Source: Bdellovibrionota bacterium
Lineage (GTDB): Bacteria > Bdellovibrionota > Bdellovibrionia > Bdellovibrionales > Bdellovibrionaceae
Reading direction: 5' to 3'
NCBI GenBank assembly: GCA_963170155.1
Contig: CAUJGP010000032.1
Location: 1-64,000 of the forward strand
Length of the DNA: 64,000 bases
Below, in pieces: positions 1 to 64,000 of this stretch. Position 1 is the first letter of the stretch; each line of letters starts with the position of its first letter. The notes below the pieces were generated by a model. That model was not told the origin of the DNA, searched no databases, and worked only from the letters and a program-made list of their open reading frames with translations. Both the position numbers and the translations under genes were made by a program.

Positions 1-64
1 CTGCGAGATCCACAGCCTGAGCCTTGAACTCATTCGTGAATGACCTTCTGCTTCTTCTTTCCAT
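1..64 (-). CDS. IS3-family transposase OrfA, N-terminal fragment cut by window edge
   Basis: The minus strand from 64 reads MERRSRRSFTNEFKAQAVDL and continues past the window edge. The pattern of basic residues followed by S-F-T-x-E-F-K-x-x-A-V is the start of the helix-turn-helix of IS3/IS911 OrfA proteins, which bind the terminal repeats. A good ribosome-binding site (GAAGGAG) lies about ten bases upstream of the ATG. Only 21 codons are visible, so intactness of the gene is unknown. The identification rests on this short but characteristic N-terminus. Confidence 0.7.
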   Translation of the reverse strand, partial: MERRSRRSFTNEFKAQAVDLA

Positions 65-140
65 TTCATGTGCTCCTTCCCCAGTCTTCTGAGGGCTTAT
101 AGCACGCTAACTCTGTGTCCGGCAAACTGGGGGAAGCTCA
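1..140 (-). mobile_element. IS3-family-like insertion sequence, one end only
   Basis: Read on the minus strand, the sequence from about 140 down begins TGAGCTTCCCCCAGTTTGCC, which looks like an IS3-type terminal repeat starting with TG. About 75 bases further in comes the start of an OrfA-type transposase gene. That spacing between terminus and first ORF is normal for IS3-group elements. The rest of the element, including OrfB and the other terminus, lies outside the window, so the target duplication cannot be checked. The outer boundary at 140 is my estimate. Confidence 0.6.
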
Positions 141-166
141 ACTTCCACTTCAATAGAAGTGGAAGT
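141..166. other. perfect 11-bp hairpin between the IS end and the next gene
   Basis: ACTTCCACTTC (141-151) pairs perfectly with GAAGTGGAAGT (156-166) around the loop AATA. It lies 12 bases beyond the stop of the minus-strand gene at 179, so it may be that gene's transcript end, but no T-run follows in that direction. It directly abuts the inferred IS boundary at 140. Confidence 0.5.
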
Positions 167-178
167 GCAGTAAAATAT

Positions 179-871
179 TTAAGGATGAAGGGGGCGAACA
201 ATAGCCTCATTAGGCATGAATGAAACCTGAACCGCTCCGTCTTTTTCTGTCAACTCCTTTATCATTGTTTTATAAAGACTAATGCTCAAATCAACACTTC
301 TCTCAATAACATCTAACTCTTTTTCATTAAATTTAGCTAATATAGAAATATCTTCTTCAAAATGTTTAACATCAGCAACGCAATGAACTTTCAAAAAGCT
401 TGTGGTGTTTTTTCCATATTGTTTCTCGACATACTGATACAACTTAACCCCTGCCGTTAAAGCCAGCCCTTCTAAAATGGAAAAATAACCAAAAATACAC
501 AGAGGATTCTGATGTTCAATCAAGTGATAAAGTGTTGAGTAATATGCGGTCGTACTAGAAAATTCAGAAAACTCATCTAAAGAAAAATTTAAATTCCTTA
601 AATCATGATGTGCAAGCTCCTCATGGTTTTTTTCTTCTTCAATCAATTTAATCAGTTTTAAATGGACCCACTCATGAGTATGCGGAGTCTTTGCTGCTGC
701 CCAAGATATAATACGAGTCGCATGCCTTGTGTAAAAGTAAGTCTGAGCTAACCACTGAGCGTAAACCTCTCTTTTTTCCCAAGGGATCAGATCATACATA
801 TCACTGATTTCAGAAATTCCATCCTTAATTTTTTCATTAATTTGTTCCAACTGTAATTGTTTATTCATCAT
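179..871 (-). CDS. haem-oxygenase-like diiron oxidase (iron-containing redox enzyme family)
   Basis: A 230-residue all-helical protein. An E/H-rich helix (EEEKNH at about 78-83, then HHD), a second Glu in ILEG (about 134) and an H-x3-D-x2-H motif (about 163-170) match the metal-ligand pattern of the haem-oxygenase-like diiron oxidase (HDO) superfamily, which includes CADD, UndA and BesC. These enzymes carry out O2-dependent chemistry such as decarboxylation, C-C cleavage or N-oxygenation in small-molecule synthesis. The substrate cannot be told from sequence. I place the start at ATG 871, seven bases after AGGAG, rather than at the TTG one codon upstream. The gene is divergent from a GNAT-fold protein at 1038, so the two may share a control region. 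TenA or PqqC-like non-oxidative members of the same fold are alternatives. Confidence 0.7.
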   Translation of the reverse strand: MMNKQLQLEQINEKIKDGISEISDMYDLIPWEKREVYAQWLAQTYFYTRHATRIISWAAAKTPHTHEWVHLKLIKLIEEEKNHEELAHHDLRNLNFSLDEFSEFSSTTAYYSTLYHLIEHQNPLCIFGYFSILEGLALTAGVKLYQYVEKQYGKNTTSFLKVHCVADVKHFEEDISILAKFNEKELDVIERSVDLSISLYKTMIKELTEKDGAVQVSFMPNEAIVRPLHP

Positions 872-1037
872 CAATCTCTCCTCGCTACATGATTGTTAAA
901 AACGGTATCAATAATACTCTTTTTATTTAAGTTAAAAATTCTTTACCGACATAAGGCCAATTGATTTTTTAAGTCCTTTGATAAGCCATAATGATCAGTA
1001 ATCATATTTATAAATTATTTAGAAGGATGCCATACAC

Positions 1038-1733
1038 ATGAACTTTAAGTACGTTATCTTGCCAGGAGTTTATTTAAAAAATGACTATTACCTCAATATG
1101 CATAATAAAATTTATTCATTTTGGTATTTCAATTGGATTAAAGTTTTCAATAGCCTCTCAAACAAAGTTGAAATTAAACAAAGTGAATTTAGAAGACAGT
1201 CTTATATAGCTGCCCTTCTAAACGATTCGGATGACATTATTGGTACTACTTTACATACTTTATTCAATATAAACTCTATTGCGGATTGTGAGCATCATTA
1301 CTTTAGAAGCAATTACTCCAACCAATTTATACCTGAGTTAAAAAAAAGAAACTTATCTAAGGTGATTTCTATTGAATATTTAACCGTATCTGAAAATTAC
1401 AGAAAGAAAGAAATGGGTTTCTCGGCAGCTCAATATCTTGTTGCCCTGGCACATCGTTTACAACTACTCACATGTGTGGAGGCCAGCATTTCTTCATGTC
1501 GCAAAGACTTTTATATTGATAAACTCGAACAACAGTTCGGTGGAGAAGTGCTCAACCCAGCCGGCTTGCATTATGGCGTGGAAACACAAAACCTCATTAC
1601 CCTCTCTCAGGCATTAAAAGAACCAACCACTTTAAAGCATCAAATTGACATTATCTGGCACAATAAAATCTTAGTCGAAACAGACCAAAGAGCCTCGTCT
1701 TCTACAAAAGAATGGAGTGAAAATTTACTCTAA
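1038..1733 (+). CDS. GNAT-fold acyltransferase-like protein, possibly N-acyl amino acid synthase type
   Basis: A 231-residue soluble protein. The central stretch (about residues 110-175) has the look of a GNAT domain: a strand ending in S-I-E-Y-L-T-V-S, then a basic R-K-K-E-M-G-F-S pyrophosphate-loop-like segment and a helix, and later a Y-x-x-x-L-E-x-x-F-G-G turn. The arrangement recalls FeeM-type long-chain N-acyl amino acid synthases and acyl-homoserine-lactone-synthase-like proteins, which use acyl-ACP. This is fold-level recognition only; the acyl donor and acceptor are unknown. An AAGGA site lies ten bases before the ATG. It is divergent from the diiron-oxidase-like gene at 179-871, which suggests a shared pathway. 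Confidence 0.45.
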   Translation: MNFKYVILPGVYLKNDYYLNMHNKIYSFWYFNWIKVFNSLSNKVEIKQSEFRRQSYIAALLNDSDDIIGTTLHTLFNINSIADCEHHYFRSNYSNQFIPELKKRNLSKVISIEYLTVSENYRKKEMGFSAAQYLVALAHRLQLLTCVEASISSCRKDFYIDKLEQQFGGEVLNPAGLHYGVETQNLITLSQALKEPTTLKHQIDIIWHNKILVETDQRASSSTKEWSENLL

Positions 1734-1874
1734 CACTGCTTTTAATGAGCTTTTTTTGCATCCATTTTCAATTTAACCCCCATTAGGGTAAGAGGATTGT
1801 CTTACTTCCTTAATGCCAAAAATTGTCACTAAAACATGAAAAAAATAAACCGTATCTAAACCCTATTTTTATGG

Positions 1875-1880
1875 TATAAT
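1875..1880 (+). promoter_or_regulatory. candidate -10 element TATAAT
   Basis: A consensus TATAAT (1875-1880) lies 82 bases upstream of the 26-codon ORF and about 160 bases upstream of the gene at 2039. No convincing -35 box is seen at the usual spacing. The rest of 1734-1961 holds nothing else I recognise. Confidence 0.3.
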
Positions 1881-1961
1881 TCTCCGTCTCATCTACTATT
1901 GTGAAGCTTTTGCGACAGGAAATAATAAGAGCTTTTCTATCAATAAAAAGGAATACCACGA

Positions 1962-2042
1962 ATGGATGAGGCTCTAAAAATGAGGTCAATTGCTTTTGGA
2001 GTTCCTAAAAGCAAACCTTCAATAATACCGAGGATAGCATGA
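1962..2042 (+). CDS. candidate 26-residue peptide ORF, stop overlaps next start
   Basis: ATG at 1962 opens a 26-codon frame that ends in TGA at 2040-2042, overlapping the ATG at 2039 as ATGA. An AAAAAGGA site lies about nine bases before the ATG, at least as good as the site of the following gene. The peptide begins MDEALKMRSIAFG and ends SIIPRIA; it is basic and has no signal-peptide hydrophobic core. It could be a leader peptide coupling translation of the downstream gene, a real small protein, or chance. No homology can be judged at this length. Confidence 0.35.
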   Translation: MDEALKMRSIAFGVPKSKPSIIPRIA

Positions 2043-2725
2043 GCCACTTTATTTCAAGAGATCATCTTTCACACAATTCGTTCCAAAAAATTGGAGATGA
2101 CCTGTTTCGCGCTCTCTCTTTTTTACTACTCGATAAATTAAATATTCATTGTTTCCCCTTTAACGATCAAAAACCTTATCTTTTTCTAGAACTCAATGAT
2201 GGGGAAATTCTTGAAATTTTTGATTCTGTTCAGAAAATTATTGATAATATTCAAGCAAGCTTTGAAACAAATAAAAATGAGAAACATTTTAATAAAAACC
2301 AACTATGGGCTTACTTAGCTGCTAATAAATTAAAGTATCCTCTCAATTTATTTGATTACATCATAGATGGAGACGTCATTGAAATTTATGATAATGAAAA
2401 CAAGCAGGTTTTCAGATCCTATGAATTTTTTAAACATTGCACCTTTTCTTTAGATGAACTGTTTTCTATTCCTTGGGATAAATTGTACCATAGAGATTCC
2501 GAACACGTTGATGAATACATGCGCCTTCTTTCTATACTCAAGGAAAGTAAGTCAAACGAAGTCTTAATTGTGAATACAGTTCCTCCTCACTGGGTCTCTC
2601 AGAGACATCCCAATAGAACGATCTCTCACTACCTTCAATCAAAAGTAATTTGTTTAATTTATGATCTTCAAGGCAACATGAAGGGTTATCTCCACACGCA
2701 AAGAATTCTAACCCCTTCCAACTAA
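2039..2725 (+). CDS. protein of unknown function, 228 residues
   Basis: I do not recognise this protein. It is soluble with no signal peptide or membrane segment, rich in aromatic and acidic residues, and looks mixed alpha/beta. The last third (about 170-228) has a strand-like V-L-I-V-N-T-V segment followed by a conserved-looking P-P-H-W-V and a final L-I-Y-D-L-Q-G-N-M-K-G-Y, which resembles a PAS-type or other sensory beta-sheet edge, but this is weak. The start has a GAGGATAG site and overlaps the stop of a 26-codon ORF by ATGA, so the two may be translationally coupled. It converges on the winged-helix gene at 2839-3477. Confidence 0.65.
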   Translation: MSHFISRDHLSHNSFQKIGDDLFRALSFLLLDKLNIHCFPFNDQKPYLFLELNDGEILEIFDSVQKIIDNIQASFETNKNEKHFNKNQLWAYLAANKLKYPLNLFDYIIDGDVIEIYDNENKQVFRSYEFFKHCTFSLDELFSIPWDKLYHRDSEHVDEYMRLLSILKESKSNEVLIVNTVPPHWVSQRHPNRTISHYLQSKVICLIYDLQGNMKGYLHTQRILTPSN

Positions 2726-2838
2726 ATAGTCTGGCTTAGAAAATATTCTGTATCACTCAATTAAAACAAAGTAAGATTTCACGGAGAATTCGAGAACTTC
2801 TTTAAATAGGGTTCACCTGAGAATGCAGCTGAAGACTG

Positions 2839-3477
2839 TTATTTATCCAAGTTAAAATATAATAGCCATCTTCCATGGCGAAAATTAATAACGCCTCCCA
2901 CTGACTCAATTTTTTGTCTTAAATTAAAAAGGTGGACATCAAGAGTTTTGGGGTGAACTGAGATATTCTTCCAACAAATCGTCATCAGCTGTTCACGCGT
3001 CACTCCCTTAGGATGATCGATGAGAAAATCAAATAATTTTTGTTCCTTTTTAGTCAAATCAAACTGAAAGTGAGTACTATTCTTTAATAAATTGGTTTGA
3101 TAGGATTCACTGAAATAATAATGAAGTTTACCTATCAATTCAGTTCCTCGCAAAGGACTGACCATGACATCAAAAGCTCCCTTAGATAATAAAAGAGGAA
3201 CCCAATTGAACAAGTTGTCAGAAATTATAAAAAAACTTTTATTGAAAAAACGAAAATCCAATGGGTCCACAATAGAATTAATCAACTCTTCTGAACCCAT
3301 AATATTAAATAAGTGCAGGGGGAAAAAGCTACCTCCCTTAGATTCAATAAGATGTCCATAACTTGAAGTTTGACTTCTTTTAAAAAACTCATCCACAATA
3401 GAAAAGTCATGCTCTAAAGTTGGGCACTCTTTTTCATCTTTGATAGCAACACCGGAAAGAAATACATTTTTCGTCAT
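2839..3477 (-). CDS. OmpR/PhoB-type winged-helix regulator with degenerate receiver-like N-domain
   Basis: The C-terminal part (about residues 135-210) fits the OmpR/PhoB DNA-binding domain: L-T-K-K-E-Q-K-L-F-D-F-L, then G-V-T-R-E-Q-L, the V-H-P-K-T-L-D-V-H-L-F-N-L-R-Q-K-I recognition helix, and the final R-H-G-R-W hairpin. The first 120 residues have the size and strand pattern of a receiver domain, but no clear acidic pocket or phosphoacceptor Asp/Lys is seen. It is likely a phosphorylation-independent or atypical transcription regulator. No cognate histidine kinase is adjacent. There is no strong ribosome-binding site at the ATG. Its targets are unknown. Confidence 0.7.
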   Translation of the reverse strand: MTKNVFLSGVAIKDEKECPTLEHDFSIVDEFFKRSQTSSYGHLIESKGGSFFPLHLFNIMGSEELINSIVDPLDFRFFNKSFFIISDNLFNWVPLLLSKGAFDVMVSPLRGTELIGKLHYYFSESYQTNLLKNSTHFQFDLTKKEQKLFDFLIDHPKGVTREQLMTICWKNISVHPKTLDVHLFNLRQKIESVGGVINFRHGRWLLYFNLDK

Positions 3478-3659
3478 AGCGAACAGTCTAAAAATTCCAA
3501 AATAAATTTGTCTATTACTTTAAATTCATTTAATAAAAATTTACTCATTCTTAATGAAAAGGGAATTTTCTCAAGACTTTCATTCTTTGAATCTCTAACC
3601 TTATTGACCCCATAATAAACCTGTTAACTTTTATGAATAATACCAATGAAAGGTTGAAA

Positions 3660-5066
3660 TTACTGACTTGGTTTTTTCAACTTTATAGGTTCAAATTCAC
3701 ATGTAAAGTGACGTAAAAACCGAGGTTGTTTGGTAATCTGATATCCAGGCACATCTCTCAAATCAGATTTTAAATACCCAGCCATTTCTAAGATATAATC
3801 CACATGACTTTGCGTATACACTCTTCGTGGCATCGCCAATCTAACGAGCTCCTTGGGGGCTGGAAGCTCTTTTCCTGTAATAGGGTCTCTTTGACCAAGC
3901 ATCACAGTTCCTACTTCAACTGACCGAACTCCAATGTGTTCATAAAGAGCTACTGACAAAGACTGTCCAGGATATTGAAGCACAGGAAGATGGGGTAATG
4001 TTTTAGCAGCATCAATATAAACAGCATGACCTCCCCAAGGGCGTACCGTGATGTAGCCCATTTCTTCCAAAGCTCGACCAAAATACTCCACAGACCGGAT
4101 TCGATAAGCTAAATAACTTTCATCCAAAACCTCTTCGAGCCCCACCGCAAGAGCTTCAAGATCACGTCCTGCGAGCCCCCCATAAGTGGGAAACCCCTCT
4201 GTAATGACCATTAAACGACGGATCTCTTCAGCCAATCCATCGTCTTGAACCGCTAAAAAACCACCAATGTTTCCAAAGGCGTCTTTTTTAGCGCTCATCA
4301 TGGCCCCCGTTCCGTAAGAAAAAAGCTCCTGAGCAATATCGCGAATAGTACGATGAGTTTGTCCTCCTTCACGAAGTTTAATAAAATAGCAATTCTCTGC
4401 AAAACGAGCACAATCAATAAAAAGAGGAACCTTATAAGTACGGCAAAGATGAGCTGCCGCCTTCATATTTTGTAGAGAGACAGGCTGGCCTCCCACAGAG
4501 TTATTCGTCACTGTCATAACAACAAAGGCCACTTCTTGAGGGTGAGATTGAAGAAAATGTTCGAGAGCCACCAAGTCAATATTGCCTTTAAAGGGATCTA
4601 AACTAGAAGAATCCTCATTTTCTTTGCATGGGAGATCAATGGCCTTTGCTCCTGCGGATTCAATATTAGCTCTGGTTGTATCAAAGTGAGTGTTACCAAG
4701 AACAAATTGTCCGGGCTTTAAAGCCGCTTTCATCAAGAGATACTCAGCACTCCGTCCTTGGTGTGTTGGAATGACATGTTTAAGACCCGTTAACCTCTGA
4801 ATCGTCCGCTCAAAGTGATAGTAGCTTTGGGCTCCAGCATAAGACTCATCAGCTTTCATCATCGCCGACCATTGGTTGGCAGACATTGCACTCGTTCCAC
4901 TGTCTGTGAGTAAATCAAAAGTAACAGATTCGGCAGGAAGGGAAAATAAATTATACTTAGCTCTTTGAAGAGCCACCTGGCGCTCTTTTAACGTGAGTTG
5001 ATGGAGAGGCTCTACCATCTTAATTTTAAAAGGCTCAAAAATTGTTTTTGCTTTTATTAATTCCAT
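3660..5066 (-). CDS. tryptophanase / tyrosine phenol-lyase family beta-eliminating lyase
   Basis: A PLP-dependent enzyme of 468 residues, the normal family length (about 456-471), that splits an aromatic amino acid into indole or phenol, pyruvate and ammonia. Family marks are I-P-T-H-Q-G-R, V-T-N-N-S-V-G-G-Q-P-V-S, D-C-A-R-F-A-E-N-C-Y-F-I-K and the PLP lysine in M-S-A-K-K-D. Specificity is ambiguous: P-R-R-V-Y-T near the C-terminus and F-S-Y are tyrosine phenol-lyase-like, whereas A-R-F-A-E-N, M-S-A-K-K-D-A and the ending L-R-H-F-T are tryptophanase-like. I start at ATG 5066 because AGAGAGG lies six bases upstream; the longer frame to 5111 lacks a site. It lies downstream of nuoI but 250 bases away, so it probably has its own promoter. 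Confidence 0.9.
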   Translation of the reverse strand: MELIKAKTIFEPFKIKMVEPLHQLTLKERQVALQRAKYNLFSLPAESVTFDLLTDSGTSAMSANQWSAMMKADESYAGAQSYYHFERTIQRLTGLKHVIPTHQGRSAEYLLMKAALKPGQFVLGNTHFDTTRANIESAGAKAIDLPCKENEDSSSLDPFKGNIDLVALEHFLQSHPQEVAFVVMTVTNNSVGGQPVSLQNMKAAAHLCRTYKVPLFIDCARFAENCYFIKLREGGQTHRTIRDIAQELFSYGTGAMMSAKKDAFGNIGGFLAVQDDGLAEEIRRLMVITEGFPTYGGLAGRDLEALAVGLEEVLDESYLAYRIRSVEYFGRALEEMGYITVRPWGGHAVYIDAAKTLPHLPVLQYPGQSLSVALYEHIGVRSVEVGTVMLGQRDPITGKELPAPKELVRLAMPRRVYTQSHVDYILEMAGYLKSDLRDVPGYQITKQPRFLRHFTCEFEPIKLKKPSQ

Positions 5067-5268
5067 CTCGAGCCTCTCTTTTCTCCATGAGTTTCCCTCA
5101 TTGGCGATCATCGGTGTGGATATTCAAAATCAACGAAATACGACACCAAGAAGGAGCCTATCTCCGCTTAGCAGTTCTCCATCCGAGTTGAGAAGCCGCG
5201 AAGAAACCTCATCTTTTGCTAACTTGACAATATCAACTCATGAGCAATGCCAATAAAGGGTTCTAATG

Positions 5269-5285
5269 CTGATCTATGAGATCAG
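5269..5285. other. short hairpin in the nuoI-lyase intergenic gap
   Basis: CTGATCT pairs with AGATCAG around ATG, 34 bases past the nuoI stop. It may help end the nuo transcript, but there is no T-run. The remainder of 5067-5318 shows nothing I recognise. Confidence 0.3.
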
Positions 5286-5318
5286 AAAATAGATCTTGCT
5301 TAAAAACGCTCATTGATT

Positions 5319-5843
5319 TTAGATTCCAGACTTATGGCGCTCGTCGTCATCAACGATAGAGAGGACCCCACCCTTTAAATTAGAGCGATAAGCCAATCTT
5401 TCTATGTCGTAATTAAATTGAGATCCATTAAGACCTGGAGTCTGCCACTCTGGCCCCATACGAATTGCATCCACAGGGCATGCTTCTTCACAAAACCCAC
5501 AAAAAACACACCGAAGCATATCAATTTCATAATTAATGGGAAATTTTTCAACTGTAGGATCATTGTGCTCAGAAGCCACAATAGTAATACACTGAGCTGG
5601 GCAATTTGTCGCACAAAGCATACAAGCCGTACAACGAAGAGAACCATCTTTTTTTACTGTAAGAACGTGATTTCCTTTAAAGCGCGGTCCATACTCGTAC
5701 TTTTCCTCTGGGTAGTTAATCGTTGGCATCTTTTTAGGATTCATAAGATTTTGGAATAAATGCCTTATTGTAATTCCAAGTCCGACAACAATCCCAGGCA
5801 AGTACCACTTTGAGCTAGGTCCTGTTTTTTGAACAACACTCAT
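5319..5843 (-). CDS. nuoI: NADH-quinone oxidoreductase subunit I
   Basis: The 174-residue ferredoxin-like subunit of complex I that carries clusters N6a and N6b and passes electrons to NuoB. Two full C-x2-C-x2-C-x3-C-P motifs are present (C-T-A-C-M-L-C-A-T-N-C-P and C-V-F-C-G-F-C-E-E-A-C-P), followed by the D-A-I-x-x-G-P-E-W segment. The N-terminus has the amphipathic region seen in NuoI that touches the membrane arm. Its ATG overlaps the nuoG stop as ATGA, so the two are translationally coupled. It is the last gene of the nuo cluster; the membrane subunits NuoA, H and J-N are not in this window. Confidence 0.96.
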   Translation of the reverse strand: MSVVQKTGPSSKWYLPGIVVGLGITIRHLFQNLMNPKKMPTINYPEEKYEYGPRFKGNHVLTVKKDGSLRCTACMLCATNCPAQCITIVASEHNDPTVEKFPINYEIDMLRCVFCGFCEEACPVDAIRMGPEWQTPGLNGSQFNYDIERLAYRSNLKGGVLSIVDDDERHKSGI

Positions 5844-7435
5844 AATGTCCCTCTTTTAAATGAAAATTCATTTTTCTTATAAGCCTCTGCCTTTACTTGA
5901 TCTGAGCGGTGATTATAGTCCACTAAAAATCGAGTCTCTGAAGAAGAATGAGGCATTTCGACCGTCACTTCCCCACCCCCCATCAGTGTTAATGCCTGAT
6001 CGACAGTTAAAGCTTCTGACACTAAAGTAGTCACCTTCTTGAAGAATTGAGTTAAACCATTGTGATTGATAAAGGACCCGGATTTTTCAATGGTGGTTTT
6101 CATAGGAACAACCCAACAATGAGCCCCTCCTCGCACATCCTCGAGCGATACAAGCGAAGACGACAACAAAATCAAGTTTTTTGCTTTGCCAAAGTGTTTT
6201 AGTTTTGCAGAAAGATCAGGATAAGCAAATATATTTTCCGGGACCATCACAACAAGGGTTGAAATCTGAGATTGCTCCAAAGCCGCTTCTAAATCTTCAA
6301 ACCGAGTTTGAATCTGAAACTCTTCAAAACACTTTTCAACACCCTTAGTGTTAGGATTTTTATCTCCTCTCAAAAGAAGCCCATCAAAGTCAGACCAACT
6401 TTCAGGATTATTCTTCCAATGGTAAATTTGTTTAGAATTTAATGCGCCCGTAAAGAAAGAGAAAGCCTTTTGCAAATCTTCATTGGATAACTGGCCTGTA
6501 ACCACCAAAGAAGCGCCTTGCAATGAGGTGCTTAAATTTTTAAAAATATCTTTAGCCGCAGCTCCAGGAAGCATTTCTTCAAAGCTGTGACCCAATTTCT
6601 TGAGGGCTTTGATTTGCCTATTTTCGCGATTAAAAACTTTATATAAATCACGACCTTCATCACACATCCAATAACCATTCACTTCTTTGTTGAAGCGAGG
6701 TTTAATGCGAAAAATACCCTCTCGATTGAAATATACTTTTGTGTTACAACCCGTAGAACACCCTGTACAAATAGTATCACCATCTTTAAGATACCAAACT
6801 CTTTGCTTGAATCTAAAATCCTTCGACGTTAATGCTCCCACAGGACAAATATCCACCGTATTAATGGAATACTTATTATTCAAAGGACGATCTTCAAATG
6901 TTCCAATTTCACTGCGATCACCACGATTAAAAATACCGAGTTCCTTTGTTCCCGTCACTTCATCTGTAAAGCGCACGCACCGTGAACAAAGAATACAACG
7001 TTCAGAATCTAAAACGATTCGGTCTCCTAAGCTGACGACCTTATGTTTTTTTACTTTTCTCTCCGCCATCTCAGAGTCATAAATACCATACTCCATGTAT
7101 TGATCTTGGAGTCCACACTCTCCAGCTTGATCACAGATGGGACAATCCAGAGGGTGATTAATCAAATGAAAATCCAATCCCCACTTCACTGCTTCTTTCA
7201 CTTTTTCTGAAGTATTGTTGATTTTCATACCCTCAGTCACCATGGTATTGCAGGCAATCTGAACCCGAGGATTTCCTTCAATTTCTACCATGCAAAGACG
7301 ACACACTCCCGCCACACTAAGCCCTGGATGCCAACAATAGTGAGCAATTCGCTGACCATTCTCCGTCATCGCTTGGATAATGGACGTGCCTTCTTTAACT
7401 TCGATTTCTTTTCCATTAATGGTGCATTTTGGCAT
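5840..7435 (-). CDS. nuoG: NADH-quinone oxidoreductase subunit G, short form
   Basis: Iron-sulfur subunit of the complex I NADH-dehydrogenase arm. In order: an N-terminal [2Fe-2S] domain (H-Y-C-W-H, then G-V-C-R-L-C and a further Cys), the H-x3-C-x2-C-x5-C cluster (H-P-L-D-C-P-I-C-D-Q-A-G-E-C), a [4Fe-4S] domain (C-I-L-C-S-R-C-V-R-F with D-I-C-P-V-G-A) and the C-T-G-C-S-T-G-C region at the start of the molybdopterin-type domain. At 531 residues it is much shorter than usual NuoG (about 700-900); the molybdopterin-like domain is reduced to about 280 poorly conserved residues. A frameshift is unlikely since the stop overlaps nuoI in the normal coupled way. The ATG has an AAGGA site and lies 20 bases inside nuoF. 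Confidence 0.93.
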   Translation of the reverse strand: MPKCTINGKEIEVKEGTSIIQAMTENGQRIAHYCWHPGLSVAGVCRLCMVEIEGNPRVQIACNTMVTEGMKINNTSEKVKEAVKWGLDFHLINHPLDCPICDQAGECGLQDQYMEYGIYDSEMAERKVKKHKVVSLGDRIVLDSERCILCSRCVRFTDEVTGTKELGIFNRGDRSEIGTFEDRPLNNKYSINTVDICPVGALTSKDFRFKQRVWYLKDGDTICTGCSTGCNTKVYFNREGIFRIKPRFNKEVNGYWMCDEGRDLYKVFNRENRQIKALKKLGHSFEEMLPGAAAKDIFKNLSTSLQGASLVVTGQLSNEDLQKAFSFFTGALNSKQIYHWKNNPESWSDFDGLLLRGDKNPNTKGVEKCFEEFQIQTRFEDLEAALEQSQISTLVVMVPENIFAYPDLSAKLKHFGKAKNLILLSSSLVSLEDVRGGAHCWVVPMKTTIEKSGSFINHNGLTQFFKKVTTLVSEALTVDQALTLMGGGEVTVEMPHSSSETRFLVDYNHRSDQVKAEAYKKNEFSFKRGTL

Positions 7436-8708
7436 GAGATATTCCTTTTACTTTCGAACGACCTTCACGGACATAGAACTCAAACTCATCACGAAACTTA
7501 GTGATGAAACTAATGACTGGCAAAGCTGCGGCATCTGATAAAGCACAAATGGTTTTACCCTTCATCTGATGAGCTACCTTTTCCAATAGCTCAATATCCT
7601 GCAAACGTCCTCGCCCCTCCAGTATGGAATGGACAATTTTATTCAGCCACCCCGTTCCTTCTCGACAGGGGGTACATTGCCCACAGCTCTCATGAGAATA
7701 AAAATGAGTCAGCACTCCTAATAAATCAACCATACATTGAGAATCATCAATAACAATAACCGCACCCGACCCTAACATCGTGCCAAGACCAGCTAAACTC
7801 TCGTAATCAAGATTAGCTTTCAACACTTCATCCGCGGTCAGCACGGGAGCTGAAGACCCCCCAGGAATGACGGCTTTCAATTGACGATCTCCTTTGATGC
7901 CTCCACCAAAATCATAGATCAGATCCTTGAGTGGCGTTCCCAAAGAGACTTCATAATTACCCGGTTTATTCACATTTCCACTCAATGAAAACAGTTTAGT
8001 TCCTGGCGATTTCTCTGTACCAAATTGACGATAAGCCGTTGCCCCATCACGAATAATCGGCACTACGGCAGCCAGAGTTTCTACATTATTTACAATCGTT
8101 GGTTTTTTGAGGTAACCTTGAACCGCAGGAAACGGTGGCTTTAATTTGGGCTGGCCTTTATCACCCTCGAGAGACGAAATCATCCCGGTTTCTTCCCCGC
8201 AGATATAAGCGCCCGCTCCCCAATAAACGTCTAAATCAAAATCAATACCAGTGCCTAAAATATTTTTACCCAATAAACCAACTTCGTAAGCTTCTCCCAA
8301 AGCCGCTTCAATTATCGCAGCAGGTTTCTTATATTCCCCACGAATGTAAATATACCCTTTTTTTGATCCAATGGCGAATCCTGAGATAATCATACCCTCA
8401 ATGAGCTGATGAGGAGCCTGTTCAAAAATAATTCTATCTTTAAAAGTTCCAGGCTCACCTTCATCTCCGTTACACAATAAAAAGCGTGGCTCTCCATTTT
8501 TAGGAAGAAATCCCCATTTCATTCCCGTGGGGAATCCTGCACCACCACGACCACGAAGCCCTGAGTTTTTAACCTCATCAATAATTTGCTGTGGCGGCAT
8601 CTTCAAAGCTTTTTTCAAAGTTTCGTAACCACCCCACTGCTGATATCCTTTAAGAGTTCTATACTCTGGTTTTGAATAATGCTCTGTTAGGAGCTGAACT
8701 TCTTTCAT
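7416..8708 (-). CDS. nuoF: NADH-quinone oxidoreductase subunit F (NADH/FMN-binding)
   Basis: Binds NADH and FMN and carries cluster N3, starting electron flow in complex I. Visible motifs: the FMN/NADH glycine loop G-L-R-G-R-G-G-A-G-F-P-T-G-M-K-W, the second nucleotide loop G-A-G-A-Y-I-C-G-E-E-T and the cluster ligands S-C-G-Q-C-T-P-C-R-E-G with a later conserved Cys (T-I-C-A-L). Length of 430 residues is typical. I choose ATG 8708, whose A is shared with the nuoE TGA stop (TGATG); the GTG one codon upstream is possible. The C-terminus overlaps nuoG by 20 bases. Confidence 0.96.
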   Translation of the reverse strand: MKEVQLLTEHYSKPEYRTLKGYQQWGGYETLKKALKMPPQQIIDEVKNSGLRGRGGAGFPTGMKWGFLPKNGEPRFLLCNGDEGEPGTFKDRIIFEQAPHQLIEGMIISGFAIGSKKGYIYIRGEYKKPAAIIEAALGEAYEVGLLGKNILGTGIDFDLDVYWGAGAYICGEETGMISSLEGDKGQPKLKPPFPAVQGYLKKPTIVNNVETLAAVVPIIRDGATAYRQFGTEKSPGTKLFSLSGNVNKPGNYEVSLGTPLKDLIYDFGGGIKGDRQLKAVIPGGSSAPVLTADEVLKANLDYESLAGLGTMLGSGAVIVIDDSQCMVDLLGVLTHFYSHESCGQCTPCREGTGWLNKIVHSILEGRGRLQDIELLEKVAHQMKGKTICALSDAAALPVISFITKFRDEFEFYVREGRSKVKGISHAKMHH

Positions 8709-9181
8709 CACTTCAAACCTTTCAAAATTTCCACTGCTTTTTCTGGAGTTAAATTCTCATGATAATCTTCATTGATTTGCATCATCGGAGCCATCCCACA
8801 AGCCCCCAAGCACTCCACGCTTGAGACCGTTAATTTTCCATCCAGAGTCATATCATTCAATTTGCAATGAAACGACTCTAGAATATGCTGGGTCAACTCT
8901 CGACTCCCATTAAGAACGCAGGAAATATTATTACAAATTTGAACGTGATACTTTCCAACGTTTTTCTGGTTGAACATCGTATAGAACTTGAACACCTCAT
9001 TAATACGAGACACCGGGATATCCATGACTTGAGATAAGTGATCGATCACTTCACTCGTCACGTGGCCCCCGTTTTCTTTCTGTGCAATATAGAGCGCGGG
9101 GATGACAGCTGATTGTCGACTTTCATAACGTTTCAGTTCCGTTTGAACTTTTTGTAAACCTTCTTCTGATAATTGAAACAT
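8708..9181 (-). CDS. nuoE: NADH-quinone oxidoreductase subunit E
   Basis: A 157-residue thioredoxin-like [2Fe-2S] subunit (cluster N1a) of the NADH-dehydrogenase module. The ligands are seen as C-x4-C (C-N-N-I-S-C) and C-x3-C (C-L-G-A-C-G), as usual for NuoE. The N-terminal helical bundle with A-L-Y-I-A-Q-K-E-N-G-G is conserved. AAGAGG lies seven bases before the ATG. It sits between nuoCD and nuoF in one operon. Confidence 0.95.
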   Translation of the reverse strand: MFQLSEEGLQKVQTELKRYESRQSAVIPALYIAQKENGGHVTSEVIDHLSQVMDIPVSRINEVFKFYTMFNQKNVGKYHVQICNNISCVLNGSRELTQHILESFHCKLNDMTLDGKLTVSSVECLGACGMAPMMQINEDYHENLTPEKAVEILKGLK

Positions 9182-9214
9182 GCTTTCCTCTTTTTAAATC
9201 TCTTCATCCAGAAC

Positions 9215-10903
9215 TTAACGATCTAATTCTCCAGCAATAACATTCATACTGGCGACAGTCGCAATGGCATCGGCAATCAAACTTCCTTTTACAATACTAG
9301 GAAAAGATTGATAGATAGCAAAACAAGGAGGACGGACTTTTAATCGATAAGGATTCGCAGATCCATCGGAAATGAGGTAAAAACCCAGTTCGCCATTCGC
9401 TGCTTCTGTAGCATCATAAACTTCTCCCACTGGAGGTCGAATGCCCTTCATAATAAGCATGAAATGATTCATAAGACCTTCAATGTTACCATAAACATCA
9501 CTTTTTTCAGGAAGCACGATATGCTTATCTCGGATAGTATAATCACCTTCAGGAACGTTTTTCGCAACTTGCTCAATAATCCGTATCGATTGCCTCATTT
9601 CTTCAATGCGCACGAGATAACGATCAAAAATATCTCCATTGGCTCCAATAGGAATATCAAAATCCAACTGATCATAGCCGTAGTAAGGCTGCGCTTTACG
9701 CAGATCAAGTCCCACCCCAGAAGCTCTTAAAAGAGGACCCGTGTAACCCCATTCAATGGCCTCCTCTTTAGAAACCGGACAAACCCCTTCCGTTCGTTGT
9801 CGGAAAATCTTATTCCCAATCATCAGCTTATCAATCTCATTGATTTCAGCAGTCATTCGCTTGCAAAAAGCAAGAACCTCTTTAAACCAACCCGCAGGAG
9901 CATCCTGAGCCATTCCTCCCACTCGAGTGAGAGAAACTGTCAAACGAGCTCCGCACAATCGCTCAAAAAGAGTGTAAACTTGCTCACGGTAGGTAAAAAG
10001 GTGGAAAAAACTAGTTAAAGCACCAAGATCCACACCACCAGTACCAACAGCGATAATATGATCAATGATTCGCGATAATTCGCACAGAACCACACGCATG
10101 GCTTGAGCACGAGGAGGAACCTCTACACCCAATAACCTTTCGACTGCTTTGCAGTAACCCACATTATTCATGGGAGCGGAACAGTAGTTAAGACGATCTG
10201 TATAAGGAATTACTTGATTATAAGGATGAGTTTCAGCCATTTTTTCAAAACAACGGTGAAGATAACCAATATCCACTCCCGCTCGAACAATGGTTTCACC
10301 ATCCAACTCTGCCATCACTCGTAAAGTTCCATGCATCGCTGGGTGAGAAGGGCCAATATTAATGGGAACATATTTGCTATTCAAAACAGCCCCATCCTCA
10401 TCATTGGTATTATCAAAACGAATGGGCAACACCTCTGTACTGTGTTGCTGTAAATCAGCATCATAGTCTTTACGTAGAGGATGCCCCCTGAACTGATGAT
10501 GGGTTAAAAGCCTTCTTAGGTTGGGATGACCACGAAAAATAATTCCAAACATATCATAGGCTTCACGCTCAAACCAATCAGCACCTTTCCACAAGTGGAT
10601 TGCTGTCTCAATCTCATCGCCTTCCGCTAAAGGAACTTTAATCCGAAGTCGGGTGTTATCTTTAGATGAAAATAAGTGATAAACAACGTCAAATCGTTTT
10701 TCACGGGCCGGATAATCAACACCGCAAATATCCATGAGGAAATCAAAGTAGCCCCTTCTTTTTAAAATCGATAAAATGGGGATAATTTCTTCTCGTCCCG
10801 CTATCAATACGCAATCTCCAAACGCTTCATAAAAATCAGCCTTTGAAAAAGGAGCAATATCCATTTTAATGGATTCTATTTTATTTGTGATTGATTCGTT
10901 CAT
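9215..10903 (-). CDS. nuoCD: NADH-quinone oxidoreductase, fused subunits C and D
   Basis: A natural fusion of the NuoC (30-kDa) domain, about residues 1-160, and the NuoD (49-kDa) domain, about 175-562. NuoC shows [12 protein letters not shown] and G-H-P-x-L-R-R-L-L. NuoD shows [11 protein letters not shown] and the quinone-cavity region Y-C-S-A-P-M-N-N. It forms part of the quinone-binding connection to the membrane arm. Such fusion is best known from gamma-proteobacteria. I start at ATG 10903, which overlaps the nuoB stop as ATGA; the frame is open 14 codons further up but without a site or coupling logic. Confidence 0.95.
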
Positions 10904-11487
10904 GTTGTCACCATTCCTGCGGGCGCCTTCCATTGGTCTCTCCACGGACGTGGTTGATGTGTTCCAATCATTCTCTGAAGAGTCATAATTCCATCTAATA
11001 CGGCCTCAGGAGTTGGAGGACAGCCAGGTACATAAACATCGACAGGAATCACTTTATCACATCCTTGAAGAACATGATAAGCCCGATAAAATCCTCCTGA
11101 ACTCGCACACGCTCCCATCGCAAGAACATATTTGGGCTCTAACATCTGTTGATAAATGCGAACAAGAACAGGAGCCATTTTTTCAGTGATCGTTCCTGCC
11201 ACCAAAAGGAGGTCAGCCTGGCGTGGAGAAAACCGAACCACTTCAGCCCCAAACCGAGCTAAGTCGTAGCGAGGTCCCATGACAGACATTAACTCAATTC
11301 CACAGCAGGCCGTTCCGTAAGGAAGAGGCCATAACGCATTTTTTCTTCCCCACGCCACAAGGTCTTCCAATCGTGTTGTTAATGCAAACGATCGTGAAAG
11401 ATCTTCTGCCGATTGGTCCCCCAAAACCCTATTCGTCGGATTTTGGGATTGATTTTGGACGAGAGTCCCTGATTGAGCTTCTGGCAT
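10900..11487 (-). CDS. nuoB: NADH-quinone oxidoreductase subunit B
   Basis: Carries cluster N2, the last centre before quinone. The motifs [17 protein letters not shown] and V-P-G-C-P-P-T-P-E supply the four Cys ligands. Length of 195 residues is normal, with a somewhat long N-terminus (about 35 residues before the conserved core). GAGGAG lies before the ATG. It is the first gene of the cluster; nuoA, which usually precedes it, is absent. Confidence 0.96.
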
Positions 11488-11867
11488 AAACTCCTCGAGT
11501 AAACATGTTTAGTATTGAATAACCCATGAAAAGTAACAATGGATTAGAATCTTGTCATCGTATTCCCCGGCTTCAGAAACAGAGTGTTATAAAATGTATT
11601 AATATCAATCAAACTCTTTTTTTATTTGAATCTCAGAATTATTGCACCCACAATCCTCAGCAATTGGTGAACCTACGGAGTGGGAATCTTGTTTCATCAA
11701 TACAAATAACAATGATGCCAATGGAGGGTGGAGCTATTTTAATCCCATGTTGAGTCTGTTTTTTCAAAAGACCAATAGGCATGACGTCAATGAGGACTTT
11801 TTGACAAAAGCGAACAAAATATGAGTCTAAAAAGCTCTCTCTATCAGCATTCACAGGGGGGAATTTT
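11488..11867. other. divergent intergenic region between nuoB and the subtilase gene
   Basis: These 380 bases must hold the start regions of the nuo operon (minus) and the protease gene (plus). Small frames here have no sites and look random. I see no convincing promoter pair; a TGACGTCA palindrome at about 11783-11790 is the only symmetric site noticed. Confidence 0.4.
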
Positions 11868-13364
11868 ATGACCAAACAAATCCTAGGCTCGATTGCTCTA
11901 GCCTTAACTTGCTTAACAGCCCATCATGCTGTTGCCAAAGCGCCTGACACTTCTAAAGAATACTTAGTGAAACTGGCTCCAGGAGCCGTGAATCACTTTT
12001 CAACTTTTTCTTCGCTTGCACGAACTGCAGGCAAAGCAGAGATCTTAGTGGGAGATTGGGTAAAAATCACTGATACACAGGGAAACCTAAATGTTCATAC
12101 TCTCACCACCAACAATCCTGCCGTTGTTTACGTTCAACCCAATTATAGAATTAAACTCCTTGAGAACTATCAAACTCAAGACCAAGCTGTCTTAAAAGCA
12201 ATTTCATCTCACCTTTCACAAGCTCCACAAACAACTCACATTGCGGATAACCCTGCCATCCCTGCAGCTCCTGAGCAGAGCCAAGGTGAAGACCCGCTCT
12301 TTAACAAGCAATGGGGTATGATTGATAACCATGTTAAAGAAGCATGGGAACTTGCAAACACAAAACTTCTCGAAGCAAAACCCATGGTTGTTGCCGTTCT
12401 TGATACTGGAGTTGACTATACTCACGAAGATTTACTTCCCAATATGTGGAGAAATCCCGGTGAAACAGGTTTGGATGCAGAAGGCCGCAACAAAGAAACA
12501 AATGGCATTGACGATGACCAAAATGGATATATCGATGACGTAGTAGGTTGGGATTTTGTGTCTAATGATAACAAGCCTTATGATCTTGCCGTAGCCCCTC
12601 TTGAACTCTTAAAAGGTGGTGGCAATCCGGGCCATGGAACTCATTGTGCTGGAAACGTAGCCGCTGCGGCTAACAACGGAAAAGGTATTGTTGGTGTTGC
12701 TCCTAACGCTAAAATCATGGCTCTGCGGTTTATTAGCGAAAAAGGAGTTGGAACAACCTCTGATGTTCTCAAAGCTATTAAGTATGCTGTAGACAATGGA
12801 GCTCTAATCACCTCTAATTCTTGGGGTTCTGAGGGAGAAGATCCTGCCGACCAAGAGTCAAACCAAGCTCTTCGAGAAATGATTCAGTATGCAGAAAGCA
12901 AGGGAACACTTTTTATCGCTGCTGCAGGCAATGGTCACCAAGGTGTTGGTTATAACAATGATTCTGATCCTAACCCTGCCTATCCTGCCAGCTATCCTTA
13001 CGAAAGCATTATTAGTGTGGCCGCCATTAACAGCAATGGACAATTGGGTAGTTTTTCCAATTGGGGTAAAAATAGCGTCGATGTAGCAGCTCCTGGTGTT
13101 AAAGTTTTTTCCACTACGGTTGAAGGCAAATATTCTGACACTGTTATTGATTTCTTGGGAATCGTAGCTCATTGGGATGGAACTTCCATGGCGGCTCCCC
13201 ACGTGGCTGGTGCTGCCGCTCTTTACTGGGCTCATCATCCAGAGAAGTCTTGGCAAGAAGTTAAAGCTGCGATCCTTCAAAGCGTAACTCAAACTCCAGC
13301 GTTGCAAAATAAGACTTCAGCAGGCGGCAAGCTCAACGTCTTGGGCCTCATGCAACAACCCTAA
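11868..13364 (+). CDS. secreted subtilisin-family serine protease
   Basis: A 498-residue preproprotein. It has a Sec signal peptide (about 1-23, ending A-V-A-K-A), a short I9-type inhibitory propeptide (about 28-100) and a peptidase S8 domain (about 140-498). The triad is visible: Asp179 in V-L-D-T-G-V-D, His256 in G-H-G-T-H-C-A-G and Ser440 in G-T-S-M-A-A-P-H-V-A-G. The oxyanion Asn is in A-A-A-G-N-G. There is no C-terminal domain, so the enzyme is probably released to the periplasm or outside. A very strong GGGGGGA site precedes the ATG. A strong hairpin follows, so it is likely monocistronic. In predatory bacteria such proteases are abundant; a role in digestion is inference. Confidence 0.93.
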   Translation: MTKQILGSIALALTCLTAHHAVAKAPDTSKEYLVKLAPGAVNHFSTFSSLARTAGKAEILVGDWVKITDTQGNLNVHTLTTNNPAVVYVQPNYRIKLLENYQTQDQAVLKAISSHLSQAPQTTHIADNPAIPAAPEQSQGEDPLFNKQWGMIDNHVKEAWELANTKLLEAKPMVVAVLDTGVDYTHEDLLPNMWRNPGETGLDAEGRNKETNGIDDDQNGYIDDVVGWDFVSNDNKPYDLAVAPLELLKGGGNPGHGTHCAGNVAAAANNGKGIVGVAPNAKIMALRFISEKGVGTTSDVLKAIKYAVDNGALITSNSWGSEGEDPADQESNQALREMIQYAESKGTLFIAAAGNGHQGVGYNNDSDPNPAYPASYPYESIISVAAINSNGQLGSFSNWGKNSVDVAAPGVKVFSTTVEGKYSDTVIDFLGIVAHWDGTSMAAPHVAGAAALYWAHHPEKSWQEVKAAILQSVTQTPALQNKTSAGGKLNVLGLMQQP

Positions 13365-13384
13365 AGACTAAAATCCATAAAGAA

Positions 13385-13420
13385 TGCAAAAGGAGGAGAG
13401 CAAAGTCTCCTCCTTTTGCA
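13385..13420 (+). terminator. strong hairpin terminator after the subtilase gene
   Basis: A perfect 15-bp stem (13385-13399 with 13406-13420) and six-base loop lie 21 bases past the stop. The arms are A-rich on the 5' side and T-rich on the 3' side (CCTTTTGCA), so the pairing contains its own T-tract. Confidence 0.75.
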
Positions 13421-13592
13421 CAATTAATTTCGACCTCTAATTTCGCCCGCTCTACGTTATAAGATGACCTTTCGTTAGTCTGTTATTCCCAAACCAATAA
13501 TAAGCGTAAATTCAATTCTGCCTTGCCCATCCCAGACCAAAGCCTTATCTGTCTTAAGTTTTCGCGATAAATACCGATAAGAACTTATAAAA

Positions 13593-14693
13593 ATGAGCTC
13601 AAATAAAAGAAAAAACAAAATTCAAAAAAAGGTGGAAGCATCCATTCTTAACGCTGTTACTAAATTTAAGAGCGATGACAGCTTATTAAATCCCTATGAA
13701 AAATCAATAAATGCAGAAATAGAGTCCATAATTATTGGAGATCACTCCGCTCAAATGCTTTGGGACCAAGCAAAGAAGGGCGCTCCCCCTCCTCCTTTTC
13801 TTGCTGAACCAGCAAAAGAACCTTCTGAAACAACCTCAGACCACAAGCAGATATTGACTTCTGAGCAACCAAAAGAAGAGGGAAAAGAAGCTTTATCCAT
13901 AAACCCTCAAAACGAATCGAATATCCCTAACAACTCTCCACCACAAGAGGATATAGATCTCCAACCAAGAGCTGACAATGCCGACCTCAAGACAATCGCT
14001 CTGGACTTTCAAGCCAATAAAAACCCTTTGGCTCATCAAGCTTACCATCCTACTGCTACTAATGAACTTCTAACAAAACAAACCCCTTACAATTTACTTC
14101 AATATAAATTGTTTGAAGGGGAACATCTCAAAATTGCTCAAAAAAAGATTGAAGAATTAGAAAACAATTTAGAAAAATTACGTATTGAAAATGAACGCCT
14201 CGCAACTGCAAGTGAGCTTTTTCAAAAGCGAGCGGAAGAAGCCACTCTTTCTAAACAAGAAATTGAAAAAAAACTACACTTCAACGAGGAAAGATTTTCA
14301 GAGGAGCGAGAAACCTTAAAAAACCATATTGAGCATAGAGATCAAACGATTAAAGAATTAAAAGATAAAGCCGAACATTTGGATGCTAGACTAACGGCGG
14401 ACATTCGCAAATCAAGAAGCAAGGAACGAGAACTGGAAAATCGCCTAGAACTCATCCGATTAGAAAAAATCTCCTTGGTGGGATCTAAAGACGATATTAT
14501 CTTAGATTTAAAGCGCCAGGTTGATCAGTTAAATCATGAACTTGGAAATTACCGCAGGAAAACAGCACAAATGAATCAAGCATTGGAAGCCAACCAAGAA
14601 CAATTTCGACGAACAGTGAGAGCTCTTCGTCTCGCTTTAACAAATCTTGAAGTCAACGATCCTATCGGAGGCCAGATCAAGAAGGCGGAGTAA
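13593..14693 (+). CDS. coiled-coil protein of unknown function
   Basis: A 366-residue cytoplasmic protein. The N-terminal 75 residues are basic then mixed. A Pro/Glu/Ser-rich, probably disordered linker follows (about 75-165, with G-A-P-P-P-P-F). A long heptad-repeat coiled coil spans about 180-345, ending in L-E-V-N-D-P-I-G-G-Q. No signal peptide or membrane segment is seen. It ends three bases before the metallophosphoesterase gene, whose ribosome-binding site lies inside this gene's last codons, so the two are probably co-translated partners. The architecture (disordered arm plus coiled coil) suggests a scaffold or polar/cell-cycle protein, but no family is recognised. Confidence 0.75.
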   Translation: MSSNKRKNKIQKKVEASILNAVTKFKSDDSLLNPYEKSINAEIESIIIGDHSAQMLWDQAKKGAPPPPFLAEPAKEPSETTSDHKQILTSEQPKEEGKEALSINPQNESNIPNNSPPQEDIDLQPRADNADLKTIALDFQANKNPLAHQAYHPTATNELLTKQTPYNLLQYKLFEGEHLKIAQKKIEELENNLEKLRIENERLATASELFQKRAEEATLSKQEIEKKLHFNEERFSEERETLKNHIEHRDQTIKELKDKAEHLDARLTADIRKSRSKERELENRLELIRLEKISLVGSKDDIILDLKRQVDQLNHELGNYRRKTAQMNQALEANQEQFRRTVRALRLALTNLEVNDPIGGQIKKAE

Positions 14694-14696
14694 ATT

Positions 14697-15836
14697 GTGC
14701 TCAATGGTTCAGAAACTCAAAATAATCCTACGGCCCCTAAGCCACCTGATCGCCCCGTCAAAAAAATCAAATTAGTGATCAGTGACCTTCATTTAGGGAA
14801 AGGTAAGTTTCTTCCCAGTGGGGGGATTAACTCCCTTGAGGAATTCCAGTATGGCGAAAAACTCGTCGAATTTATTAACTACTATTCCTCTGGCCAATAT
14901 AAAAATTATGAAGTGGAAATTATCATTAATGGCGATTTTCTTAATTTTCTCCAAGTGGATTATAAAGGTCATTTTTTAAAGGTCATCACCGAGGATATCG
15001 CCATTGAAGTTCTCAAATCCATTATCAACGGTCATCCCAATGTCTTTAAAGCCATGAGAGATTTCGCCATTAACCCCAAACACACAATTACTTACATCGC
15101 TGGCAATCATGATCAATCCATGCTTTGGCCTGGGACTCGAGCCTTTTTAGATGAAGTGATCGGCACTCCTATCCGTTATAAAAATATTGTTTATTTTTTT
15201 GATGGTGTTCACATTGAACATGGGCACATGCATGAACCAGCGAACCGCCTCGACCCTAAAAGATTTTTTTTAAAAAAAGATATCCCAGAGCCCATTTTGA
15301 ATCTTCCCTTCGGTTCTCACTTCTTTGTCGATTTTGTTTTAAAGGTAAAAGAAAAGTTTCCTTACATTGATAAAATAAGACCCTTTCCTAAAATGATTCG
15401 CTGGATGCTTATCAATGAAACAAAATTTGGCGTACTCACTTTATGGCGGCTTTTTTCATATTTTATGAAAGAAATTTTTACGAAAACCTCACGCCAACGA
15501 TGGTCCATCCGCACCTTGATAAAAGTTGCCCTGGAAAATGCTGTTTTTGGTAGCTTGGAGGACTCCGCAAAAAATATTTTAGAAGATACTCGCGTTCACA
15601 CAACAATCTTCGGACATACTCATGTTTATTGGTACAAACAATGGGCTAATGGGAAAGAATATTTCAATACAGGAACCTGGACTGAAGTCACCTCACTCGA
15701 TATTGAATCTCTGGGAAAAATTACGAAACTGACTTATGTGCTGTTAGAGTATCCAGAAGATGGTGGCCGCCCCCATGGACGCCTTAAAGAATGGAAAGGT
15801 TTTTTCAGAATTGAAGAAGATGTGGGAACACCTTAA
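14697..15836 (+). CDS. calcineurin-like metallophosphoesterase
   Basis: A 379-residue phosphoesterase. All dimetal motifs are present: D-L-H (30-32), G-D (79-80, I-I-I-N-G-D-F), G-N-H-D (136-139), an H-G-H (175-177) and a later G-H-T-H (about 306). The pattern is closest to LpxH/UDP-2,3-diacylglucosamine-hydrolase-like and related phosphoesterases, but it is about 130 residues longer than LpxH because of a large insert around residues 190-290. That insert has aromatic and basic segments that might touch the membrane. Starts at GTG 14697 with GGAG eight bases upstream, inside the preceding gene's end. The substrate is unknown; nucleotide, lipid or protein phosphate are all possible. Confidence 0.85.
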   Translation: MLNGSETQNNPTAPKPPDRPVKKIKLVISDLHLGKGKFLPSGGINSLEEFQYGEKLVEFINYYSSGQYKNYEVEIIINGDFLNFLQVDYKGHFLKVITEDIAIEVLKSIINGHPNVFKAMRDFAINPKHTITYIAGNHDQSMLWPGTRAFLDEVIGTPIRYKNIVYFFDGVHIEHGHMHEPANRLDPKRFFLKKDIPEPILNLPFGSHFFVDFVLKVKEKFPYIDKIRPFPKMIRWMLINETKFGVLTLWRLFSYFMKEIFTKTSRQRWSIRTLIKVALENAVFGSLEDSAKNILEDTRVHTTIFGHTHVYWYKQWANGKEYFNTGTWTEVTSLDIESLGKITKLTYVLLEYPEDGGRPHGRLKEWKGFFRIEEDVGTP

Positions 15837-15914
15837 TTTTTTTTAACCAAGTTAAAAGTCAGGTCATGAAATGGAAAAGTTGTCTCTTATTTTTGAAGGT
15901 GTTAGCATAATCAG

Positions 15915-16862
15915 ATGAGCCACAATCAGTCCGATGACAGTGTTGATAATAATGAATATGAGACCGAAAAAACGGTCCTTTCTTCTGATACATTTCAAGG
16001 ACGCGTTCTTAGCGCTGAAAACACACCTCCTAGCTTAGTGGTACTAGTTGGCCCTCCCGGCTATCCCGGTAAACAATGGCATCTCACACAGGCTGAAACC
16101 ATTGTGGGAAGATCCATTGAATGCGCTATCTTTATTGACGACAGAAGCCTGAGTCGCAATCACTGCCGATTTATGCTGATGGGAGTGGATGTTTCCGTCG
16201 TGGACATGGGCTCCACCAACAAAACAATCGTTAATGGAATGACCCTTCCCCCCCTTTCACCTCATCGTTTGAAAACCAACGATCAAATTAAAACAGGGAA
16301 CGTCGTCTTTAAATACTTAGAGCGTGGAAGCTTAGAAGCCATGTCAACGCAAGAAGTACAAGAGCGCGTCTCTAAAGACCCACTCACTGGAGCTTACACC
16401 AAGGGAGAACTTCTGCAAAGAGCCCCTGAAATCATGAAAAGGGCCGAAACACTTGGAGAACCACTCTCTCTGATCGTCTTTGACATTGATTTCTTTAAAA
16501 AAATCAATGATTCCTTTGGGCACCCTGGTGGCGATTATGTTCTTAAAGAACTCGGACACGTTGTTGGAACTAAATTAGTTCGATCCCAAGATTATTTCGC
16601 ACGTTTTGGAGGAGAAGAGTTTGTTATCTTACTTCTGGGCAGCAACTCTCGCCAAGCCATGGATGTCGCCGAAAGAATTCGAACGACAGTGCAAAGCCAC
16701 CAATTTACTTACGACAACGCTCAAATCCCTGTCACTATTTCCCTTGGGGTTGCCGAAAAGCTGCCTCATGAAAAAAACTGGGATGTTCTTTTTGAAAGAG
16801 CGGATAAAGCCCTCTATCAATCTAAAAAGACAGGGCGGAATAAAGTTTCTCTGTCTCCTTAA
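15915..16862 (+). CDS. FHA-GGDEF diguanylate cyclase, DgcB-like
   Basis: A 315-residue signalling protein. A short Thr-containing tail (T17, T20, T26) precedes an FHA phosphothreonine-binding domain (about 40-135; G65-R66, S80-x2-H83 and S-T-N102 visible) and a GGDEF domain (about 152-313). The active-site motif is G-G-E-E-F (232-236), and an R-x-x-D inhibitory I-site (223-226) lies five residues before it, so it should make c-di-GMP with product inhibition. The architecture matches Bdellovibrio DgcB, whose FHA domain was reported to read its own phosphorylated N-terminal tail; orthology here is inferred from layout. A Ser/Thr kinase is encoded at 39200. Confidence 0.93.
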   Translation: MSHNQSDDSVDNNEYETEKTVLSSDTFQGRVLSAENTPPSLVVLVGPPGYPGKQWHLTQAETIVGRSIECAIFIDDRSLSRNHCRFMLMGVDVSVVDMGSTNKTIVNGMTLPPLSPHRLKTNDQIKTGNVVFKYLERGSLEAMSTQEVQERVSKDPLTGAYTKGELLQRAPEIMKRAETLGEPLSLIVFDIDFFKKINDSFGHPGGDYVLKELGHVVGTKLVRSQDYFARFGGEEFVILLLGSNSRQAMDVAERIRTTVQSHQFTYDNAQIPVTISLGVAEKLPHEKNWDVLFERADKALYQSKKTGRNKVSLSP

Positions 16863-16983
16863 AACCTTGAAAATAACCTTCGTCGTTTTCAACGACCCTT
16901 TGAAAAAACAGAGTCTTCATTAGCAATGATCGTATTGATTTTTACTTTGACAATGGAAATGAAAAAAATAGGTACTTATTCTT

Positions 16984-17805
16984 ATGGAACTTCATCAAAC
17001 GGCTTCGCCTTTTCTTAAAAATTATCTACAGCAAAAATTTGGGTCTGTCTCTTTGACAGAAACAAAAGCCACCTGCAATGACTGTCTCTGCTCGAAACCA
17101 AATCGAGGAACACTCCCTTTTTACAGTAGTGACTTAAAGTGCTGCACCTTTCATCCTTTTTTACCCAATTATGCTGTAGGAGCCCTTCTTCAAAGCTCGC
17201 AAACTCCTGAATTCATCAAAGCTCAACTCAAATCTAAAATCCAACGACAAGAGTATGCACTTCCTCTAGGGATATTCGCTCCTCTTCGTTATCAAATTGC
17301 ATTCAATAATCGCGCTGAACATGATTTTGGCAATAAAGAGGAGTTTTTATGTCCTTATTTCAACAGAATCAATAAGAGTTGCGGCCTCTGGCAACACCGA
17401 GGAGCTGTGTGTACATCTTACTTCTGCGTGAGTGACCGAGGCCCTCAAGGACTTAAACTCTGGGAACTCATTGGTGAGTATCTTCATCTCTGTGAAATGA
17501 TTCTTTCCCAAGACGCCCTCGTGTCCATGGGATTATCACCAGATTTAATTGAAGGGCAATTAGAATATGTGAATTGCAACAGTGGCACCGAAGAAGAAAA
17601 AGCATCTCATTCTATGAATCCAGCGCTCTTCAAAGAATATTGGAACGAATGGGTTCCCCATCATACGATCGAAAATTTTTATATCAACTGCTCAACCTAC
17701 ATCTTGAGTTTGGATTTTGAACAGCTCGATGCACTCTTGTACGAGGAAACGCAAGATCTCGAAAAAGAGTTATTTGATTCTTTCAATAAACTTCAGAATC
17801 AATAA
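16984..17805 (+). CDS. Cys-rich protein, possible YkgJ-type metal/Fe-S binding
   Basis: A 273-residue cytoplasmic protein with clustered cysteines: C31-x2-C34-x-C36, C53-C54 and further ones in F-L-C-P-Y-F, K-S-C-G-L-W and A-V-C-x4-F-C (about 118-147). The C-P-Y-x-C-G-x-W-x-x-R-x-x-x-C order resembles the UPF0153/YkgJ family, thought to bind a metal or Fe-S centre. The rest is not recognised. Function is unknown. It follows the diguanylate cyclase by about 120 bases and could be co-transcribed. Confidence 0.7.
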   Translation: MELHQTASPFLKNYLQQKFGSVSLTETKATCNDCLCSKPNRGTLPFYSSDLKCCTFHPFLPNYAVGALLQSSQTPEFIKAQLKSKIQRQEYALPLGIFAPLRYQIAFNNRAEHDFGNKEEFLCPYFNRINKSCGLWQHRGAVCTSYFCVSDRGPQGLKLWELIGEYLHLCEMILSQDALVSMGLSPDLIEGQLEYVNCNSGTEEEKASHSMNPALFKEYWNEWVPHHTIENFYINCSTYILSLDFEQLDALLYEETQDLEKELFDSFNKLQNQ

Positions 17806-18023
17806 AAAAAGGCTTTCAAAAAGCTATAAAGAATCTTAAATATTTGTGAAATCACTGAATAATAATAATTAAACGTTATCAAACAAATTGATGTTACTCC
17901 CTCCTTTTTAAGAATTGCTTCTATTCAAAAAAAAGATTATGGTCGCGGCTTGTGAGAAGGTGGGGTTGCCTTAACTGAATTATGATATGTATAACACTAT
18001 GACCTTGAAAAGAGGGGGAGATT

Positions 18024-19106
18024 ATGAAAAAATTCAAATCGTTAATACTGTTATTTTTATGTTTAGTACCGATCACAGGTATGGTGGCTCATGAACCACC
18101 CATTGCTAAAATATCCAGTTGGATCCTGGAATCAAACAACCCAGAACAAATGGAAGCCATTGCTCAAAAGTTTGAAATCGTTTCTAGAAATGAAAACCAA
18201 TTTGAGATTTATGTTCTAGAGCCTGCTATTGCAGAATTTAAAACTCTAGCTCCTACAGCGATTCCTGTCTCAATGGATATCGATGGAGATGCCCAACAAA
18301 AGCTCTTTTCTCTCTTTGATTTTTCCAATGGGTACCGTGATTTTGCAACTGTGAACAACACTTTAATGGAGCTTGCACAAAGATACCCTCATATCGTGAA
18401 ATTAGAAACCATTGGAACCACAAACAGTGGTCTTGTTCAATATGGCCTTAAAATCTCTGATAATGTACAGATTGATGAAGAGGAGCCTGAATTATTATTT
18501 ACAGCAGCCACTCACGGCGATGAAATCATCACTACCGAAGTTTTATTAAGATTCATAGAAGAGATTCTTGCTGGCTACGATCAAAATCAACGTCTTGCAG
18601 CTCTTGTTAATAATCATGAACTTTATTTTGTTCCAGTCGTTAACCCTGATGGCTTTAATTCTCGAAGACGTTATGCCGGCAATGTAGACCCTAACCGTGA
18701 TTATCCTTGGCCAGGAAATGAAAATAAAATTCCAGTAAAATGCATCGCCAATATGATTGAATTTTTCCATCAACGTCAATTTGTCGGTTCCATTGATTTT
18801 CATGCTTTTGGAGAAATGGTTATGTATCCTTGGGCATACACTAAAACCTCACCTCCACCACAAGATGAGGCAATCTTCTCGGATCTCAGTCGTAGAATGA
18901 CCGCCGCGAATGCCTACACCTACGGTCAAATCTCTAAAGTGATCTATGTAGCTCAAGGGTCCAGTGCTGACTTTTACTATTGGAAATTCAGAACATTGGC
19001 TTATGGGATTGAAATTGCACGATCCAAAGCGCCTAGAGTGGATCAAATTCCTTCTGTTCTCAATGATGTCAGAGAAATGACCTATCAATTCATTGAATAC
19101 TTTTAA
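18024..19106 (+). CDS. secreted M14 zinc carboxypeptidase
   Basis: A 360-residue exported metallopeptidase. Signal peptide about 1-22. The M14 catalytic core starts near residue 100: zinc ligands H164 and E167 (A-T-H-G-D-E) and H260 (S-I-D-F-H-A-F-G), substrate Arg in D-P-N-R-D-Y (225), and the general base E330 (Y-G-I-E-I-A). The region 23-100 is an N-terminal extension that may act as a propeptide. No C-terminal domain. A strong GGGGGAG site precedes the ATG. It likely trims peptides outside the cytoplasm; whether for nutrition or cell-wall peptide editing is not determined. Confidence 0.9.
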   Translation: MKKFKSLILLFLCLVPITGMVAHEPPIAKISSWILESNNPEQMEAIAQKFEIVSRNENQFEIYVLEPAIAEFKTLAPTAIPVSMDIDGDAQQKLFSLFDFSNGYRDFATVNNTLMELAQRYPHIVKLETIGTTNSGLVQYGLKISDNVQIDEEEPELLFTAATHGDEIITTEVLLRFIEEILAGYDQNQRLAALVNNHELYFVPVVNPDGFNSRRRYAGNVDPNRDYPWPGNENKIPVKCIANMIEFFHQRQFVGSIDFHAFGEMVMYPWAYTKTSPPPQDEAIFSDLSRRMTAANAYTYGQISKVIYVAQGSSADFYYWKFRTLAYGIEIARSKAPRVDQIPSVLNDVREMTYQFIEYF

Positions 19107-19129
19107 AAATATTTATTACTTGTAAAATG

Positions 19130-19150
19130 ACATCAATCTTTAATTGATGT
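19130..19150. terminator. hairpin downstream of the M14 gene
   Basis: ACATCAAT (19130-19137) pairs perfectly with ATTGATGT (19143-19150), 24 bases past the M14 stop, with a T-containing loop. It lies between converging genes. Confidence 0.45.
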
Positions 19151-19152
19151 TG

Positions 19153-19193
19153 AGAGCGTATTTGAAAAAATCTCATTTTATCAGATACGCTCT
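19153..19193. terminator. bidirectional hairpin between the M14 gene and livF
   Basis: AGAGCGTATTTGA (19153-19165) pairs with TCAGATACGCTCT (19181-19193) with one G-T pair. The downstream arm touches the livF stop codon. An A6 run and a TTTTAT lie in the 15-base loop. It probably stops transcription from either side. Confidence 0.5.
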
Positions 19194-19906
19194 TAGTGAC
19201 CTAAATAACTCCGGCGTATAGAATCATCAGAAAGCAGATCTGCAGCATTACCGCTTAATGTGATCTTGCCCGTCTCCATCACATAAGCCCGGTGACTAAA
19301 TTTTAATGCCATTCGAGCATTTTGTTCCACGAGTAAAATACTCATTTTTTTGAGCTCATTAAGATGTTTTACAATTTCAAAAATTTGAGCGACGATCAAG
19401 GGAGCAAGCCCTAAAGAAGGTTCGTCTAAAAGCAAAACCTGAGGTCGCGCCATGAGAGCTCTTGAAATCGCCACCATCTGCTGCTCTCCCCCTGAAAGAG
19501 TCCCTGCTAATTGGGAACGTCGCTCTTTCAGCCGAGGAAATAAAGTAAAGCAAAAATCACGGTCCTGATTAATTTGCTCTTTATCAGAATAAATAAAGGC
19601 ACCCATATCCAAATTTTCTTCAACGGTCATCAAAGGAAACACGCCCCGTCCTTCAGGCGATTGAGCCAATCCCAGCCGAACTCGCTGATGGGAAGGAAGA
19701 GTTTGAATTTCTTTAGAGTTCATGCTGATACGCCCTCGACAGGGAACAATTCCTGAAAGTGCTCGCAATGTCGTTGTCTTTCCTGCCCCATTTGCACCAA
19801 TTAATGATACGATTTCTCCTGCGAAAACCTTAAGACTCACTCCCTTTAAGGCATGAATAGAGCCATAGTGAACATGAAGATCTTCGAGTTCTAAAACAGG
19901 ATTCAT
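19193..19906 (-). CDS. livF: branched-chain amino acid ABC transporter ATPase LivF
   Basis: A 237-residue ATP-binding subunit. Walker A G-A-N-G-A-G-K-T-T, Q-loop, signature L-S-G-G-E-Q-Q, Walker B V-L-L-L-D-E-P-S-L-G-L-A-P and the switch His region are all present. The G-L-A-P after Walker B is typical of LivF. ATG 19906 shares its A with the livG stop (TGATG). Last gene of the livJHMGF operon; energises uptake of Leu/Ile/Val or related substrates. Confidence 0.94.
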   Translation of the reverse strand: MNPVLELEDLHVHYGSIHALKGVSLKVFAGEIVSLIGANGAGKTTTLRALSGIVPCRGRISMNSKEIQTLPSHQRVRLGLAQSPEGRGVFPLMTVEENLDMGAFIYSDKEQINQDRDFCFTLFPRLKERRSQLAGTLSGGEQQMVAISRALMARPQVLLLDEPSLGLAPLIVAQIFEIVKHLNELKKMSILLVEQNARMALKFSHRAYVMETGKITLSGNAADLLSDDSIRRSYLGH

Positions 19907-20688
19907 CAATGCAGCTCCTCATCGGTTCCCAGATACGCCTTAATCACTTCGGCGTGATTCTGGATGTAAGAAGGAATACCTTCAGCAATCTTCACTCCAT
20001 GATCCAAAACATGGATTTTCTCACAAATTTTCATTACAAACTTCATATCATGTTCTATGAGCAAAATCGTTAAATTGAAACGCTCCCTGATCATTGAAAT
20101 GATCTCCATCAACCCCGTTGTCTCAGAATGATTCATACCAGCGGCGGGTTCATCTAAAAGCAATAATTTTGGTTTCGTCGCTAAGGCCCTTAAAATCTCA
20201 AGTTTTCTTTGTTCGCCATAAGGAAGAGCTCCCGCTGGAGCAGACTGCTTTTTTTCCAAATTAAAAATCTTAAGGAGCTCCAAAGCCTCCTCTTTTTTTT
20301 GTGCCTCTTCTCTCTGAAAACCTGGAGTTTGAAGAACAACTTGCCATATTCCGTACTGAGTTCGATGATGTTGCCCAAGTAAAATATTATCCAAAACAGA
20401 AAGGTCTTTAAACAATCGAATATTTTGAAAAGTACGAGCAATACCCAATCTTGAGATTTCAAATGTTTTCTTTCGGTGAATCGGTTGTCCCTCAAGATCA
20501 ATAGAACCTGTTTGCGGAGAGTAAACTCCCGTTAGCAAATTGAAAACCGTGGTTTTACCAGCTCCATTGGGACCAATCAAACCCGCCAACTCTCCTGATT
20601 CTAAATCCATAGAGAAACGATCAACGGCTTTAAGCCCACCAAACTGAATCGAAATTTCTTTGATTTCAAGAAGCTTGTTATTCGACAC
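19906..20688 (-). CDS. livG: branched-chain amino acid ABC transporter ATPase LivG
   Basis: A 260-residue ATPase. Walker A G-P-N-G-A-G-K-T-T, the LivG-type R-T-F-Q-N-I-R-L-F-K Q-loop, signature L-P-Y-G-E-Q-R-K-L-E and Walker B L-L-L-D-E-P-A-A-G-M-N are visible. The signature has the LivG form (Y-G-x-Q-R-x-L-E). Starts at GTG 20688 with GGAG eight bases upstream, overlapping the livM end by 11 bases. Confidence 0.94.
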   Translation of the reverse strand: MSNNKLLEIKEISIQFGGLKAVDRFSMDLESGELAGLIGPNGAGKTTVFNLLTGVYSPQTGSIDLEGQPIHRKKTFEISRLGIARTFQNIRLFKDLSVLDNILLGQHHRTQYGIWQVVLQTPGFQREEAQKKEEALELLKIFNLEKKQSAPAGALPYGEQRKLEILRALATKPKLLLLDEPAAGMNHSETTGLMEIISMIRERFNLTILLIEHDMKFVMKICEKIHVLDHGVKIAEGIPSYIQNHAEVIKAYLGTDEELH

Positions 20689-21673
20689 GGGTTTTTCTCC
20701 AGAAGTTCCAAATCTCTTTATGTCCTAATAACCCTTGAGGTCGCACCAACATCAATACGATCAAAATAAGAGAGTAAATCACCATTCGATAATCTTGCCC
20801 CGTTAACTCTTGTAAAGGTCTCAATGCTTCTGGAAGAACTGAGATAATAACAGCTGCTAAAATAGGGCCTGTCATAGAACCCATCCCTCCTAAAACAACC
20901 ATGATCACCACATTAATACTCATCAACATACTGAAAGTGCTAGGAGCAATAAAATTCATACAATGAGAAAACAAAGATCCCGCAACCCCCGCAAAAAAAC
21001 TTGAAAGGACAAAAGATTTCACTTTGACTCGAGTCGTGTGAATTCCCAATGAATCCGCTGCAATTTCATCTTCACGTATGCTCATAAAAGCTCTTCCGTG
21101 AGTTGAAGAAATCGTGCGATAAATAACAAAAAAACAAGTCAGCACCCATAAAATAGCGACTAAATAAAAAGAATAGAAGGCATTGAGAGCCAAGCCACCA
21201 AAACTGATGGGACTAGGGCCTGGAATACCAAAATAACCACGAGCTCCTCCCAAAGCACTACTGTTCAAAATAATCACACGAATGATTTCACCAAACCCAA
21301 GAGTTACAATAGCAAGATAATCCCCCTTCAATCGCAAAGAAGGTTGGCCAACCAGCCATCCTGCAATGGCCGCAAAACATCCACTGACAAGACTATAAAA
21401 TATAAAAAAGAGAAGATGAGGAACTATCGCCGCAGGCGCTACCCAGTGAGTGCTTAAATACGCTGAAGTATAAGCTCCAATAGCCATGAAACCAGCATGC
21501 CCCAGTGAAAACTGCCCCGTGTACCCATTTACTAAATTCAGACTCATTGCCAGAATAATATTCACCAAAACAAGAGCCATGGTTCGCTGCAAATAAGGAT
21601 TTAAAAACTGATCCAACATCAAGCCCATGAGAGCCAAAATAACAAAAGAGATTAAAGGCGCTGATTTCATCAT
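20678..21673 (-). CDS. livM: branched-chain amino acid ABC transporter permease LivM
   Basis: A 331-residue inner-membrane permease with about nine hydrophobic segments. It has the family signatures G-Y-T-G-Q-F-S-L-G-H-A-G-F-M-A-I-G-A-Y and, in the coupling loop, S-I-R-E-D-E-I-A-A-D-S-L-G-I. Its start overlaps the livH stop (ATGA). It pairs with LivH to form the channel. Confidence 0.95.
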   Translation of the reverse strand: MMKSAPLISFVILALMGLMLDQFLNPYLQRTMALVLVNIILAMSLNLVNGYTGQFSLGHAGFMAIGAYTSAYLSTHWVAPAAIVPHLLFFIFYSLVSGCFAAIAGWLVGQPSLRLKGDYLAIVTLGFGEIIRVIILNSSALGGARGYFGIPGPSPISFGGLALNAFYSFYLVAILWVLTCFFVIYRTISSTHGRAFMSIREDEIAADSLGIHTTRVKVKSFVLSSFFAGVAGSLFSHCMNFIAPSTFSMLMSINVVIMVVLGGMGSMTGPILAAVIISVLPEALRPLQELTGQDYRMVIYSLILIVLMLVRPQGLLGHKEIWNFWRKTRVE

Positions 21674-22572
21674 ACCTTTTCTATCCTTTTAGTCCCCAAT
21701 AAACCTGTAGGCTTAAAGATTAAAATAACAATAAGAATGCCAAAGGATAGAGCATCTCGATAAGTACTTTGCAAGTACCCAACCACCATTTCTTCAGAAA
21801 GCCCCATAATCAATCCACCCAGCACCGCCCCAGGTAAGCTTCCAATTCCTCCTAAAACCGCCGCAACAAAGGCTTTGGTTCCCATGAGCATTCCCATCAT
21901 TGGCTCAATCTTAGGATAACGCATTCCTACCAATACCGCCGCAATCCCGGCCAGAGAACTTCCTAAGATAAAAGTAAAACTAATTACACGATCAATGGAA
22001 ATACCTAACATAGCCGCAACAGTTGAATTTTGACTGACAGCTCGCATCGCTTTGCCTAATTTGGAGTGATAAACCACTCTGTGTAAAACAAACATCGCCA
22101 ATATACTGATCCCTAAAATAATAACGTCCAATGACATAACGTTAATTCCGCCAATTGAAAACAAAACCGATTCTGTTAACAAGGGTGGAAAGAGCTTAGG
22201 ATCTACACCAAAAAGAAGCTGGCCCGCATATTCTAAAAAAAGGCTCACACCAATAGCGGTGATCAATATATTTAATTTAGGTGATTTTCTCAAAGGGCGA
22301 TAGGCGATCTTTTCAATGGCAAAGCCTAAAAGAGCACAAACCAAAGTTGAAAGCCCCAAAGCAATAAAAAACCAACTCCAATGAGGATGTTCCCCAAGTT
22401 GAAAAAATCGGGCTAAGTAATAAGAGGCAAAGGCTCCCACCATGTAAATATCGGCATGGGCAAAATTAATAAATTGTAAAATTCCATAAACCATCGTGTA
22501 GCCAAGGGCAATCAGAGCATAAATAGCCCCCATACTGATACCATTAATAATATGCTGAATAAATTCGTTCAC
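21670..22572 (-). CDS. livH: branched-chain amino acid ABC transporter permease LivH
   Basis: A 300-residue permease with about eight membrane segments. The N-terminal A-L-G-Y-T-M-V-Y-G-I-L-Q-F-I-N-F-A-H signature and the coupling loop A-V-S-Q-N-S-T-V-A-A-M-L-G-I are typical. It lies 61 bases downstream of the binding-protein gene. Confidence 0.95.
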   Translation of the reverse strand: MNEFIQHIINGISMGAIYALIALGYTMVYGILQFINFAHADIYMVGAFASYYLARFFQLGEHPHWSWFFIALGLSTLVCALLGFAIEKIAYRPLRKSPKLNILITAIGVSLFLEYAGQLLFGVDPKLFPPLLTESVLFSIGGINVMSLDVIILGISILAMFVLHRVVYHSKLGKAMRAVSQNSTVAAMLGISIDRVISFTFILGSSLAGIAAVLVGMRYPKIEPMMGMLMGTKAFVAAVLGGIGSLPGAVLGGLIMGLSEEMVVGYLQSTYRDALSFGILIVILIFKPTGLLGTKRIEKV

Positions 22573-22633
22573 CTGCTGGCTGCCTACTCTCTTGTGTTAT
22601 AAAGAGATTTATTTCTCTGGTTTCTTTTAATGA

Positions 22634-23761
22634 TTAAGGAGCAATTGTTGTAACGTAGCGATTCACTCGACCATCCACCTTCACCACAACCGCACTCTTA
22701 ACAGCATTTCTATTTTGATCAATAGTAATCTTGCCTGTAACTCCTGCAAAGTCTTTGATTTTGGATAAAGAATCTCGAACCTGGGCACTTGTGACTTCTC
22801 CACTCACCTTGATAGCCTCTGCTAAAATTTTAGCAGCATCATAACCTAAAGCGGCTAATCCATCAGGGGTTTCATTATACTTTAGTTTAAACTTATTAAT
22901 GAACTCAACAACATGAGGCTCTTGCGATTCTGTAGTATAGTGATTAGAAAAGTAATGTCCATTAATAGCACTGCCACCAATTTCTGAAAGCTTAGAACTA
23001 TCCCAACCATCACCGCCAAGAAGAGGAACATTTATAGACAATTCTTTGGCTTGCTTAGCGATCAATCCCACTTCTGTATAGTATCCAGGGATAAAAATAG
23101 CTTCAGGAGCAGTTCCCTTAATTTTTGTGAGCTGAGCCTTAAAATTCATCTCTCCGCTGGAATAACTAACATCAGAAACAACCTCACCACCAAGTTCTTT
23201 CACTTTGGCGGTAAAGTAATCAGCCAAACCCATAGAATAATCAGATTTAACATCCCTTAAAATAGCTACTTTCTTAACCTTCAGGTTTTCCATAGCAAAT
23301 TTAGCCATGACTGTTCCTTGAAAAGGATCAATAAAACAAACTCGAAAAATTTGATCACCAACCTCAGTGACTTTTGGATTTGTAGAGCTAGGAGAAATCA
23401 TTGGAACCTTGTATTGTTGAGCTATAGGGGCCGCCGCAAGAGACCGAGTGCTTGCAACCTCACCAATCACTGCCAAAACCTTATCTTGAGTAATTAATCT
23501 TGTTACAGCCTGAGCGGCTTCTTCAGCCTTCCCCTGATCATCCAAGGTGATTAACTTAATTTGCTTTCCATGAAGACCACCCGCCGCATTGATCTCATCA
23601 AAAGCGAGGCGAATCCCCTTATTCGTAGAAATCCCAAAGGTGGCTTCGCTCCCCGTTAAAGATCCATATTCACCAATTAAAATTTCGTTCGATGTTTTTT
23701 TTGTGCATTGAAGAGTGAACACACTCACAAAACTCAGAAGCATTACAGGTAAAAACCGCAT
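22634..23761 (-). CDS. livJ: branched-chain amino acid ABC transporter substrate-binding protein
   Basis: A 375-residue periplasmic-binding protein of the type 1 LivJ/LivK fold (G-S-L-T-G-S-E-A-T-F-G near the N-terminus, then G-I-R-L-A-F-D-E-I-N-A-A-G-G). A signal peptide ends at Cys19 (F-T-L-Q-C); the lipobox is imperfect but a lipoprotein is likely. I start at ATG 23761, with GGGAGGGG five bases upstream, instead of the much longer frame to 24031, which would destroy the signal peptide. It is first in the liv operon; its ligand might be amino acids other than Leu/Ile/Val, as the family is broad. Confidence 0.93.
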   Translation of the reverse strand: MRFLPVMLLSFVSVFTLQCTKKTSNEILIGEYGSLTGSEATFGISTNKGIRLAFDEINAAGGLHGKQIKLITLDDQGKAEEAAQAVTRLITQDKVLAVIGEVASTRSLAAAPIAQQYKVPMISPSSTNPKVTEVGDQIFRVCFIDPFQGTVMAKFAMENLKVKKVAILRDVKSDYSMGLADYFTAKVKELGGEVVSDVSYSSGEMNFKAQLTKIKGTAPEAIFIPGYYTEVGLIAKQAKELSINVPLLGGDGWDSSKLSEIGGSAINGHYFSNHYTTESQEPHVVEFINKFKLKYNETPDGLAALGYDAAKILAEAIKVSGEVTSAQVRDSLSKIKDFAGVTGKITIDQNRNAVKSAVVVKVDGRVNRYVTTIAP

Positions 23762-23957
23762 CTCACCCCTCCCTGACAAATTATAATAATGACTACTAAT
23801 CATTGTATAAACTTTTTTCGAACTCACTACAAACGGTCCAAGCTTATAAAAAACAACCAGATAAAACCGCTGAAGCACAAATGCAAAGAACATGCATTCG
23901 CACTCTTCGATAGCAAGGAGACTTCCACGCGTCAATTTCTGAGTCTGATTATTAGCG

Positions 23958-24935
23958 TTACAAAGATAGAATTTGTGCCAAATCAATAAGCTCTCGAGGG
24001 TTCTCTTTCTTATTGTTGTAAATAAATTCAAAAGGAACTTTCACCAACTTACTACCATTCATCCCTATCATACAGTTGGTTTCACCACTCCAGAGCGCCT
24101 CTACAGCCCCTGCTCCTAAGCGGCTTGCCAATACACGATCCGCAGCAGTGGGAGATCCCCCGCGCTGCACATGTCCCAAAATGCAGACTCGTGCATCAAA
24201 TCCTGATTTTTTTCGAATCGCTTCTGCCAAGTCGTAGGCTCTTCCTGACTTTTGTCCTTCTGCTGTAATGATAATACTGCTCATTTTGCCTTTAGACATC
24301 GCTGATTTAATTTGGTTCACTGCCTGATCAATAGGAAACAAATACTCAGGTGCAAAAATCACTTCGGCTCCACCAGCAAGACCCACTTCTGCGGCGATAA
24401 AACCAGAATTACGCCCCATCACTTCAACAATAAACAAGCGGTCGTGACTTGCTGCTGTATCACGGATTCGATCAATAGCATCTAAGGCGGTATTGACAGC
24501 GGTATCAAAGCCAATGGTGTAATCCGTGCCAAAAATATCATTATCAATAGTTCCAGGAACCCCTATGGCTTTAATCGAATGTTCTTGATGAAGCAAATGA
24601 GCGCCTCGAAAAGAACCATCCCCTCCAATGCAAATGATTCCATCAATACCTTGAGCACGAAGTTTATCTGCCGCTATTTTTCGAAACTCGGGTTTAAAGA
24701 ACTCAGCACAACGGGCCGTCTTTAAAATGGTTCCTCCCCGCTGGATGATATTAGCCACAGAGCGAAGCTGGAGGGGTTGATACTGATCATTCAAAATTCC
24801 AGAGTATCCTCCGATAATTCCCACCACTTCAAGATTTTTAGAAATGGCCATCCGAACTGAAGCTCGAATCGCCGCATTCATACCAGGAGCATCTCCCCCG
24901 CTTGTCATGATTGCAATTTTTTGAATTGAAGACAT
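23958..24935 (-). CDS. pfkA: ATP-dependent 6-phosphofructokinase
   Basis: Glycolytic enzyme making fructose 1,6-bisphosphate, 325 residues (E. coli PfkA 320). Seen: M-T-S-G-G-D-A-P-G-M-N-A, the ATP-loop G-G-D-G-S-F-R-G-A, the catalytic P-G-T-I-D-N-D-I and the V-M-G-R-N-S-G-F substrate motif. Gly in G-G-D-G-S at the position that distinguishes ATP from pyrophosphate use indicates ATP dependence. I start at ATG 24935 by alignment with family length; GGGGG lies eight bases upstream. An ATG two codons earlier is possible. It follows the HU terminator and precedes livJ by about 200 bases, so it probably has its own promoter. Confidence 0.94.
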   Translation of the reverse strand: MSSIQKIAIMTSGGDAPGMNAAIRASVRMAISKNLEVVGIIGGYSGILNDQYQPLQLRSVANIIQRGGTILKTARCAEFFKPEFRKIAADKLRAQGIDGIICIGGDGSFRGAHLLHQEHSIKAIGVPGTIDNDIFGTDYTIGFDTAVNTALDAIDRIRDTAASHDRLFIVEVMGRNSGFIAAEVGLAGGAEVIFAPEYLFPIDQAVNQIKSAMSKGKMSSIIITAEGQKSGRAYDLAEAIRKKSGFDARVCILGHVQRGGSPTAADRVLASRLGAGAVEALWSGETNCMIGMNGSKLVKVPFEFIYNNKKENPRELIDLAQILSL

Positions 24936-24953
24936 GGCCATAACCCCCGCCAA

Positions 24954-24986
24954 TAAAAAAAGGCCATCAGAATGATGGCCTTTTTT
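24954..24986 (-). terminator. Rho-independent terminator after the HU gene
   Basis: GGCCATCA (24962-24969) and TGATGGCC (24973-24980) pair around GAA and are flanked by A7 and T6. The structure is a classic terminator on both strands. It ends the HU transcript just before pfkA. Confidence 0.9.
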
Positions 24987-25009
24987 AAGTTAAGAATTAA
25001 ATCTTAAAA

Positions 25010-25282
25010 TTACTTCACCATTGATTTGAACTCAGCACCTGGACGGAACTTAGGATAAGACATTGCAGGGATTTTGATAGTCTTTCCTGTTCGAGGATTG
25101 CGTCCAAGACGAGCTTTTCTCTTTGCTTTTAAGAAAGTTCCAAAGCCAACAAGCTTAACATCATCACCTTTCTTGATCGCTTTTTTGATATTCTCGATAG
25201 TAAAGTCGAGCATTTTTTCTGTTTCTGCTTTGCTCCAATGACCTTCACTAGCAATCTTCTCGATTAATTGCGCTTTATTCAT
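25010..25282 (-). CDS. HU/IHF-family DNA-binding protein
   Basis: A 90-residue nucleoid protein, the standard HU length. It begins M-N-K-A-Q-L-I-E-K-I-A and has the DNA-arm signature G-F-G-T-F with R-K-A-R-x-G-R-N-P-R-T-G-K-T-I-K-I-P-A. ATG 25282 has AAGGAG six bases upstream; the GTG two codons earlier is less likely. It bends and compacts DNA as a dimer. HU rather than IHF is favoured by the sequence but not proven. Single-gene unit with its own terminator. Confidence 0.93.
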   Translation of the reverse strand: MNKAQLIEKIASEGHWSKAETEKMLDFTIENIKKAIKKGDDVKLVGFGTFLKAKRKARLGRNPRTGKTIKIPAMSYPKFRPGAEFKSMVK

Positions 25283-25468
25283 AAACACTCCTTGTTGTGT
25301 ATTATTGTTTTACTTCATTCCTTAAATTTACTTATATGAATAAATTAGACCTGATATGTGAAATAGAGGTCAACAAAAAAAACAACGATTTTCCAGAACC
25401 TCCCAGTTTCAATACTTATAAAGACTTCATTTAAAATGAACACGAATGGGAGCTTTTGTTTTCATGAA

Positions 25469-26278
25469 TTAAAACATCCCACAGTTCGTGGTTTGACAAC
25501 GAGTTAGAGTTCCCGTCGCGAGATCATAACTTTTATTTTCTTTATCCATCACCGAAAGCTTGAAATCAAAGGTCGGATCGCCAATTTTTCCAACAGGGAC
25601 ATACAAACGAAACTTAAATAAGTTCCATTTAGAGTAAGCTGGACCATTATTCATATAAAGTACAAAACCTTGCCCACTATTATGAACGTCATACTGAACT
25701 TGAGGAGCCCAATAAGGACTGAATTGCCCGTAGTTACAAGACGGTGCTGGAGCTCCTGTGAAAAGTGTGACAAAAAAGTCACCAATATCTGGAAATTGCC
25801 ATGCAAAATTAAAGTAGCTTTGTGAAATCAACGGCGTGGTGTAAAAACTCATTTGATGAAGAGATGATTGGTTTGCGGCAAGGCTAATCATCAGCATATT
25901 GAACCCTCTCACCCAAGCTCCACATTCAAGAGCCTCACCCATTCCCACGCCACTGGTAGAAGAACAACGATCGCAAACTCCTAAAGCATCCCTTAAAAAA
26001 GTTCTATAGTTATCTGTAGGCCTTAATGTATCAGAATTTGTCATAAAATCTGTTTTCGAGGCATAGTATTGAATATAACCATTGTGAGGAACATAATTGG
26101 GAGGAAGAATATTCGATCCTGAAGGAACACAACCTGCAGGGCTTGGAATGTAACCCACAGGACAAACTGGAGATGGGGCAGAGCTATTGGATTTTTTGTT
26201 ATTACAAGCCAAAAGGGTCAAGCAAAGAGTTCCTATTAAAAAAACCTTCGAAATGATATTGTATTGATTTGCATTCAT
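25469..26278 (-). CDS. lipoprotein of unknown function
   Basis: A 269-residue predicted lipoprotein: signal peptide with lipobox L-L-A-C (Cys25), then an N/S/P-rich tether and a Cys-containing region (V-C-P-V-G-Y and G-C-V-P). The remainder is rich in aromatic, Asn and Gly residues with predicted beta structure and more cysteines (C-D-R-C, T-R-C-Q-T-T-N-C near the end). I start at ATG 26278, seven bases after GGAG; an ATG two codons up is too close to the site, and the long frame to 26407 is not supported. No family recognised. No Lol avoidance Asp at +2 (Asn follows Cys), so outer-membrane location is likely. Confidence 0.8.
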   Translation of the reverse strand: MNANQYNIISKVFLIGTLCLTLLACNNKKSNSSAPSPVCPVGYIPSPAGCVPSGSNILPPNYVPHNGYIQYYASKTDFMTNSDTLRPTDNYRTFLRDALGVCDRCSSTSGVGMGEALECGAWVRGFNMLMISLAANQSSLHQMSFYTTPLISQSYFNFAWQFPDIGDFFVTLFTGAPAPSCNYGQFSPYWAPQVQYDVHNSGQGFVLYMNNGPAYSKWNLFKFRLYVPVGKIGDPTFDFKLSVMDKENKSYDLATGTLTRCQTTNCGMF

Positions 26279-26439
26279 GTTCATTCTCCTCGCACATCCA
26301 TTTCTTAATTCATATAACATGCCAAGAAAGCCCGTATGAATTGCAGACAAAGACAGTGTCCACCAGTCTTGCCTTTGATAAAAATAATTTTTGTTTATCA
26401 ATTGCATAAATATTGGACACCAATCTCAAAAAGAGACCC

Positions 26440-26465
26440 CATCAATAAAATAAAACTTATTGATG
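26440..26465. other. AT-rich hairpin between lgt and the lipoprotein gene
   Basis: CATCAATAA (26440-26448) pairs perfectly with TTATTGATG (26457-26465), eight-base loop. It lies downstream of lgt on the minus strand and could end that transcript. The rest of 26279-26568 holds no gene I can support. Confidence 0.4.
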
Positions 26466-26568
26466 AAAGAGGGATCAACACCTTGCTTTTTATTTTATTG
26501 AGCTAAGAGATGTGACTCTAATAAAGAATTCATCGCCTAGCCTTGTATAATTAATGATGAGATTACGA

Positions 26569-27609
26569 CTAGCGGTAGGGACGTCCCCAGCCCCCCAACG
26601 GCTGAGCAAGCCTTCGGCTCCAAAAAATAAGAAGAATAAGACCAACAAGCAACATGGCGCCACTGAGAATTTGCCCACGAGTGAACCCCATGGAATCCAA
26701 ACCAATGTGGGCATCGGGCATTCTAAACTGTTCCCCTACTATTCTGATTATGGAATAAAAAACCAGGAATAAAGATCCAATCACTCCTGGTCTTCGAGGT
26801 TTATACCAAATAAGCCAAAGAATTAAAAAGAGAAGTAATCCTTCTCCAAAAGCAGCATAGAGTTGCGAAGGATGACGTAAGACAAGAAGGGGTGCCAAAG
26901 CTTCTGTTACTGCTGCATTTCCATCCTGAACGGCTGCTAAAATCTGATTGAGGGTATTATGAACGGTAACCTGAGCATTGAAATCACTTTTACCTTTATC
27001 TAAAAGACTCAACCAATTTTCACTGGTCATTCCCAACTTATCCACGACATTGGATAAAGCTCGCATCTTCCCTGGCTCTTGGGTTGGCCACATAAAAATA
27101 TCAGAAGGAAACTTCATCCCTAAGGGAAAATTCGGATCGCTCGCTCGCCCCACAAGCTCGCCATTAACAAAGTTAGCCAAACGACCAAAAAAAATCCCTA
27201 TGGGTCCGCACATGGCCACCCAATCAAATAAATGCAAAGTATTAAGACGATGAATTTTAGCGAAGAGCATACAAGCTAAAATCAAGCCAATCATTCCACC
27301 ATGCGAAGCCATTCCGCCTTCGTTCACCGCGAGCACACCCCAAAAGGGGAATTCTCTTTTAAATTGCGAAAGAAGATCAGGACTGTAAAAGAAAACGTAT
27401 CCTAGCCGCCCTCCCAAAAGAATCCCAATCGCACAATAGGTGATAAAATCAGAAATCAAGCGTACAGGAATTTGAGCTTTGTTAATCAAAGCCATTTTAT
27501 AAATCATATAATAAGCACAAATAAAACCCGCCAAGTAAGCGAGGCCATACCATCGAATGCCAAAGTTTCCATAAATCTGCCAGAGAAAGGGATCAAAATT
27601 GTGCACCAT
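26569..27609 (-). CDS. lgt: prolipoprotein diacylglyceryl transferase with central insertion
   Basis: Inner-membrane enzyme that transfers diacylglycerol from phosphatidylglycerol to the lipobox Cys. Key marks: H103 in A-S-H-G-G, R143 in G-R-L-A-N-F-V-N-G-E (E151) and R-H-P-S-Q-L-Y. These fall at the E. coli numbering, which supports ATG 27609, preceded by GGAG at five bases. The protein has 346 residues against about 290 usually; the excess is an insert at roughly 172-243 in a periplasmic loop after F-P-S-D-I. Several lipoproteins in the window (25469, 22634) would be its substrates. Confidence 0.94.
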   Translation of the reverse strand: MVHNFDPFLWQIYGNFGIRWYGLAYLAGFICAYYMIYKMALINKAQIPVRLISDFITYCAIGILLGGRLGYVFFYSPDLLSQFKREFPFWGVLAVNEGGMASHGGMIGLILACMLFAKIHRLNTLHLFDWVAMCGPIGIFFGRLANFVNGELVGRASDPNFPLGMKFPSDIFMWPTQEPGKMRALSNVVDKLGMTSENWLSLLDKGKSDFNAQVTVHNTLNQILAAVQDGNAAVTEALAPLLVLRHPSQLYAAFGEGLLLFLILWLIWYKPRRPGVIGSLFLVFYSIIRIVGEQFRMPDAHIGLDSMGFTRGQILSGAMLLVGLILLIFWSRRLAQPLGGWGRPYR

Positions 27610-27840
27610 AGAGTCTCCAAAAGTTTCTTCCCCATTCAAACGAATCCCTGGGAGATGGTCAAACAATTGAAAAACATCATAACTAGTTGCGGCTAAATAA
27701 AATGGATAATAGGAGCCTTGTTAAACAATGGTATTATTTCTCAACCTCAGAGAGAGATTGAGTCAGTGCCGTGAAAGCAAAGGCAGACGCCTCATCTATT
27801 TCTGATTTTACGACACTGCCAATCTCGCTGGCGATAACAA

Positions 27841-28377
27841 CTATTTGGGATTGGAAAACTTTTTTTGATACAGCTGCATAGATGATTTAATGACCTCAAA
27901 GGCTTTCTCTTTGCCTAAAAAATCTTTTACTTTAACCTGTTTTTTTTCGAGAGTTTTGTAATCTTCAAAAAAGCGTTTCACTTCGATCATTCGATGGCGA
28001 GGGAGTTCTTTCAATGAAGAATAATCCTTATATTCTGGATCATGGGCATGAACAGCGATGATTTTATCATCAGCCTCTCCTTGATCCACCATCTTCATTA
28101 CCCCAATAGGGTAAGCATACATAATAGTCAGAGGAAACACTGGCTCTTGCCCTAATACTAAAATATCCAGTGGATCATTATCCTCGCACAATGTTTGCGG
28201 AATAAACCCATAATTGGCGGGATATTGTACAGAACTGTAAAGAACGCGATCCACTTTGATTAAACCGCTCTCTTTATCTAACTCATATTTATTTTTAGAT
28301 CCTTTTGGAACCTCAATCACCGCAGGAACTATCTCCGGCGCTTTAGATCCTAATGATACACCATGCCATGGATGCAT
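27841..28377 (-). CDS. ppa: inorganic pyrophosphatase
   Basis: Family I soluble pyrophosphatase, 178 residues. Active-site residues are visible: [20 protein letters not shown], the signature D-N-D-P-L-D-I-L-V and D-x-G-E-A-D-D-K. It hydrolyses PPi from biosynthetic reactions in the cytoplasm. Single gene, divergent from the DUF502 gene. Confidence 0.95.
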
Positions 28378-28435
28378 TCCATTCTCCCAAATTTCAGTGT
28401 TATGCTAAGGTTCATTTTTTCACTTCAGGATCTGT

Positions 28436-29053
28436 ATGGCAACATGGAATAAAATTTTCTTTCGAGGTCTAGTCGCAATCATTCCGATTGCTGTCACTCT
28501 CTATCTTCTTTTTTGGATGGTTTCGTTGATGGAAGCACTCGTGGGACAAGTGATCCAGCTCTTTGTTCCCGATGGCTTTTACATTCCAGGTCTTGGAGTT
28601 ATTTTTACCTTTATATTGATTTTTGTTTTTGGTCTCCTGCTGAACAATTTTGTTATGGAAGAGTTAGTGCAACGCTTAGAAGCCAAACTCAAAACCATTC
28701 CCTTTTTCAAAGCGATTTACTCTCCTCTTCGTGATCTTATGAATTTATTTGCCAAAAGCGGCGCCTCCAACATGAAAAGTGTTGTTCTCGTGAATCTAAG
28801 TCCTGGAATTAAAATTTTAGGTGTGATCACCCGCGAGGATTTCAAGGATATGCCTCCGTCTCTGCAATACTCGGATACCGTTGCCGTGTATTGTCCTTGG
28901 AGCTACGGAATGGGAGGATTCACTCTATTGGCTTCAAAAAGCCAAATCGAACCTATCGATCTTCCTATTGAAAAAGCAATGAGCCTTGCTATTACTGGAT
29001 GGGTCAAAGTTGATCCTAAACTTCAATCAAAAGAAATGGAGCCACCTTCATGA
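28436..29053 (+). CDS. DUF502 family membrane protein
   Basis: A 205-residue protein with two N-terminal membrane segments (about 10-30 and 52-72) and a soluble C-terminal domain, the DUF502 architecture: F-F-R-G-L-x-x-I-I-P-I-x-V-T in the first helix and I-P-F-F-K-x-I-Y after the second. The molecular role is not established. AGGA lies five bases before the ATG. Its stop overlaps the next start as ATGA, so the two genes are coupled. Confidence 0.88.
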   Translation: MATWNKIFFRGLVAIIPIAVTLYLLFWMVSLMEALVGQVIQLFVPDGFYIPGLGVIFTFILIFVFGLLLNNFVMEELVQRLEAKLKTIPFFKAIYSPLRDLMNLFAKSGASNMKSVVLVNLSPGIKILGVITREDFKDMPPSLQYSDTVAVYCPWSYGMGGFTLLASKSQIEPIDLPIEKAMSLAITGWVKVDPKLQSKEMEPPS

Positions 29054-30435
29054 ATCAGCGCCGCACCACTCTCGGCAAAGCCCTTTACATCAATCAAGAT
29101 CCCACTCCCTATGGTACTTTTGCTGAAATCGGCGCAGGCCAAGAAGTTGCTCGCTATTTTTTCCAAGCCGGCAAAGCCTCTCAATCCATTGCCAAGACAA
29201 TCTCAGCCTATGACATGACTTTCAGTGACGAAATCTATGGTCGAGAGTCGAATGGACGCTATGTCTGTGAATCACGCCTCAATAAAATGCTGCAAAAAGA
29301 ATTTGATTTGCTCCTAGAACGACTTGAAAAAACCAGGGGTTCTCAAACTCAATTTTTTTCGTTTGCCAGCACAGTGGCCACAAGCTCTGACACCCAACGA
29401 TCTTGCCACGGCTGGATTGGGCTTCGTTTTCAGCATCAATCCCACGCCCCTACGAGTGACGTTGTTTTGCATGTGCACATGTTGGATCGTCATCGCTTGC
29501 AACAACAAGAAGTTTTAGGAATTTTAGGCGTTAACCTGATTTTCGCCTCTCTTTATTACCGCCAAACCCCAGATGATTTTCTCAATATCCTCATTGAAGA
29601 CATCAAAGAAGGGCGATTGAGTATTGATCTGATCCGTTTCTCTGGCCCCGCTTTCAATCAATTTGACGATCTCGCTTTCAATTTGGATCTCGTCAAAAGG
29701 AAGCTTTGCAGCGCCTCCCTCTTTAGCCCTAAACATGAACTCCTTTATTGCGGAGATTATCTTTATCAAAAACCTCTTCTTGTGGAACGAGCTACTTTTG
29801 CGCCTCCCACCAATACCCACTTGGAGATCGTGCAAAAAGCGGATCAACAAATTCGTCGCGAACATAAAAACCAACCTCTTGTTATCTGTGAAATTTGCCT
29901 CCCTGAAATAAAATCCTCAGATTCGCATTTAAGTCTGACAGAAGATTTGCGCCATCGCATTCGTATGATCAATGGGTTGGGGCACTACGCTCTGATCTCG
30001 CGTTTTCCTCTCTTTTTCGAACTCAAAGCATTTCTCCACTCTTTTACAAAAGAATCTCTGCATTTTGTGGTGAGCGCCTCTACGCTTGAAAAACTCTTTG
30101 CTCCTGAATTTTACCAATCTCTTGACGGAGGTCTCCTTGAAGGACTCAGTCGCCTTCTTGACGACAACACAAAGCTCTTAGTCTATCCCCATAAAACTGA
30201 AGAAATTTGTATCACACTCAATAGCTTTCACTTAAGAGGCCCTGAACAGAACATCTTAGAATACTTCAAGAAAAAAAATTGGATCACTGAATTAGGAAAC
30301 TGTGAACTCGCAAACCTCTCGATCCGCTCCACCATGGTGAGACAATCTCTGCAGGAAGGCCAAGAAGTCAGCGATCATATTCCAAGTAGCGTCTCTAAGT
30401 ACATTGCCAACCATTCCCTTTACAAAAAGCCATAA
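29050..30435 (+). CDS. conserved protein of unknown function (GTFAEIGAGQEVAR family)
   Basis: A 461-residue soluble protein. The N-terminus with Y-G-T-F-A-E-I-G-A-G-Q-E-V-A-R-Y-F-F and the following I-S-A-Y-D-M-T-x-S-D-x-I-Y-G is a highly conserved signature I recall from a widespread but uncharacterised family found in cyanobacteria and others, often carrying doubtful transferred names. No catalytic motif I can name is present, and there is no signal peptide. It is translationally coupled to the DUF502 membrane protein, so the two may act together. GGAG precedes the ATG. Confidence 0.8.
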   Translation: MNQRRTTLGKALYINQDPTPYGTFAEIGAGQEVARYFFQAGKASQSIAKTISAYDMTFSDEIYGRESNGRYVCESRLNKMLQKEFDLLLERLEKTRGSQTQFFSFASTVATSSDTQRSCHGWIGLRFQHQSHAPTSDVVLHVHMLDRHRLQQQEVLGILGVNLIFASLYYRQTPDDFLNILIEDIKEGRLSIDLIRFSGPAFNQFDDLAFNLDLVKRKLCSASLFSPKHELLYCGDYLYQKPLLVERATFAPPTNTHLEIVQKADQQIRREHKNQPLVICEICLPEIKSSDSHLSLTEDLRHRIRMINGLGHYALISRFPLFFELKAFLHSFTKESLHFVVSASTLEKLFAPEFYQSLDGGLLEGLSRLLDDNTKLLVYPHKTEEICITLNSFHLRGPEQNILEYFKKKNWITELGNCELANLSIRSTMVRQSLQEGQEVSDHIPSSVSKYIANHSLYKKP

Positions 30436-30523
30436 TAGGTTGAAAAATAAGTGACTCACATTAAAGTACTTTCTTAGCTTCACAGTAGAGAGTGATTCAT
30501 AGGAAACCTGCGTGAAATAACTT

Positions 30524-31420
30524 CTAAATACCAACCAAATGATCCAAAGCCTTAGAAAGAGTTGGATACTTAAATATGAAATTAGCCTTCAGAATTTTAT
30601 GACAAGATACATTCTGGCTGAAGAGAAGCACAGAAGACATTTCACCCATAAGAGATTGCAACGCCCACTTCGGAACTTTTAAAAACGAACGCCGTCCTAG
30701 TTTTTGAGAGAGAATTTGCGTAAATACCTCATTGGTAACGGGATGGGGAGCCACGGCATTAATGCTTCCATATAAAGATTTGTTATTTAAAATAAATGTC
30801 ATGATTTGAATGACATCCTCTATGTGAATCCAACTCATGAAAGCTTGCCCATCACCCAAAACGCCACCAGCTCCCCACTTGAAAGGAGGAAGCAACTTCG
30901 GCAAAGCGCCGCCTTGATTCGACAAAATCATTCCTAACCTGAGCTTAACGACCCGTGCGTGTGGAAACTTTTGAGAGACCTTGTCTGCAGAAGCTTCCCA
31001 ATCTTGACAAACTTTTGCCAAAAAATCCGATGCCAATCCACTTTCTTCATTCAACACTTCACCCGCTCTGTCCCCGTAAATTCCTATCGCTGAAGCTGTG
31101 AGCCAGTTTTTAATAGAACTCAGGCTCTCGATTAAATTTTCCGTACTTAAAACCCTCGACTGATAAATTCTTTCCTTTATTTTGGGAGTCCAACGTTGAG
31201 CGATGTTTTCTCCCATCAAATGAAATACCACATCAAACTCGTGCTCTCGTAATTCTGGAATAACCCCCTTAGAAAGATCTCCTTGGATCAACTGATAAGG
31301 AAAAGAAAGCTGCAAATTTGAACGTCGCGATACTAAAAAAATCTCATGTCCGAGATTTGACAACTCTAAACCTAAAGCCTGCCCCACTAAACCTGTTGCT
31401 CCCGTGATCAATACTTTCAT
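30524..31420 (-). CDS. TIGR01777-type NAD(P)-dependent epimerase (YfcH/SDR39U1-like)
   Basis: A 298-residue extended SDR. It opens with the Rossmann motif V-L-I-T-G-A-T-G-L-V-G-Q, has L-M-G-E-N-I-A-Q-R-W and I-G-I-Y-G-D-R, and ends with the R-x-x-x-L-K-V-P family tail. Substrate unknown for the whole group. ATG overlaps the photolyase stop (ATGA), with AAGGA upstream; photolyase and this epimerase are frequent neighbours in bacteria. Confidence 0.9.
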   Translation of the reverse strand: MKVLITGATGLVGQALGLELSNLGHEIFLVSRRSNLQLSFPYQLIQGDLSKGVIPELREHEFDVVFHLMGENIAQRWTPKIKERIYQSRVLSTENLIESLSSIKNWLTASAIGIYGDRAGEVLNEESGLASDFLAKVCQDWEASADKVSQKFPHARVVKLRLGMILSNQGGALPKLLPPFKWGAGGVLGDGQAFMSWIHIEDVIQIMTFILNNKSLYGSINAVAPHPVTNEVFTQILSQKLGRRSFLKVPKWALQSLMGEMSSVLLFSQNVSCHKILKANFIFKYPTLSKALDHLVGI

Positions 31421-32772
31421 CGTTCCAATCCTTTTCGATATTCATTCAAAGCCCGTTGCCGTGCTTGCTCGTGATTCACCATTGGGGGAGGATAACGTGA
31501 AGTTTCAAACTCAGGAACCCATTTTTTTATATAAATAAAATCCGCATCAAATTTTTCTTGTTGTGCCATGGGATTGAAAATCCGAAAATAAGGAGCCGCA
31601 TCACAACCTGATCCCGCGACCCATTGCCAATTACCATTATTGGAAGCTAAATCATAATCGAGAAGATGATTGGCAAACCAACGCTCCCCCACATGCCAAT
31701 GATGTAATAAATGCTTGCAAAAAAAAGAACCCACGACCATTCGTACTCGATTGTGCATATAACCTGTTTGAACCAACTCCCGCATTCCAGCGTCGACCAA
31801 TGGATAACCCGTAGAGCCCTCTTTCCAACGTTGGATTTCTTCTTCATTGTAGCGCCAAGAAATATTCTCATACTTAACCTTAAAGCTCTCTTTCACAACC
31901 CGAGGGTAATGATAAAGGATTTGAGCGAAAAAATCTCTCCAAATCAATTCTGAGACAAAACTCTCACTGATTTCCAAAGCGGTAGAAACGAGTTGTCTCA
32001 CGCTGATGGTGCCAAAACGCAGATGAACCCCTAGCAAACTCGTTCCTTGACGACTGGGAAAATCGCGATCATGAGCATAATCCGACAAGACAGATAAAAG
32101 ACTTGATGACTCCCGCTGAGATGGAAAGTCCATCCTCTGAAAGCCAATCTCCTCCAAAGAAAAAGATTTTTGTGATAGAAAACCTTTTTTTAAAAAATCC
32201 TTGTATTTTTCTGTGGGATAACTTTGAAGATAAAAAGGATCAGAAATTTTCTCGAGCCAAGACTTTTTATATGAAGTGAAGACCGTATATGGTGATTGAG
32301 AACGGTTCAGAATTTCCGATCTGGAAAACAAATGATGATCCTTGAATAAACAAAACTGCCCTCCCTCTTTTGTAAATTCATCTTTGATCTTTTGATCTCT
32401 CATCCGTGGATAAGGATCATCATCAAAATTTCCATAAAAATCGATTTTCCCATATTCCGACTGATAGCGAGAGCGACACTGAATCAACTCCTCTGTTGCT
32501 GAACCATGAAGGATTAGCAAATCGCTTCCCCATTTTTGCAATCCCTTTTGAAGAGCCAAAACATGATAAAAAATAAAACTAACTCTGCGATCCTCCCGTG
32601 ACGGTAATCGATCCAATATCTTGCGATCAAACACGAATACGGGAAGAACCTCCGTTGGGAAACCTTGCTGCGTGAGCTCATAAGCTCTTCTCAAAGCTTG
32701 GTACAAGCCACTATTATCAAATAATCTTAAATCCCTCTTAAAGTGAAAAAAAATAAGTCGTTTTTTTGCCAC
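31417..32772 (-). CDS. phrB: deoxyribodipyrimidine photolyase (class I cryptochrome/photolyase family)
   Basis: Light-driven repair of cyclobutane pyrimidine dimers, 451 residues. N-terminal antenna domain (about 1-130, with H-F-K-R-D-L-R-L-F-D-N) and C-terminal FAD domain (L-I-W-R-D-F-F, T-G-Y-P-L-V-D-A-G-M-R-E-L and N-G-N-W-Q-W-V-A-G-S-G-C-D-A-A-P-Y). The electron-transfer Trp residues are in W-Q-W and W-F-A-N-H. Starts at GTG 32772 with AAAGGGA upstream. A (6-4) photolyase is less likely given the motifs. Confidence 0.94.
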   Translation of the reverse strand: MAKKRLIFFHFKRDLRLFDNSGLYQALRRAYELTQQGFPTEVLPVFVFDRKILDRLPSREDRRVSFIFYHVLALQKGLQKWGSDLLILHGSATEELIQCRSRYQSEYGKIDFYGNFDDDPYPRMRDQKIKDEFTKEGGQFCLFKDHHLFSRSEILNRSQSPYTVFTSYKKSWLEKISDPFYLQSYPTEKYKDFLKKGFLSQKSFSLEEIGFQRMDFPSQRESSSLLSVLSDYAHDRDFPSRQGTSLLGVHLRFGTISVRQLVSTALEISESFVSELIWRDFFAQILYHYPRVVKESFKVKYENISWRYNEEEIQRWKEGSTGYPLVDAGMRELVQTGYMHNRVRMVVGSFFCKHLLHHWHVGERWFANHLLDYDLASNNGNWQWVAGSGCDAAPYFRIFNPMAQQEKFDADFIYIKKWVPEFETSRYPPPMVNHEQARQRALNEYRKGLER

Positions 32773-32945
32773 AATGATCCCTTTGTTCTAACTCAAAGAG
32801 CTTATCAAAATTCGTCTCAGAGATAGTGATAGTCAAAAATTGAAACAACCCCAATACTCATACATTGTATAAACAGGAGGGCAATGATAAACTTTAAAGA
32901 TAAAATAATTCTCTTTGTTCTTTTCTATGAAAAAGGTTTTTAGAA

Positions 32946-33290
32946 ATGTTTAACACAGGTTTTTTATATTTATTTTATTGTATTTCATTTCTATTCGCTC
33001 CGTTGAAACTCTCCGCATTAGTCAACTGCACTCCTTCTAACTGTACTCCTGCTTGTAATAAATCTTGCACTTACTATGCTTGCGATGGCGAGAACACTCA
33101 CTCTTTTTCAACCAACACATTGAAAGTGACGGGTGATATAGAACCTTCCGATGCTTGTCAGCACTCGGCTGTTAATCACCAAACGATGCCCTTTACGATT
33201 GATTCAACCACCTATGATGTCATCCCAGCCACAATAACGCATAAATACAAAATCTGTAAAAAACACACAAAGAATGGGCCTCCTTGCTGA
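32946..33290 (+). CDS. small secreted Cys-rich protein
   Basis: A 114-residue protein with an N-terminal signal peptide (about 1-25). The mature part has eight cysteines, four in a dense C-T-P-S-N-C-T-P-A-C-N-K-S-C cluster, then A-C-D-G, D-A-C-Q, I-C-K-K and a terminal P-P-C. Even number and spacing suggest four disulfides in a compact extracellular domain. No family recognised. It is followed 57 bases later by an amidase gene. AAGG lies ten bases upstream of the ATG. Confidence 0.65.
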   Translation: MFNTGFLYLFYCISFLFAPLKLSALVNCTPSNCTPACNKSCTYYACDGENTHSFSTNTLKVTGDIEPSDACQHSAVNHQTMPFTIDSTTYDVIPATITHKYKICKKHTKNGPPC

Positions 33291-33371
33291 CCTTCCCCTT
33301 GATCTTGAAAAACCTTCATATTTGCAAACTGGCCTAGATCTTTTCTTGTGTATTATAATGTAATAGAATGG

Positions 33372-34055
33372 ATGTGGAAGTTATCAGTTCTCTCTTTGAT
33401 TTTACTCCTTTGTACTCAATCGCGTTCCTATTCTTTGACTGTGGTTGTGGATCCTGGACACGGCGGAGGAGATAAAGGAGCCGTTCAAGGGACTATCAAA
33501 GAAGCCGACATCACATTAAATGTAGCTCTCAAATTAGCTGCTGAGTTTTCAAATGATCCTTCTGTTAAAATTATCTTAACGAGACCTGCCAACACAGCTC
33601 TTTCCCTTAAGAAGAGAATCGCACTCAATGAATCCTATAAGGGTGATTTATTTATAAGCTTACATGTGAATGCTTCTATAGATAAGAGGGCCAAAGGAGC
33701 GGATTTCTATATTGGCCACTCGCCTTCTATAGAGCCACCGACTGTATCACAAAACAATCGCGTCGACTCTATTGTAAAAAATGTGGATCGTACCATTCGC
33801 CTCTACCAAAGTCAGTTTCTGGCATCCGATATTTTTGACACCTGGAAAGACTCCCTCGTCACACTCCCTCGTTCCATCAAACAAGGTCCTTTTTATGTTA
33901 TTAATCGAAATAAGATTCCGTCCCTTCTGGTTGAGTTGGGATTTATTACTAACACCCCAGAAGCTCTAGAATTGATTAAAGAAGAAAATCAAACACTCAT
34001 TGCCAAAAGTCTCCATAAGGCCATTAAAAACTTTCAAAGTAGGAAATTAAATTAA
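33372..34055 (+). CDS. N-acetylmuramoyl-L-alanine amidase (Amidase_3)
   Basis: Zinc enzyme that cuts the stem peptide from MurNAc in peptidoglycan. Domain features: D-P-G-H-G-G (Zn His), E in I-K-E-A-D-I-T-L-N (Zn Glu), S-L-H-V-N-A (Zn His) and the catalytic Glu in L-L-V-E-L-G-F-I-T-N. The domain directly follows a signal peptide (M-W-K-L-S-V-L-S-L-I-L-L-L), so it is a minimal exported amidase without AMIN or SPOR parts. I prefer ATG 33372 at the signal peptide; the frame also opens at GTG 33348. Neither start has a strong site. A role in self or prey wall cleavage cannot be decided. Confidence 0.92.
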   Translation: MWKLSVLSLILLLCTQSRSYSLTVVVDPGHGGGDKGAVQGTIKEADITLNVALKLAAEFSNDPSVKIILTRPANTALSLKKRIALNESYKGDLFISLHVNASIDKRAKGADFYIGHSPSIEPPTVSQNNRVDSIVKNVDRTIRLYQSQFLASDIFDTWKDSLVTLPRSIKQGPFYVINRNKIPSLLVELGFITNTPEALELIKEENQTLIAKSLHKAIKNFQSRKLN

Positions 34056-34081
34056 GTTTTCCAAGACCTCCACCTCTCATA

Positions 34082-36049
34082 TCAAAATTTTATTTTCTTT
34101 TTGAGATCTTCAAGCTTTTTTTGATCATCAGAGTTCAAATGTTTTTTAATTTCTGTCTCTAACTGTTTTTGTACTTTTTTTCCTTCTTCTTTTTTAGCTT
34201 CTTCGATTTTGGCATCAATCTCTGCCTTCTGTTTCTCCAGAGATTCCTTAATTTTATTCACCTCAGCTTCAATTCGAGCCTTGTTCTTGTGAACTTCTTC
34301 CTCAAATTTCGCTTTTTCTCGAGCAATCACTTCATCAACCATCTTCTTAATCTTCGCTTTAGCCTCTTCAACTTTCTCTCGCAAAACTCTTTCAAAGCCG
34401 CGGGCAATCTCGCCTCCCAAATTTGATTTCAGTTCGATAGGAAGATTGGGAAATTCCCCTGAACCACTTGCATCAATAGTCCACAGAGGAATTCTCTTCA
34501 TTACTGACTTCAGAATACCATCCACTTCTTTATTCGATGCTGAAACAATGTATTCCAATTGCTTGTAGGCATTAGCGACAGAAAACTCGAGATAACGGTC
34601 TGAATAATTGACCTTCATCGCCACCGAGCCGATCGCTCTCATAAACCCCAATTCCACATCTTTACTGTCAATCAGCATTTTTTTATCCACTGGATAAGAT
34701 GCCACTTGAGCACTAAAGGATTCTTTGAAGGGTCGCTTGGTGTGATTTAAAGTCAATCGAGCATCGATACCCGCAATTTGCAGCTCAGGAAAGTCCCCCT
34801 GAAAATTAATCTGAGTAGGTCGTCCGATTAAGACTTGATTGGACGTCACATTCAAAGCTTCGCCAGAAAGATTCCCCAAACTCGGGATTCCGGGAGTGGC
34901 TTTAGAACTAATTCTAGCCTTCTTCATCCAAAAGAAAGGATATGAGTTAGGACGACCAAACTCATAACTAATGCCATGCTCACGAGCGCGCGGCTGAATG
35001 CTAATATCCTCTTCTTCTTTTTGGTTGTCTTTTTTCTTCAATAAGCCAGGTGGAATGTGCTTTTGAGCCATTTTCTGATATTTATAGAATTGAGCCACGT
35101 AAGGTCCTGCATATCTTTTGAAAAGCGCTTTTGTCATTGCTGAAGCATCAAGCTTAGGGATTTTAAAATGAGCCTCCAAAGATTTAATATCCGTTTGCAC
35201 TAATTTTTCCAACTCCTTCACTTGTCCCTCAAAATACTTTAAGTCAGTACTTAACTCTTGGCCGGATTTTTCAACGTCTTTTACTGTCGTATCGATCTCT
35301 CGCACAAGAGTCTGAAATTGTTGCAAAGAATCTTGAAGTTCCTGAGGGGTTGCGAAGTCCTTGGTTTTAATTTTTTTAAAACGATCAGACCAGGCATTGA
35401 GGTCTTTTTGTTGCGGAAGGGATTTAACTTTTTCATTCCACATTTTTTGCTTATCAGAAAATTGCTTCTGCAATTCTTCCAGATGTTTTTTGGACTGCAT
35501 CTGTGATTCAAGATTTTTTACTTGATCTTGAGCATTTCCACCGGACATCAGATTGGCAATATCTCCTAAAATATTATCGCCGTACTGTTCTTTCGCAGAG
35601 TCCAAAGCCTCTGAAACAAGCTTTTGCCCTTCCCGCTCTAACATTGACGGTTCATTGCTTACTGGCTCAGGAGGCTTCACTCTCCCTGTTGTTTTCCGTT
35701 TGGAATCAAATTGAATTTGTTCAATCGAAGCCAGTTCAATCAAAATCTTCCCTCGCAAAAGAGCATCCCAACTCATAGAAAAATTAACCTCACCAATACT
35801 CACTAGATTGTGGGTCGGTTTCTCGCCATTGGTGAGCTGGATACCACCAACAAATAAAGAAGCACGGAAAAAACTAGAACGAAGCTTATCAACATTCACT
35901 TCAGCCCCTAAAATCTGATAACCAGCCAACTCTATCCCGCGCTTCAAATGAGCATCAAAAAACAGGGTAAAATAAACCCCTACGAGAACACTGATAACAG
36001 CAAAAGGCACAACGGCTTCCCAGCGAATAAATCCCTTTTTCTTTTCCAT
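34082..36049 (-). CDS. TIGR03545 family membrane-anchored protein
   Basis: A 655-residue protein with one N-terminal membrane helix (about 10-30) and a long periplasmic part. It has AsmA-like beginnings (A-G-Y-Q-I-L-G-A-E-V-N-V-D-K-L), a coiled-coil/charged region (about 125-320) and a Lys/Glu-rich coiled-coil C-terminal tail (about 545-655). The family is defined only by conservation and is normally found next to TIGR03546, as here (36123-36653, same strand). Function unknown; envelope lipid or protein transport is a guess from AsmA resemblance. AAGGG precedes the ATG. Confidence 0.85.
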   Translation of the reverse strand: MEKKKGFIRWEAVVPFAVISVLVGVYFTLFFDAHLKRGIELAGYQILGAEVNVDKLRSSFFRASLFVGGIQLTNGEKPTHNLVSIGEVNFSMSWDALLRGKILIELASIEQIQFDSKRKTTGRVKPPEPVSNEPSMLEREGQKLVSEALDSAKEQYGDNILGDIANLMSGGNAQDQVKNLESQMQSKKHLEELQKQFSDKQKMWNEKVKSLPQQKDLNAWSDRFKKIKTKDFATPQELQDSLQQFQTLVREIDTTVKDVEKSGQELSTDLKYFEGQVKELEKLVQTDIKSLEAHFKIPKLDASAMTKALFKRYAGPYVAQFYKYQKMAQKHIPPGLLKKKDNQKEEEDISIQPRAREHGISYEFGRPNSYPFFWMKKARISSKATPGIPSLGNLSGEALNVTSNQVLIGRPTQINFQGDFPELQIAGIDARLTLNHTKRPFKESFSAQVASYPVDKKMLIDSKDVELGFMRAIGSVAMKVNYSDRYLEFSVANAYKQLEYIVSASNKEVDGILKSVMKRIPLWTIDASGSGEFPNLPIELKSNLGGEIARGFERVLREKVEEAKAKIKKMVDEVIAREKAKFEEEVHKNKARIEAEVNKIKESLEKQKAEIDAKIEEAKKEEGKKVQKQLETEIKKHLNSDDQKKLEDLKKKIKF

Positions 36050-36122
36050 GATGCAAACCCTTTTCGTTGAAATCGCTCGACTCTCATCAATGATCTATCG
36101 TGAGAACCCTATTCTATTCTCT

Positions 36123-36653
36123 CTACGATTTACCATATAATGACTGGTAAGTTCTGTACCACTTATAAAAAGATGTGGCGATAAAAGCTTTCCATATCTT
36201 AGTATCTTTAAACTTTGCCACAATCGTCTCTCGGTACTTTAAGATTATCTTTCTTGAGCCTATAAATAAAAATGGTGTAAGAACAAAGGCTAAAACCCCA
36301 GACCCCATAACAATGGAATTATTAAATCGTGTTAAAGGGACAAGAGGTGCATTATAGAGAACGACGAATACAGATCTTAACGACTCCTGCTCTAGAACCC
36401 AACGGCCTATCGGATCGACCACCGGATCCAAAAAAAATCCTAAAAATTTAAAAAAGAAAGCGGACACAAATGCGGCCCCAATTTGAATGCGAAAAATGAA
36501 TATCAGAAAAAAAACAACGAAAGACTGAAGGGAGAGAATCGGAGACAAACCTAGAACAAAACCCAAAGCAACACCTGCTGCGATTTGATTATGACCCGTT
36601 TCTGAATTCAGTAATTTAAAAAAATTAAATATCTGTTGTAGAATAACGCTCAT
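36123..36653 (-). CDS. TIGR03546 / DUF2062-like membrane protein
   Basis: A 176-residue inner-membrane protein with about four hydrophobic segments. The N-terminal A-A-G-V-A-L-G-F-V-L-G-L-S-P segment is the DUF2062/TIGR03546 signature. It is upstream of and co-oriented with the TIGR03545 gene, its usual partner. AAGGAG lies seven bases before the ATG. Function unknown. Confidence 0.87.
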   Translation of the reverse strand: MSVILQQIFNFFKLLNSETGHNQIAAGVALGFVLGLSPILSLQSFVVFFLIFIFRIQIGAAFVSAFFFKFLGFFLDPVVDPIGRWVLEQESLRSVFVVLYNAPLVPLTRFNNSIVMGSGVLAFVLTPFLFIGSRKIILKYRETIVAKFKDTKIWKAFIATSFYKWYRTYQSLYGKS

Positions 36654-36690
36654 TCATTTCTCCTTTATAAATACTAAAGAAGAAAAGGAG

Positions 36691-37863
36691 TTAAATGTCA
36701 ATATTCATTCGAATTTCGAATTTTCGACTTTCGCGAGGATTATTGCGAGTACCAACATCATCCGAATAAGTCGCTAAATCCAAATTGAAGTACGAGAAAA
36801 GCGCGGAAGCGCCTGCGGTCAAATAACCTTGGCTGTATCCGATACGGTATTGTCCTCTCCACCAAGAAAACATTCTCCAATCAAATTCAAATCCGAGATG
36901 AAATCCTTTTTTTAAACTGAATTGCGGATGAAGAATGTCTCGAATGTCCATCACTCCTCGGCCCCCAAAGATGAAGACTTCGGGGTACTCCCATCGACTG
37001 CCGATATCGATGCGTCGATGCAACTTTTCAGGATCGGCAAGATTCTTTTTATCATTATACAAATTTAAATCGTTCTTAAAACCATAATCAAAAATATTTC
37101 TCACGACCAACCCAAAAGTCGGCTTGGTTAACCTTAATAAAGAAATAAAGCCCTCTGTGGGAATTTCAGGAGTAAATAAAAATCCTACGTCAGCATCGAC
37201 CGTCAGGCCTTCATTAAGGTCAGAAGCCTCAACAATCTTAGAGTTCAAATCAAGAGCATGAATCAACTCACTGTAGTGGCCCCGATTAATCGCTTTCATT
37301 GTAAATCCAGCAGAAGTTCTTCCTCGATCCAACCAATAAAAGTCTTTGGCCCAACCATAGGCAATAATGGTATCCGCAATCACATTGGCATTTAAACTAG
37401 GTCCAAAATTAGAATGCAAACCCAAATCCACCGTCATTGTCAAAGGCAGAACAGCAACCCCCCAACCCGGCCTGACCCAAATGCCGCTAGGAAGCGTGGC
37501 ATGAAAAGCAAAGTTTTTTCCATAGGCATTTTGCAAGACTTCAATAGTTTTTGACTCAGAATCTGTTTCGCTTTCCGTGGCTTCAGCTACTGACTCCACG
37601 AAGGTGCCAATATCTTTCGAGCCTGAAACATCGATGTATAAATTCAAATGGCCATCTTCTCTTCGCGCCAAAGCTGCAGGATTGTAAAATAAACCGCTGT
37701 AATCGTTAGCAACAGCCACAAATGCGTCACCCATCCCTAGCGCTCTCAAGCTGTGATATTCATGATGAATACGGTAATTCAGTCCTGTTCCAGCCATAGC
37801 AACAGAATATGCAACATTGTAAGTAATAATAAACCAAGCTAATGCAAAAACTCCCTTGGCCAC
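36691..37863 (-). CDS. outer-membrane beta-barrel protein (UPF0164/PorV-like)
   Basis: A 390-residue exported protein. After a signal peptide (about 1-23) comes the typical H-S-L-R-A-L-G-M-G-D-A-F-V-A-V-A-N-D-Y-S-G-L-F-Y-N-P-A-A-L-A opening shared by UPF0164, PorV and TraF-like barrels, then alternating hydrophobic strands and a C-terminal aromatic/Ile strand. It is probably a FadL-like outer-membrane barrel; ligand unknown. GTG 37863 with GAGGAGG six bases upstream is well supported. Confidence 0.85.
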   Translation of the reverse strand: MAKGVFALAWFIITYNVAYSVAMAGTGLNYRIHHEYHSLRALGMGDAFVAVANDYSGLFYNPAALARREDGHLNLYIDVSGSKDIGTFVESVAEATESETDSESKTIEVLQNAYGKNFAFHATLPSGIWVRPGWGVAVLPLTMTVDLGLHSNFGPSLNANVIADTIIAYGWAKDFYWLDRGRTSAGFTMKAINRGHYSELIHALDLNSKIVEASDLNEGLTVDADVGFLFTPEIPTEGFISLLRLTKPTFGLVVRNIFDYGFKNDLNLYNDKKNLADPEKLHRRIDIGSRWEYPEVFIFGGRGVMDIRDILHPQFSLKKGFHLGFEFDWRMFSWWRGQYRIGYSQGYLTAGASALFSYFNLDLATYSDDVGTRNNPRESRKFEIRMNIDI

Positions 37864-37891
37864 GAATTCCTCCTCAGTTATAGTAAATATA

Positions 37892-38557
37892 ATGAACCGA
37901 GCAAACCTTGTTGAGAATCTAATTTACCTCTTTTTGACCTCAGTCCAGGTCTGCTTACTCTATCCTACTCTTCACGCCGCCCCTCAGATTGAACCCCCTA
38001 AACTTCCTTTTCCCTCTGAAAATAGAGAAGAAACAACGGCTCCATATTCTGTTTCAGAATCTTCTCTGGCACCCTTGGACTCCATGAGTATTTCTGAACC
38101 TGACGATGAACAAGCACCGACATCAAAAACAACGGCATTTACTTTTTTAAAGCCTCATCGCCTCTCTCTCTCAGCGGGTTTTTTTACGGGCCCTTATCAA
38201 GATTTGAAATCAAATTCTGTTTATTTATTAGGAATGGACTACCAACACCCTCCCATCGGAAGCATTCGAAACCATATTGGGTTTTCAGTAGGCTCCGGAA
38301 GCCATCCTTTTCTCTATGCCCGCCGGGAAATTTACATTAGGAATGTCTGGAAATACTTAAAGTCTTGGTCTTATTCTGTACAGCTAGAGCTTGATACCCA
38401 CCAGGGGGCTGGAGCTCTTCTTTCTTTCAATCACTTCATGGGAGGAGCCGGTATTTCCCTGGCGCTCCATGATCAACTGGATCTTCTCTTTCTATTTTAT
38501 CCTGTTTCCTCAAGAGGGCTTGGCGGAGAAATAAAAATCAGTTCTTTAATCTTTTAA
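37892..38557 (+). CDS. exported protein of unknown function, possible small barrel
   Basis: A 221-residue protein with an N-terminal signal-like helix (L-I-Y-L-F-L-T-S-V-Q-V-C-L-L), a Pro/Ser/Glu-rich linker to about residue 110, then a strand-rich domain with alternating aromatic and hydrophobic residues and a terminal I-S-S-L-I-F, as in small outer-membrane barrels. The ATG at 37892 has no good site and lies only 28 bases from the divergent start at 37863. The 3' end overlaps coaE by 20 bases on the other strand. No family recognised. Confidence 0.65.
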   Translation: MNRANLVENLIYLFLTSVQVCLLYPTLHAAPQIEPPKLPFPSENREETTAPYSVSESSLAPLDSMSISEPDDEQAPTSKTTAFTFLKPHRLSLSAGFFTGPYQDLKSNSVYLLGMDYQHPPIGSIRNHIGFSVGSGSHPFLYARREIYIRNVWKYLKSWSYSVQLELDTHQGAGALLSFNHFMGGAGISLALHDQLDLLFLFYPVSSRGLGGEIKISSLIF

Positions 38558-39131
38558 GAATACTCTCTATTTGACCCTCGAGATCCTCTACGGAACCATC
38601 ATTATTAATACTGTAATCTGCTCTTTTTAACTTATCCTCAATGGGCCATTGAGCTTGGTTTCTTTGGGTGATTTCTTCTTCTGTCCAAGCATTTCTCTTT
38701 TTGAGTCGCTCCCTCTGAACAGAATCAGAGACCCACACCACAATGACTTTATCAAATTGCGATTCTAGTTTTTTTTCAAATAAAAGGGGAACTTCATAAA
38801 AGGCCAACAAGTGACCTTCAAATTCGAGCTGTTTGCGAAGTGCCTGAACTTTTGTCTGCACCATCGGATGGAGAAGGCCTTCTAACCAAGATTTATGGAT
38901 AGGGTTCGAGAAAACCAACTGCCCCAATTTTCGACGGTCCACTTCGCCATCAGAAGTCAAAATCTGTGGTCCAAATCTGTCACGAATAGCGTCAAAACTC
39001 GCCGAACCAGACTTAAGTCCTTCATGAGCGATGGCATCCGCATTCACAACATAATAACCTAATTTTTTCAGGATCAGCGCCACTGTGCTCTTACCTGACC
39101 CAATACTGCCCGTTAGTCCAATCCACATCAT
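38538..39131 (-). CDS. coaE: dephospho-CoA kinase
   Basis: Last step of coenzyme A synthesis, 197 residues. P-loop G-L-T-G-S-I-G-S-G-K-S-T, the D-A-D/N-A-D-A-I-A-H motif, L-L-F-E-K and V-V-W-V-S plus Q-R-x-R-L-K-K-R-N identify the family. Two Met codons open the frame; either fits. It is convergent with the preceding gene, sharing 20 bases. Confidence 0.95.
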   Translation of the reverse strand: MMWIGLTGSIGSGKSTVALILKKLGYYVVNADAIAHEGLKSGSASFDAIRDRFGPQILTSDGEVDRRKLGQLVFSNPIHKSWLEGLLHPMVQTKVQALRKQLEFEGHLLAFYEVPLLFEKKLESQFDKVIVVWVSDSVQRERLKKRNAWTEEEITQRNQAQWPIEDKLKRADYSINNDGSVEDLEGQIESILKRLKN

Positions 39132-39199
39132 AAATTGATTTAAAACCTTAATTTGCTTAACAATCCTACCGATAGAATAAACAAGAAGAAAGGACTTGC

Positions 39200-41362
39200 G
39201 TGTCAGAAAAGTTGGAACGCCTTGGAAATTATATTCTTCTCGAGAAGATCAACGCCGGAGGTATGGCCGAGGTGTATCTTTCGAAATCCATTGGCGCTAA
39301 TGGAGTTAATAAATTTCTAGCGATTAAACGCATTCTTCCGCAATTTGCGGACAATCGGGAGTTCCTTGAAATGTTCAAGGAAGAAGCTAAAATTGCAGTG
39401 AATCTCAGCCACAACAATGTGGTTTCCATTATTGATTTTAAAGCTTCTAAGAACCAACTTTACCTGGTCATGGAATACCTGCAAGGACAAAACCTAAGGC
39501 AAATCCTTCAGCAAAAAAAGAAAAAAGGATTATCTCTTTCTTTAGACTACATTGTTTATATTATTCGAGAAGTGGCAGCAGGCTTAGACTACGCTCACCG
39601 CTGCGTCGATAAAGGTACCGGAAAACCCCTCAACATCATTCACCGAGACATGAGCCCTCAAAACGTGATGATCAGTTATGATGGTGAAGTCAAAATCGTT
39701 GATTTTGGAATTGCAAAGGCAGAAGCCACAGGCGAGGCCACTCGCATCGGCACACTGAAAGGGAAATTCAGCTACATGAGCCCTGAACAAGCAGAAGGGC
39801 TGATCATCGATCAATTAAGTGATATTTTCTCACTGGGGATTATCCTCTGGGAACTCATTGCTGATGACCGTCTATTTGTGGCCAATAATGAAATGAACAT
39901 CCTCAAAAGAATTAAAGAATGTGATGTCCCCGATCTCAGACGAGTAAATCCATCAATTCCGATTGAGCTAGAGAAAATTGTCAAAAAAACTTTGCTGAAA
40001 GATAAAACTCAACGTTATCAATCAGCGGCGGATCTGCAAAAAGATCTCACTCGATTTCTTAATAAAGAGTATCCCGATTTCACGCCCAGTGATTTCTCCA
40101 CTTTCATGAAGTTTCTTTTTGAAAATGAATACCTTTTAGCGCAAGAAAGAATCGTCAATTACGCAAAGCTCGATTTTGGCTCTTTGGGTGAACTCAGCGA
40201 AATCAATGAAGCCACACAGCTCAGCAGCGCTTTTGCTTTAAAAGTGCCACCCGCACCTAATAATTTAGGTTATCAACCATCGGCGATCAAACCACCGTCT
40301 CCTCCGACCCATGACGTGGCCACAACCATTGTACCCAACGGATCGAACACTCCCGCCAAAAAAGCAAAAGATGTTACTTACCAAGTTGACTCGGACGCTC
40401 CACTCAATCGAAATCAAAATTCTGAAGAAAATGAAAAAGAAAATTTGCTTAAATTGCCAGAGCTGATTGGACAAACAACCCTCACTGGACTCACTCATGC
40501 AACGGGCCTTAAGAAATCCAAGACGCCAAAAAGTCGGCCCTTATCCTCTCACTCCTATACTGGAACTCGCTCCGGTGTTACAGGGACTGGTATTCGATAC
40601 AGAATGCCGTCGATGCCTCCTTTTACAGAGTTTGCAAAAGTACTTCTTTCATTAATTATTGTCGTTGGGGGATGCAGTGGTCTTTATTTTGCACTCCCTA
40701 AAAAATCGAAACTCCAACTCACTGAAAAAGTTCATTCTATTTATAAAAATACATTAGTAAAAATACAAAAATTCAACTTTGATGATGCCACCAGAGAAGA
40801 AAAACCTACGATAGAAAATGCAATTCCAGAAGGGGAAACTCAGCAAGCTTCCAACGCAACCGTTAATATCTTGGTTAAAAGCACTCCGGGTCGGGCTCGT
40901 ATTTTTGTCAATGGAAATGACCAAGGCTATACGACTCCCGCCACAGTTCCCGTTCCTTATAATAAGCCTTTCAGTCTCACTTTGTTGGCCGATGGTTATC
41001 ACCAATATACCACCAGGGTCACAGCCTTCAAAAATGGACAGGAAATCTCAGCCGATCTTTCTCAAATCAAATTCGGATACCTGGATATCACCGTGATCAA
41101 TGCTGGTATTGACACAAAAATATCCATCAATGGAATTGAAATTAAAGACAGTCCTCCTATTAAAAAATATCCTGTTCCTTCGGGCCAACCTGTGATTATT
41201 AAGGCCATCCATCCATTCTCAGGAACCTCTGCGGAAACCAGCGTGATGGTTGGAGCTGACGAGAAAAAAACAGTGGATCTCATCCTCTCCGTTCCTTCTA
41301 AAGCCTCCAAAAACGACACTCCGCCCTCCTCTTCCAAACCAAAAAATGAAGGAAGAAAATAA
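39200..41362 (+). CDS. membrane-anchored Ser/Thr protein kinase with PEGA repeats
   Basis: A 720-residue Hanks-type kinase. Catalytic domain about 10-285: glycine loop N-A-G-G-M-A-E-V-Y, K43, H148-R149-D150, D168-F-G and S-P-E-Q; the activation loop contains several Thr. A Thr/Pro/Ser-rich linker (about 340-470) leads to one membrane helix (about 478-497) and two extracytoplasmic PEGA domains (about 553-625 and 629-700), possible wall or ligand sensors. Starts at GTG 39200 with AAAGGA. The next gene starts one base after its stop. It is a plausible, unproven phosphorylator of FHA proteins such as that at 15915. Confidence 0.94.
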   Translation: MSEKLERLGNYILLEKINAGGMAEVYLSKSIGANGVNKFLAIKRILPQFADNREFLEMFKEEAKIAVNLSHNNVVSIIDFKASKNQLYLVMEYLQGQNLRQILQQKKKKGLSLSLDYIVYIIREVAAGLDYAHRCVDKGTGKPLNIIHRDMSPQNVMISYDGEVKIVDFGIAKAEATGEATRIGTLKGKFSYMSPEQAEGLIIDQLSDIFSLGIILWELIADDRLFVANNEMNILKRIKECDVPDLRRVNPSIPIELEKIVKKTLLKDKTQRYQSAADLQKDLTRFLNKEYPDFTPSDFSTFMKFLFENEYLLAQERIVNYAKLDFGSLGELSEINEATQLSSAFALKVPPAPNNLGYQPSAIKPPSPPTHDVATTIVPNGSNTPAKKAKDVTYQVDSDAPLNRNQNSEENEKENLLKLPELIGQTTLTGLTHATGLKKSKTPKSRPLSSHSYTGTRSGVTGTGIRYRMPSMPPFTEFAKVLLSLIIVVGGCSGLYFALPKKSKLQLTEKVHSIYKNTLVKIQKFNFDDATREEKPTIENAIPEGETQQASNATVNILVKSTPGRARIFVNGNDQGYTTPATVPVPYNKPFSLTLLADGYHQYTTRVTAFKNGQEISADLSQIKFGYLDITVINAGIDTKISINGIEIKDSPPIKKYPVPSGQPVIIKAIHPFSGTSAETSVMVGADEKKTVDLILSVPSKASKNDTPPSSSKPKNEGRK

Positions 41363-43162
41363 ATGAGGGATTCGGTTAAATCGTTCGAGACCCTTCAAGG
41401 TTATATTTTAGATCTCCAACATAAACAAAAAAACTCCTTCTTAAATGTGATAAATAAAACAGGGAGCATCAAAAAGTATTCGGCTCAGCGGTATTATGAA
41501 CAAATTCATAAACTGGCCAAGGCTCTGATTAAAGCTGGTTTAAAAAAAGGTGATAAAATAGCAATTCTTTCCCATACTCGCCAAGAATGGTCCGTCTGTG
41601 ACTTAGCCATTATTGCCATGGGAGGCATTGTCATTCCCCTCTATCCTAATACAACTTCTGACGAATTAACTTATATTATCAACCATAGTGACACAAAACT
41701 GATTTTTCTTGAAAATAAAACTAATTTACGAAAACAACTCTTAGTGAAAGAACAATGCCCTCACTTAAAAACCATCGTGGTTTTCGATCCTCCGGCCCAA
41801 GCTGAGCCTGGGGTTTGGGTGAGTTTTAATGAGTTCGTAGCCAGTGCCAATAAAAGCGGAGATTTTCAAAACTTCAATTTTGAAGATCTGTGCCAACAAG
41901 CAAAGCCCAAAGACACGGTGACCATCATTTACACCTCTGGAACAACCGGGGCTCCAAAAGGTGTTGTCCTTTGTCATGAACAAATTATCACTGAAATCAT
42001 AGAAGCTTTTTCAGCGCTCCAAATGACAGAAGACGATCACACTCTAACCTTCCTCCCCTACTCTCATGTTTTAGGTAGAACAGAACACTGGGGAAATCTG
42101 ATTGTCGGATATCAAATGACTTATTCAACAGGACTCGACAGACTGACAACAGAATTAAAACAGGTTAAGCCCACAATTATCATTGGCGTCCCTCGTATTT
42201 TCGAAAAAATTTATACCACTCTTAGAACTAAAATTGAAACGAGTCTCATCGAACAAAAACTCTTTGAATGGGCTTTTCATGTAGGCACACAAGTGAACGA
42301 AAAACAACAAACTCAAGAAAAAATCCCTTTAAAACTCCAATCAGAATACCTTTTGGCACAAAAGTTGTTTTTTCAACGCATTAAAACTGAACTTTTTGGA
42401 GGAAAATTAAGGTTCGCTCTGAGCGGCGGAGCTTCTCTCAGCAAAGAAATTATCCTCTTTTTTCACAACTGCGGAATTTTAATTTTAGAAGGTTATGGTC
42501 TGACTGAAACCACTGGTGCTATTTGTGTGAATCGAACCTACGACTATGAATTTGGAAGCGTTGGAAAACCCTTGCATAAAACAAAAATAAAAATTGCTGG
42601 CGATGGGGAAATCTTAGTTCAAGGCCCAACCGTGCTAAAAGAATATTACAAGGACTCTGAATACTCCCTTGAACAAATAACCCATCAGTGGCTACATACA
42701 GGAGACATTGGAGAGATTTCTCCTTCAGGCCATTTGATTATTTGTGATCGTAAAAAAGATCTTATCAAAACCGCAAATGGAAAATACGTTGCTCCCCAAA
42801 AAATAGAGGGTTTGTTCAAGCAACTCCCCTTCGTTTCTTATGTTCATGTTCACGGGGATCAAAGAAGCTATGTCGTTGCGCTTATCACTCTTAATAAGAA
42901 TATTATTTTTGACACTGCCAGAGAGCAAAACATCTCATTTAAAACAATGGAAGATCTTAAAGAGCATCCTTACATCAAGGATCTTATTCACTCAGCAGTC
43001 GCTCAAATCAATCTTTCCTTGGCCTCTCACGAATCCATCAAAAATTATGCTGTCTTAACTGATGACTTCAGCGTTGAAAGTGGTGAAATCACTCACACGC
43101 TCAAAATCAGGAAAAAAATTATTGATCAAAAATACAAATCCATCATTGACTCTTTATACTAA
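41363..43162 (+). CDS. long-chain acyl-CoA synthetase (AMP-forming)
   Basis: A 599-residue ANL-superfamily ligase. P-loop I-Y-T-S-G-T-T-G-A-P-K-G, the A5-type Y-G-L-T-E-T-T-G-A, W-L-H-T-G-D-I-G and D-R-K-K-D-L-I-K-T-A-N-G-K-Y-V with the adenylating Lys region are present. The D-R-K-K-D-L-I-K-T form and length match long-chain FadD/FAA1 types. It activates fatty acids for uptake, degradation or lipid remodelling. ATG abuts the kinase stop directly, so the pair is an operon. Confidence 0.92.
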   Translation: MRDSVKSFETLQGYILDLQHKQKNSFLNVINKTGSIKKYSAQRYYEQIHKLAKALIKAGLKKGDKIAILSHTRQEWSVCDLAIIAMGGIVIPLYPNTTSDELTYIINHSDTKLIFLENKTNLRKQLLVKEQCPHLKTIVVFDPPAQAEPGVWVSFNEFVASANKSGDFQNFNFEDLCQQAKPKDTVTIIYTSGTTGAPKGVVLCHEQIITEIIEAFSALQMTEDDHTLTFLPYSHVLGRTEHWGNLIVGYQMTYSTGLDRLTTELKQVKPTIIIGVPRIFEKIYTTLRTKIETSLIEQKLFEWAFHVGTQVNEKQQTQEKIPLKLQSEYLLAQKLFFQRIKTELFGGKLRFALSGGASLSKEIILFFHNCGILILEGYGLTETTGAICVNRTYDYEFGSVGKPLHKTKIKIAGDGEILVQGPTVLKEYYKDSEYSLEQITHQWLHTGDIGEISPSGHLIICDRKKDLIKTANGKYVAPQKIEGLFKQLPFVSYVHVHGDQRSYVVALITLNKNIIFDTAREQNISFKTMEDLKEHPYIKDLIHSAVAQINLSLASHESIKNYAVLTDDFSVESGEITHTLKIRKKIIDQKYKSIIDSLY

Positions 43163-43203
43163 GAACAACGAAGGAAACAAAAAATCGGCTATTTAAAATT
43201 CTT

Positions 43204-45738
43204 TCACAATAATTTTGTTCGAGAAGCGATCATGGAGATAGCGGTTGTGAAAAAAGTGACAATAACCAAAGAAAGAATCGGCCAAAAGAAGTCCGGCATA
43301 AATAGCGCATCAAAAATATAATATGATAAAAGATAAGCCATTGCAAAACTGAGCAGGATACCAATAAAAGAAGAGAACAAGGATAATAAAAGAACTTCGT
43401 AAAAACTTTGTTTTAAAACAATCTTTGGCGTAGCTCCAAGCACAGTCATTAAATAAAGGTCCCATTGGCGAATTTGGCTTTGTTCGCTTGAAATAGAAAA
43501 AATAACAAAAAGCCCCGCTAACAAAGAAATCAAAGACATAAATTGAATGGCCCATGAGATTTGATGTATCATTTCTAAAATACGATGTGTGACTTTTTCG
43601 ATGTCAACGCTGGAGATATTGAAAAAAGCTTTGGATATCTTTTCCTGAAGAGAAAGTGTCTTTTGAGAATCCATCTGCGGCAAAGAAGCTAACCATGATT
43701 TAGGAGCTCCTTCTAAAACCCCTGACTGTACGAGCACAAAAAAATTAGGTTGAAAACTATTCCACTTCACAGCTCTAAAACTTGTGATTTGACCCTCAAT
43801 TTCTGCCCCTTGAACATCAAACTTCAAAATATCACCTATTTTGAAACCCAAGCGTGAAGCAAATCTATATTCCACAGAAAGCTCAGGTTTTTGACCACTT
43901 TCTTCAACCCAAGGATCCTTGTAAAAAGAACCCGCAATGATTTTTTCAGCGGCTGACAATTGATCACGATAAGAGAGATTAAACCCACGATTGCGAAAGC
44001 GCGCTTCAACTTCTTCTTCACGGGTCTTAAAAGAAGTGTCTTCATGAATGCTTTTCTCAAAATCCACGCCATTAACACTTAAGATCCTTGCTCGCACAAG
44101 AGGAGAAACATGAGTGAAAGTCGTCCCTTCTGATTTGACTAATTTTTCAAGGTCATTGAGCTGTTCATCTTGAATATCAAATAAAAATAATCCTGGTAAC
44201 TTGACTTCTTTATTCACACTAAACTCGTTAAGAAGCCCAGCTTTAAGCTGTGGAATTAAATTAATGAGAAGAGCCGCCATGGCTAACGCCATGATCACAG
44301 GAATGGACTGCGACGTATTCCTGGAAATTAAAAGAGATGCTTGTTTCAATGAAACTGAAAAACCTTGGTACTGCATTTTGCGAAAGAGCGCTAAAAAAAG
44401 ATGCGACAAACCAAAAATCACAAGAAAACTGGAAAGCAAGCCAATAAAAAATAAAGATCCTACTTTCAGAGAGTGGGATTGAAAAACACTCAAAAGATAA
44501 AATAAAAAAAGTAGAGGTAAAAAATAAATAGCATCCCATGATTTCAAAGGTAAACTCATCCTGGATGATTCTTGTAACAGTTGCCAGGTGGGTATGCGAC
44601 TGATGCTGACTAAATAGGGTAAACAAGAAAACAAAACCCCGAGAATGGAAATCATGAAGGCCAGCCCAATGCTTTGTGGTTGAAAAATAGCATCAACTTG
44701 GATTGCAGCTAAACGACCGACAACCATCTGTATCACGGGTATCATTAATCCCGCCAAAAGAATGGCCAAGATTGCAGAGATAAAAGCGGCGAACAGCAGT
44801 TGGGCCATATAAATTCCCAGAGCACGCTGAAAGGAAAGTCCCAAAGAATTCATCACCGCAACCGCTTTAACTCTAGAATTTAAAAAAGAGCGATATAAAT
44901 AAGTAGATCCAATCATCGCAAGAAAGAAACCTACAAGAGAAACCAACCCCAAATAATCATTGAGATAACCCATTACCCGTCCTGATTCCTCTTGTGCATC
45001 TTCAGGTGATTGAACTTGTATCGCTGGATCTGCATATTGAGAAAAAAGACTTCTTTTAATCTGCTCTAGATCAGAATTAGGCTTCACTTTATAAAGTCTT
45101 GTCTCTGTTAATGTGGATCCCATCTCAATAAGACCTAATTGCTTTAATGTCTGTGTCCCAATATAAATCTTAGGAGCCAGAGAAGAAAGTCTCACGGCTT
45201 GAGTAGAATCTTCGGTAATAACATCGCTTAATGTAAAATCTAAATTCCCAAGTTTTATCGAGTCTCCCAACTTCAAATTAAGCTGAGTTAAGAGATCTGC
45301 ATAAGCCCAAGCTAAAGGACCTGAGTTAATCTCTTTAGCTTGACCAGGTCCGACCTCTCCCTTCATTTTTAGAGTCAAATTTCCATAAAAAGGGTACTGT
45401 CCATCAACAATTTTAAGCTGTACTAACCGACTTCCCACGGAAGTGTTCACCATTGTGAAGATTTCAATCGCACGGCTCTCTTCCAGAACCCCCGAATTAT
45501 GATCCTTCATGACTTGCTGAGCGATTTGAACTTCTGAGGCCGTTAAAAGGCGTCTCGCTGAAACGGATAAATCAGCAGAAAGATAATTTTTAGAGTTTGA
45601 TTGAATCGCATTTTGAATACCCACTTTAAAGGAATCCAAGGCGACAAAGCCTGCTAAACCCAGTGTAAAATTAAAAATAAGAAGGCTAAAGAAAATAAAA
45701 TTTGTTCTTAAGTCAGAAAATATGAGTCTTATAAACAC
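43204..45738 (-). CDS. FtsX/MacB-type ABC transporter permease, YbbP-like
   Basis: An 844-residue inner-membrane protein with about ten membrane segments: one N-terminal helix, a large periplasmic domain, a three-helix FtsX unit (about 255-370), two or more middle helices, a second periplasmic part and a C-terminal FtsX unit (about 730-844). Size and layout match E. coli YbbP (about 800 residues). It lies in order tesA-ATPase-permease, as with ybbA-ybbP beside tesA in E. coli. Starts at GTG with AAGGTGG. Probably exports a lipid or hydrophobic product; substrate unknown. Confidence 0.88.
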   Translation of the reverse strand: MFIRLIFSDLRTNFIFFSLLIFNFTLGLAGFVALDSFKVGIQNAIQSNSKNYLSADLSVSARRLLTASEVQIAQQVMKDHNSGVLEESRAIEIFTMVNTSVGSRLVQLKIVDGQYPFYGNLTLKMKGEVGPGQAKEINSGPLAWAYADLLTQLNLKLGDSIKLGNLDFTLSDVITEDSTQAVRLSSLAPKIYIGTQTLKQLGLIEMGSTLTETRLYKVKPNSDLEQIKRSLFSQYADPAIQVQSPEDAQEESGRVMGYLNDYLGLVSLVGFFLAMIGSTYLYRSFLNSRVKAVAVMNSLGLSFQRALGIYMAQLLFAAFISAILAILLAGLMIPVIQMVVGRLAAIQVDAIFQPQSIGLAFMISILGVLFSCLPYLVSISRIPTWQLLQESSRMSLPLKSWDAIYFLPLLFLFYLLSVFQSHSLKVGSLFFIGLLSSFLVIFGLSHLFLALFRKMQYQGFSVSLKQASLLISRNTSQSIPVIMALAMAALLINLIPQLKAGLLNEFSVNKEVKLPGLFLFDIQDEQLNDLEKLVKSEGTTFTHVSPLVRARILSVNGVDFEKSIHEDTSFKTREEEVEARFRNRGFNLSYRDQLSAAEKIIAGSFYKDPWVEESGQKPELSVEYRFASRLGFKIGDILKFDVQGAEIEGQITSFRAVKWNSFQPNFFVLVQSGVLEGAPKSWLASLPQMDSQKTLSLQEKISKAFFNISSVDIEKVTHRILEMIHQISWAIQFMSLISLLAGLFVIFSISSEQSQIRQWDLYLMTVLGATPKIVLKQSFYEVLLLSLFSSFIGILLSFAMAYLLSYYIFDALFMPDFFWPILSLVIVTFFTTAISMIASRTKLL

Positions 45739-45888
45739 AATCCACCTTACACCCTATGAATCAACGCCATTCACGATTGCCAACACTTTGTTTTCGCTCC
45801 GCTCACGGGACTACAATTTAATTTATATGCACCATCGCACTGGAACAACACTGTAGCTTCTTACACCGTGGTCCTTTGTAAACACGCT

Positions 45889-46551
45889 CTAAGGTTTCAA
45901 TACACCATCCACCAAGTTTAATTTCCTATCACAAAGATTAGCAAGCTCATGACTGTGAGTCACAAGAATGGTTGTCGTGTGATTTTTCCTCACAATATCC
46001 ATAAAGACCTTCATAACGACATCCCCTGTTTTCACATCCAAATTTCCGCTAGGTTCATCGGCTAAAAGAATTTCTGGATGCGTTACAAGAGCTCGAGCGA
46101 TCGCAACTCTCTGACACTCTCCTCCGCTCATTTGAGAAGGAAAATGCTCACCTCGGTGAGACAACCCCACTTGTTCCAAAATGAACTGAGCTTTTGAAAG
46201 AGCCTCTGGATCGCCTGCAATCTCAAGAGGCAAAGCTACATTTTCAAGTGCCTTAAGATGGCTTAAAAGATGAAATTGCTGAAAAACAATCCCAATTTTT
46301 TTCCCACGAAAAGCCGTCCGCTGAGCTTGGCCCAAACGAGAAATGGCTGTCCCCGCGATTTCAACATCGCCCGAATCCGGGGTGTCCAACCCAGCTAACA
46401 ATGTCAATAAGGTTGATTTACCACTCCCTGATTGCCCTAAAATGGCTAAAACTTCACCCTTTTTTACCTCTAAATGAAGTCCTCGAAGAATCTCAAGCTT
46501 TTGAGAACCTTGTAAATAGGATTTTTTAACTTCACTTAATTTTAAGCTCAT
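45889..46551 (-). CDS. LolD/YbbA-type ABC transporter ATPase
   Basis: A 220-residue ATPase: Walker A G-Q-S-G-S-G-K-S-T, signature M-S-G-G-E-C-Q-R-V-A, Walker B I-L-L-A-D-E-P-S-G-N-L-D and H-loop V-T-H-S-H-E. The D-E-P-S/T-G-N-L-D form is typical of MacB/LolD partners of FtsX permeases. Its start overlaps the tesA stop (ATGA). A 150-base gap separates it from its permease, wider than usual, and I see no gene in that gap. Confidence 0.93.
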   Translation of the reverse strand: MSLKLSEVKKSYLQGSQKLEILRGLHLEVKKGEVLAILGQSGSGKSTLLTLLAGLDTPDSGDVEIAGTAISRLGQAQRTAFRGKKIGIVFQQFHLLSHLKALENVALPLEIAGDPEALSKAQFILEQVGLSHRGEHFPSQMSGGECQRVAIARALVTHPEILLADEPSGNLDVKTGDVVMKVFMDIVRKNHTTTILVTHSHELANLCDRKLNLVDGVLKP

Positions 46552-47219
46552 AAATATTCCTCAATAGCTTTGTATACAGTCTCTGCAATCACTTGATGTC
46601 CTTTTTCATTGGGATGAATTCCATCAGCAATATTGAGTTCTTTCTGGCCAGCTACTCCCTCCAACAAAAAAGGAATGAGTTTTACCTTAGTCTGCTGAGC
46701 AATATCTCGATAAAGCCTTTCAAATTCCTGAGTATAAGTTTTCCCGTAATTAGGAGGCGCCAACATTCCTGCTAAAAGAACTTTAGCAGACTCTCCCTGC
46801 GCTGATTTTATCGCTTCTAAAATATTTTTCTTTGTTGATTCCAATTTAAGCCCACGAAGAGCATCATTAGCTCCAATCGCCAATAAAATGAGATCAGGTT
46901 TGCTTTTCAATATCCATTTCATTCGGGAGGCAAGACTCGCTGATGTAGAACCTGAGACACCTGAATTAATGACTGTCCAATTTTTATGATTCTTTTTTAA
47001 TTTTTCTTGAATAAGAGCTCCGTACGTGGAATTTTTAGAAACTCCAAATCCTTCTGTCAAAGAGTCTCCCAGCAAAACTAATTTTTTAGGCTGATTTGAC
47101 TCCTTTGCTGACGCGGAAAATGCAGCAAAGCTTAAAAGAAATAAACAAATAAAATTCAAAACAGACCTACTAAAGGTATTTGATTGATCACTTGCAAATT
47201 TAAAAAAAATATTATTCAT
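46548..47219 (-). CDS. tesA: SGNH esterase/lysophospholipase, TesA-like
   Basis: A 223-residue exported hydrolase. Signal peptide about 1-38 (N-F-I-C-L-F-L-L-S-F-A-A-F-S-A-S-A). Block I G-D-S-L-T-E-G-F-G-V (nucleophile Ser), block II N-S-G-V-S-G, block III G-A-N-D-A-L-R-G and block V D-G-I-H-P-N give the full SGNH set. TesA has arylesterase, thioesterase and lysophospholipase I activity in the periplasm. ATG 47219 with GAGTGGA is preferred to the GTG three codons up. First in the tesA-ybbA-ybbP-like operon. Confidence 0.92.
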   Translation of the reverse strand: MNNIFFKFASDQSNTFSRSVLNFICLFLLSFAAFSASAKESNQPKKLVLLGDSLTEGFGVSKNSTYGALIQEKLKKNHKNWTVINSGVSGSTSASLASRMKWILKSKPDLILLAIGANDALRGLKLESTKKNILEAIKSAQGESAKVLLAGMLAPPNYGKTYTQEFERLYRDIAQQTKVKLIPFLLEGVAGQKELNIADGIHPNEKGHQVIAETVYKAIEEYL

Positions 47220-47432
47220 AAATTCCACTCAATATGGCTCATATTTTCCGCAGATTCCCTTATTTTAGATCTAATGTCAATTTTACATTCTATACAATTG
47301 AAATTCACTTCAGCCTTGAAGTATACATGGTGACTATTAAGAAATGGATTTTCGGTATTACCGTATAATTACAATAAAGTCTTCACAGTAGCAGAGAGCA
47401 TGCTTTCGCTCTTCATAAGGAGAATTTGAACT

Positions 47433-50069
47433 ATGAAAACCCTTTATTTAGTTGATGTCAGCTCTATGTTCTTTCGTGCTTTTTACGCTGTTCGTCCATT
47501 GACCTCACCTCAAGGGCTTCCAACCAATGCTATTTATGGTTTTACATCCATGATTATCAAATTACTGAAAGACGAAAAACCTGATTATTTAGGCTTTTGC
47601 TATGATCTCCCCACCCCATCCTTCCGTAAAGATATTTATCCCGAATATAAAATTCATCGCACAGAAACTCCCCCTGATTTAATTCCTCAAATTCCTTATA
47701 TCAAAAAAATAGTGGATGCTCTTGGCATCCCCGCTTTTGAGGTTCAAGGCTACGAAGCCGATGATATTATCGGAACTCTCACTGAAATTGGGCGCAACAA
47801 TCACTGCCGAGTTAAAATTGTCAGTGGTGATAAAGACTTTGCTCAATTAGTGCGTCCAGGCATAGAATTATTAGACACCATGAAAGATACACTCATTGAT
47901 GGAGATGGAGTCAAAGCCAAATGGGGAGTTCGTCCAGATCAGTTTATTGATTATCTTGCTCTCATTGGAGATGCTTCTGATAATATCCCTGGCATTGAAG
48001 GAATCGGACCCAAAACGGCAGAAAAACTTCTCAACGATTACGATCACCTCGATGGCATCTACCAAAAGATTGATTCCATTAAAAGCGCTAGCCTCAAAGA
48101 AAAACTTCTCAAAGGAAAAGAAAGCGCCCTGCTCTCAAAAAAATTAGCCACTATTGTGACAGATATCCCAATCAATAATGACTTGAACCAACTGAAACCA
48201 GCTCCTTTTAAAAAAAAGGAGCTCCTTCTTTTACTAAGAGAACTCAATTTTAAGACTTTTGAAAAAAAACTACTCAATGACACCGATCTTTCGGAATCGC
48301 CACGAGAACTGAATTCTGAAACCTCCTCGAAACAATCTCCAGAAACAGCCTTAGCGGCTCCGACTCATGATGAACTTGGGATCCCTCTTAAAAGTTATTT
48401 GCAACCCCCGACCCATTTCAATAATATTCCCCAGACCCCTCACGTTAAATTTTTGCAGGAGTTATCACCCACCGAAGATCATCTGGTCGAAAACCTTCCA
48501 CAAGGAAGCCATGTCTGGGCTGTTTACAATCGAAGCAGTCACTACCTCATCTATAAAGATTATTTATGGATTTTTCATTCAGATTTTAAAAAATGGGGCA
48601 CCCTTTTAACAGAAAAAAAACTCATCTACTCTGGATTTGATCTCAAAACCTTTTGGCGAGACTTAGAAATTAAAAATCCACAAATGCACTGGGACTCTCA
48701 GTTGGCGGCCTATCTTCTCAAAACTGATCAAATTGGATCTTTTGAAGAAGCTGTCTCAGAATTTCTCCATAAAAATCTACCCCCTTTCTGCACCCCTTCT
48801 GAAGAGTTCTCTTACCACGAAGAATTGTTCCACAAACTGAAAGACGACATCGAACAACAGGGTTTTTCTCAACTTCTTCATGATATTGAATTTCCCATCA
48901 GCCCTATTCTTTTATCCATGGAACAAGAAGGAATTCTCTTAGATACCCAACTCTTAGAGGCGCAAAGTTCTCGGCTTTCCGCAGATATCCTCAAACTGGA
49001 AGAACAAATTTTTTCTTTGTGCGGAGAATCCTTCAATGTTGCCTCCCCCAAACAACTCTCCCACATTCTTTTTGAAAAGCTGAATTTACCCTCTGGAAAA
49101 AAAACCAAAACTGGTTTTTCAACCGACAACGAGGTTTTGGAAAAATTGAAAGGCACCCATCCAATCATTGAGTTCATTCTTGAGTACCGTGAACTTACCA
49201 AACTCAAATCCACCTATGTTGATGCTCTCCCTGCTCTGGTAAATCCTGAAACGCACCGCCTTCACACTCATTTCAATCAAGCCCTCACAAGCACGGGACG
49301 CCTCTCTTCCACGCAACCCAATTTACAAAATATTCCAATCCGTACCAAGCGAGGGCAAGAAATCCGAAAAGCTTTTATTGCCCCTGCAAATCAGGTCCTG
49401 CTCTCTCTTGATTATTCTCAGATCGAACTTCGTATTTTAGCTCACCTCACCGAAGACCCTGGACTCTGCCAAGCTTTTCAAAGAGGATTGGATATTCATT
49501 CCGCCACGGCCAGCGAAGTCTTTGACGTTTCCCTAGAAAACGTCACGCCTGAAATGCGAAGAGCCGCAAAAGCCATTAACTTTGGAATTGCCTACGGACA
49601 AGGAGCTTACGGCCTTGCCGAGAATTTAAGTATTAGCCGCACAGAAGCTCAAAACATCATTAAACGTTACTTCATCCGATTTCATCGCGTTCAAGATTAT
49701 ATGGAATCCACCATTGCCGAAGCGAAAAACCAGGGTTTTGTCACAAACTTATTTGGTCGAAAACGCATCTTACGCGAACTTCAATCGTCAAGCCCCATGC
49801 TGCGCAAGTTTGGTGAACGTGCAGCAATCAACGCCCCTGTTCAAGGAGCCGCCAGTGATATCGTCAAAAAAGCAATGATTGCCGTTTCTGAAATCAAGGG
49901 AGCCAAAATGCTCTTGCAAGTTCATGATGAGTTGCTCTTTGAGTGCAAAAACGAAGAGGCCGATGAACTGATGAAACAACTTATTCACCAAATGGAAAAC
50001 GTCGTCACTCTTAAGGTTCCCTTATTAGTCAATGGAGGAAAAGGCCTCAACTGGGATCTCATCCACTAA
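47433..50069 (+). CDS. polA: DNA polymerase I, proofreading domain degenerate
   Basis: An 878-residue polymerase for repair and Okazaki processing. The 5' nuclease (about 1-290) keeps G-Y-E-A-D-D-I-I-G-T, S-G-D-K-D-F and G-D-A-S-D-N-I-P-G-I. The polymerase (about 480-878) keeps motif A (L-D-Y-S-Q-I-E-L-R), motif B (R-R-A-A-K-A-I-N-F-G-I-A-Y-G) and motif C (Q-V-H-D-E-L-L). The middle 3'-5' exonuclease region (about 320-470) lacks the D-x-E of motif I and the Y-x3-D of motif III, so proofreading should be absent, as in Taq polymerase. AAGGAG precedes the ATG. Confidence 0.95.
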   Translation: MKTLYLVDVSSMFFRAFYAVRPLTSPQGLPTNAIYGFTSMIIKLLKDEKPDYLGFCYDLPTPSFRKDIYPEYKIHRTETPPDLIPQIPYIKKIVDALGIPAFEVQGYEADDIIGTLTEIGRNNHCRVKIVSGDKDFAQLVRPGIELLDTMKDTLIDGDGVKAKWGVRPDQFIDYLALIGDASDNIPGIEGIGPKTAEKLLNDYDHLDGIYQKIDSIKSASLKEKLLKGKESALLSKKLATIVTDIPINNDLNQLKPAPFKKKELLLLLRELNFKTFEKKLLNDTDLSESPRELNSETSSKQSPETALAAPTHDELGIPLKSYLQPPTHFNNIPQTPHVKFLQELSPTEDHLVENLPQGSHVWAVYNRSSHYLIYKDYLWIFHSDFKKWGTLLTEKKLIYSGFDLKTFWRDLEIKNPQMHWDSQLAAYLLKTDQIGSFEEAVSEFLHKNLPPFCTPSEEFSYHEELFHKLKDDIEQQGFSQLLHDIEFPISPILLSMEQEGILLDTQLLEAQSSRLSADILKLEEQIFSLCGESFNVASPKQLSHILFEKLNLPSGKKTKTGFSTDNEVLEKLKGTHPIIEFILEYRELTKLKSTYVDALPALVNPETHRLHTHFNQALTSTGRLSSTQPNLQNIPIRTKRGQEIRKAFIAPANQVLLSLDYSQIELRILAHLTEDPGLCQAFQRGLDIHSATASEVFDVSLENVTPEMRRAAKAINFGIAYGQGAYGLAENLSISRTEAQNIIKRYFIRFHRVQDYMESTIAEAKNQGFVTNLFGRKRILRELQSSSPMLRKFGERAAINAPVQGAASDIVKKAMIAVSEIKGAKMLLQVHDELLFECKNEEADELMKQLIHQMENVVTLKVPLLVNGGKGLNWDLIH

Positions 50070-50081
50070 AGAGTTGAGGCC
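50043..50081 (+). terminator. hairpin spanning the polA stop
   Basis: GGCCTCAACT (50043-50052) inside the last codons pairs perfectly with AGTTGAGGCC (50072-50081) just after the stop. The tail is AT-rich but not a clean T-run, so termination is likely but weakly supported. Confidence 0.45.
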
Positions 50082-50130
50082 GCGAAATTAATCTTTATTT
50101 CATCCTCAATTTCTATTATCTTAAGAGATT

Positions 50131-52221
50131 ATGTATTTAGTCAAAATCGGCGTCGCGGCCCTTAATCAAATACCCCTCGATTGGAGAGGAAATTCAGATC
50201 GAATCATTCATGTGCTTCAACAAGCACGCAAAGAAGGCGTTCAATTTCTAGGTCTCCCAGAAATGGCATTAAGCGGCTATGGTTGCGAAGATGCTTATTT
50301 TTCTCCAAGCACTTCGGAACAAGCTCTAGCCGCTTTAGAGGCTCTTCTTCCTCACACTCAAGGACTCATCACAAATTTTGATTTGCCTTTGCGATTTCAA
50401 GGAGCCTTATTCAATGGAAATGTGGTGGTAGCTGATGGTGAAATCATAGGTATTGTACCCAAAAAATACCTTGCCGGGGATGGTGTTCATTACGAACCTC
50501 GGTGGTTCAAGGAATGGCCCATCGGTTTTGCAGATGTCATTCCCTCCAGTGAACTCTCACCAAAAGAGAAATTATACCAAAAAGACTCCAAGAAAAAAAC
50601 TAAGCCCTCCAACGAAAATACTCTCATTCCTATTGGAGATTTGGCTTTTCAGTGGAAGGACCTTCGCTTTGGATATGAAATTTGTGAAGAGGCTTGGGTG
50701 GCCCAGAGACCTGGGTCCACTCTAGCAAAAAATTCTGTCGATATTATTTTTAATCCCAGTGCAAGTCATTTTTCTTTTGGTAAAAATGAGATCCGTAAAC
50801 GATTTGTCCTGGAAGGCTCCAGAGCTTTTGCCTGCGTCTATGCCTACTCTAATTTACTTGGAAACGAAGCTGGACGCTTGATTTATGACGGCAGTTTGCT
50901 CATTGCCAGCAATGGAGAGATGATTCATGAATCCAAACGTTTTAGTTTTGCTGATTCACAAATGATTGTCAGTGTTGTCGATTTGGATATTAACCGCACA
51001 AAGCGTTTACAGACCTCTAGTTTTAACCCCATTCAAAATCAGTCCGCAAGAGCTGAAAAATCCTCAAAAGGTTTTAAAATCATCTCCATAAATAATCAAA
51101 ATTTGTTTAATAAAAGTCAAAGCACCCCTCAGCGAGTAAGCTCTCCCGAAGTCTTGCCCCCTTTGACAAAAAACGAAGAGTTTTTGCATGCTGTGAGCTT
51201 AGGGCTTTTTGATTACGTGAGAAAGAGCGGCAATTATGGCTTCGCTATTTCCATCAGCGGAGGCACAGACTCTTCGGTAGTCGCCGTCTTGGCTGTAGAT
51301 GCCATCCGTTTGGCATTCCAAGAATTGGGATTAAAGAAGTTCTTAAAGAATTTTTCTTACATTAAATCCCTTCAAGGCGAAGTTGCATTAGAAAACATTG
51401 TAACCAAAATGGTTCATGGAGTTTATCAATCCACTCAGAATAGCTCAAAAGAAACGAGAGACGCGGCCTTTCAACTGGCGAAGGCTCTTCATATCACTTT
51501 TTCAGAGTGGTCGGTGGAGGCCATTAAAGAGCAGTATGAAAAAATGGTTGGGAGTGCTCTGGGAAAAACTTTAACCTGGGCACAAGATGACTTAGCTCTT
51601 CAAAACATCCAGGCACGAGTTCGTGCACCAGGGATTTGGCTCCTCGCGAATCTCAAAGGCTTTTTACTCCTAGCAACCTCCAACCGATCCGAAGCCGCTG
51701 TGGGTTATGCCACCATGGACGGAGATACAGCGGGAGGATTAAGCCCTATCGCTGGAGTTGACAAAGCTTTTCTCAATCAATGGGTCCGATGGCGAGGAGA
51801 AACGATTCGACCCAATAATCACAGCTATTCGATGATCCCAGAACTCAAATTTGTTTTTGATATCCCTCCCACCGCTGAACTTCGTCCCACTCATTATCAA
51901 CAACAAGATGAAAAAGATCTCATGCCCTACCCACTCCTTGATTTCATCGAGCGTCATTTACTCATTGATCGACTGAGGCCCCGGGATTTAATGCACGTCT
52001 TGATCGAAGAATTCCCTCAACACTCACACAACCAATTGTGTGAGTGGCTTGTCCTATTTCTAAAACTATGGACCCGCCATCAATGGAAGAGAGAACGCTT
52101 CGCTCCTTCTTTTCATCTGGATTCAGTCAGTTTGGACCCCAAAACATGGTGTCGATTTCCTATTTTATCAAAAAGTTTTGAACTGGATATTGAACAACTT
52201 CTAATAGAATTTAAGAATTAA
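50131..52221 (+). CDS. nadE: glutamine-dependent NAD+ synthetase
   Basis: A 696-residue two-domain enzyme that turns deamido-NAD into NAD. The N-terminal nitrilase-like glutaminase (about 1-290) has the E-K-C triad: E44 (L-P-E-M-A-L-S-G-Y), the Lys in V-P-K-K-Y-L-A-G-D-G and the Cys in Y-E-I-C-E-E-A-W. The C-terminal synthetase (about 355-690) has the PP-loop S376-G-G-T-D-S and A-T-S-N-R-S-E. Length matches the large glutamine-using type. It starts 61 bases after polA. Confidence 0.95.
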   Translation: MYLVKIGVAALNQIPLDWRGNSDRIIHVLQQARKEGVQFLGLPEMALSGYGCEDAYFSPSTSEQALAALEALLPHTQGLITNFDLPLRFQGALFNGNVVVADGEIIGIVPKKYLAGDGVHYEPRWFKEWPIGFADVIPSSELSPKEKLYQKDSKKKTKPSNENTLIPIGDLAFQWKDLRFGYEICEEAWVAQRPGSTLAKNSVDIIFNPSASHFSFGKNEIRKRFVLEGSRAFACVYAYSNLLGNEAGRLIYDGSLLIASNGEMIHESKRFSFADSQMIVSVVDLDINRTKRLQTSSFNPIQNQSARAEKSSKGFKIISINNQNLFNKSQSTPQRVSSPEVLPPLTKNEEFLHAVSLGLFDYVRKSGNYGFAISISGGTDSSVVAVLAVDAIRLAFQELGLKKFLKNFSYIKSLQGEVALENIVTKMVHGVYQSTQNSSKETRDAAFQLAKALHITFSEWSVEAIKEQYEKMVGSALGKTLTWAQDDLALQNIQARVRAPGIWLLANLKGFLLLATSNRSEAAVGYATMDGDTAGGLSPIAGVDKAFLNQWVRWRGETIRPNNHSYSMIPELKFVFDIPPTAELRPTHYQQQDEKDLMPYPLLDFIERHLLIDRLRPRDLMHVLIEEFPQHSHNQLCEWLVLFLKLWTRHQWKRERFAPSFHLDSVSLDPKTWCRFPILSKSFELDIEQLLIEFKN

Positions 52222-52288
52222 ATAATCATTCTTCTAAAAATTCATGAGGGCACTGATCTTATTGAAATCAAAAATCATTAATAATAAT

Positions 52289-52762
52289 TTAAATCTTTTT
52301 CGGAAACATCTTTCGACTCAAATCTTCAAAAATCTCATCTTGAATTTGAAACATTTCTTTCGCTTTTCTTTTATCTTTTTCATGATCAAAACCCAATAAA
52401 TGGAGAACTCCATGAATCAACATATAGCCCAACTCTTGTTGAAACTGAAGACCATGCTCTTGAGACTGTTTTTTTAAAACTTGAGGACATAAAACTAACT
52501 CTCCCAAAGACTCATGTTCATCTCCCTCGAAGCTTAAGATATCAGTGGCATAATTTTTTTTGCGATATTTGAAATTGATCTTTTTGGCCTCACGTGGATT
52601 AAAAAAAACCACCGTTAAGCTTAGAGCTCGATCAGGTTGGAGTTTTTTTATACGAAGGGCGCGATACAATTCTACTAACCACTGATGAATAAAAGCTCTT
52701 GGCATCCGAACATCAGAAGAATTAATTAACTGAAATCGCAAACCCATATCATATTTTTCCAT
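52289..52762 (-). CDS. ybeY: endoribonuclease YbeY (rRNA maturation factor)
   Basis: A 157-residue metal-dependent RNase. The zinc motif H-G-V-L-H-L-L-G-F-D-H is complete, with upstream A-T-D-I-L-S-F and L-G-E-L-V-L. It acts in 16S rRNA 3' maturation and ribosome quality control. ATG at 52762 lacks a strong site; the Met five codons later is an alternative. Given the condition of RNase Y at 55699, its intact state is worth noting. Confidence 0.94.
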   Translation of the reverse strand: MEKYDMGLRFQLINSSDVRMPRAFIHQWLVELYRALRIKKLQPDRALSLTVVFFNPREAKKINFKYRKKNYATDILSFEGDEHESLGELVLCPQVLKKQSQEHGLQFQQELGYMLIHGVLHLLGFDHEKDKRKAKEMFQIQDEIFEDLSRKMFPKKI

Positions 52763-52778
52763 TTAATTAAAAATTTTT

Positions 52779-53033
52779 CTATTTTACTAAAGAGGCTTTC
52801 ACACAAGATGAACCAACAGACATCAATTTTTTAACTTTAAACTGTCCTTCATCACCATCGGGTATTAAACAACTCCCACCAACAGATGTGGTGAAATGTG
52901 TGAAGTCTACATAACCCGTTGGCGATTTTGAAGTATAAGCACGTAATTTACAAACAAATTCTCCCAGAGACAAAAATTGCCAAAAGATGATAGTCCCATC
53001 ACAGCAGCCAATATGGGTATTGGTGGTTGTTAT
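52779..53033 (-). pseudogene. possible C-terminal remnant of a Cys-rich exported protein
   Basis: An open frame of 84 codons between stops, with no ATG or GTG start at its 5' end (TTG at 52973 is the only candidate and has no site). The translation looks protein-like, with two Cys pairs (G-C-C-D-G near the start, later F-V-C, G-S-C-L and S-S-C) and a smooth S/T/G-rich composition ending C-V-K-A-S-L-V-K. This suggests the tail of a disulfide-containing exported protein that lost its beginning. It could also be a chance frame. Confidence 0.3.
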
Positions 53034-53114
53034 TCAAACTATTTAAAAATCAAAGAAAATTAAGATAGCGATTATTTCAAACGGGACTCATTATTAATGA
53101 CGATGATTCCCCTC

Positions 53115-53588
53115 TTACTTATATTGAATTTGCAGGATCACAAGAGCCTCTGGCCCCTTAGGTTTTGACACAATAACTTCATCACCTTCTTTTTTCCCCA
53201 GAAGTGCCGTTGCCATGGGAGAGCGCCAAGAAATTTTTCCCTGAGAAACATCAATCTCGTCCTCTCCCACAATTTGATAAGTTTGCTCAAGCCCACCTTC
53301 ATCTTCCACAGTAACGCTAGCACCAAAAACAATCGTTTTACTCTTCAATTGAGAAGGATCAACGACCTCCGCCTTCTCCACGCGATCCGTTAAAAAACGC
53401 ACCCGACGATCAATCTCTCTTAATCTTCGCTTACCGTAAATATAATCTGCATTTTCAGAACGATCTCCGTTACTGGCCGCCCAAGCCACAGTTTCGACAA
53501 TTTTCGGCCTTTCAACATGCATTAACTGGTGGTACTCAGCCTTGAGCTTCTCCAATCCCGAAGGAGTAATATAATTTTTATTTTTCAT
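53115..53588 (-). CDS. greB: transcription elongation factor GreB
   Basis: A 157-residue Gre factor that stimulates RNA cleavage in backtracked RNA polymerase. N-terminal coiled coil with the GreB-type W-A-A-S-N-G-D-R-S-E-N-A-D-Y-I-Y-G-K-R-R-L-R-E-I-D segment and the tip acidic D-R-S-E; C-terminal FKBP-like domain from about 85. The Y-x-Y-G-K-R/K-R-L-R-E-I-D form is diagnostic of GreB rather than GreA. Confidence 0.94.
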   Translation of the reverse strand: MKNKNYITPSGLEKLKAEYHQLMHVERPKIVETVAWAASNGDRSENADYIYGKRRLREIDRRVRFLTDRVEKAEVVDPSQLKSKTIVFGASVTVEDEGGLEQTYQIVGEDEIDVSQGKISWRSPMATALLGKKEGDEVIVSKPKGPEALVILQIQYK

Positions 53589-53811
53589 TCGACTGAATCA
53601 TCCTTATTTTATTGTTATCCCGTATCTCATTTTTTCAGGAAAGAGTGGTTAATTTCCATAATCGCGATGAAGAACGCATCATCCAGATGTTAGTAGAGTT
53701 TTTTAACCTTGTCAGTTACTTCCTCTTCTAATTGAAGTTTTTGAAAATACAAAAGTCTAGAATCTCGAACCCTAGTACAACTTTGACTCAAAAAATGATA
53801 TTTTTATTATC

Positions 53812-54450
53812 ATGAAGATACTGAAATTTTGTTTTCGGATTCCATTAATCATCACTCTTTTTTGGGGGATAAGAAGCTACTCAGAGTGGGGAAAGTCTCG
53901 CTCACCAGCAGCCTTCAGTAAAATCCCACAAGAAAAAAATGAAAAATCCATTGTAGAATGCTTAGATCGCCTGAAGGGATTCATCTCAACGCAAGAGACA
54001 ACAAATCTCAATAACTTGAAAACAAAAATTGAGCGCATCTATGGAATGAAACAATCAGTCATTCAATATAGAGAATTGCTTTATAAGAATCCAATGGGTG
54101 AAAAGTGGCGCGTGGAATTTTATCTCACTTCTGATTCTCTTAAGGGAAAAGAAAAATACCGATTGAAGTACTTTAAACTCAAAGAAGGAGAAGGTTTTTC
54201 AGAAACTTTGGCCCCCGACAAAGAGGATGTCGTAGAAATAAGTAAAATGCTTAAGTTTGGTCATGCAGAAGAAATTGAAACAGATGAACGCTGGGAACGC
54301 TTTGGAACTCCTCTAGAACCAGATGTCAGCTTTAAAAGCAAAAACTTTAATGTGTTTGAATTATCAGCAACTTCAAAAAGATCCAAATCAAAACTTCTCT
54401 GTAATATCGCAGGAGGCCATCCTTTTTGCCAATGCTCTATTGAGCGTTAA
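53812..54450 (+). CDS. exported protein of unknown function
   Basis: A 212-residue protein. An N-terminal hydrophobic stretch (about 8-22) after M-K-I-L-K could be a signal peptide or anchor. A charged Lys/Glu-rich body follows, with strand-like segments around residues 90-130 (W-R-V-E-F-Y-L). The C-terminus has C-N and C-Q-C cysteines. No family recognised. The site before the ATG is weak. It is divergent from greB. Confidence 0.6.
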   Translation: MKILKFCFRIPLIITLFWGIRSYSEWGKSRSPAAFSKIPQEKNEKSIVECLDRLKGFISTQETTNLNNLKTKIERIYGMKQSVIQYRELLYKNPMGEKWRVEFYLTSDSLKGKEKYRLKYFKLKEGEGFSETLAPDKEDVVEISKMLKFGHAEEIETDERWERFGTPLEPDVSFKSKNFNVFELSATSKRSKSKLLCNIAGGHPFCQCSIER

Positions 54451-55094
54451 TGACTGGCTACGACAAATACCTTCAATCAGTAAAGATATTTGTTTAAAAA
54501 TTGGACAGATTTGTTTTGAAGCATACATCTAAAAAGAGAATCCAAAGAGCCCATTAGAAGGGTTCACAATTTAGAATTCCCCCTGGGAATTCTAAATTCA
54601 AAAGCCTTAGAAAATCACTGAGGAGAGCCCAAAAAACCCATCAAAGGTTAAAAAAAGAGAGTGTAATTGATTTGATTTTTTCTTCTGCTGTTTGAAGAAG
54701 TTGATGTTATTTCAATGCTTTCCGTCGTATAGAATAAAATAATTGCGGTTCAACCACGGATTATATAGACTAACGTGAGTTATTTCCATTTTTGGAGTGT
54801 TTTAAAATCAAGTGGGGGCGGGAATGAGTTTAGGGTTCGATGTAGTCGTAAAAAATCCTTCATTCTTTTCGTGGTTGCCGTTCTTAAGTTCTTTTTTCGA
54901 GTTCGGAAGACAAATCTTAAAAAGTATTTCTAAAAAAACAGTTATTCATTTCAAATTCAACCTCTCGGGAGTTGAGAGTAACTTTTGTGTGCAAAAACTT
55001 TTAAGGTATTGTGATTCGTTAAATGAAGCTTTTATACTCTGGATTACCTTGATTGCTAATTTCACTCCTCAGCGATGGATCAAGATGAGGATGG
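54451..55094. other. long intergenic region upstream of the cyclo-ligase gene
   Basis: 644 bases with no gene I can support. It holds one perfect 14-bp hairpin (annotated separately) and a short CTCTC/GAGAG hairpin near 54962-54978. A 105-codon GTG frame from 54812 has no proper site and overlaps the next gene. The gap upstream of a 5-formyl-THF cyclo-ligase gene is where 6S RNA (ssrS) lies in many proteobacteria, but I could not recognise a 6S sequence here. Confidence 0.4.
54568..54598. other. perfect 14-bp hairpin
   Basis: AATTTAGAATTCCC (54568-54581) pairs perfectly with 54585-54598 around CCT. It lies 118 bases past the stop at 54450. No T-run follows on the plus strand. It may be a transcript end or a protein-binding palindrome. 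Confidence 0.5.
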
Positions 55095-55706
55095 ATGAAG
55101 TTGGAAAAGTACAAAAAAACAAAGGCTGAAATTCGAAGCGAAGTTTTACGCTGTATTCGAACTCAACCTCAGTTATCAATTAAAAAGCATCAAGAGGCAT
55201 TTGACCTCAATCTCGGTGCTTTTCTTAAAAAGCAAACAGGGATTTGGTCTGCTTATCGCCCTCTATCCAATGAGGTCTCTCCCTCTGTCTCCATTCATCA
55301 TAGCCCGCATATTCGTTGGGCTTATCCTCGAGTTAAAGATCAAAGTCTCGAATTTTATCTAGAACCTCAAGTTTGGACTCGCGGAAGCTATGGCATTGAA
55401 GAGCCTGATCCTTCTCACAGCAAATTAATCCCTCTTCAGGATATAAACGCTTGCTTGATTCCTGGTCTCGCCTTCGATCGCCAAGGGACTCGTTTAGGCC
55501 GGGGTTCGGGATATTTTGATAGAGCCCTTGAGTCTTACCAAGGGCTAAAGGTTGGACTTGCCTTTGCAGCTCAAGTCTTTTCTGAAAGTCTGCCTTGTGA
55601 AAAATTTGATGTTCCTATGGATCTGGTTGTTACAGAAAAAGAAACGGTTATGATTCATCACCATTACTCTAACTCAATAGTCGAAGGAGAACACAGAAAT
55701 GATTGA
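55095..55706 (+). CDS. 5-formyltetrahydrofolate cyclo-ligase
   Basis: A 203-residue YgfA-type enzyme that converts 5-formyl-THF to 5,10-methenyl-THF with ATP. Marks: basic N-terminal helix, I-P-G-L-A-F-D-x-x-G-x-R-L-G-R-G-x-G-Y-F-D-R with the ATP/Mg loop. GAGG lies five bases before the ATG. The 3' end overlaps rny by eight bases. In several lineages this gene neighbours ssrS, zapA or rny. Confidence 0.92.
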   Translation: MKLEKYKKTKAEIRSEVLRCIRTQPQLSIKKHQEAFDLNLGAFLKKQTGIWSAYRPLSNEVSPSVSIHHSPHIRWAYPRVKDQSLEFYLEPQVWTRGSYGIEEPDPSHSKLIPLQDINACLIPGLAFDRQGTRLGRGSGYFDRALESYQGLKVGLAFAAQVFSESLPCEKFDVPMDLVVTEKETVMIHHHYSNSIVEGEHRND

Positions 55707-57267
55707 GGTTATGATTTCCGCAGTTTCTGGTCTTGTCTTTGGAGGCTTGATTATTTTTTTAATAAAACGCTACCAAGATGAAACCAAAAAGCGTTCAGCG
55801 CGCATTGAAGCAGAACGTATTATTAATAAAGCTAAATCAGAAGCTGCTAAAATTGATAAAGATTCTAAAAATAGGGCTAAAGATTTTGAAGTTCGTGCCA
55901 GAAAAAGTGTTGAGGTTGACGTCCAAAAACAAAAACTCAAGCTCAAAAACCAAGAAGGTCAACTGGAACGAAAAATTAAAGATCTTGATGATCAAAAGAA
56001 AAAGCAATCTGAAGATTACGAAAAAAGCCTTCAGTCCTTAAAAGACAAGGAACAAAAATTAAATACGGCCGATCATCGTATGAGAGAGATGGAAAAGAAA
56101 ATTCAAAGCCATATCGATGAATTGAAACAAAAACTCCAAGCCATTGCTTCCATGACCGATCAAGAAGCCAAAAGAGAACTGATGGCTGCCTTAGAAGATC
56201 AAGCTAAACAAGAAGCTGCCAAGACAATTACTAAACTAGAAGAAGAAGCTCGTGAAGAAGCGGATCGGCGCGCTAAAAGACTTTTAGCACAAGCGATGGC
56301 TCGTTATGCAGGGGAGTACACCTCAGAGCGGACGGTCAGTGTGGTCGCACTGCCTGGTGACGAAATGAAAGGAAAAATTATTGGTCGCGAAGGTCGAAAC
56401 ATCCGAACGATTGAATCTGTTTGTGGCGTGGATCTTATTATTGATGATACGCCTGAGTCTGTCGTGATTTCTTGTTTTGATCCCTTGAGGCGAGAAGTGG
56501 CTCGTAGGACTTTGGAAAAGCTCATCGAAGATGGGCGAGTCCACCCCGCACGCATAGAAGAAATGGCGGATAAAGCACGAGGGGAAATGAATAAAGTGAT
56601 TAAAGAGGATGGTGAGAAAGCGTGTGTTGAACTGGGCATTGCCAATTTACACCCCGAATTGCTGAAAGCGCTGGGATCTTTAAAGTACCGCTCGACGCAT
56701 CTACAAAATGCTTATCAACAAGCTTTGGAAGTTGGATATATCTCAGGTCTCATTGCTGCCGAGTTGGGAGCCAATGTGAAAATGGCTCGCAGAGCTGGAT
56801 TATTACATAATATTGGTTTAGCGGTCGATCATCACGCCGAAGGACACTTCTCTGCCGTGGGAGCTGATTTTGCAAAAAAACACAACGAACCAGAAGTCGT
56901 CGTACATGCTCTTAAGGCCATCCAAGGAGACGACAAAAACCCTGGTCTTATCTCATCCATTGTTCAAACAGCGTACGCTCTTTCCACACTGAGGACGGGA
57001 GCTCGACGCCCTAATATGGATAATTTTATTCAAAGACTCGAAGATTTGGAATCCATTGGTAATGGCTTTGATGGCGTTGGGCGGACTTTCGCCGTCCAAG
57101 CAGGACGTGAAGTCCGTGTCATGGTGGAAGCCGCGAAAGTAACGGATGAACAAGCAGTTATGTTGGCTCGTGATATCACTCGTAAAATTGAAAGAGAGAT
57201 GCCTTACTCAGGAGTGGTCAAAGTCACTGTGGTTCGAGAAACACGCGCCGTTGAGTACGCAAGGTAG
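55699..57267 (+). CDS. rny: RNase Y family protein with degenerate HD active site
   Basis: A 522-residue homologue of RNase Y, normally a membrane-anchored endoribonuclease that starts mRNA decay. N-terminal membrane helix (about 5-23), long coiled coil (about 28-180), KH domain (about 210-275, G-K-I-I-G-R-E-G-R-N-I-R) and an HD domain (about 335-445). Length and ending (V-T-V-V-R-E-T-R-A-V-E-Y-A) match the family. But the HD residues are gone: first His is Q341, the HD pair is H370-N371, the A-H-H-G-D motif is A-I408-Q409-G-D, and the later Asp is Y426. The protein should bind RNA but not cut it. AAGGAG precedes the ATG; coupled to the cyclo-ligase gene. Confidence 0.93.
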   Translation: MIEVMISAVSGLVFGGLIIFLIKRYQDETKKRSARIEAERIINKAKSEAAKIDKDSKNRAKDFEVRARKSVEVDVQKQKLKLKNQEGQLERKIKDLDDQKKKQSEDYEKSLQSLKDKEQKLNTADHRMREMEKKIQSHIDELKQKLQAIASMTDQEAKRELMAALEDQAKQEAAKTITKLEEEAREEADRRAKRLLAQAMARYAGEYTSERTVSVVALPGDEMKGKIIGREGRNIRTIESVCGVDLIIDDTPESVVISCFDPLRREVARRTLEKLIEDGRVHPARIEEMADKARGEMNKVIKEDGEKACVELGIANLHPELLKALGSLKYRSTHLQNAYQQALEVGYISGLIAAELGANVKMARRAGLLHNIGLAVDHHAEGHFSAVGADFAKKHNEPEVVVHALKAIQGDDKNPGLISSIVQTAYALSTLRTGARRPNMDNFIQRLEDLESIGNGFDGVGRTFAVQAGREVRVMVEAAKVTDEQAVMLARDITRKIEREMPYSGVVKVTVVRETRAVEYAR

Positions 57268-57278
57268 TTGAAAGTAAT

Positions 57279-57704
57279 ATGAAGGTTAAATTTTTACCCA
57301 TTAATAAGGAAATAGAAATAACTCCAGAGCAGTCGGTCCTTGAAGTCGCTCTGGCCAACCAAATCCCCATTCGAACGGTGTGCAGAGGGGTTCCTTCCTG
57401 TGCGGAATGCCGAGTAAAGATTATTGAAGGAGAGGGTTGTGTGTTACCTCCCTCCAAAGCTGAAATTAATCTGATTGGCTCTGGTTATTTCGTCGATCAT
57501 CGGCGATTGTCTTGTCAATTACGTTGCTATGGCGATGTTACTATTGATATCAGCGAACACTTGAATAAATCGACAGATATTTCTCATCGCAAACTGAGAG
57601 GCGGAAGTAAAAAGTCCACAGCAGTGACAGAAAGCAAGGCCATCCAGGACACTTATTTATTAAAAGAAAAACAAACTAACAATAACAGTGATGATGATCT
57701 CTAG
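57279..57704 (+). CDS. [2Fe-2S] ferredoxin
   Basis: A 141-residue ferredoxin. The N-terminal plant/adrenodoxin-type fold (about 1-90) has the cluster Cys pattern C-x5-C-x2-C (C-R-G-V-P-S-C-A-E-C) with the fourth Cys in L-S-C-Q-L. The last 50 residues are polar and probably disordered, ending N-N-N-S-D-D-D-L. It starts 11 bases after rny and is likely co-transcribed. Redox partner unknown. Confidence 0.88.
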   Translation: MKVKFLPINKEIEITPEQSVLEVALANQIPIRTVCRGVPSCAECRVKIIEGEGCVLPPSKAEINLIGSGYFVDHRRLSCQLRCYGDVTIDISEHLNKSTDISHRKLRGGSKKSTAVTESKAIQDTYLLKEKQTNNNSDDDL

Positions 57705-57708
57705 CCTT

Positions 57709-59412
57709 CTATTGTTGGAATAAATATTGGCATCGTTTCTTCGTAGAAGCGATCTTGGCTTTCTCTGTCACTGACTTAAAAAAATCCCAACCATCTTGTC
57801 GATACTTTTCGGCCAACGGAACGCTATTTTGATCTAGAATACTTTGCCATTGCTGAGAAAAATCTTTGCCGGTTTTTAACTTCACTTCTTCAACCATACT
57901 GTTGAGTCCTTCGTTTATGGAATCTCGCCCTTCTCTAAAACTTATAACTTCATCCGGAAAAATGATCAGGGGAACAAGAATCTCGACCTCTGGGTAAGCA
58001 GATGTAATATTCGAAACTACCCTCTTGCGATCAATATTAACGGCAACAATGCCTCCCAAGATCTTCTCTCTTTTTTTACCATTAATCACTGTTGTTTCGA
58101 AAGATCGACTAAAATTTCGTGCCAGAGACGGGTTGTAAGTCAACGACAAAAAAGAGGAGGCGTGAGGATTCCCAGCATGATGAATGAATTGATCAGAGAT
58201 TTTAGATGGAACTAATTTTAAAGATTTAACACCCCCAAATGGCTGAAAACTCTCCAAACTCTCTCTATAAAGAATATCACCATTGGCAATACGATTGGTG
58301 GTCAAAGATCTGAGACGACGAGTATAACTCCCTTGATTGGCCGAAAGCATTGTGGAAAAAAAACCAATTCGATGACCATCTTCTGATCGTTGTATTTTGT
58401 CAGTTTGATAATCTAATCCACGCCAAGCTACAATAGTATCATTCCAATTGGGTTTCTCAATGGCATTGAGCCAAGTTTTCCAGGCTTGAGTTTCAAAAGG
58501 TTCCATGACTACCCACGGAAGATAGGCTTCTAGCATCTCCCTGACGCCCTTTCGATCATTTGCAAGAATCAAATCATTGAGCTTTTGATCCATGCTTTCA
58601 TATTTTTCCAATAAGCCTGTTTTTTTTCTCCACTCAATCAATTCCCTATTTTTTGTCCTCTGCTGCTTCTGAGCTTGCAAAAGCAATCGATTTAAATTGT
58701 CGCTTAAATGACGTCGAGTCATTTCTACGCTTTTTTGCAAATCCTCCAAGGGGCCATTGAATTGTATATTCGAGATGAGATTGAGTTTAAACTCTTCTAG
58801 GCGAGCCTGTGCCACGAGACTGCCTTGCTGAGCATTGAACAATAACTCAGAAAAAGAGAATATCTTATTGCTAATATCAACCATTGTCAGCAAAGGGTTA
58901 TTCCTTACATGATGTCTAAGAGAAATAACAATATTTGCGGGGCTCTCAGAAACAGGTAAATAGAAATACACCATTAATTTGATCATAGCCATCATGGCAA
59001 TTTCAGGAATTGCTACAGACGGATTTTTTGCGGCCTCAGAAGAAAGATTGAGCGTTACTTGTGCGTAATCAGATTTAAAATCAACAGTCACTTTCGCTGG
59101 TTCAACTTGAGCTTTATCAACAACAATATTAGATTTAAACCGCATAAGGGTAAATTTAAACCACATATGGTCAGAGACACCATCTAAGCTCTCCAACTCT
59201 TGATTATTTGTTTCAAAAGTTAAATCTTTTTCCAAAATCTGAAGTATCGATTGATTTTTTCCATCTTCAAGAACCGTAGCCTTTGCTAACGGTTGATGAA
59301 TAATAAATGGGAAATGTTGAAAAAAATCACTCTGTAAAATGGATAATGAATTGAAAATAAAATAACTAATGGTGAATAAGCCAATTTTCTTCAATAAAAT
59401 AAAATATCTCAT
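57709..59412 (-). CDS. exported protein with ADP-ribosyltransferase-like C-terminal domain
   Basis: A 567-residue protein with an N-terminal hydrophobic export signal or anchor (about 8-45). The middle (about 50-310) is helical and unrecognised. About 322-495 shows the order of an R-S-E type mono-ADP-ribosyltransferase: Arg331 in A-W-R-G-L, the S-x-S/T strand F-L-S423-L-T-Y-N-P followed by A-R-N-F, and the E475-V-E477 motif in Y-P-E-V-E-I-L-V-P, then a hydrophobic strand D-E-V-I-S-F. Such domains move ADP-ribose from NAD to a target, with ExE favouring Arg. AAGGA lies six bases before the ATG. It follows the 785-residue gene by 36 bases, same strand. Lack of activity or a fold-only match remains possible. 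Confidence 0.7.
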   Translation of the reverse strand: MRYFILLKKIGLFTISYFIFNSLSILQSDFFQHFPFIIHQPLAKATVLEDGKNQSILQILEKDLTFETNNQELESLDGVSDHMWFKFTLMRFKSNIVVDKAQVEPAKVTVDFKSDYAQVTLNLSSEAAKNPSVAIPEIAMMAMIKLMVYFYLPVSESPANIVISLRHHVRNNPLLTMVDISNKIFSFSELLFNAQQGSLVAQARLEEFKLNLISNIQFNGPLEDLQKSVEMTRRHLSDNLNRLLLQAQKQQRTKNRELIEWRKKTGLLEKYESMDQKLNDLILANDRKGVREMLEAYLPWVVMEPFETQAWKTWLNAIEKPNWNDTIVAWRGLDYQTDKIQRSEDGHRIGFFSTMLSANQGSYTRRLRSLTTNRIANGDILYRESLESFQPFGGVKSLKLVPSKISDQFIHHAGNPHASSFLSLTYNPSLARNFSRSFETTVINGKKREKILGGIVAVNIDRKRVVSNITSAYPEVEILVPLIIFPDEVISFREGRDSINEGLNSMVEEVKLKTGKDFSQQWQSILDQNSVPLAEKYRQDGWDFFKSVTEKAKIASTKKRCQYLFQQ

Positions 59413-59448
59413 AAATATCCTTTGTTTTCTATCGTAACTATAATAATA

Positions 59449-61806
59449 CTAATTAAAAATATTTGCGCATTTTAGATGGCCAATGAGGCCTGAAATCTCT
59501 TTCATGCGATAAAGACCCTTTGCATCTTGCTCAAAAACAAAGCCATAACTCTTCATTACTTTTTGTTCATATTTTTCGACAAGAGAGTTCTCGCCTTGAT
59601 AAAATTCAATGCTATCATTAAGGAGTCGCGCCTCTTTATCTGAAATCAATGAAAGCTCAATCATGGGATTTACAATGGATTGGATTCGAGTCCAACGATC
59701 CAATCCTATTTTTTTATTTAATTCTAAAAGAGAAAACCCTTCCGCAAAGACTTTGAATTGTTCTTTCATTTTAGGGTTAAAAGTACCACTCATTAAGGTC
59801 TCAGAATAAAATCCCATTTTTGTTTTAGAAGGAAGGCTTTTTCGAATTTCCAAAAGAACGGTTTCCAAAGTGTTTAAAGCCTTTGACAAATCATCACGAT
59901 TAAAAGGTTTTTGAGTTTTTAAAAGTTGTTCCAAGTCTATGTTGTCTTGGGCTCCCTTTTTCACCGCAAGATGAGCAACTTGCTTTTGGGACAACGGATC
60001 TCTTGACGAACGAAGTTGCTGAACTTTCCTGAAAGTTGATTTAAAAGCGCTATCATTCGGCAGCATCTCAAAGTTAGCAATGGCAGAAGTAATATTTCTT
60101 TCCTGAAAAAGAGATGATATCAATTTAAGTTGATTTGTCTTCCTTTTCGTAGATTGGCTGGCCGCTTGGGCTAAGGTTTCATGATCTGAACCCACAATAT
60201 CCGATATTAAAAAGTAAGCTTGTAACCTTGCCTGCGGTCCCAGATGCTCCCGCAAATAGCCTGTTTCAACCTCGACGATATCAATATTATTTTTTTGTTT
60301 TTGAAGCCAAAGATCCGTCTCTTCGAAAGGCGTATGCACCTGGCCAACGGTGAATCGTTTCATGGTTTCAGGCACATGTTTGGCCAGGGTTAAATCAAGT
60401 AAATGCCCCTTATGAGTTTGAACCTTTGAAGCAGCAACCAGATCCCCCACTTTAAGCCCTTTATTGATGAGAGCTCCAGCTGTTCCGATATAAACAACAT
60501 TTTTATGATTGCCTGTTTTACGAAGAGCCTTTGCAATCGGGATAATTTCATCACCCCAAACTGCAGAAAAGAATCTCCATCGTTGGATATTTCCATTTTT
60601 ATCCTGAAAAAGGTAATCTGAAAATTCATGACTCTGTTGTTCCGAGTTAAACTGAGCATAATTGCGGTAAAAGGGGTCACTTGATTGCTTATAAGCTTCG
60701 GCCCAATCCACAGGACCTGAAGCAAAAACGTCATAATGAAAAGCTCCGGAAGTTTGAACTTTATTCAAAATTTTATCAAACTTAATCTCTTTGTGATTTG
60801 GTAAATTTAACTTATTTGATAAATCTTTTTTTTCGGTAAAAATAACATCCATAAAACCCGCTGACCGAATAGCATCTTCAAAAGCACCTTTTTGCCCTAT
60901 AATCACTTGATCCGCATGAGGAAGACGATGGAGTAAATCAACCAGTTGTGCTTCTACCTTTTGATGCATTTTCGAAGTATTCCCCAGAATACGAACTTTA
61001 TCTTTATTGGAAAAAAATGTTTTCCCATTCACTGTGATTAATCTTAATTGCGCCATCAAATGCTTAACGCGATCTTCTCCAGAAATTTGATTAATGATAT
61101 AAACATATTTTTTTATTTTATGATCATAGGCTAAATAAATTTTATTATAATTACGAGCTAATGGTATAATTTCTTGAATGACTTCTATATCTGTATTTTT
61201 TAAATTTTCTTGAAAAGATTTTTCAGTCCCTATATGAAACTCAAATTCACGATCATGGATAATGGCATCCCAAACAATCGCCCGACTGGTTTTTTCAGAA
61301 ATATAACGCTCATGATCCAAAAGCACTTTACTCCCTTTAATTTTTGGAACTGTCCGCAGGGTGGGATTTTTAGTATTTTCCAGACCTCCCCAAGCCAATG
61401 AATGATTTGAAAAATCGCGAATTTTATATCGACCCAAAAGCTTATTCTTAAAAAAATTATAATTCCAAAAAAGACGAGAGGAGAGATCCTCAAGGTAAGT
61501 TCTGTTGGGAAACTTATGTGTCAGCACTTGAGCAGTCAAATCAGCCCATTTTTGTGAATTATTTAAATCCTCATTTTTTAAATTAAGATTAAGGTAATCC
61601 TCTACGACAAGATCTCGAAGATCTGCTACTAATTGAGCATCTTGCTTTCCAGAGAGCGCATCTGACAAAGCCTTATTATAGTAATCCAAGCGGTCAATAC
61701 CCAAAAGTATTGCAATCGAAGTTCGAGCAGGAGCGTGACTTACATTTTCAGTATACCCAAAACTCAATAGACCTATAAGAATAGAAGCAATAATTGTCAT
61801 TTTCAT
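59449..61806 (-). CDS. exported protein with nucleoside-phosphorylase-like domain
   Basis: A 785-residue protein with a signal peptide (about 1-25). Residues about 354-550 look like the PNP/UDP phosphorylase (MTAN) fold: V-W-G-D-E leading to a helix, V-V-Y-I-G-T-A-G-A-L (438-446), L-K-V-G-D-L-V-A-A (451-459), V-E-V-E (511-514, in place of the usual M-E base/ribose motif) and I-S-D-I-V-G-S (534-540). The catalytic details differ, so it might cut N-glycosidic bonds or merely bind a nucleoside. The N-terminal 350 and C-terminal 230 residues are unrecognised and largely helical. First gene of a two-gene unit with the ADP-ribosyltransferase-like gene. No strong site before the ATG. Confidence 0.7.
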   Translation of the reverse strand: MKMTIIASILIGLLSFGYTENVSHAPARTSIAILLGIDRLDYYNKALSDALSGKQDAQLVADLRDLVVEDYLNLNLKNEDLNNSQKWADLTAQVLTHKFPNRTYLEDLSSRLFWNYNFFKNKLLGRYKIRDFSNHSLAWGGLENTKNPTLRTVPKIKGSKVLLDHERYISEKTSRAIVWDAIIHDREFEFHIGTEKSFQENLKNTDIEVIQEIIPLARNYNKIYLAYDHKIKKYVYIINQISGEDRVKHLMAQLRLITVNGKTFFSNKDKVRILGNTSKMHQKVEAQLVDLLHRLPHADQVIIGQKGAFEDAIRSAGFMDVIFTEKKDLSNKLNLPNHKEIKFDKILNKVQTSGAFHYDVFASGPVDWAEAYKQSSDPFYRNYAQFNSEQQSHEFSDYLFQDKNGNIQRWRFFSAVWGDEIIPIAKALRKTGNHKNVVYIGTAGALINKGLKVGDLVAASKVQTHKGHLLDLTLAKHVPETMKRFTVGQVHTPFEETDLWLQKQKNNIDIVEVETGYLREHLGPQARLQAYFLISDIVGSDHETLAQAASQSTKRKTNQLKLISSLFQERNITSAIANFEMLPNDSAFKSTFRKVQQLRSSRDPLSQKQVAHLAVKKGAQDNIDLEQLLKTQKPFNRDDLSKALNTLETVLLEIRKSLPSKTKMGFYSETLMSGTFNPKMKEQFKVFAEGFSLLELNKKIGLDRWTRIQSIVNPMIELSLISDKEARLLNDSIEFYQGENSLVEKYEQKVMKSYGFVFEQDAKGLYRMKEISGLIGHLKCANIFN

Positions 61807-61926
61807 AATTAAGGAACCATAGTTTGTATTTTATGTTCTTATTGAAAGCCAAATATAAATCACATCATTAATAAATGAAATTTATTTAAAATTAGAGATA
61901 ATATTTACTATTGATGGTCCCAAAAA

Positions 61927-61965
61927 TGTCACCTTTAAATTATTTTTTCAAAATTTGTCACCTTT
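61927..61965. repeat. 10-bp direct repeat TGTCACCTTT, two copies 29 bp apart
   Basis: TGTCACCTTT occurs at 61927-61936 and 61956-61965, each followed by an A/T-rich segment. The repeat lies between the start of the phosphorylase-like gene (minus) and the FecR/Ig-like gene (plus), about three helical turns apart, so it could be an operator. The rest of 61807-62120 shows nothing else I recognise. Confidence 0.4.
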
Positions 61966-62120
61966 CTAAAAATGTATGGACCATTGACCCTAGACCCTCT
62001 TTGCTGTTCCTCTCATATAGTCTTAGGCATAAAGTCCATATTTACCAAGTTAGATGTTCATTACATAGTTCCTCCCTAACTGTTTATAGGAATGTTCCGA
62101 TAATAATTTCGGAGGTAAAT

Positions 62121-63968
62121 GTGGTCTCCAGTATTAAAAGAATTGCTTTAGCCACGGTTGTATCAGCACTGGGTTGTGCTCTTACTTATTGGTGGCATAT
62201 ACAAAATGAACCAAAATCTCTCAGTGACTCTGAGTCGGATGTCATTGCTTACATTACTTCAACCAAAAAAGACATCCATCGAAAAGGATTTAACAATGCC
62301 CTTTGGGAACCAGCAGAAGAATTAGACCGCCTACGCTCCGGAGATTCTGTCCGCACATCCGGAGATTCTGAAGCTAGAATTCAATTCTACCAATCCAATC
62401 GCTATATTGATCTCGAAGCAGAATCCATGATTGTTATTCAAAAACAAGAAACAGAAATTAATTTGGAACTTCTAGAGGGATCACTTTTTGTCAATGGGAT
62501 GGATAAAGCAAATGAATCTGATTCCACAGATCTGAGCAAAAACACGTTAACTCTGACCTCGCAAGGTGGAAAAGTTGATCTTTCCAAATCCGCAGCACAA
62601 CTCTCGGGATCCTCAAAAGACAAAGTGAACCTCAAAGTCCTTAAGGGAGCCGCTCAGTTTATCAAAACCGGTGGGAAAACAGAAATTATTCAAGAAGGAA
62701 AAGCGGGAGGAATCGGTAAGGCCGGAATTCAAGTTAATACCGAAAGAGTTAAAATCCTATCTCCAGATAGTTCCAAACCTTATTTCACCAATGCCTTATC
62801 TCCGACTCCTCTTACAATCAAATGGTCTGGCTTTCCATCTAAAGCAAAAGTGACTTTAGAAAGTGGCTCCAATAGAAAAAAATTAATCCCCACCTCAGTA
62901 GAACTAAAGTCTCCAGATCAGCTCAACGTAGTCTGGAAACCTGGCGTTTACTACTGGAAACTCCGAGCGACAGACCCAAACACCCAGGTAAATCTGGGTG
63001 AGAGCTCTATATATAAGACCGAAATCATTGGTCGCTATCCACCCACCCCTGTGGCTCCGGAACCCAACTTCGTGCTACAAACGAGAAAATCCAGCGAAAA
63101 CATCACACTTCGCTGGAGTGCTCCCCAAGAATATAAAGAAGTTTTAGTGGAACTTCACAATGATGGAACAAAACAAATTATATTTAGCAAAAAGCTACCG
63201 GCCTCAAAAGAAGATCAAGATATCCCTAATTTACCTCTTGGAACCTATTCATGGAGACTCACCGCTTTTCCAGAGGATAACAATACACCTCTCAGAAGCC
63301 CCGAATATCGGTTTTATATTAATGAAAAAAGGATCATCAAAGTTCCTATCGCGTGGAAATCCAGCCTTCCTGAAACGCAATACTTCGTCAACTCAGACCC
63401 AAAACTCACTCTCATGTGGGATTCAGAAGGAAAAGACAGAGTTCACAAATGGAAAGTCAATATCGCTCCCGAGGGCGTAGACCTTTCCAAAGCAGAAGCT
63501 AATGAATCATGGCAAGATCGATTTGAAAAAACAGTGACAAAACCAGGTCGTTATTTAGCTTTTGTTTCCGCTGTTGATGGAGAAAATGAAACTATTGGCA
63601 CCTCAGAGGTTCGAGCTTTTAATGTCCAACCACTCCCTCTGCTGGCGGCACCCGCTCTCCTTCCAAATGACTCCAGCGAATTTTTAGCAAAACCTGATGG
63701 CTCACTCTTTTTACGCTGGCATCCCATCAATGATTCCAGTAACTATTCCGTCACCATTAAAGATAAAGATGATAAAGTAGTGAATCAATTCAACTCAACC
63801 TTACCGTACCTCAGGCTCACGAATCTTATGCCTGGATCTTATTTTGTTGAAATCAATGCTGTCGATCAATATGAACGGGATGGAGCCCTTTCCGCAAAAC
63901 GAATTATCTTGGTTCCAGATAAGAGTGAAGTTAAAGCACCGACTCTAAAAAAGATAAAGGTGAATTAA
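62121..63968 (+). CDS. membrane-anchored FecR-domain protein with fibronectin/Ig-like repeats
   Basis: A 615-residue protein. One N-terminal membrane helix (about 5-25), then a FecR-type domain (about 45-135, with L-x-S-G-D-S-V-R-T-S-G-D-S-E-A-R-I and L-L-E-G-S-L-F-V) and three or four beta-sandwich repeats with W-S/W-H and L-x-x-G-x-Y/S-W-x-L signatures up to the end. FecR domains outside iron signalling are common in surface and adhesion proteins of this group. I start at GTG 62121 because GGAGGT lies five bases upstream; the frame is open to 61911 without a site. The next ATG follows two bases after the stop. Confidence 0.85.
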   Translation: MVSSIKRIALATVVSALGCALTYWWHIQNEPKSLSDSESDVIAYITSTKKDIHRKGFNNALWEPAEELDRLRSGDSVRTSGDSEARIQFYQSNRYIDLEAESMIVIQKQETEINLELLEGSLFVNGMDKANESDSTDLSKNTLTLTSQGGKVDLSKSAAQLSGSSKDKVNLKVLKGAAQFIKTGGKTEIIQEGKAGGIGKAGIQVNTERVKILSPDSSKPYFTNALSPTPLTIKWSGFPSKAKVTLESGSNRKKLIPTSVELKSPDQLNVVWKPGVYYWKLRATDPNTQVNLGESSIYKTEIIGRYPPTPVAPEPNFVLQTRKSSENITLRWSAPQEYKEVLVELHNDGTKQIIFSKKLPASKEDQDIPNLPLGTYSWRLTAFPEDNNTPLRSPEYRFYINEKRIIKVPIAWKSSLPETQYFVNSDPKLTLMWDSEGKDRVHKWKVNIAPEGVDLSKAEANESWQDRFEKTVTKPGRYLAFVSAVDGENETIGTSEVRAFNVQPLPLLAAPALLPNDSSEFLAKPDGSLFLRWHPINDSSNYSVTIKDKDDKVVNQFNSTLPYLRLTNLMPGSYFVEINAVDQYERDGALSAKRIILVPDKSEVKAPTLKKIKVN

Positions 63969-63970
63969 AA

Positions 63971-64000
63971 ATGCTAACTTGGCAAAGATTCATCACGTCA
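63971..64000 (+). CDS. start of a gene cut by the window edge
   Basis: ATG at 63971 opens a frame M-L-T-W-Q-R-F-I-T-S that runs off the end. It begins two bases after the FecR/Ig-like stop, which suggests an operon. GGTGAATTAAAA upstream offers a modest site. Product unknown. Confidence 0.4.
   Translation, partial: MLTWQRFITS

What the first reader, a model, noticed from the sequence alone, without database searches (positions are those of the whole stretch)
57709..59412. Exported protein with an R-S-ExE ADP-ribosyltransferase signature
Seen: in the C-terminal half, W-R331-G-L, then F-L-S423-L-T-Y-N-P, then Y-P-E475-V-E477-I-L-V-P, in the order and spacing (about 90 and 50 residues) of R-S-E ADP-ribosyltransferases. 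Known: these residues bind NAD and, with ExE, usually modify arginine. Inference: an exported, possibly prey- or envelope-directed ADP-ribosylating protein with a large unrecognised N-terminal region.
Basis: partly seen in the sequence, partly recalled or inferred. Interest (0 to 1): 0.82.

Follow-up and report, generated by a model that had tools for sequence, protein, structure and literature searches.

The report
Predator-bacteria ADP-ribosyltransferase paired with nucleosidase
Bdellovibrio-type predatory bacteria and their relatives carry a previously undescribed family of exported proteins with the active-site residues of NAD-using ADP-ribosyltransferases, almost always encoded beside or fused to an exported nucleoside-cleaving enzyme, which suggests a two-part tool for acting on nucleotides or proteins outside the predator cell.

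Summary
In one sequence the motif means little: a loose R-S-ExE pattern occurs in 31% of shuffles. Across 87 homologs, however, the four residues are among the 11 most conserved of 259 domain columns (R 85/86, S 85/86, E475 85/86, E477 86/86). Profile comparison with PF03496 ADP-ribosyltransferases of the same phylum gives 78-88% probability (0/60 shuffles), S and ExE in register; T4 ModA/ModB align more weakly, with R, S and ExE in register together. So this is very probably a divergent R-S-E ADP-ribosyltransferase, missed by Pfam, NCBIfam and PDB sequence search. A structure search of the full-length model was inconclusive. The R-S spacing (92) is longer than in the relatives measured (18-26). 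In 369 genomes the two co-occur (48 with both; p 6e-51), as operons in either order or as one fused ~1280-aa protein. Each window protein has a single cysteine, near its C-terminus. Activity and target are untested.

The parts
57709..59412 (-). ART-like exported protein, 567 aa
   Evidence: Complete ORF; 87 distinct homologs in Bdellovibrionota
59278..59412 (-). N-terminal hydrophobic export signal, residues 1-45 (possible cleavage after ...PLAKA)
   Evidence: Sequence inspection; Bdellovibrio homologs have classical signal peptides and Bacteriovoracales homologs lipobox-like starts
58591..59277 (-). N-terminal region, residues 46-274, mostly helical, no recognised family
   Evidence: No Pfam/NCBIfam match; AF2 secondary structure
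57889..58590 (-). ART-like domain, residues 275-508
   Evidence: Conserved columns; hhalign to PF03496 members prob 78%, E 1.8e-5, and 88% for residues 400-505
58420..58422 (-). R331, proposed NAD-binding arginine
   Evidence: 85/86 homologs
58144..58146 (-). S423 of the S-x-[ST] motif
   Evidence: 85/86 homologs; aligns with T4 and PF03496 S
57982..57990 (-). E475-V-E477, proposed catalytic E-x-E
   Evidence: E475 85/86 (other Q), E477 86/86
57730..57732 (-). C561, the only cysteine of the ART protein, 7th from the C-end
   Evidence: Cysteine census: 57 of 64 split homologs have exactly one Cys beyond residue 40, and in these it lies 5-13 residues from the C-end
59449..61806 (-). Partner: exported MTA/SAH-nucleosidase/PNP-fold protein, 785 aa, upstream in the same operon
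   Evidence: PF01048 in 12 of 15 homologs, best E 1.1e-8; Foldseek to MTA nucleosidase/PNP, E 2.2e-7, prob 1.00, 520 hits at E<=0.001
60097..60921 (-). Nucleosidase-fold domain, about residues 296-570, with GTAGA, VEVET and ISD motifs
   Evidence: Alignment A3; hhalign register with E. coli Mtn GSAGG, VEME and ISD motifs; the N-terminal boundary is inferred from the motif VIIGQKGAFE at 301-310
59467..59469 (-). C780, the only cysteine of the partner, 6th from its C-end
   Evidence: Cysteine census; Cys in last 16 aa of 26 of 27 split partner sequences, fragments included

Best explanation
The gene encodes an exported member of a divergent R-S-E ADP-ribosyltransferase family found so far only in Bdellovibrionota. 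It works as one half of a two-enzyme unit with the neighbouring exported MTA/SAH-nucleosidase-fold protein. Shown by computation: near-invariant R-S-ExE residues, profile-level relation to known ARTs, the nucleosidase fold of the partner, tight genomic linkage including fusion, and export signals. Inferred: the ART domain binds NAD+ with R331 and S423 and uses E477, with E475 helping to position the acceptor, to move ADP-ribose to arginine-containing or other targets outside the predator cytoplasm, most plausibly in or on prey, where NAD+ is available. The nucleosidase domain would cleave a purine N-glycosidic bond in the same nucleotide pool. The lone C-terminal cysteine on each protein would link the two partners, or a further partner, by an interchain disulfide.
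For: R331, G332, S423, E475 and E477 kept in 85-86 of 86 homologs down to about 20% identity; p 1.8e-6 for all four named positions. hhalign to PF03496 ARTs from the same phylum: prob 78% (whole domain), 88% (S-E half), 0 of 60 shuffles as good, S and ExE in register; positive control PF03496 vs T4 ARTs prob 97%. T4 ART profile alignment puts R, S and ExE in register at once. Partner: PF01048, Foldseek E 2.2e-7. Linkage: 48 of 50 genomes with a strong partner hit also have the ART, 6 of 319 otherwise. Three architectures: partner-ART operon with about 22-nt overlap in Bdellovibrio, ART-partner operon in genus g72, and 21 fused proteins. Export signals on both proteins. Single C-terminal Cys in both.
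Against: No Pfam, NCBIfam, PHROGs or PDB sequence match for the ART protein. Foldseek of the full-length model gave no significant ART match. The R-S spacing is much longer than in the ARTs measured here. An intact R-S-ExE motif does not guarantee activity: restoring it in human ART4 gave no activity (PMC2576468). NAD+ is scarce in a periplasm, so the site of action is uncertain (own knowledge). The single Cys could be structural or modified rather than disulfide-bonded.
Confidence: 0.66

Rival explanations
1. The ART-fold domain and its nucleosidase partner are a nucleotide-scavenging or NAD-destroying pair: the ART domain acts mainly as an NAD+ glycohydrolase and the partner removes the purine, so that prey nucleotides are broken down for uptake or to cripple prey metabolism. 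No specific protein target is needed.
For: The partner is a nucleosidase-fold enzyme and PF01048 domains in phage defence degrade (d)ATP (PMC10952713). Co-occurrence and fusion argue for a shared substrate pool.
Against: E475 is kept in 85 of 86 homologs, which is typical of arginine-modifying ARTs rather than plain hydrolases (R-S-ExE described as typical of arginine-specific ARTs, PMC2576468).
Confidence: 0.2
2. A degenerate or repurposed ART fold: the conserved residues are kept for structure or for binding NAD-like ligands, and the protein is a sensor or structural subunit of the nucleosidase rather than a transferase.
For: The long R-S insert and lack of detection by ART models; a few members with a changed residue at R331 or E475.
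Against: Near-complete retention of all catalytic positions, including the double glutamate, across very divergent members.
Confidence: 0.08
3. Not an ART: an unrelated exported domain with a coincidental R...S...ExE arrangement.
For: Loose motif found in 31% of shuffles; no significant Foldseek match; no library hit.
Against: Profile-profile score to PF03496 members beats all 60 shuffles with S and ExE in register, and the residues named beforehand are among the most conserved ones.
Confidence: 0.06

Closest known systems
PF03496 ADPrib_exo_Tox-type R-S-E ADP-ribosyltransferases (members in the same phylum, L159-L178)
   Same: FRG, STS-xxxxxAxxF and ExEVLLP motifs; S and ExE in register by hhalign, prob 78-88%
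   Different: R-S spacing 18-25 against 74-98; no PF03496 match for the window protein or in its genome; no NQGSYTRRLRSL insert
Phage T4 ModA/ModB arginine ADP-ribosyltransferases
   Same: YRG, SFS-xxxxxA-R-x-F and ExExMxP motifs aligned with R331, S423 and E475/E477; R-S-ExE active site as described for ModA and ModB (PMC10468400)
   Different: Cytoplasmic phage early proteins of about 200 aa; weak profile score (prob 8-51% depending on the cut); different spacing
Rifampin ADP-ribosyltransferase Arr (2hw2, 9iaf)
   Same: The named ART among the Foldseek hits of the model
   Different: Hits not significant (E 4-6); small cytosolic antibiotic-modifying enzyme
MTA/SAH nucleosidase and purine nucleoside phosphorylase superfamily (PF01048), for the partner
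   Same: Fold (Foldseek E 2.2e-7); GTAGA, VEVET and ISD motifs aligned with E. coli Mtn
   Different: Exported, 785 aa with a large unrecognised N-terminal region, linked or fused to an ART-like protein; below the Pfam cut-off in the window copy (17.8 against 25.1 bits)

Membership tests
R-S-E ADP-ribosyltransferases (arginine type) | Arginine before G on the first core strand | tested here: met
   R331 in 85/86 and G332 in 86/86 homologs; strand 326-334 in the model
R-S-E ADP-ribosyltransferases (arginine type) | S-x-[ST] motif on a strand followed by a helix | tested here: met
   S423 85/86, position 425 mostly T or S; strand 421-425 then helix 428-434
R-S-E ADP-ribosyltransferases (arginine type) | E-x-E motif | tested here: met
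   E475 85/86 (other Q), E477 86/86
R-S-E ADP-ribosyltransferases (arginine type) | Order and spacing of the three motifs | tested here: inconclusive
   Order met; S to E477 37-66 here against 38-45 in PF03496 relatives and 69-74 in T4 ARTs; R-S 74-98 against 18-26 in both
R-S-E ADP-ribosyltransferases (arginine type) | Profile similarity to known members | tested here: met
   hhalign prob 78-88% to PF03496 members, 0/60 shuffles as high; single-sequence HMM scans negative
R-S-E ADP-ribosyltransferases (arginine type) | Split beta-sandwich fold | tested here: inconclusive
R-S-E ADP-ribosyltransferases (arginine type) | NAD+-dependent transferase activity | not testable with these tools
   Needs an assay
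PF03496 as defined by Pfam | Score over the curated cut-off | tested here: not met
   No match in the window protein or its genome
PNP/MTAN superfamily PF01048 (partner) | Fold of the superfamily | tested here: met
   Foldseek prob 1.00, E 2.2e-7, 520 hits at E<=0.001
PNP/MTAN superfamily PF01048 (partner) | Pfam match | tested here: met
   12 of 15 homologs match, best 1.1e-8; the window copy alone has E 0.0022, below the cut-off
PNP/MTAN superfamily PF01048 (partner) | Catalytic Glu of VEME and Asp of ISD | tested here: met
   V-E512-V-E514 and IS-D536 invariant in A3 and in register with E. coli Mtn
PNP/MTAN superfamily PF01048 (partner) | Hydrolase or phosphorylase activity | not testable with these tools
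   Needs an assay

The most novel reading that the evidence does not exclude
A predator-specific two-enzyme complex: an exported ADP-ribosyltransferase joined by an interchain disulfide through terminal cysteines to an exported nucleosidase, acting on prey outside the predator cytoplasm; in part of the phylum the pair is made as a single polypeptide.
Probability: 0.25. Interest if true: 0.85.

Novelty: new variant of a known kind. Interest (0 to 1): 0.62.

Why it matters
Little is known of the enzymes with which predatory bacteria take over prey. Searches of the held library for Bdellovibrio with ADP-ribosyltransferase, ADP-ribosylation or nucleosidase returned no paper whose title or abstract start describes such an enzyme in these predators. 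A family kept in about 15% of the searched Bdellovibrionota genomes, with intact catalytic residues and a fused or adjacent nucleosidase, offers named genes and residues for a direct test of whether predators ADP-ribosylate prey. PF03496 matches in 68 of 359 genomes suggest that ADP-ribosylation is common in the phylum.

Tried and rejected
Pfam, NCBIfam and PHROGs scans gave no informative hit for the ART protein, and PADLOC none for the partner. PDB sequence search gave nothing for the ART. A single-sequence scan of genome contigs found nothing; the alignment-based scan did. Foldseek against the viral library gave nothing. hhalign in global mode and against T4 Alt alone failed. The idea that the CxxxF tail is a genome-wide sorting tag was checked on the sampled pattern-hit loci from five genomes: the only ORF ending found was the already known gene at the same type of locus, so it looks locus-specific, on a small sample. 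The hhalign probability against T4 ranged from 8% to 51% with different domain cuts, so the T4 link alone is treated as suggestive.

Full report
Observation. The ORF at 57709-59412 (minus) is complete and encodes 567 aa. R331, S423, E475 and E477 are at the stated positions. A loose R-S-ExE pattern turns up in 31% of shuffles of the protein and a strict form in 0.4%, so the single sequence could not carry the claim.

Family. No Pfam, NCBIfam, PHROGs or PDB sequence match of note exists. Genome searches gave homologs in 54 of 369 Bdellovibrionota genomes; the named records include Bdellovibrio, Bacteriovorax and Halobacteriovorax and MAGs labelled Bdellovibrionales. Of 87 distinct sequences, R331 is kept in 85/86, G332 in 86/86, S423 in 85/86, E475 in 85/86 (the other Q) and E477 in 86/86. 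All four residues named beforehand are among the 11 most conserved of 259 columns (p 1.8e-6).

Relation to known ARTs. As yardsticks I used phage T4 ModA/ModB relatives and PF03496 members found in the same phylum. Against T4, the maximum-accuracy alignment set R, S and ExE in register together, with a modest score (29.7 against 17.3 +- 3.9 for shuffles, 2 of 100 as high). Against PF03496 members the link is firmer: prob 78%, E 1.8e-5 for residues 275-508 and prob 88%, E 2.9e-6 for 400-505, with 0 of 60 shuffles as high in either case; the positive control, PF03496 members against T4, gave 97%. In the PF03496 alignment S and ExE are in register but R is not, probably because this family has an insert with conserved NQGSYTRRLRSL between R and S. 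R-S spacing is 74-98 here against 24-26 in T4-type ARTs and 18-25 in PF03496 members.

Fold. The AlphaFold2 model has pLDDT 69.7 and pTM 0.75. Its secondary structure puts R331, S423 and the E-x-E on or next to strands in the expected order. Foldseek of the full-length model found no significant match; Arr, a rifampin ADP-ribosyltransferase, is at ranks 6 and 12 with E 4-6. The viral library gave nothing. Domain-only folding was beyond the caps.

Partner. The gene immediately upstream (59449-61806, 36 nt apart, same strand) matches PF01048 weakly by itself, but 12 of 15 homologs match, best 1.1e-8, and its model matches MTA nucleosidases and purine nucleoside phosphorylases with E 2.2e-7 and prob 1.00. 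The VEVET and ISD motifs fall on the VEME and ISD motifs of E. coli Mtn. The arginine of the phosphorylase R-V-G-S-C-G motif is absent (Y-I-G-T-A-G here), which by family knowledge points to a hydrolase. The two-gene unit is flanked by a convergent ferredoxin-like gene (identified from its sequence) and a divergent FecR-like gene.

Linkage. Of 50 genomes with a strong partner hit 48 also have the ART; of 319 others 6 do (Fisher p 6e-51, uncorrected for shared ancestry). The pair occurs as partner-ART operons, often overlapping by about 22 nt, in Bdellovibrionaceae; as ART-partner operons in genus g72; and as a single polypeptide of about 1280 aa in 21 sequences. Change of order together with fusion argues for a functional link rather than mere neighbourhood. 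Some ART-family paralogs stand without the partner (for example L057 and L060).

Export and cysteines. Bdellovibrio homologs have classical signal peptides, and many Bacteriovoracales homologs of both proteins have lipobox-like starts. Each window protein has exactly one cysteine, C561 and C780, near its C-end. Of 64 split ART homologs 57 have a single cysteine beyond residue 40, and a Cys lies within the last 16 residues in 79 of 85 members (5% expected). A third, unrelated exported protein at some ART loci (L058, L060) also has one cysteine in its mature part, in the same kind of tail. A lone cysteine in an exported protein cannot form an internal disulfide, so an interchain bond or a tail modification is the simplest reading. 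This is inference.

Mechanism. Best reading, confidence 0.66: an exported R-S-E ADP-ribosyltransferase acting with a nucleosidase outside the predator cytoplasm, most likely in or on prey. The ART-fold assignment itself I hold at about 0.9, and transfer rather than plain NAD+ hydrolysis as the main reaction at about 0.7 given that fold. The motif does not prove activity: restoring R-S-ExE in human ART4 gave none (PMC2576468). Rivals are a nucleotide-degrading pair (PF01048 domains degrade (d)ATP in phage defence, PMC10952713), a repurposed ART fold, and coincidence.

Literature. Searches for Bdellovibrio with ADP-ribosyltransferase, ADP-ribosylation or nucleosidase returned 8, 8 and 4 papers, none with a title or abstract start describing such an enzyme in these bacteria; I did not read them in full. 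Most subscription papers are not held.

Noticed in passing
window 57730-57732 and 59467-59469: Each of the two window proteins has a single cysteine, 6-7 residues from the C-end, a feature kept across the family.
   Followed up: partly
L058:7373-8698 and L060:6840-8186: An unrelated exported protein of 441/448 aa beside divergent ART homologs ends in CSKVFQ/CSQVFN with one cysteine in its mature part; no confident Pfam match.
   Followed up: partly
L126 (G144:C1:1807000-1816000): A tandem array of several ART-family paralogs, most with lipobox-like starts.
   Followed up: no
68 of 359 Bdellovibrionota genomes; examples L159-L178: PF03496-type ADP-ribosyltransferases are widespread in this phylum.
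   Followed up: partly
L154:498-2687 (G000:C37): The window's own genome encodes a second, distant nucleosidase-like protein with GTAGA and ISD motifs and no Pfam match.
   Followed up: no
G174:C206: A PF03496 match lies about 1.1 kb upstream of a nucleosidase-partner gene on the same strand.
   Followed up: no
window 59449-61806, residues about 160-260 of the partner: Highly conserved YIS-RTTRA-FW and ARNYNKIYLV segments with no recognised domain.
   Followed up: no

What the first reader, a model, noticed from the sequence alone, without database searches (positions are those of the whole stretch)
59449..61806. Large exported protein with a nucleoside-phosphorylase-like core
Seen: I-G-T-A-G-A-L, L-K-V-G-D-L-V, V-E-V-E and I-S-D-I in phosphorylase order at residues about 354-550, inside a 785-residue protein with a signal peptide. 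Known: this fold normally makes a compact cytoplasmic enzyme of about 230-290 residues for purine salvage. An exported version with 350 and 230 residues of extra sequence is unusual.
Basis: partly seen in the sequence, partly recalled or inferred. Interest (0 to 1): 0.74.

Follow-up and report, generated by a model that had tools for sequence, protein, structure and literature searches.

The report
Secreted nucleosidase paired with ADP-ribosyltransferase
This predatory-bacterium gene makes an exported enzyme with a genuine nucleoside-cleaving fold that is nearly always paired with (and in some relatives fused to) an ADP-ribosylating-toxin-like enzyme; both carry a distinctive cysteine tail shared with other exported enzymes, which suggests a predator arsenal aimed at prey cells.

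Summary
ORF 59449-61806 (minus strand, 785 aa) has an N-terminal signal sequence and a nucleoside-phosphorylase/nucleosidase domain at residues ~283-572: a predicted model aligns to solved PNP/MTAN enzymes at Z ~19-20, although Pfam alone is sub-threshold. Glu514, Ser535 and Asp536 (ribose-binding and catalytic positions) are invariant; the phosphate-binding arginines of true phosphorylases appear replaced, so a hydrolase is likelier. The main finding lies beside it. The next gene (57709-59412) has the R / S-x-[ST] / [EQ]-x-E signature, and weakly the fold, of ADP-ribosyltransferases. Of 369 Bdellovibrionota genomes, 50 encode the nucleosidase family strongly and 48 of these also encode the partner, usually adjacent and in about 22 genomes fused into one ~1,300-aa protein. 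In Bdellovibrionaceae both proteins end in a tail like [RS]-C-[ES]-x-[VI]-[FL]-x, usually with the mature protein's only cysteine. Exported proteins of unrelated families (ABC1 kinase, IucA-like, C26 amidotransferase) share it. Best reading: a two-enzyme effector exported by predatory bacteria against prey NAD+/nucleotide pools, with the tail as a possible sorting signal. Fold, pairing and tail are shown; activity, target and tail function are inferred.

The parts
59449..61806 (-). Exported 785-aa protein with nucleoside-phosphorylase/nucleosidase-fold core (the finding)
   Evidence: ORF; homologs in 16 other genomes of the same family at up to 42% identity
61729..61806 (-). Putative N-terminal Sec signal peptide (residues 1 to ~26)
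   Evidence: Sequence reading; clearer in orthologs, lipobox-like in another clade
61414..61734 (-). N-terminal helical domain (residues ~25-131), no assigned fold
   Evidence: Predicted model, high pLDDT helices
60961..61314 (-). Accessory alpha/beta region (residues ~165-282), also present in the short PNP-only relative L034; a half-PNP duplication is suspected from strand order only
   Evidence: Model and alignment; profile comparison with PNP enzymes negative
60091..60960 (-). Nucleoside-phosphorylase-fold domain (residues 283-572)
   Evidence: VIA-align Z 18.9-20.0 over ~205 residues, rmsd ~2.7 A; Foldseek
60469..60489 (-). IGTAGAL glycine motif (residues 440-446); invariant Tyr439 just before it
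60265..60276 (-). VEVE, Glu512/Glu514 = equivalents of MTAN Glu172/Glu174 (ribose binding)
   Evidence: Invariant in all homologs that cover it; aligned with E. coli MTAN in a forced global profile alignment
60199..60204 (-). Ser535-Asp536 = equivalents of MTAN Ser196/Asp197 (catalytic acid)
   Evidence: Invariant in all homologs that cover it; aligned
59452..59469 (-). C-terminal tail CANIFN; Cys780 is the only cysteine of the protein
57709..59412 (-). Partner gene, 567 aa, exported ADP-ribosyltransferase-like protein, 36 bp downstream on the same strand
57925..58440 (-). ADP-ribosyltransferase-like domain (residues ~325-496 core): Arg331; Ser423-x-Thr425; Glu475-x-Glu477
   Evidence: Arg331, Ser423 and Glu477 invariant in 15 and 9 rows; weak fold matches to ADP-ribosyltransferases
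57712..57732 (-). C-terminal tail CQYLFQQ; Cys561 is the only cysteine of the protein

Best explanation
The gene encodes the nucleosidase half of a secreted two-enzyme effector of predatory Bdellovibrionota. The central domain has the PNP/MTAN fold with ribose-binding and catalytic acid residues kept (shown). It probably hydrolyses the N-glycosidic bond of a purine nucleoside or nucleotide rather than phosphorolysing it (inferred from loss of the phosphate-binding arginines). The partner gene encodes a mono-ADP-ribosyltransferase-like enzyme with an intact R-S-[EQ]xE signature (signature shown; activity inferred). The two act in one process, because they co-occur, are adjacent and are repeatedly fused (shown as genomic linkage). 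Both are exported by the general secretory route (inferred from signal sequences). A short C-terminal cysteine tail shared with other exported cosubstrate-dependent enzymes may route them onward (inferred). Because NAD+ and nucleotides are cytosolic, their site of action is most likely the prey cytoplasm or released prey cytosol during predation, where the pair would modify prey proteins and break down NAD+/adenine nucleotide pools (inferred).
For: Fold. Invariant catalytic residues: with MTAN equivalence. Partner: R331, S423, E477 invariant; its residues 325-557 match ADP-ribosyltransferase structures at 8-19% identity. Pairing: 48 of 50 genomes with a strong nucleosidase hit also have the partner; 5 have the partner alone; 314 neither (Fisher p 6e-52 without correction for relatedness). 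Fusion: single ORFs containing both in L050, L051, L053, L055 and open frames of ~1040-1330 aa in ~22 genomes. Tail: 28 of 28 partner-family proteins, 19 of 22 nucleosidase-family proteins and 4 of 4 fusions have Cys in the last 16 residues, against 48 of 305 other ORFs. Same tail on exported ABC1 kinase, IucA/IucC-like protein, C26 amidotransferase and an unassigned 441-aa protein. In one clade the order is ART-ART-PNP-IucA-like in a row (L279).
Against: No activity, substrate, target or secretion was tested. Signal peptides were judged by eye. The ADP-ribosyltransferase fold match is weak (Z 5-6.8; helical decoys reach 7.7), and Foldseek, Pfam and PDB sequence searches of the partner found nothing. 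In some relatives the proteins look like lipoproteins, which would hold them on the predator's surface. About half of the species in the Bdellovibrio-like genus g4 lack both genes, so the pair is not essential to predation. The co-occurrence test ignores phylogeny.
Confidence: 0.55

Rival explanations
1. A nutrient-scavenging enzyme pair: the exported nucleosidase/phosphorylase breaks down prey nucleosides in the bdelloplast so that bases and sugars can be taken up; the partner regulates or is incidental.
For: The fold is normally used in purine salvage; the domain is active-site competent by sequence. Predators consume prey nucleic acids (general knowledge).
Against: Does not explain the near-obligate pairing and fusion with an ADP-ribosyltransferase-like protein or the tail shared with exported kinases. 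About half of the genus manages without it.
Confidence: 0.15
2. Envelope proteins acting on the predator itself, in its own periplasm, or on competing predators in the same prey, rather than on prey cytoplasm.
For: Signal peptides only indicate export from the cytoplasm; lipoprotein-like starts in one clade.
Against: NAD+ and nucleotides are scarce outside the cytosol (general knowledge); no immunity-like gene is obvious next to the pair.
Confidence: 0.2
3. An anti-phage defence module of the Detocs/CBASS type with a PNP effector.
For: PNP-domain effectors that cleave ATP are known in Detocs (PMC11249213), and PNPase domains are predicted in conflict systems (PMC7159879).
Against: N-terminal export signals; no PADLOC match for either protein or the fusion; the immediate neighbours are RNase Y, a ferredoxin-like and a FecR-like gene, not defence genes.
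Confidence: 0.05
4. Catalytically dead scaffold proteins that merely keep the folds.
For: Phosphate-site arginines appear lost; sequence identity to known enzymes is only ~10-18%.
Against: All core catalytic positions are invariant across homologs that are only ~25-40% identical overall, in both proteins.
Confidence: 0.05

Closest known systems
5'-methylthioadenosine/S-adenosylhomocysteine nucleosidase (MTAN, Pfs/MtnN) and hexameric PNP (DeoD); PNP_UDP_1 PF01048
   Same: Fold of residues ~283-572; G-[ST]-x-G-[AG] motif; VExE and SD catalytic motifs in the same order and spacing (Glu to Asp 22 residues versus 23 in MTAN)
   Different: Exported; embedded in a 785-aa protein with large N- and C-terminal regions; no DeoD Arg24/Arg87 and apparently no MTAN Glu12 at the equivalent positions; partner of or fused with an ADP-ribosyltransferase-like domain
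R-S-E/Q class mono-ADP-ribosyltransferases (cholera toxin A1-like, TreX, Scabin, pierisin folds)
   Same: Partner gene has Arg, Ser-x-[ST] and [EQ]-x-E in order; these are the structures that its domain matches
   Different: Very low sequence identity; no database family recognises it; long helical N-terminal region; linked to a nucleosidase
PNP effectors of Detocs and related defence systems
   Same: PNP-fold domain as an effector that depletes nucleotides (for this protein inferred)
   Different: Those are intracellular and sensor-linked; this one is exported by a predator and linked to an ADP-ribosyltransferase-like enzyme
C-terminal sorting tags (MYXO-CTERM, GlyGly-CTERM, PEP-CTERM; named from general knowledge)
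   Same: A short conserved C-terminal signature with a key residue, shared by unrelated exported proteins
   Different: Here no transmembrane helix and no basic cluster follow; only C-x-x-[VI]-[FL] plus 0-2 residues

Membership tests
Nucleoside phosphorylase/nucleosidase superfamily (PF01048) | alpha/beta fold of PNP/MTAN | tested here: met
   Z 18.9-20.0 over ~205 residues, residues 283-572; Foldseek 497 hits E<=1e-3
Nucleoside phosphorylase/nucleosidase superfamily (PF01048) | Score above Pfam curated cut-off | tested here: not met
   17.8 bits against 25.1 for the window protein; the short relative L034 passes with 32.4 bits. A sequence-sensitivity criterion, not a structural one
Nucleoside phosphorylase/nucleosidase superfamily (PF01048) | Ribose-binding Glu and catalytic Asp (VExE, SD) | tested here: met
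   E512, E514, S535, D536 invariant in all covering rows; equivalence to MTAN E174/D197 from a forced global profile alignment and spacing
True phosphorylases (DeoD/Udp) | Arginines that bind phosphate (DeoD R24, R87) | tested here: not met
   Positions read as Ala308 and invariant Tyr439 from motif alignment with DeoD and Udp; a structure superposition by residue was not available
MTAN-type nucleosidases | Glu12 that activates water | tested here: inconclusive
   Position appears as Ala308 in motif alignment; conserved Gln305/Lys306 nearby; needs a residue-level superposition
R-S-E ADP-ribosyltransferases (partner gene) | Arg in strand 1; Ser-x-[ST]; [EQ]-x-E | tested here: met
   R331, S423, E477 invariant; position 475 E or Q; position 425 T or S in all but two rows of A4
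R-S-E ADP-ribosyltransferases (partner gene) | ADP-ribosyltransferase fold | tested here: inconclusive
   Residues 325-557 match several ADP-ribosyltransferases at Z 5-6.8, not above background; Foldseek none
R-S-E ADP-ribosyltransferases (partner gene) | NAD+-dependent transferase activity | not testable with these tools
   Needs a bench assay
PNP effectors of phage defence (Detocs, CBASS) | Membership of a described defence system, cytoplasmic location | tested here: not met
   No PADLOC match; export signal by sequence reading

The most novel reading that the evidence does not exclude
The C-terminal cysteine tail ([RS]-C-[ES]-x-[VI]-[FL]-x) is a previously undescribed sorting or delivery signal that predatory Bdellovibrionota place on a whole arsenal of exported enzymes needing cytosolic cosubstrates (nucleosidase, ADP-ribosyltransferase, ABC1-family kinase, IucA-like synthetase, amidotransferase), routing them to the prey. 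The nucleosidase-ADP-ribosyltransferase pair would be its clearest two-part weapon.
Probability: 0.35. Interest if true: 0.88.

Novelty: new variant of a known kind. Interest (0 to 1): 0.73.

Why it matters
How Bdellovibrio gains access to prey cytoplasmic contents is listed as an open question in the field (PMC10225642). A defined, exported two-enzyme module and a shared tail that picks out further candidates would give a concrete list of effectors and a testable export signal, in organisms considered as living antibacterials. It would also extend PNP-fold effectors from intracellular phage defence to secreted use against other cells.

Tried and rejected
Single-sequence scan of genome contigs: no relatives; an alignment query found 11. 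PDB sequence search of the single proteins: nothing. Profile of the partner against PDB: nothing relevant; Pfam on the partner and its homologs: nothing consistent. Foldseek on the whole partner model: nothing at E<=1e-3. The idea that residues 185-282 are a duplicated half-PNP was tested by profile alignment and not supported. Phage defence: no PADLOC match; PHROGs: no convincing match. Genome-wide DNA patterns for the tail: most matches are not gene ends, so the pattern alone is not diagnostic; the useful cases were those ending a signal-peptide ORF. The 441-aa protein beside one ART paralog looks glycosyltransferase-like by eye (GFGH motif) but no library supports this, so it is left unassigned.

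Full report
WHAT IS THERE. The window comes from a 2.85-Mb genome whose closest relatives with this gene are Bdellovibrionaceae. ORF 59449-61806 is on the minus strand and encodes 785 residues. Pfam finds PNP_UDP_1 only weakly in this protein (E 0.0022, below cut-off), but 14 of 16 homologs match it at E<=1, and a profile of the family has MTA/SAH nucleosidases as its best PDB matches.

FOLD. A model from a 12-row alignment (mean pLDDT 76) gave 497 PDB matches at E<=1e-3, with the 50 best all phosphorylases or nucleosidases. VIA-align places the domain at ~283-572 with Z 18.9-20.0, ~205 aligned residues and rmsd ~2.7 A against DeoD, uridine phosphorylase, human PNP and MTAN. The fold claim is therefore firm.

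ACTIVE SITE. Against E. coli MTAN, DeoD and Udp taken from the K-12 genome, a forced global profile alignment pairs VEVE with VEME and ISD with ISD. Its overall score is low, so the equivalence also rests on motif order and spacing (22 versus 23 residues between the Glu and the Asp). Glu512, Glu514, Ser535 and Asp536 are invariant in all rows that cover them. The motif alignment puts invariant Tyr439 where DeoD has Arg87 and Ala308 where it has Arg24, which argues for a nucleosidase rather than a phosphorylase. This is inference.

THE PARTNER. 36 bp downstream, 57709-59412 encodes a 567-aa exported-looking protein that no library recognises. Its family has invariant Arg331, Ser423 (followed by x-[ST] in most rows) and Glu477, with Glu or Gln at 475, the R-S-[EQ]xE signature of mono-ADP-ribosyltransferases. 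The predicted model is poor (pLDDT 62) and Foldseek found nothing. In the VIA-align second look, the structures matching residues ~325-557 are mainly ADP-ribosyltransferases (cholera toxin A1 family, TreX, Scabin, pierisin) at Z 5-6.8, within the range of chance for that tool. I therefore call it ADP-ribosyltransferase-like on motif plus suggestive fold.

PAIRING AND FUSION. In the same order the two families occur in almost the same genomes. In most Bdellovibrionaceae the genes are neighbours and, if the first start is used, overlap by about 22 bp; in the window there is a 36-bp gap. In contigs labelled Bacteriovoracaceae, Halobacteriovoraceae or Bdellovibrio sp. they form one protein of 1268-1309 aa (L050, L051, L053; L055 is a broken-up copy). 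Over 369 genomes of the phylum, 50 have a strong nucleosidase-family hit, 53 the partner family, and 48 both (Fisher p 6e-52, not corrected for relatedness). About 22 genomes show both in one open frame. One clade has ART-ART-PNP-IucA-like in a row with lipoprotein-like starts (L279; L280 has one ART).

THE TAIL. Both window proteins contain a single cysteine, near the C-terminus...CANIFN and ...CQYLFQQ. All 28 partner-family proteins, 19 of 22 nucleosidase-family proteins and all 4 fusions have Cys in the last 16 residues, against 48 of 305 other ORFs. In Bdellovibrionaceae the tail is typically [RS]-C-[ES]-x-[VI]-[FL]-x. The same ending is on proteins of other families with N-terminal signal sequences: an ABC1-family kinase (E 1.9e-29) found in nearly all members of the genus, with tails such as RCEMVFN and RCEAIFL; an IucA/IucC-like protein; a C26 amidotransferase (E 1.2e-28); and an unassigned 441-aa protein beside an ART paralog. 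By composition, CSx[IV]F at a gene end is expected about 0.02 times per 3,700 proteins. I chose the motif after seeing it, so that number is only a guide.

INTERPRETATION. Enzymes that need NAD+, nucleotides or ATP, exported by a predator, paired and tagged alike, are best explained as effectors that act where those cosubstrates are: the prey cytosol. The nucleosidase could act on NAD+, adenine nucleotides, free ADP-ribose or the product of the partner; nothing here chooses among them. Confidence: fold 0.97; functional link with the partner 0.85; partner an ADP-ribosyltransferase 0.8; prey-directed 0.55; tail a sorting signal 0.35.

RELATED EXPORTED PNP PROTEINS. The same genome encodes two further exported-looking PNP-like proteins: an 841-aa frame with an N-terminal cytidylyltransferase-like domain (L277) and an 895-aa protein (L278). 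In another genome a short exported PNP protein sits between a radical-SAM protein and an exported cytidylyltransferase-like protein (L034).

LITERATURE. Searches of the held open-access library found no paper describing this pair, the fusion or the tail. The predation proteome paper was searched for related terms without result. Absence from this library is not proof of absence.

Noticed in passing
L174:4095-6176 (-) and L292-L316: Exported ABC1/UbiB-family kinase-like protein with the same C-terminal cysteine tail in nearly all members of the Bdellovibrio-like genus, including species without the nucleosidase pair.
   Followed up: partly
L277:4162-6687 (G000 contig C37): Second exported-looking PNP-like protein in the same genome, with a cytidylyltransferase-like N-terminal domain; the frame has no ATG/GTG/TTG near its start.
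   Followed up: partly
L278:5182-7869 (G000 contig C2): Third exported-looking PNP-domain protein (895 aa) in the same genome, no partner identified.
   Followed up: no
L034:4302-8990: Exported-looking radical-SAM, PNP and cytidylyltransferase-like genes in a row in a relative.
   Followed up: partly
L048:5037-5963: Exported 308-aa protein upstream of an unfused nucleosidase homolog, with 'GLYMATNP' and 'FHWADASD' stretches that recall other ADP-ribosyltransferase classes; no library match.
   Followed up: partly
L238:1292-2386: Exported C26-type glutamine amidotransferase ending in CSKVF.
   Followed up: partly
L060:6840-8186, L061:4442-5767: Exported 441-448 aa protein beside an ART paralog, tail CSxVFx, unassigned; possibly glycosyltransferase-like by eye.
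   Followed up: partly
window 61911-63968 (+): FecR-like plus fibronectin-III-like protein divergent from the pair; weak Pfam matches only.
   Followed up: no
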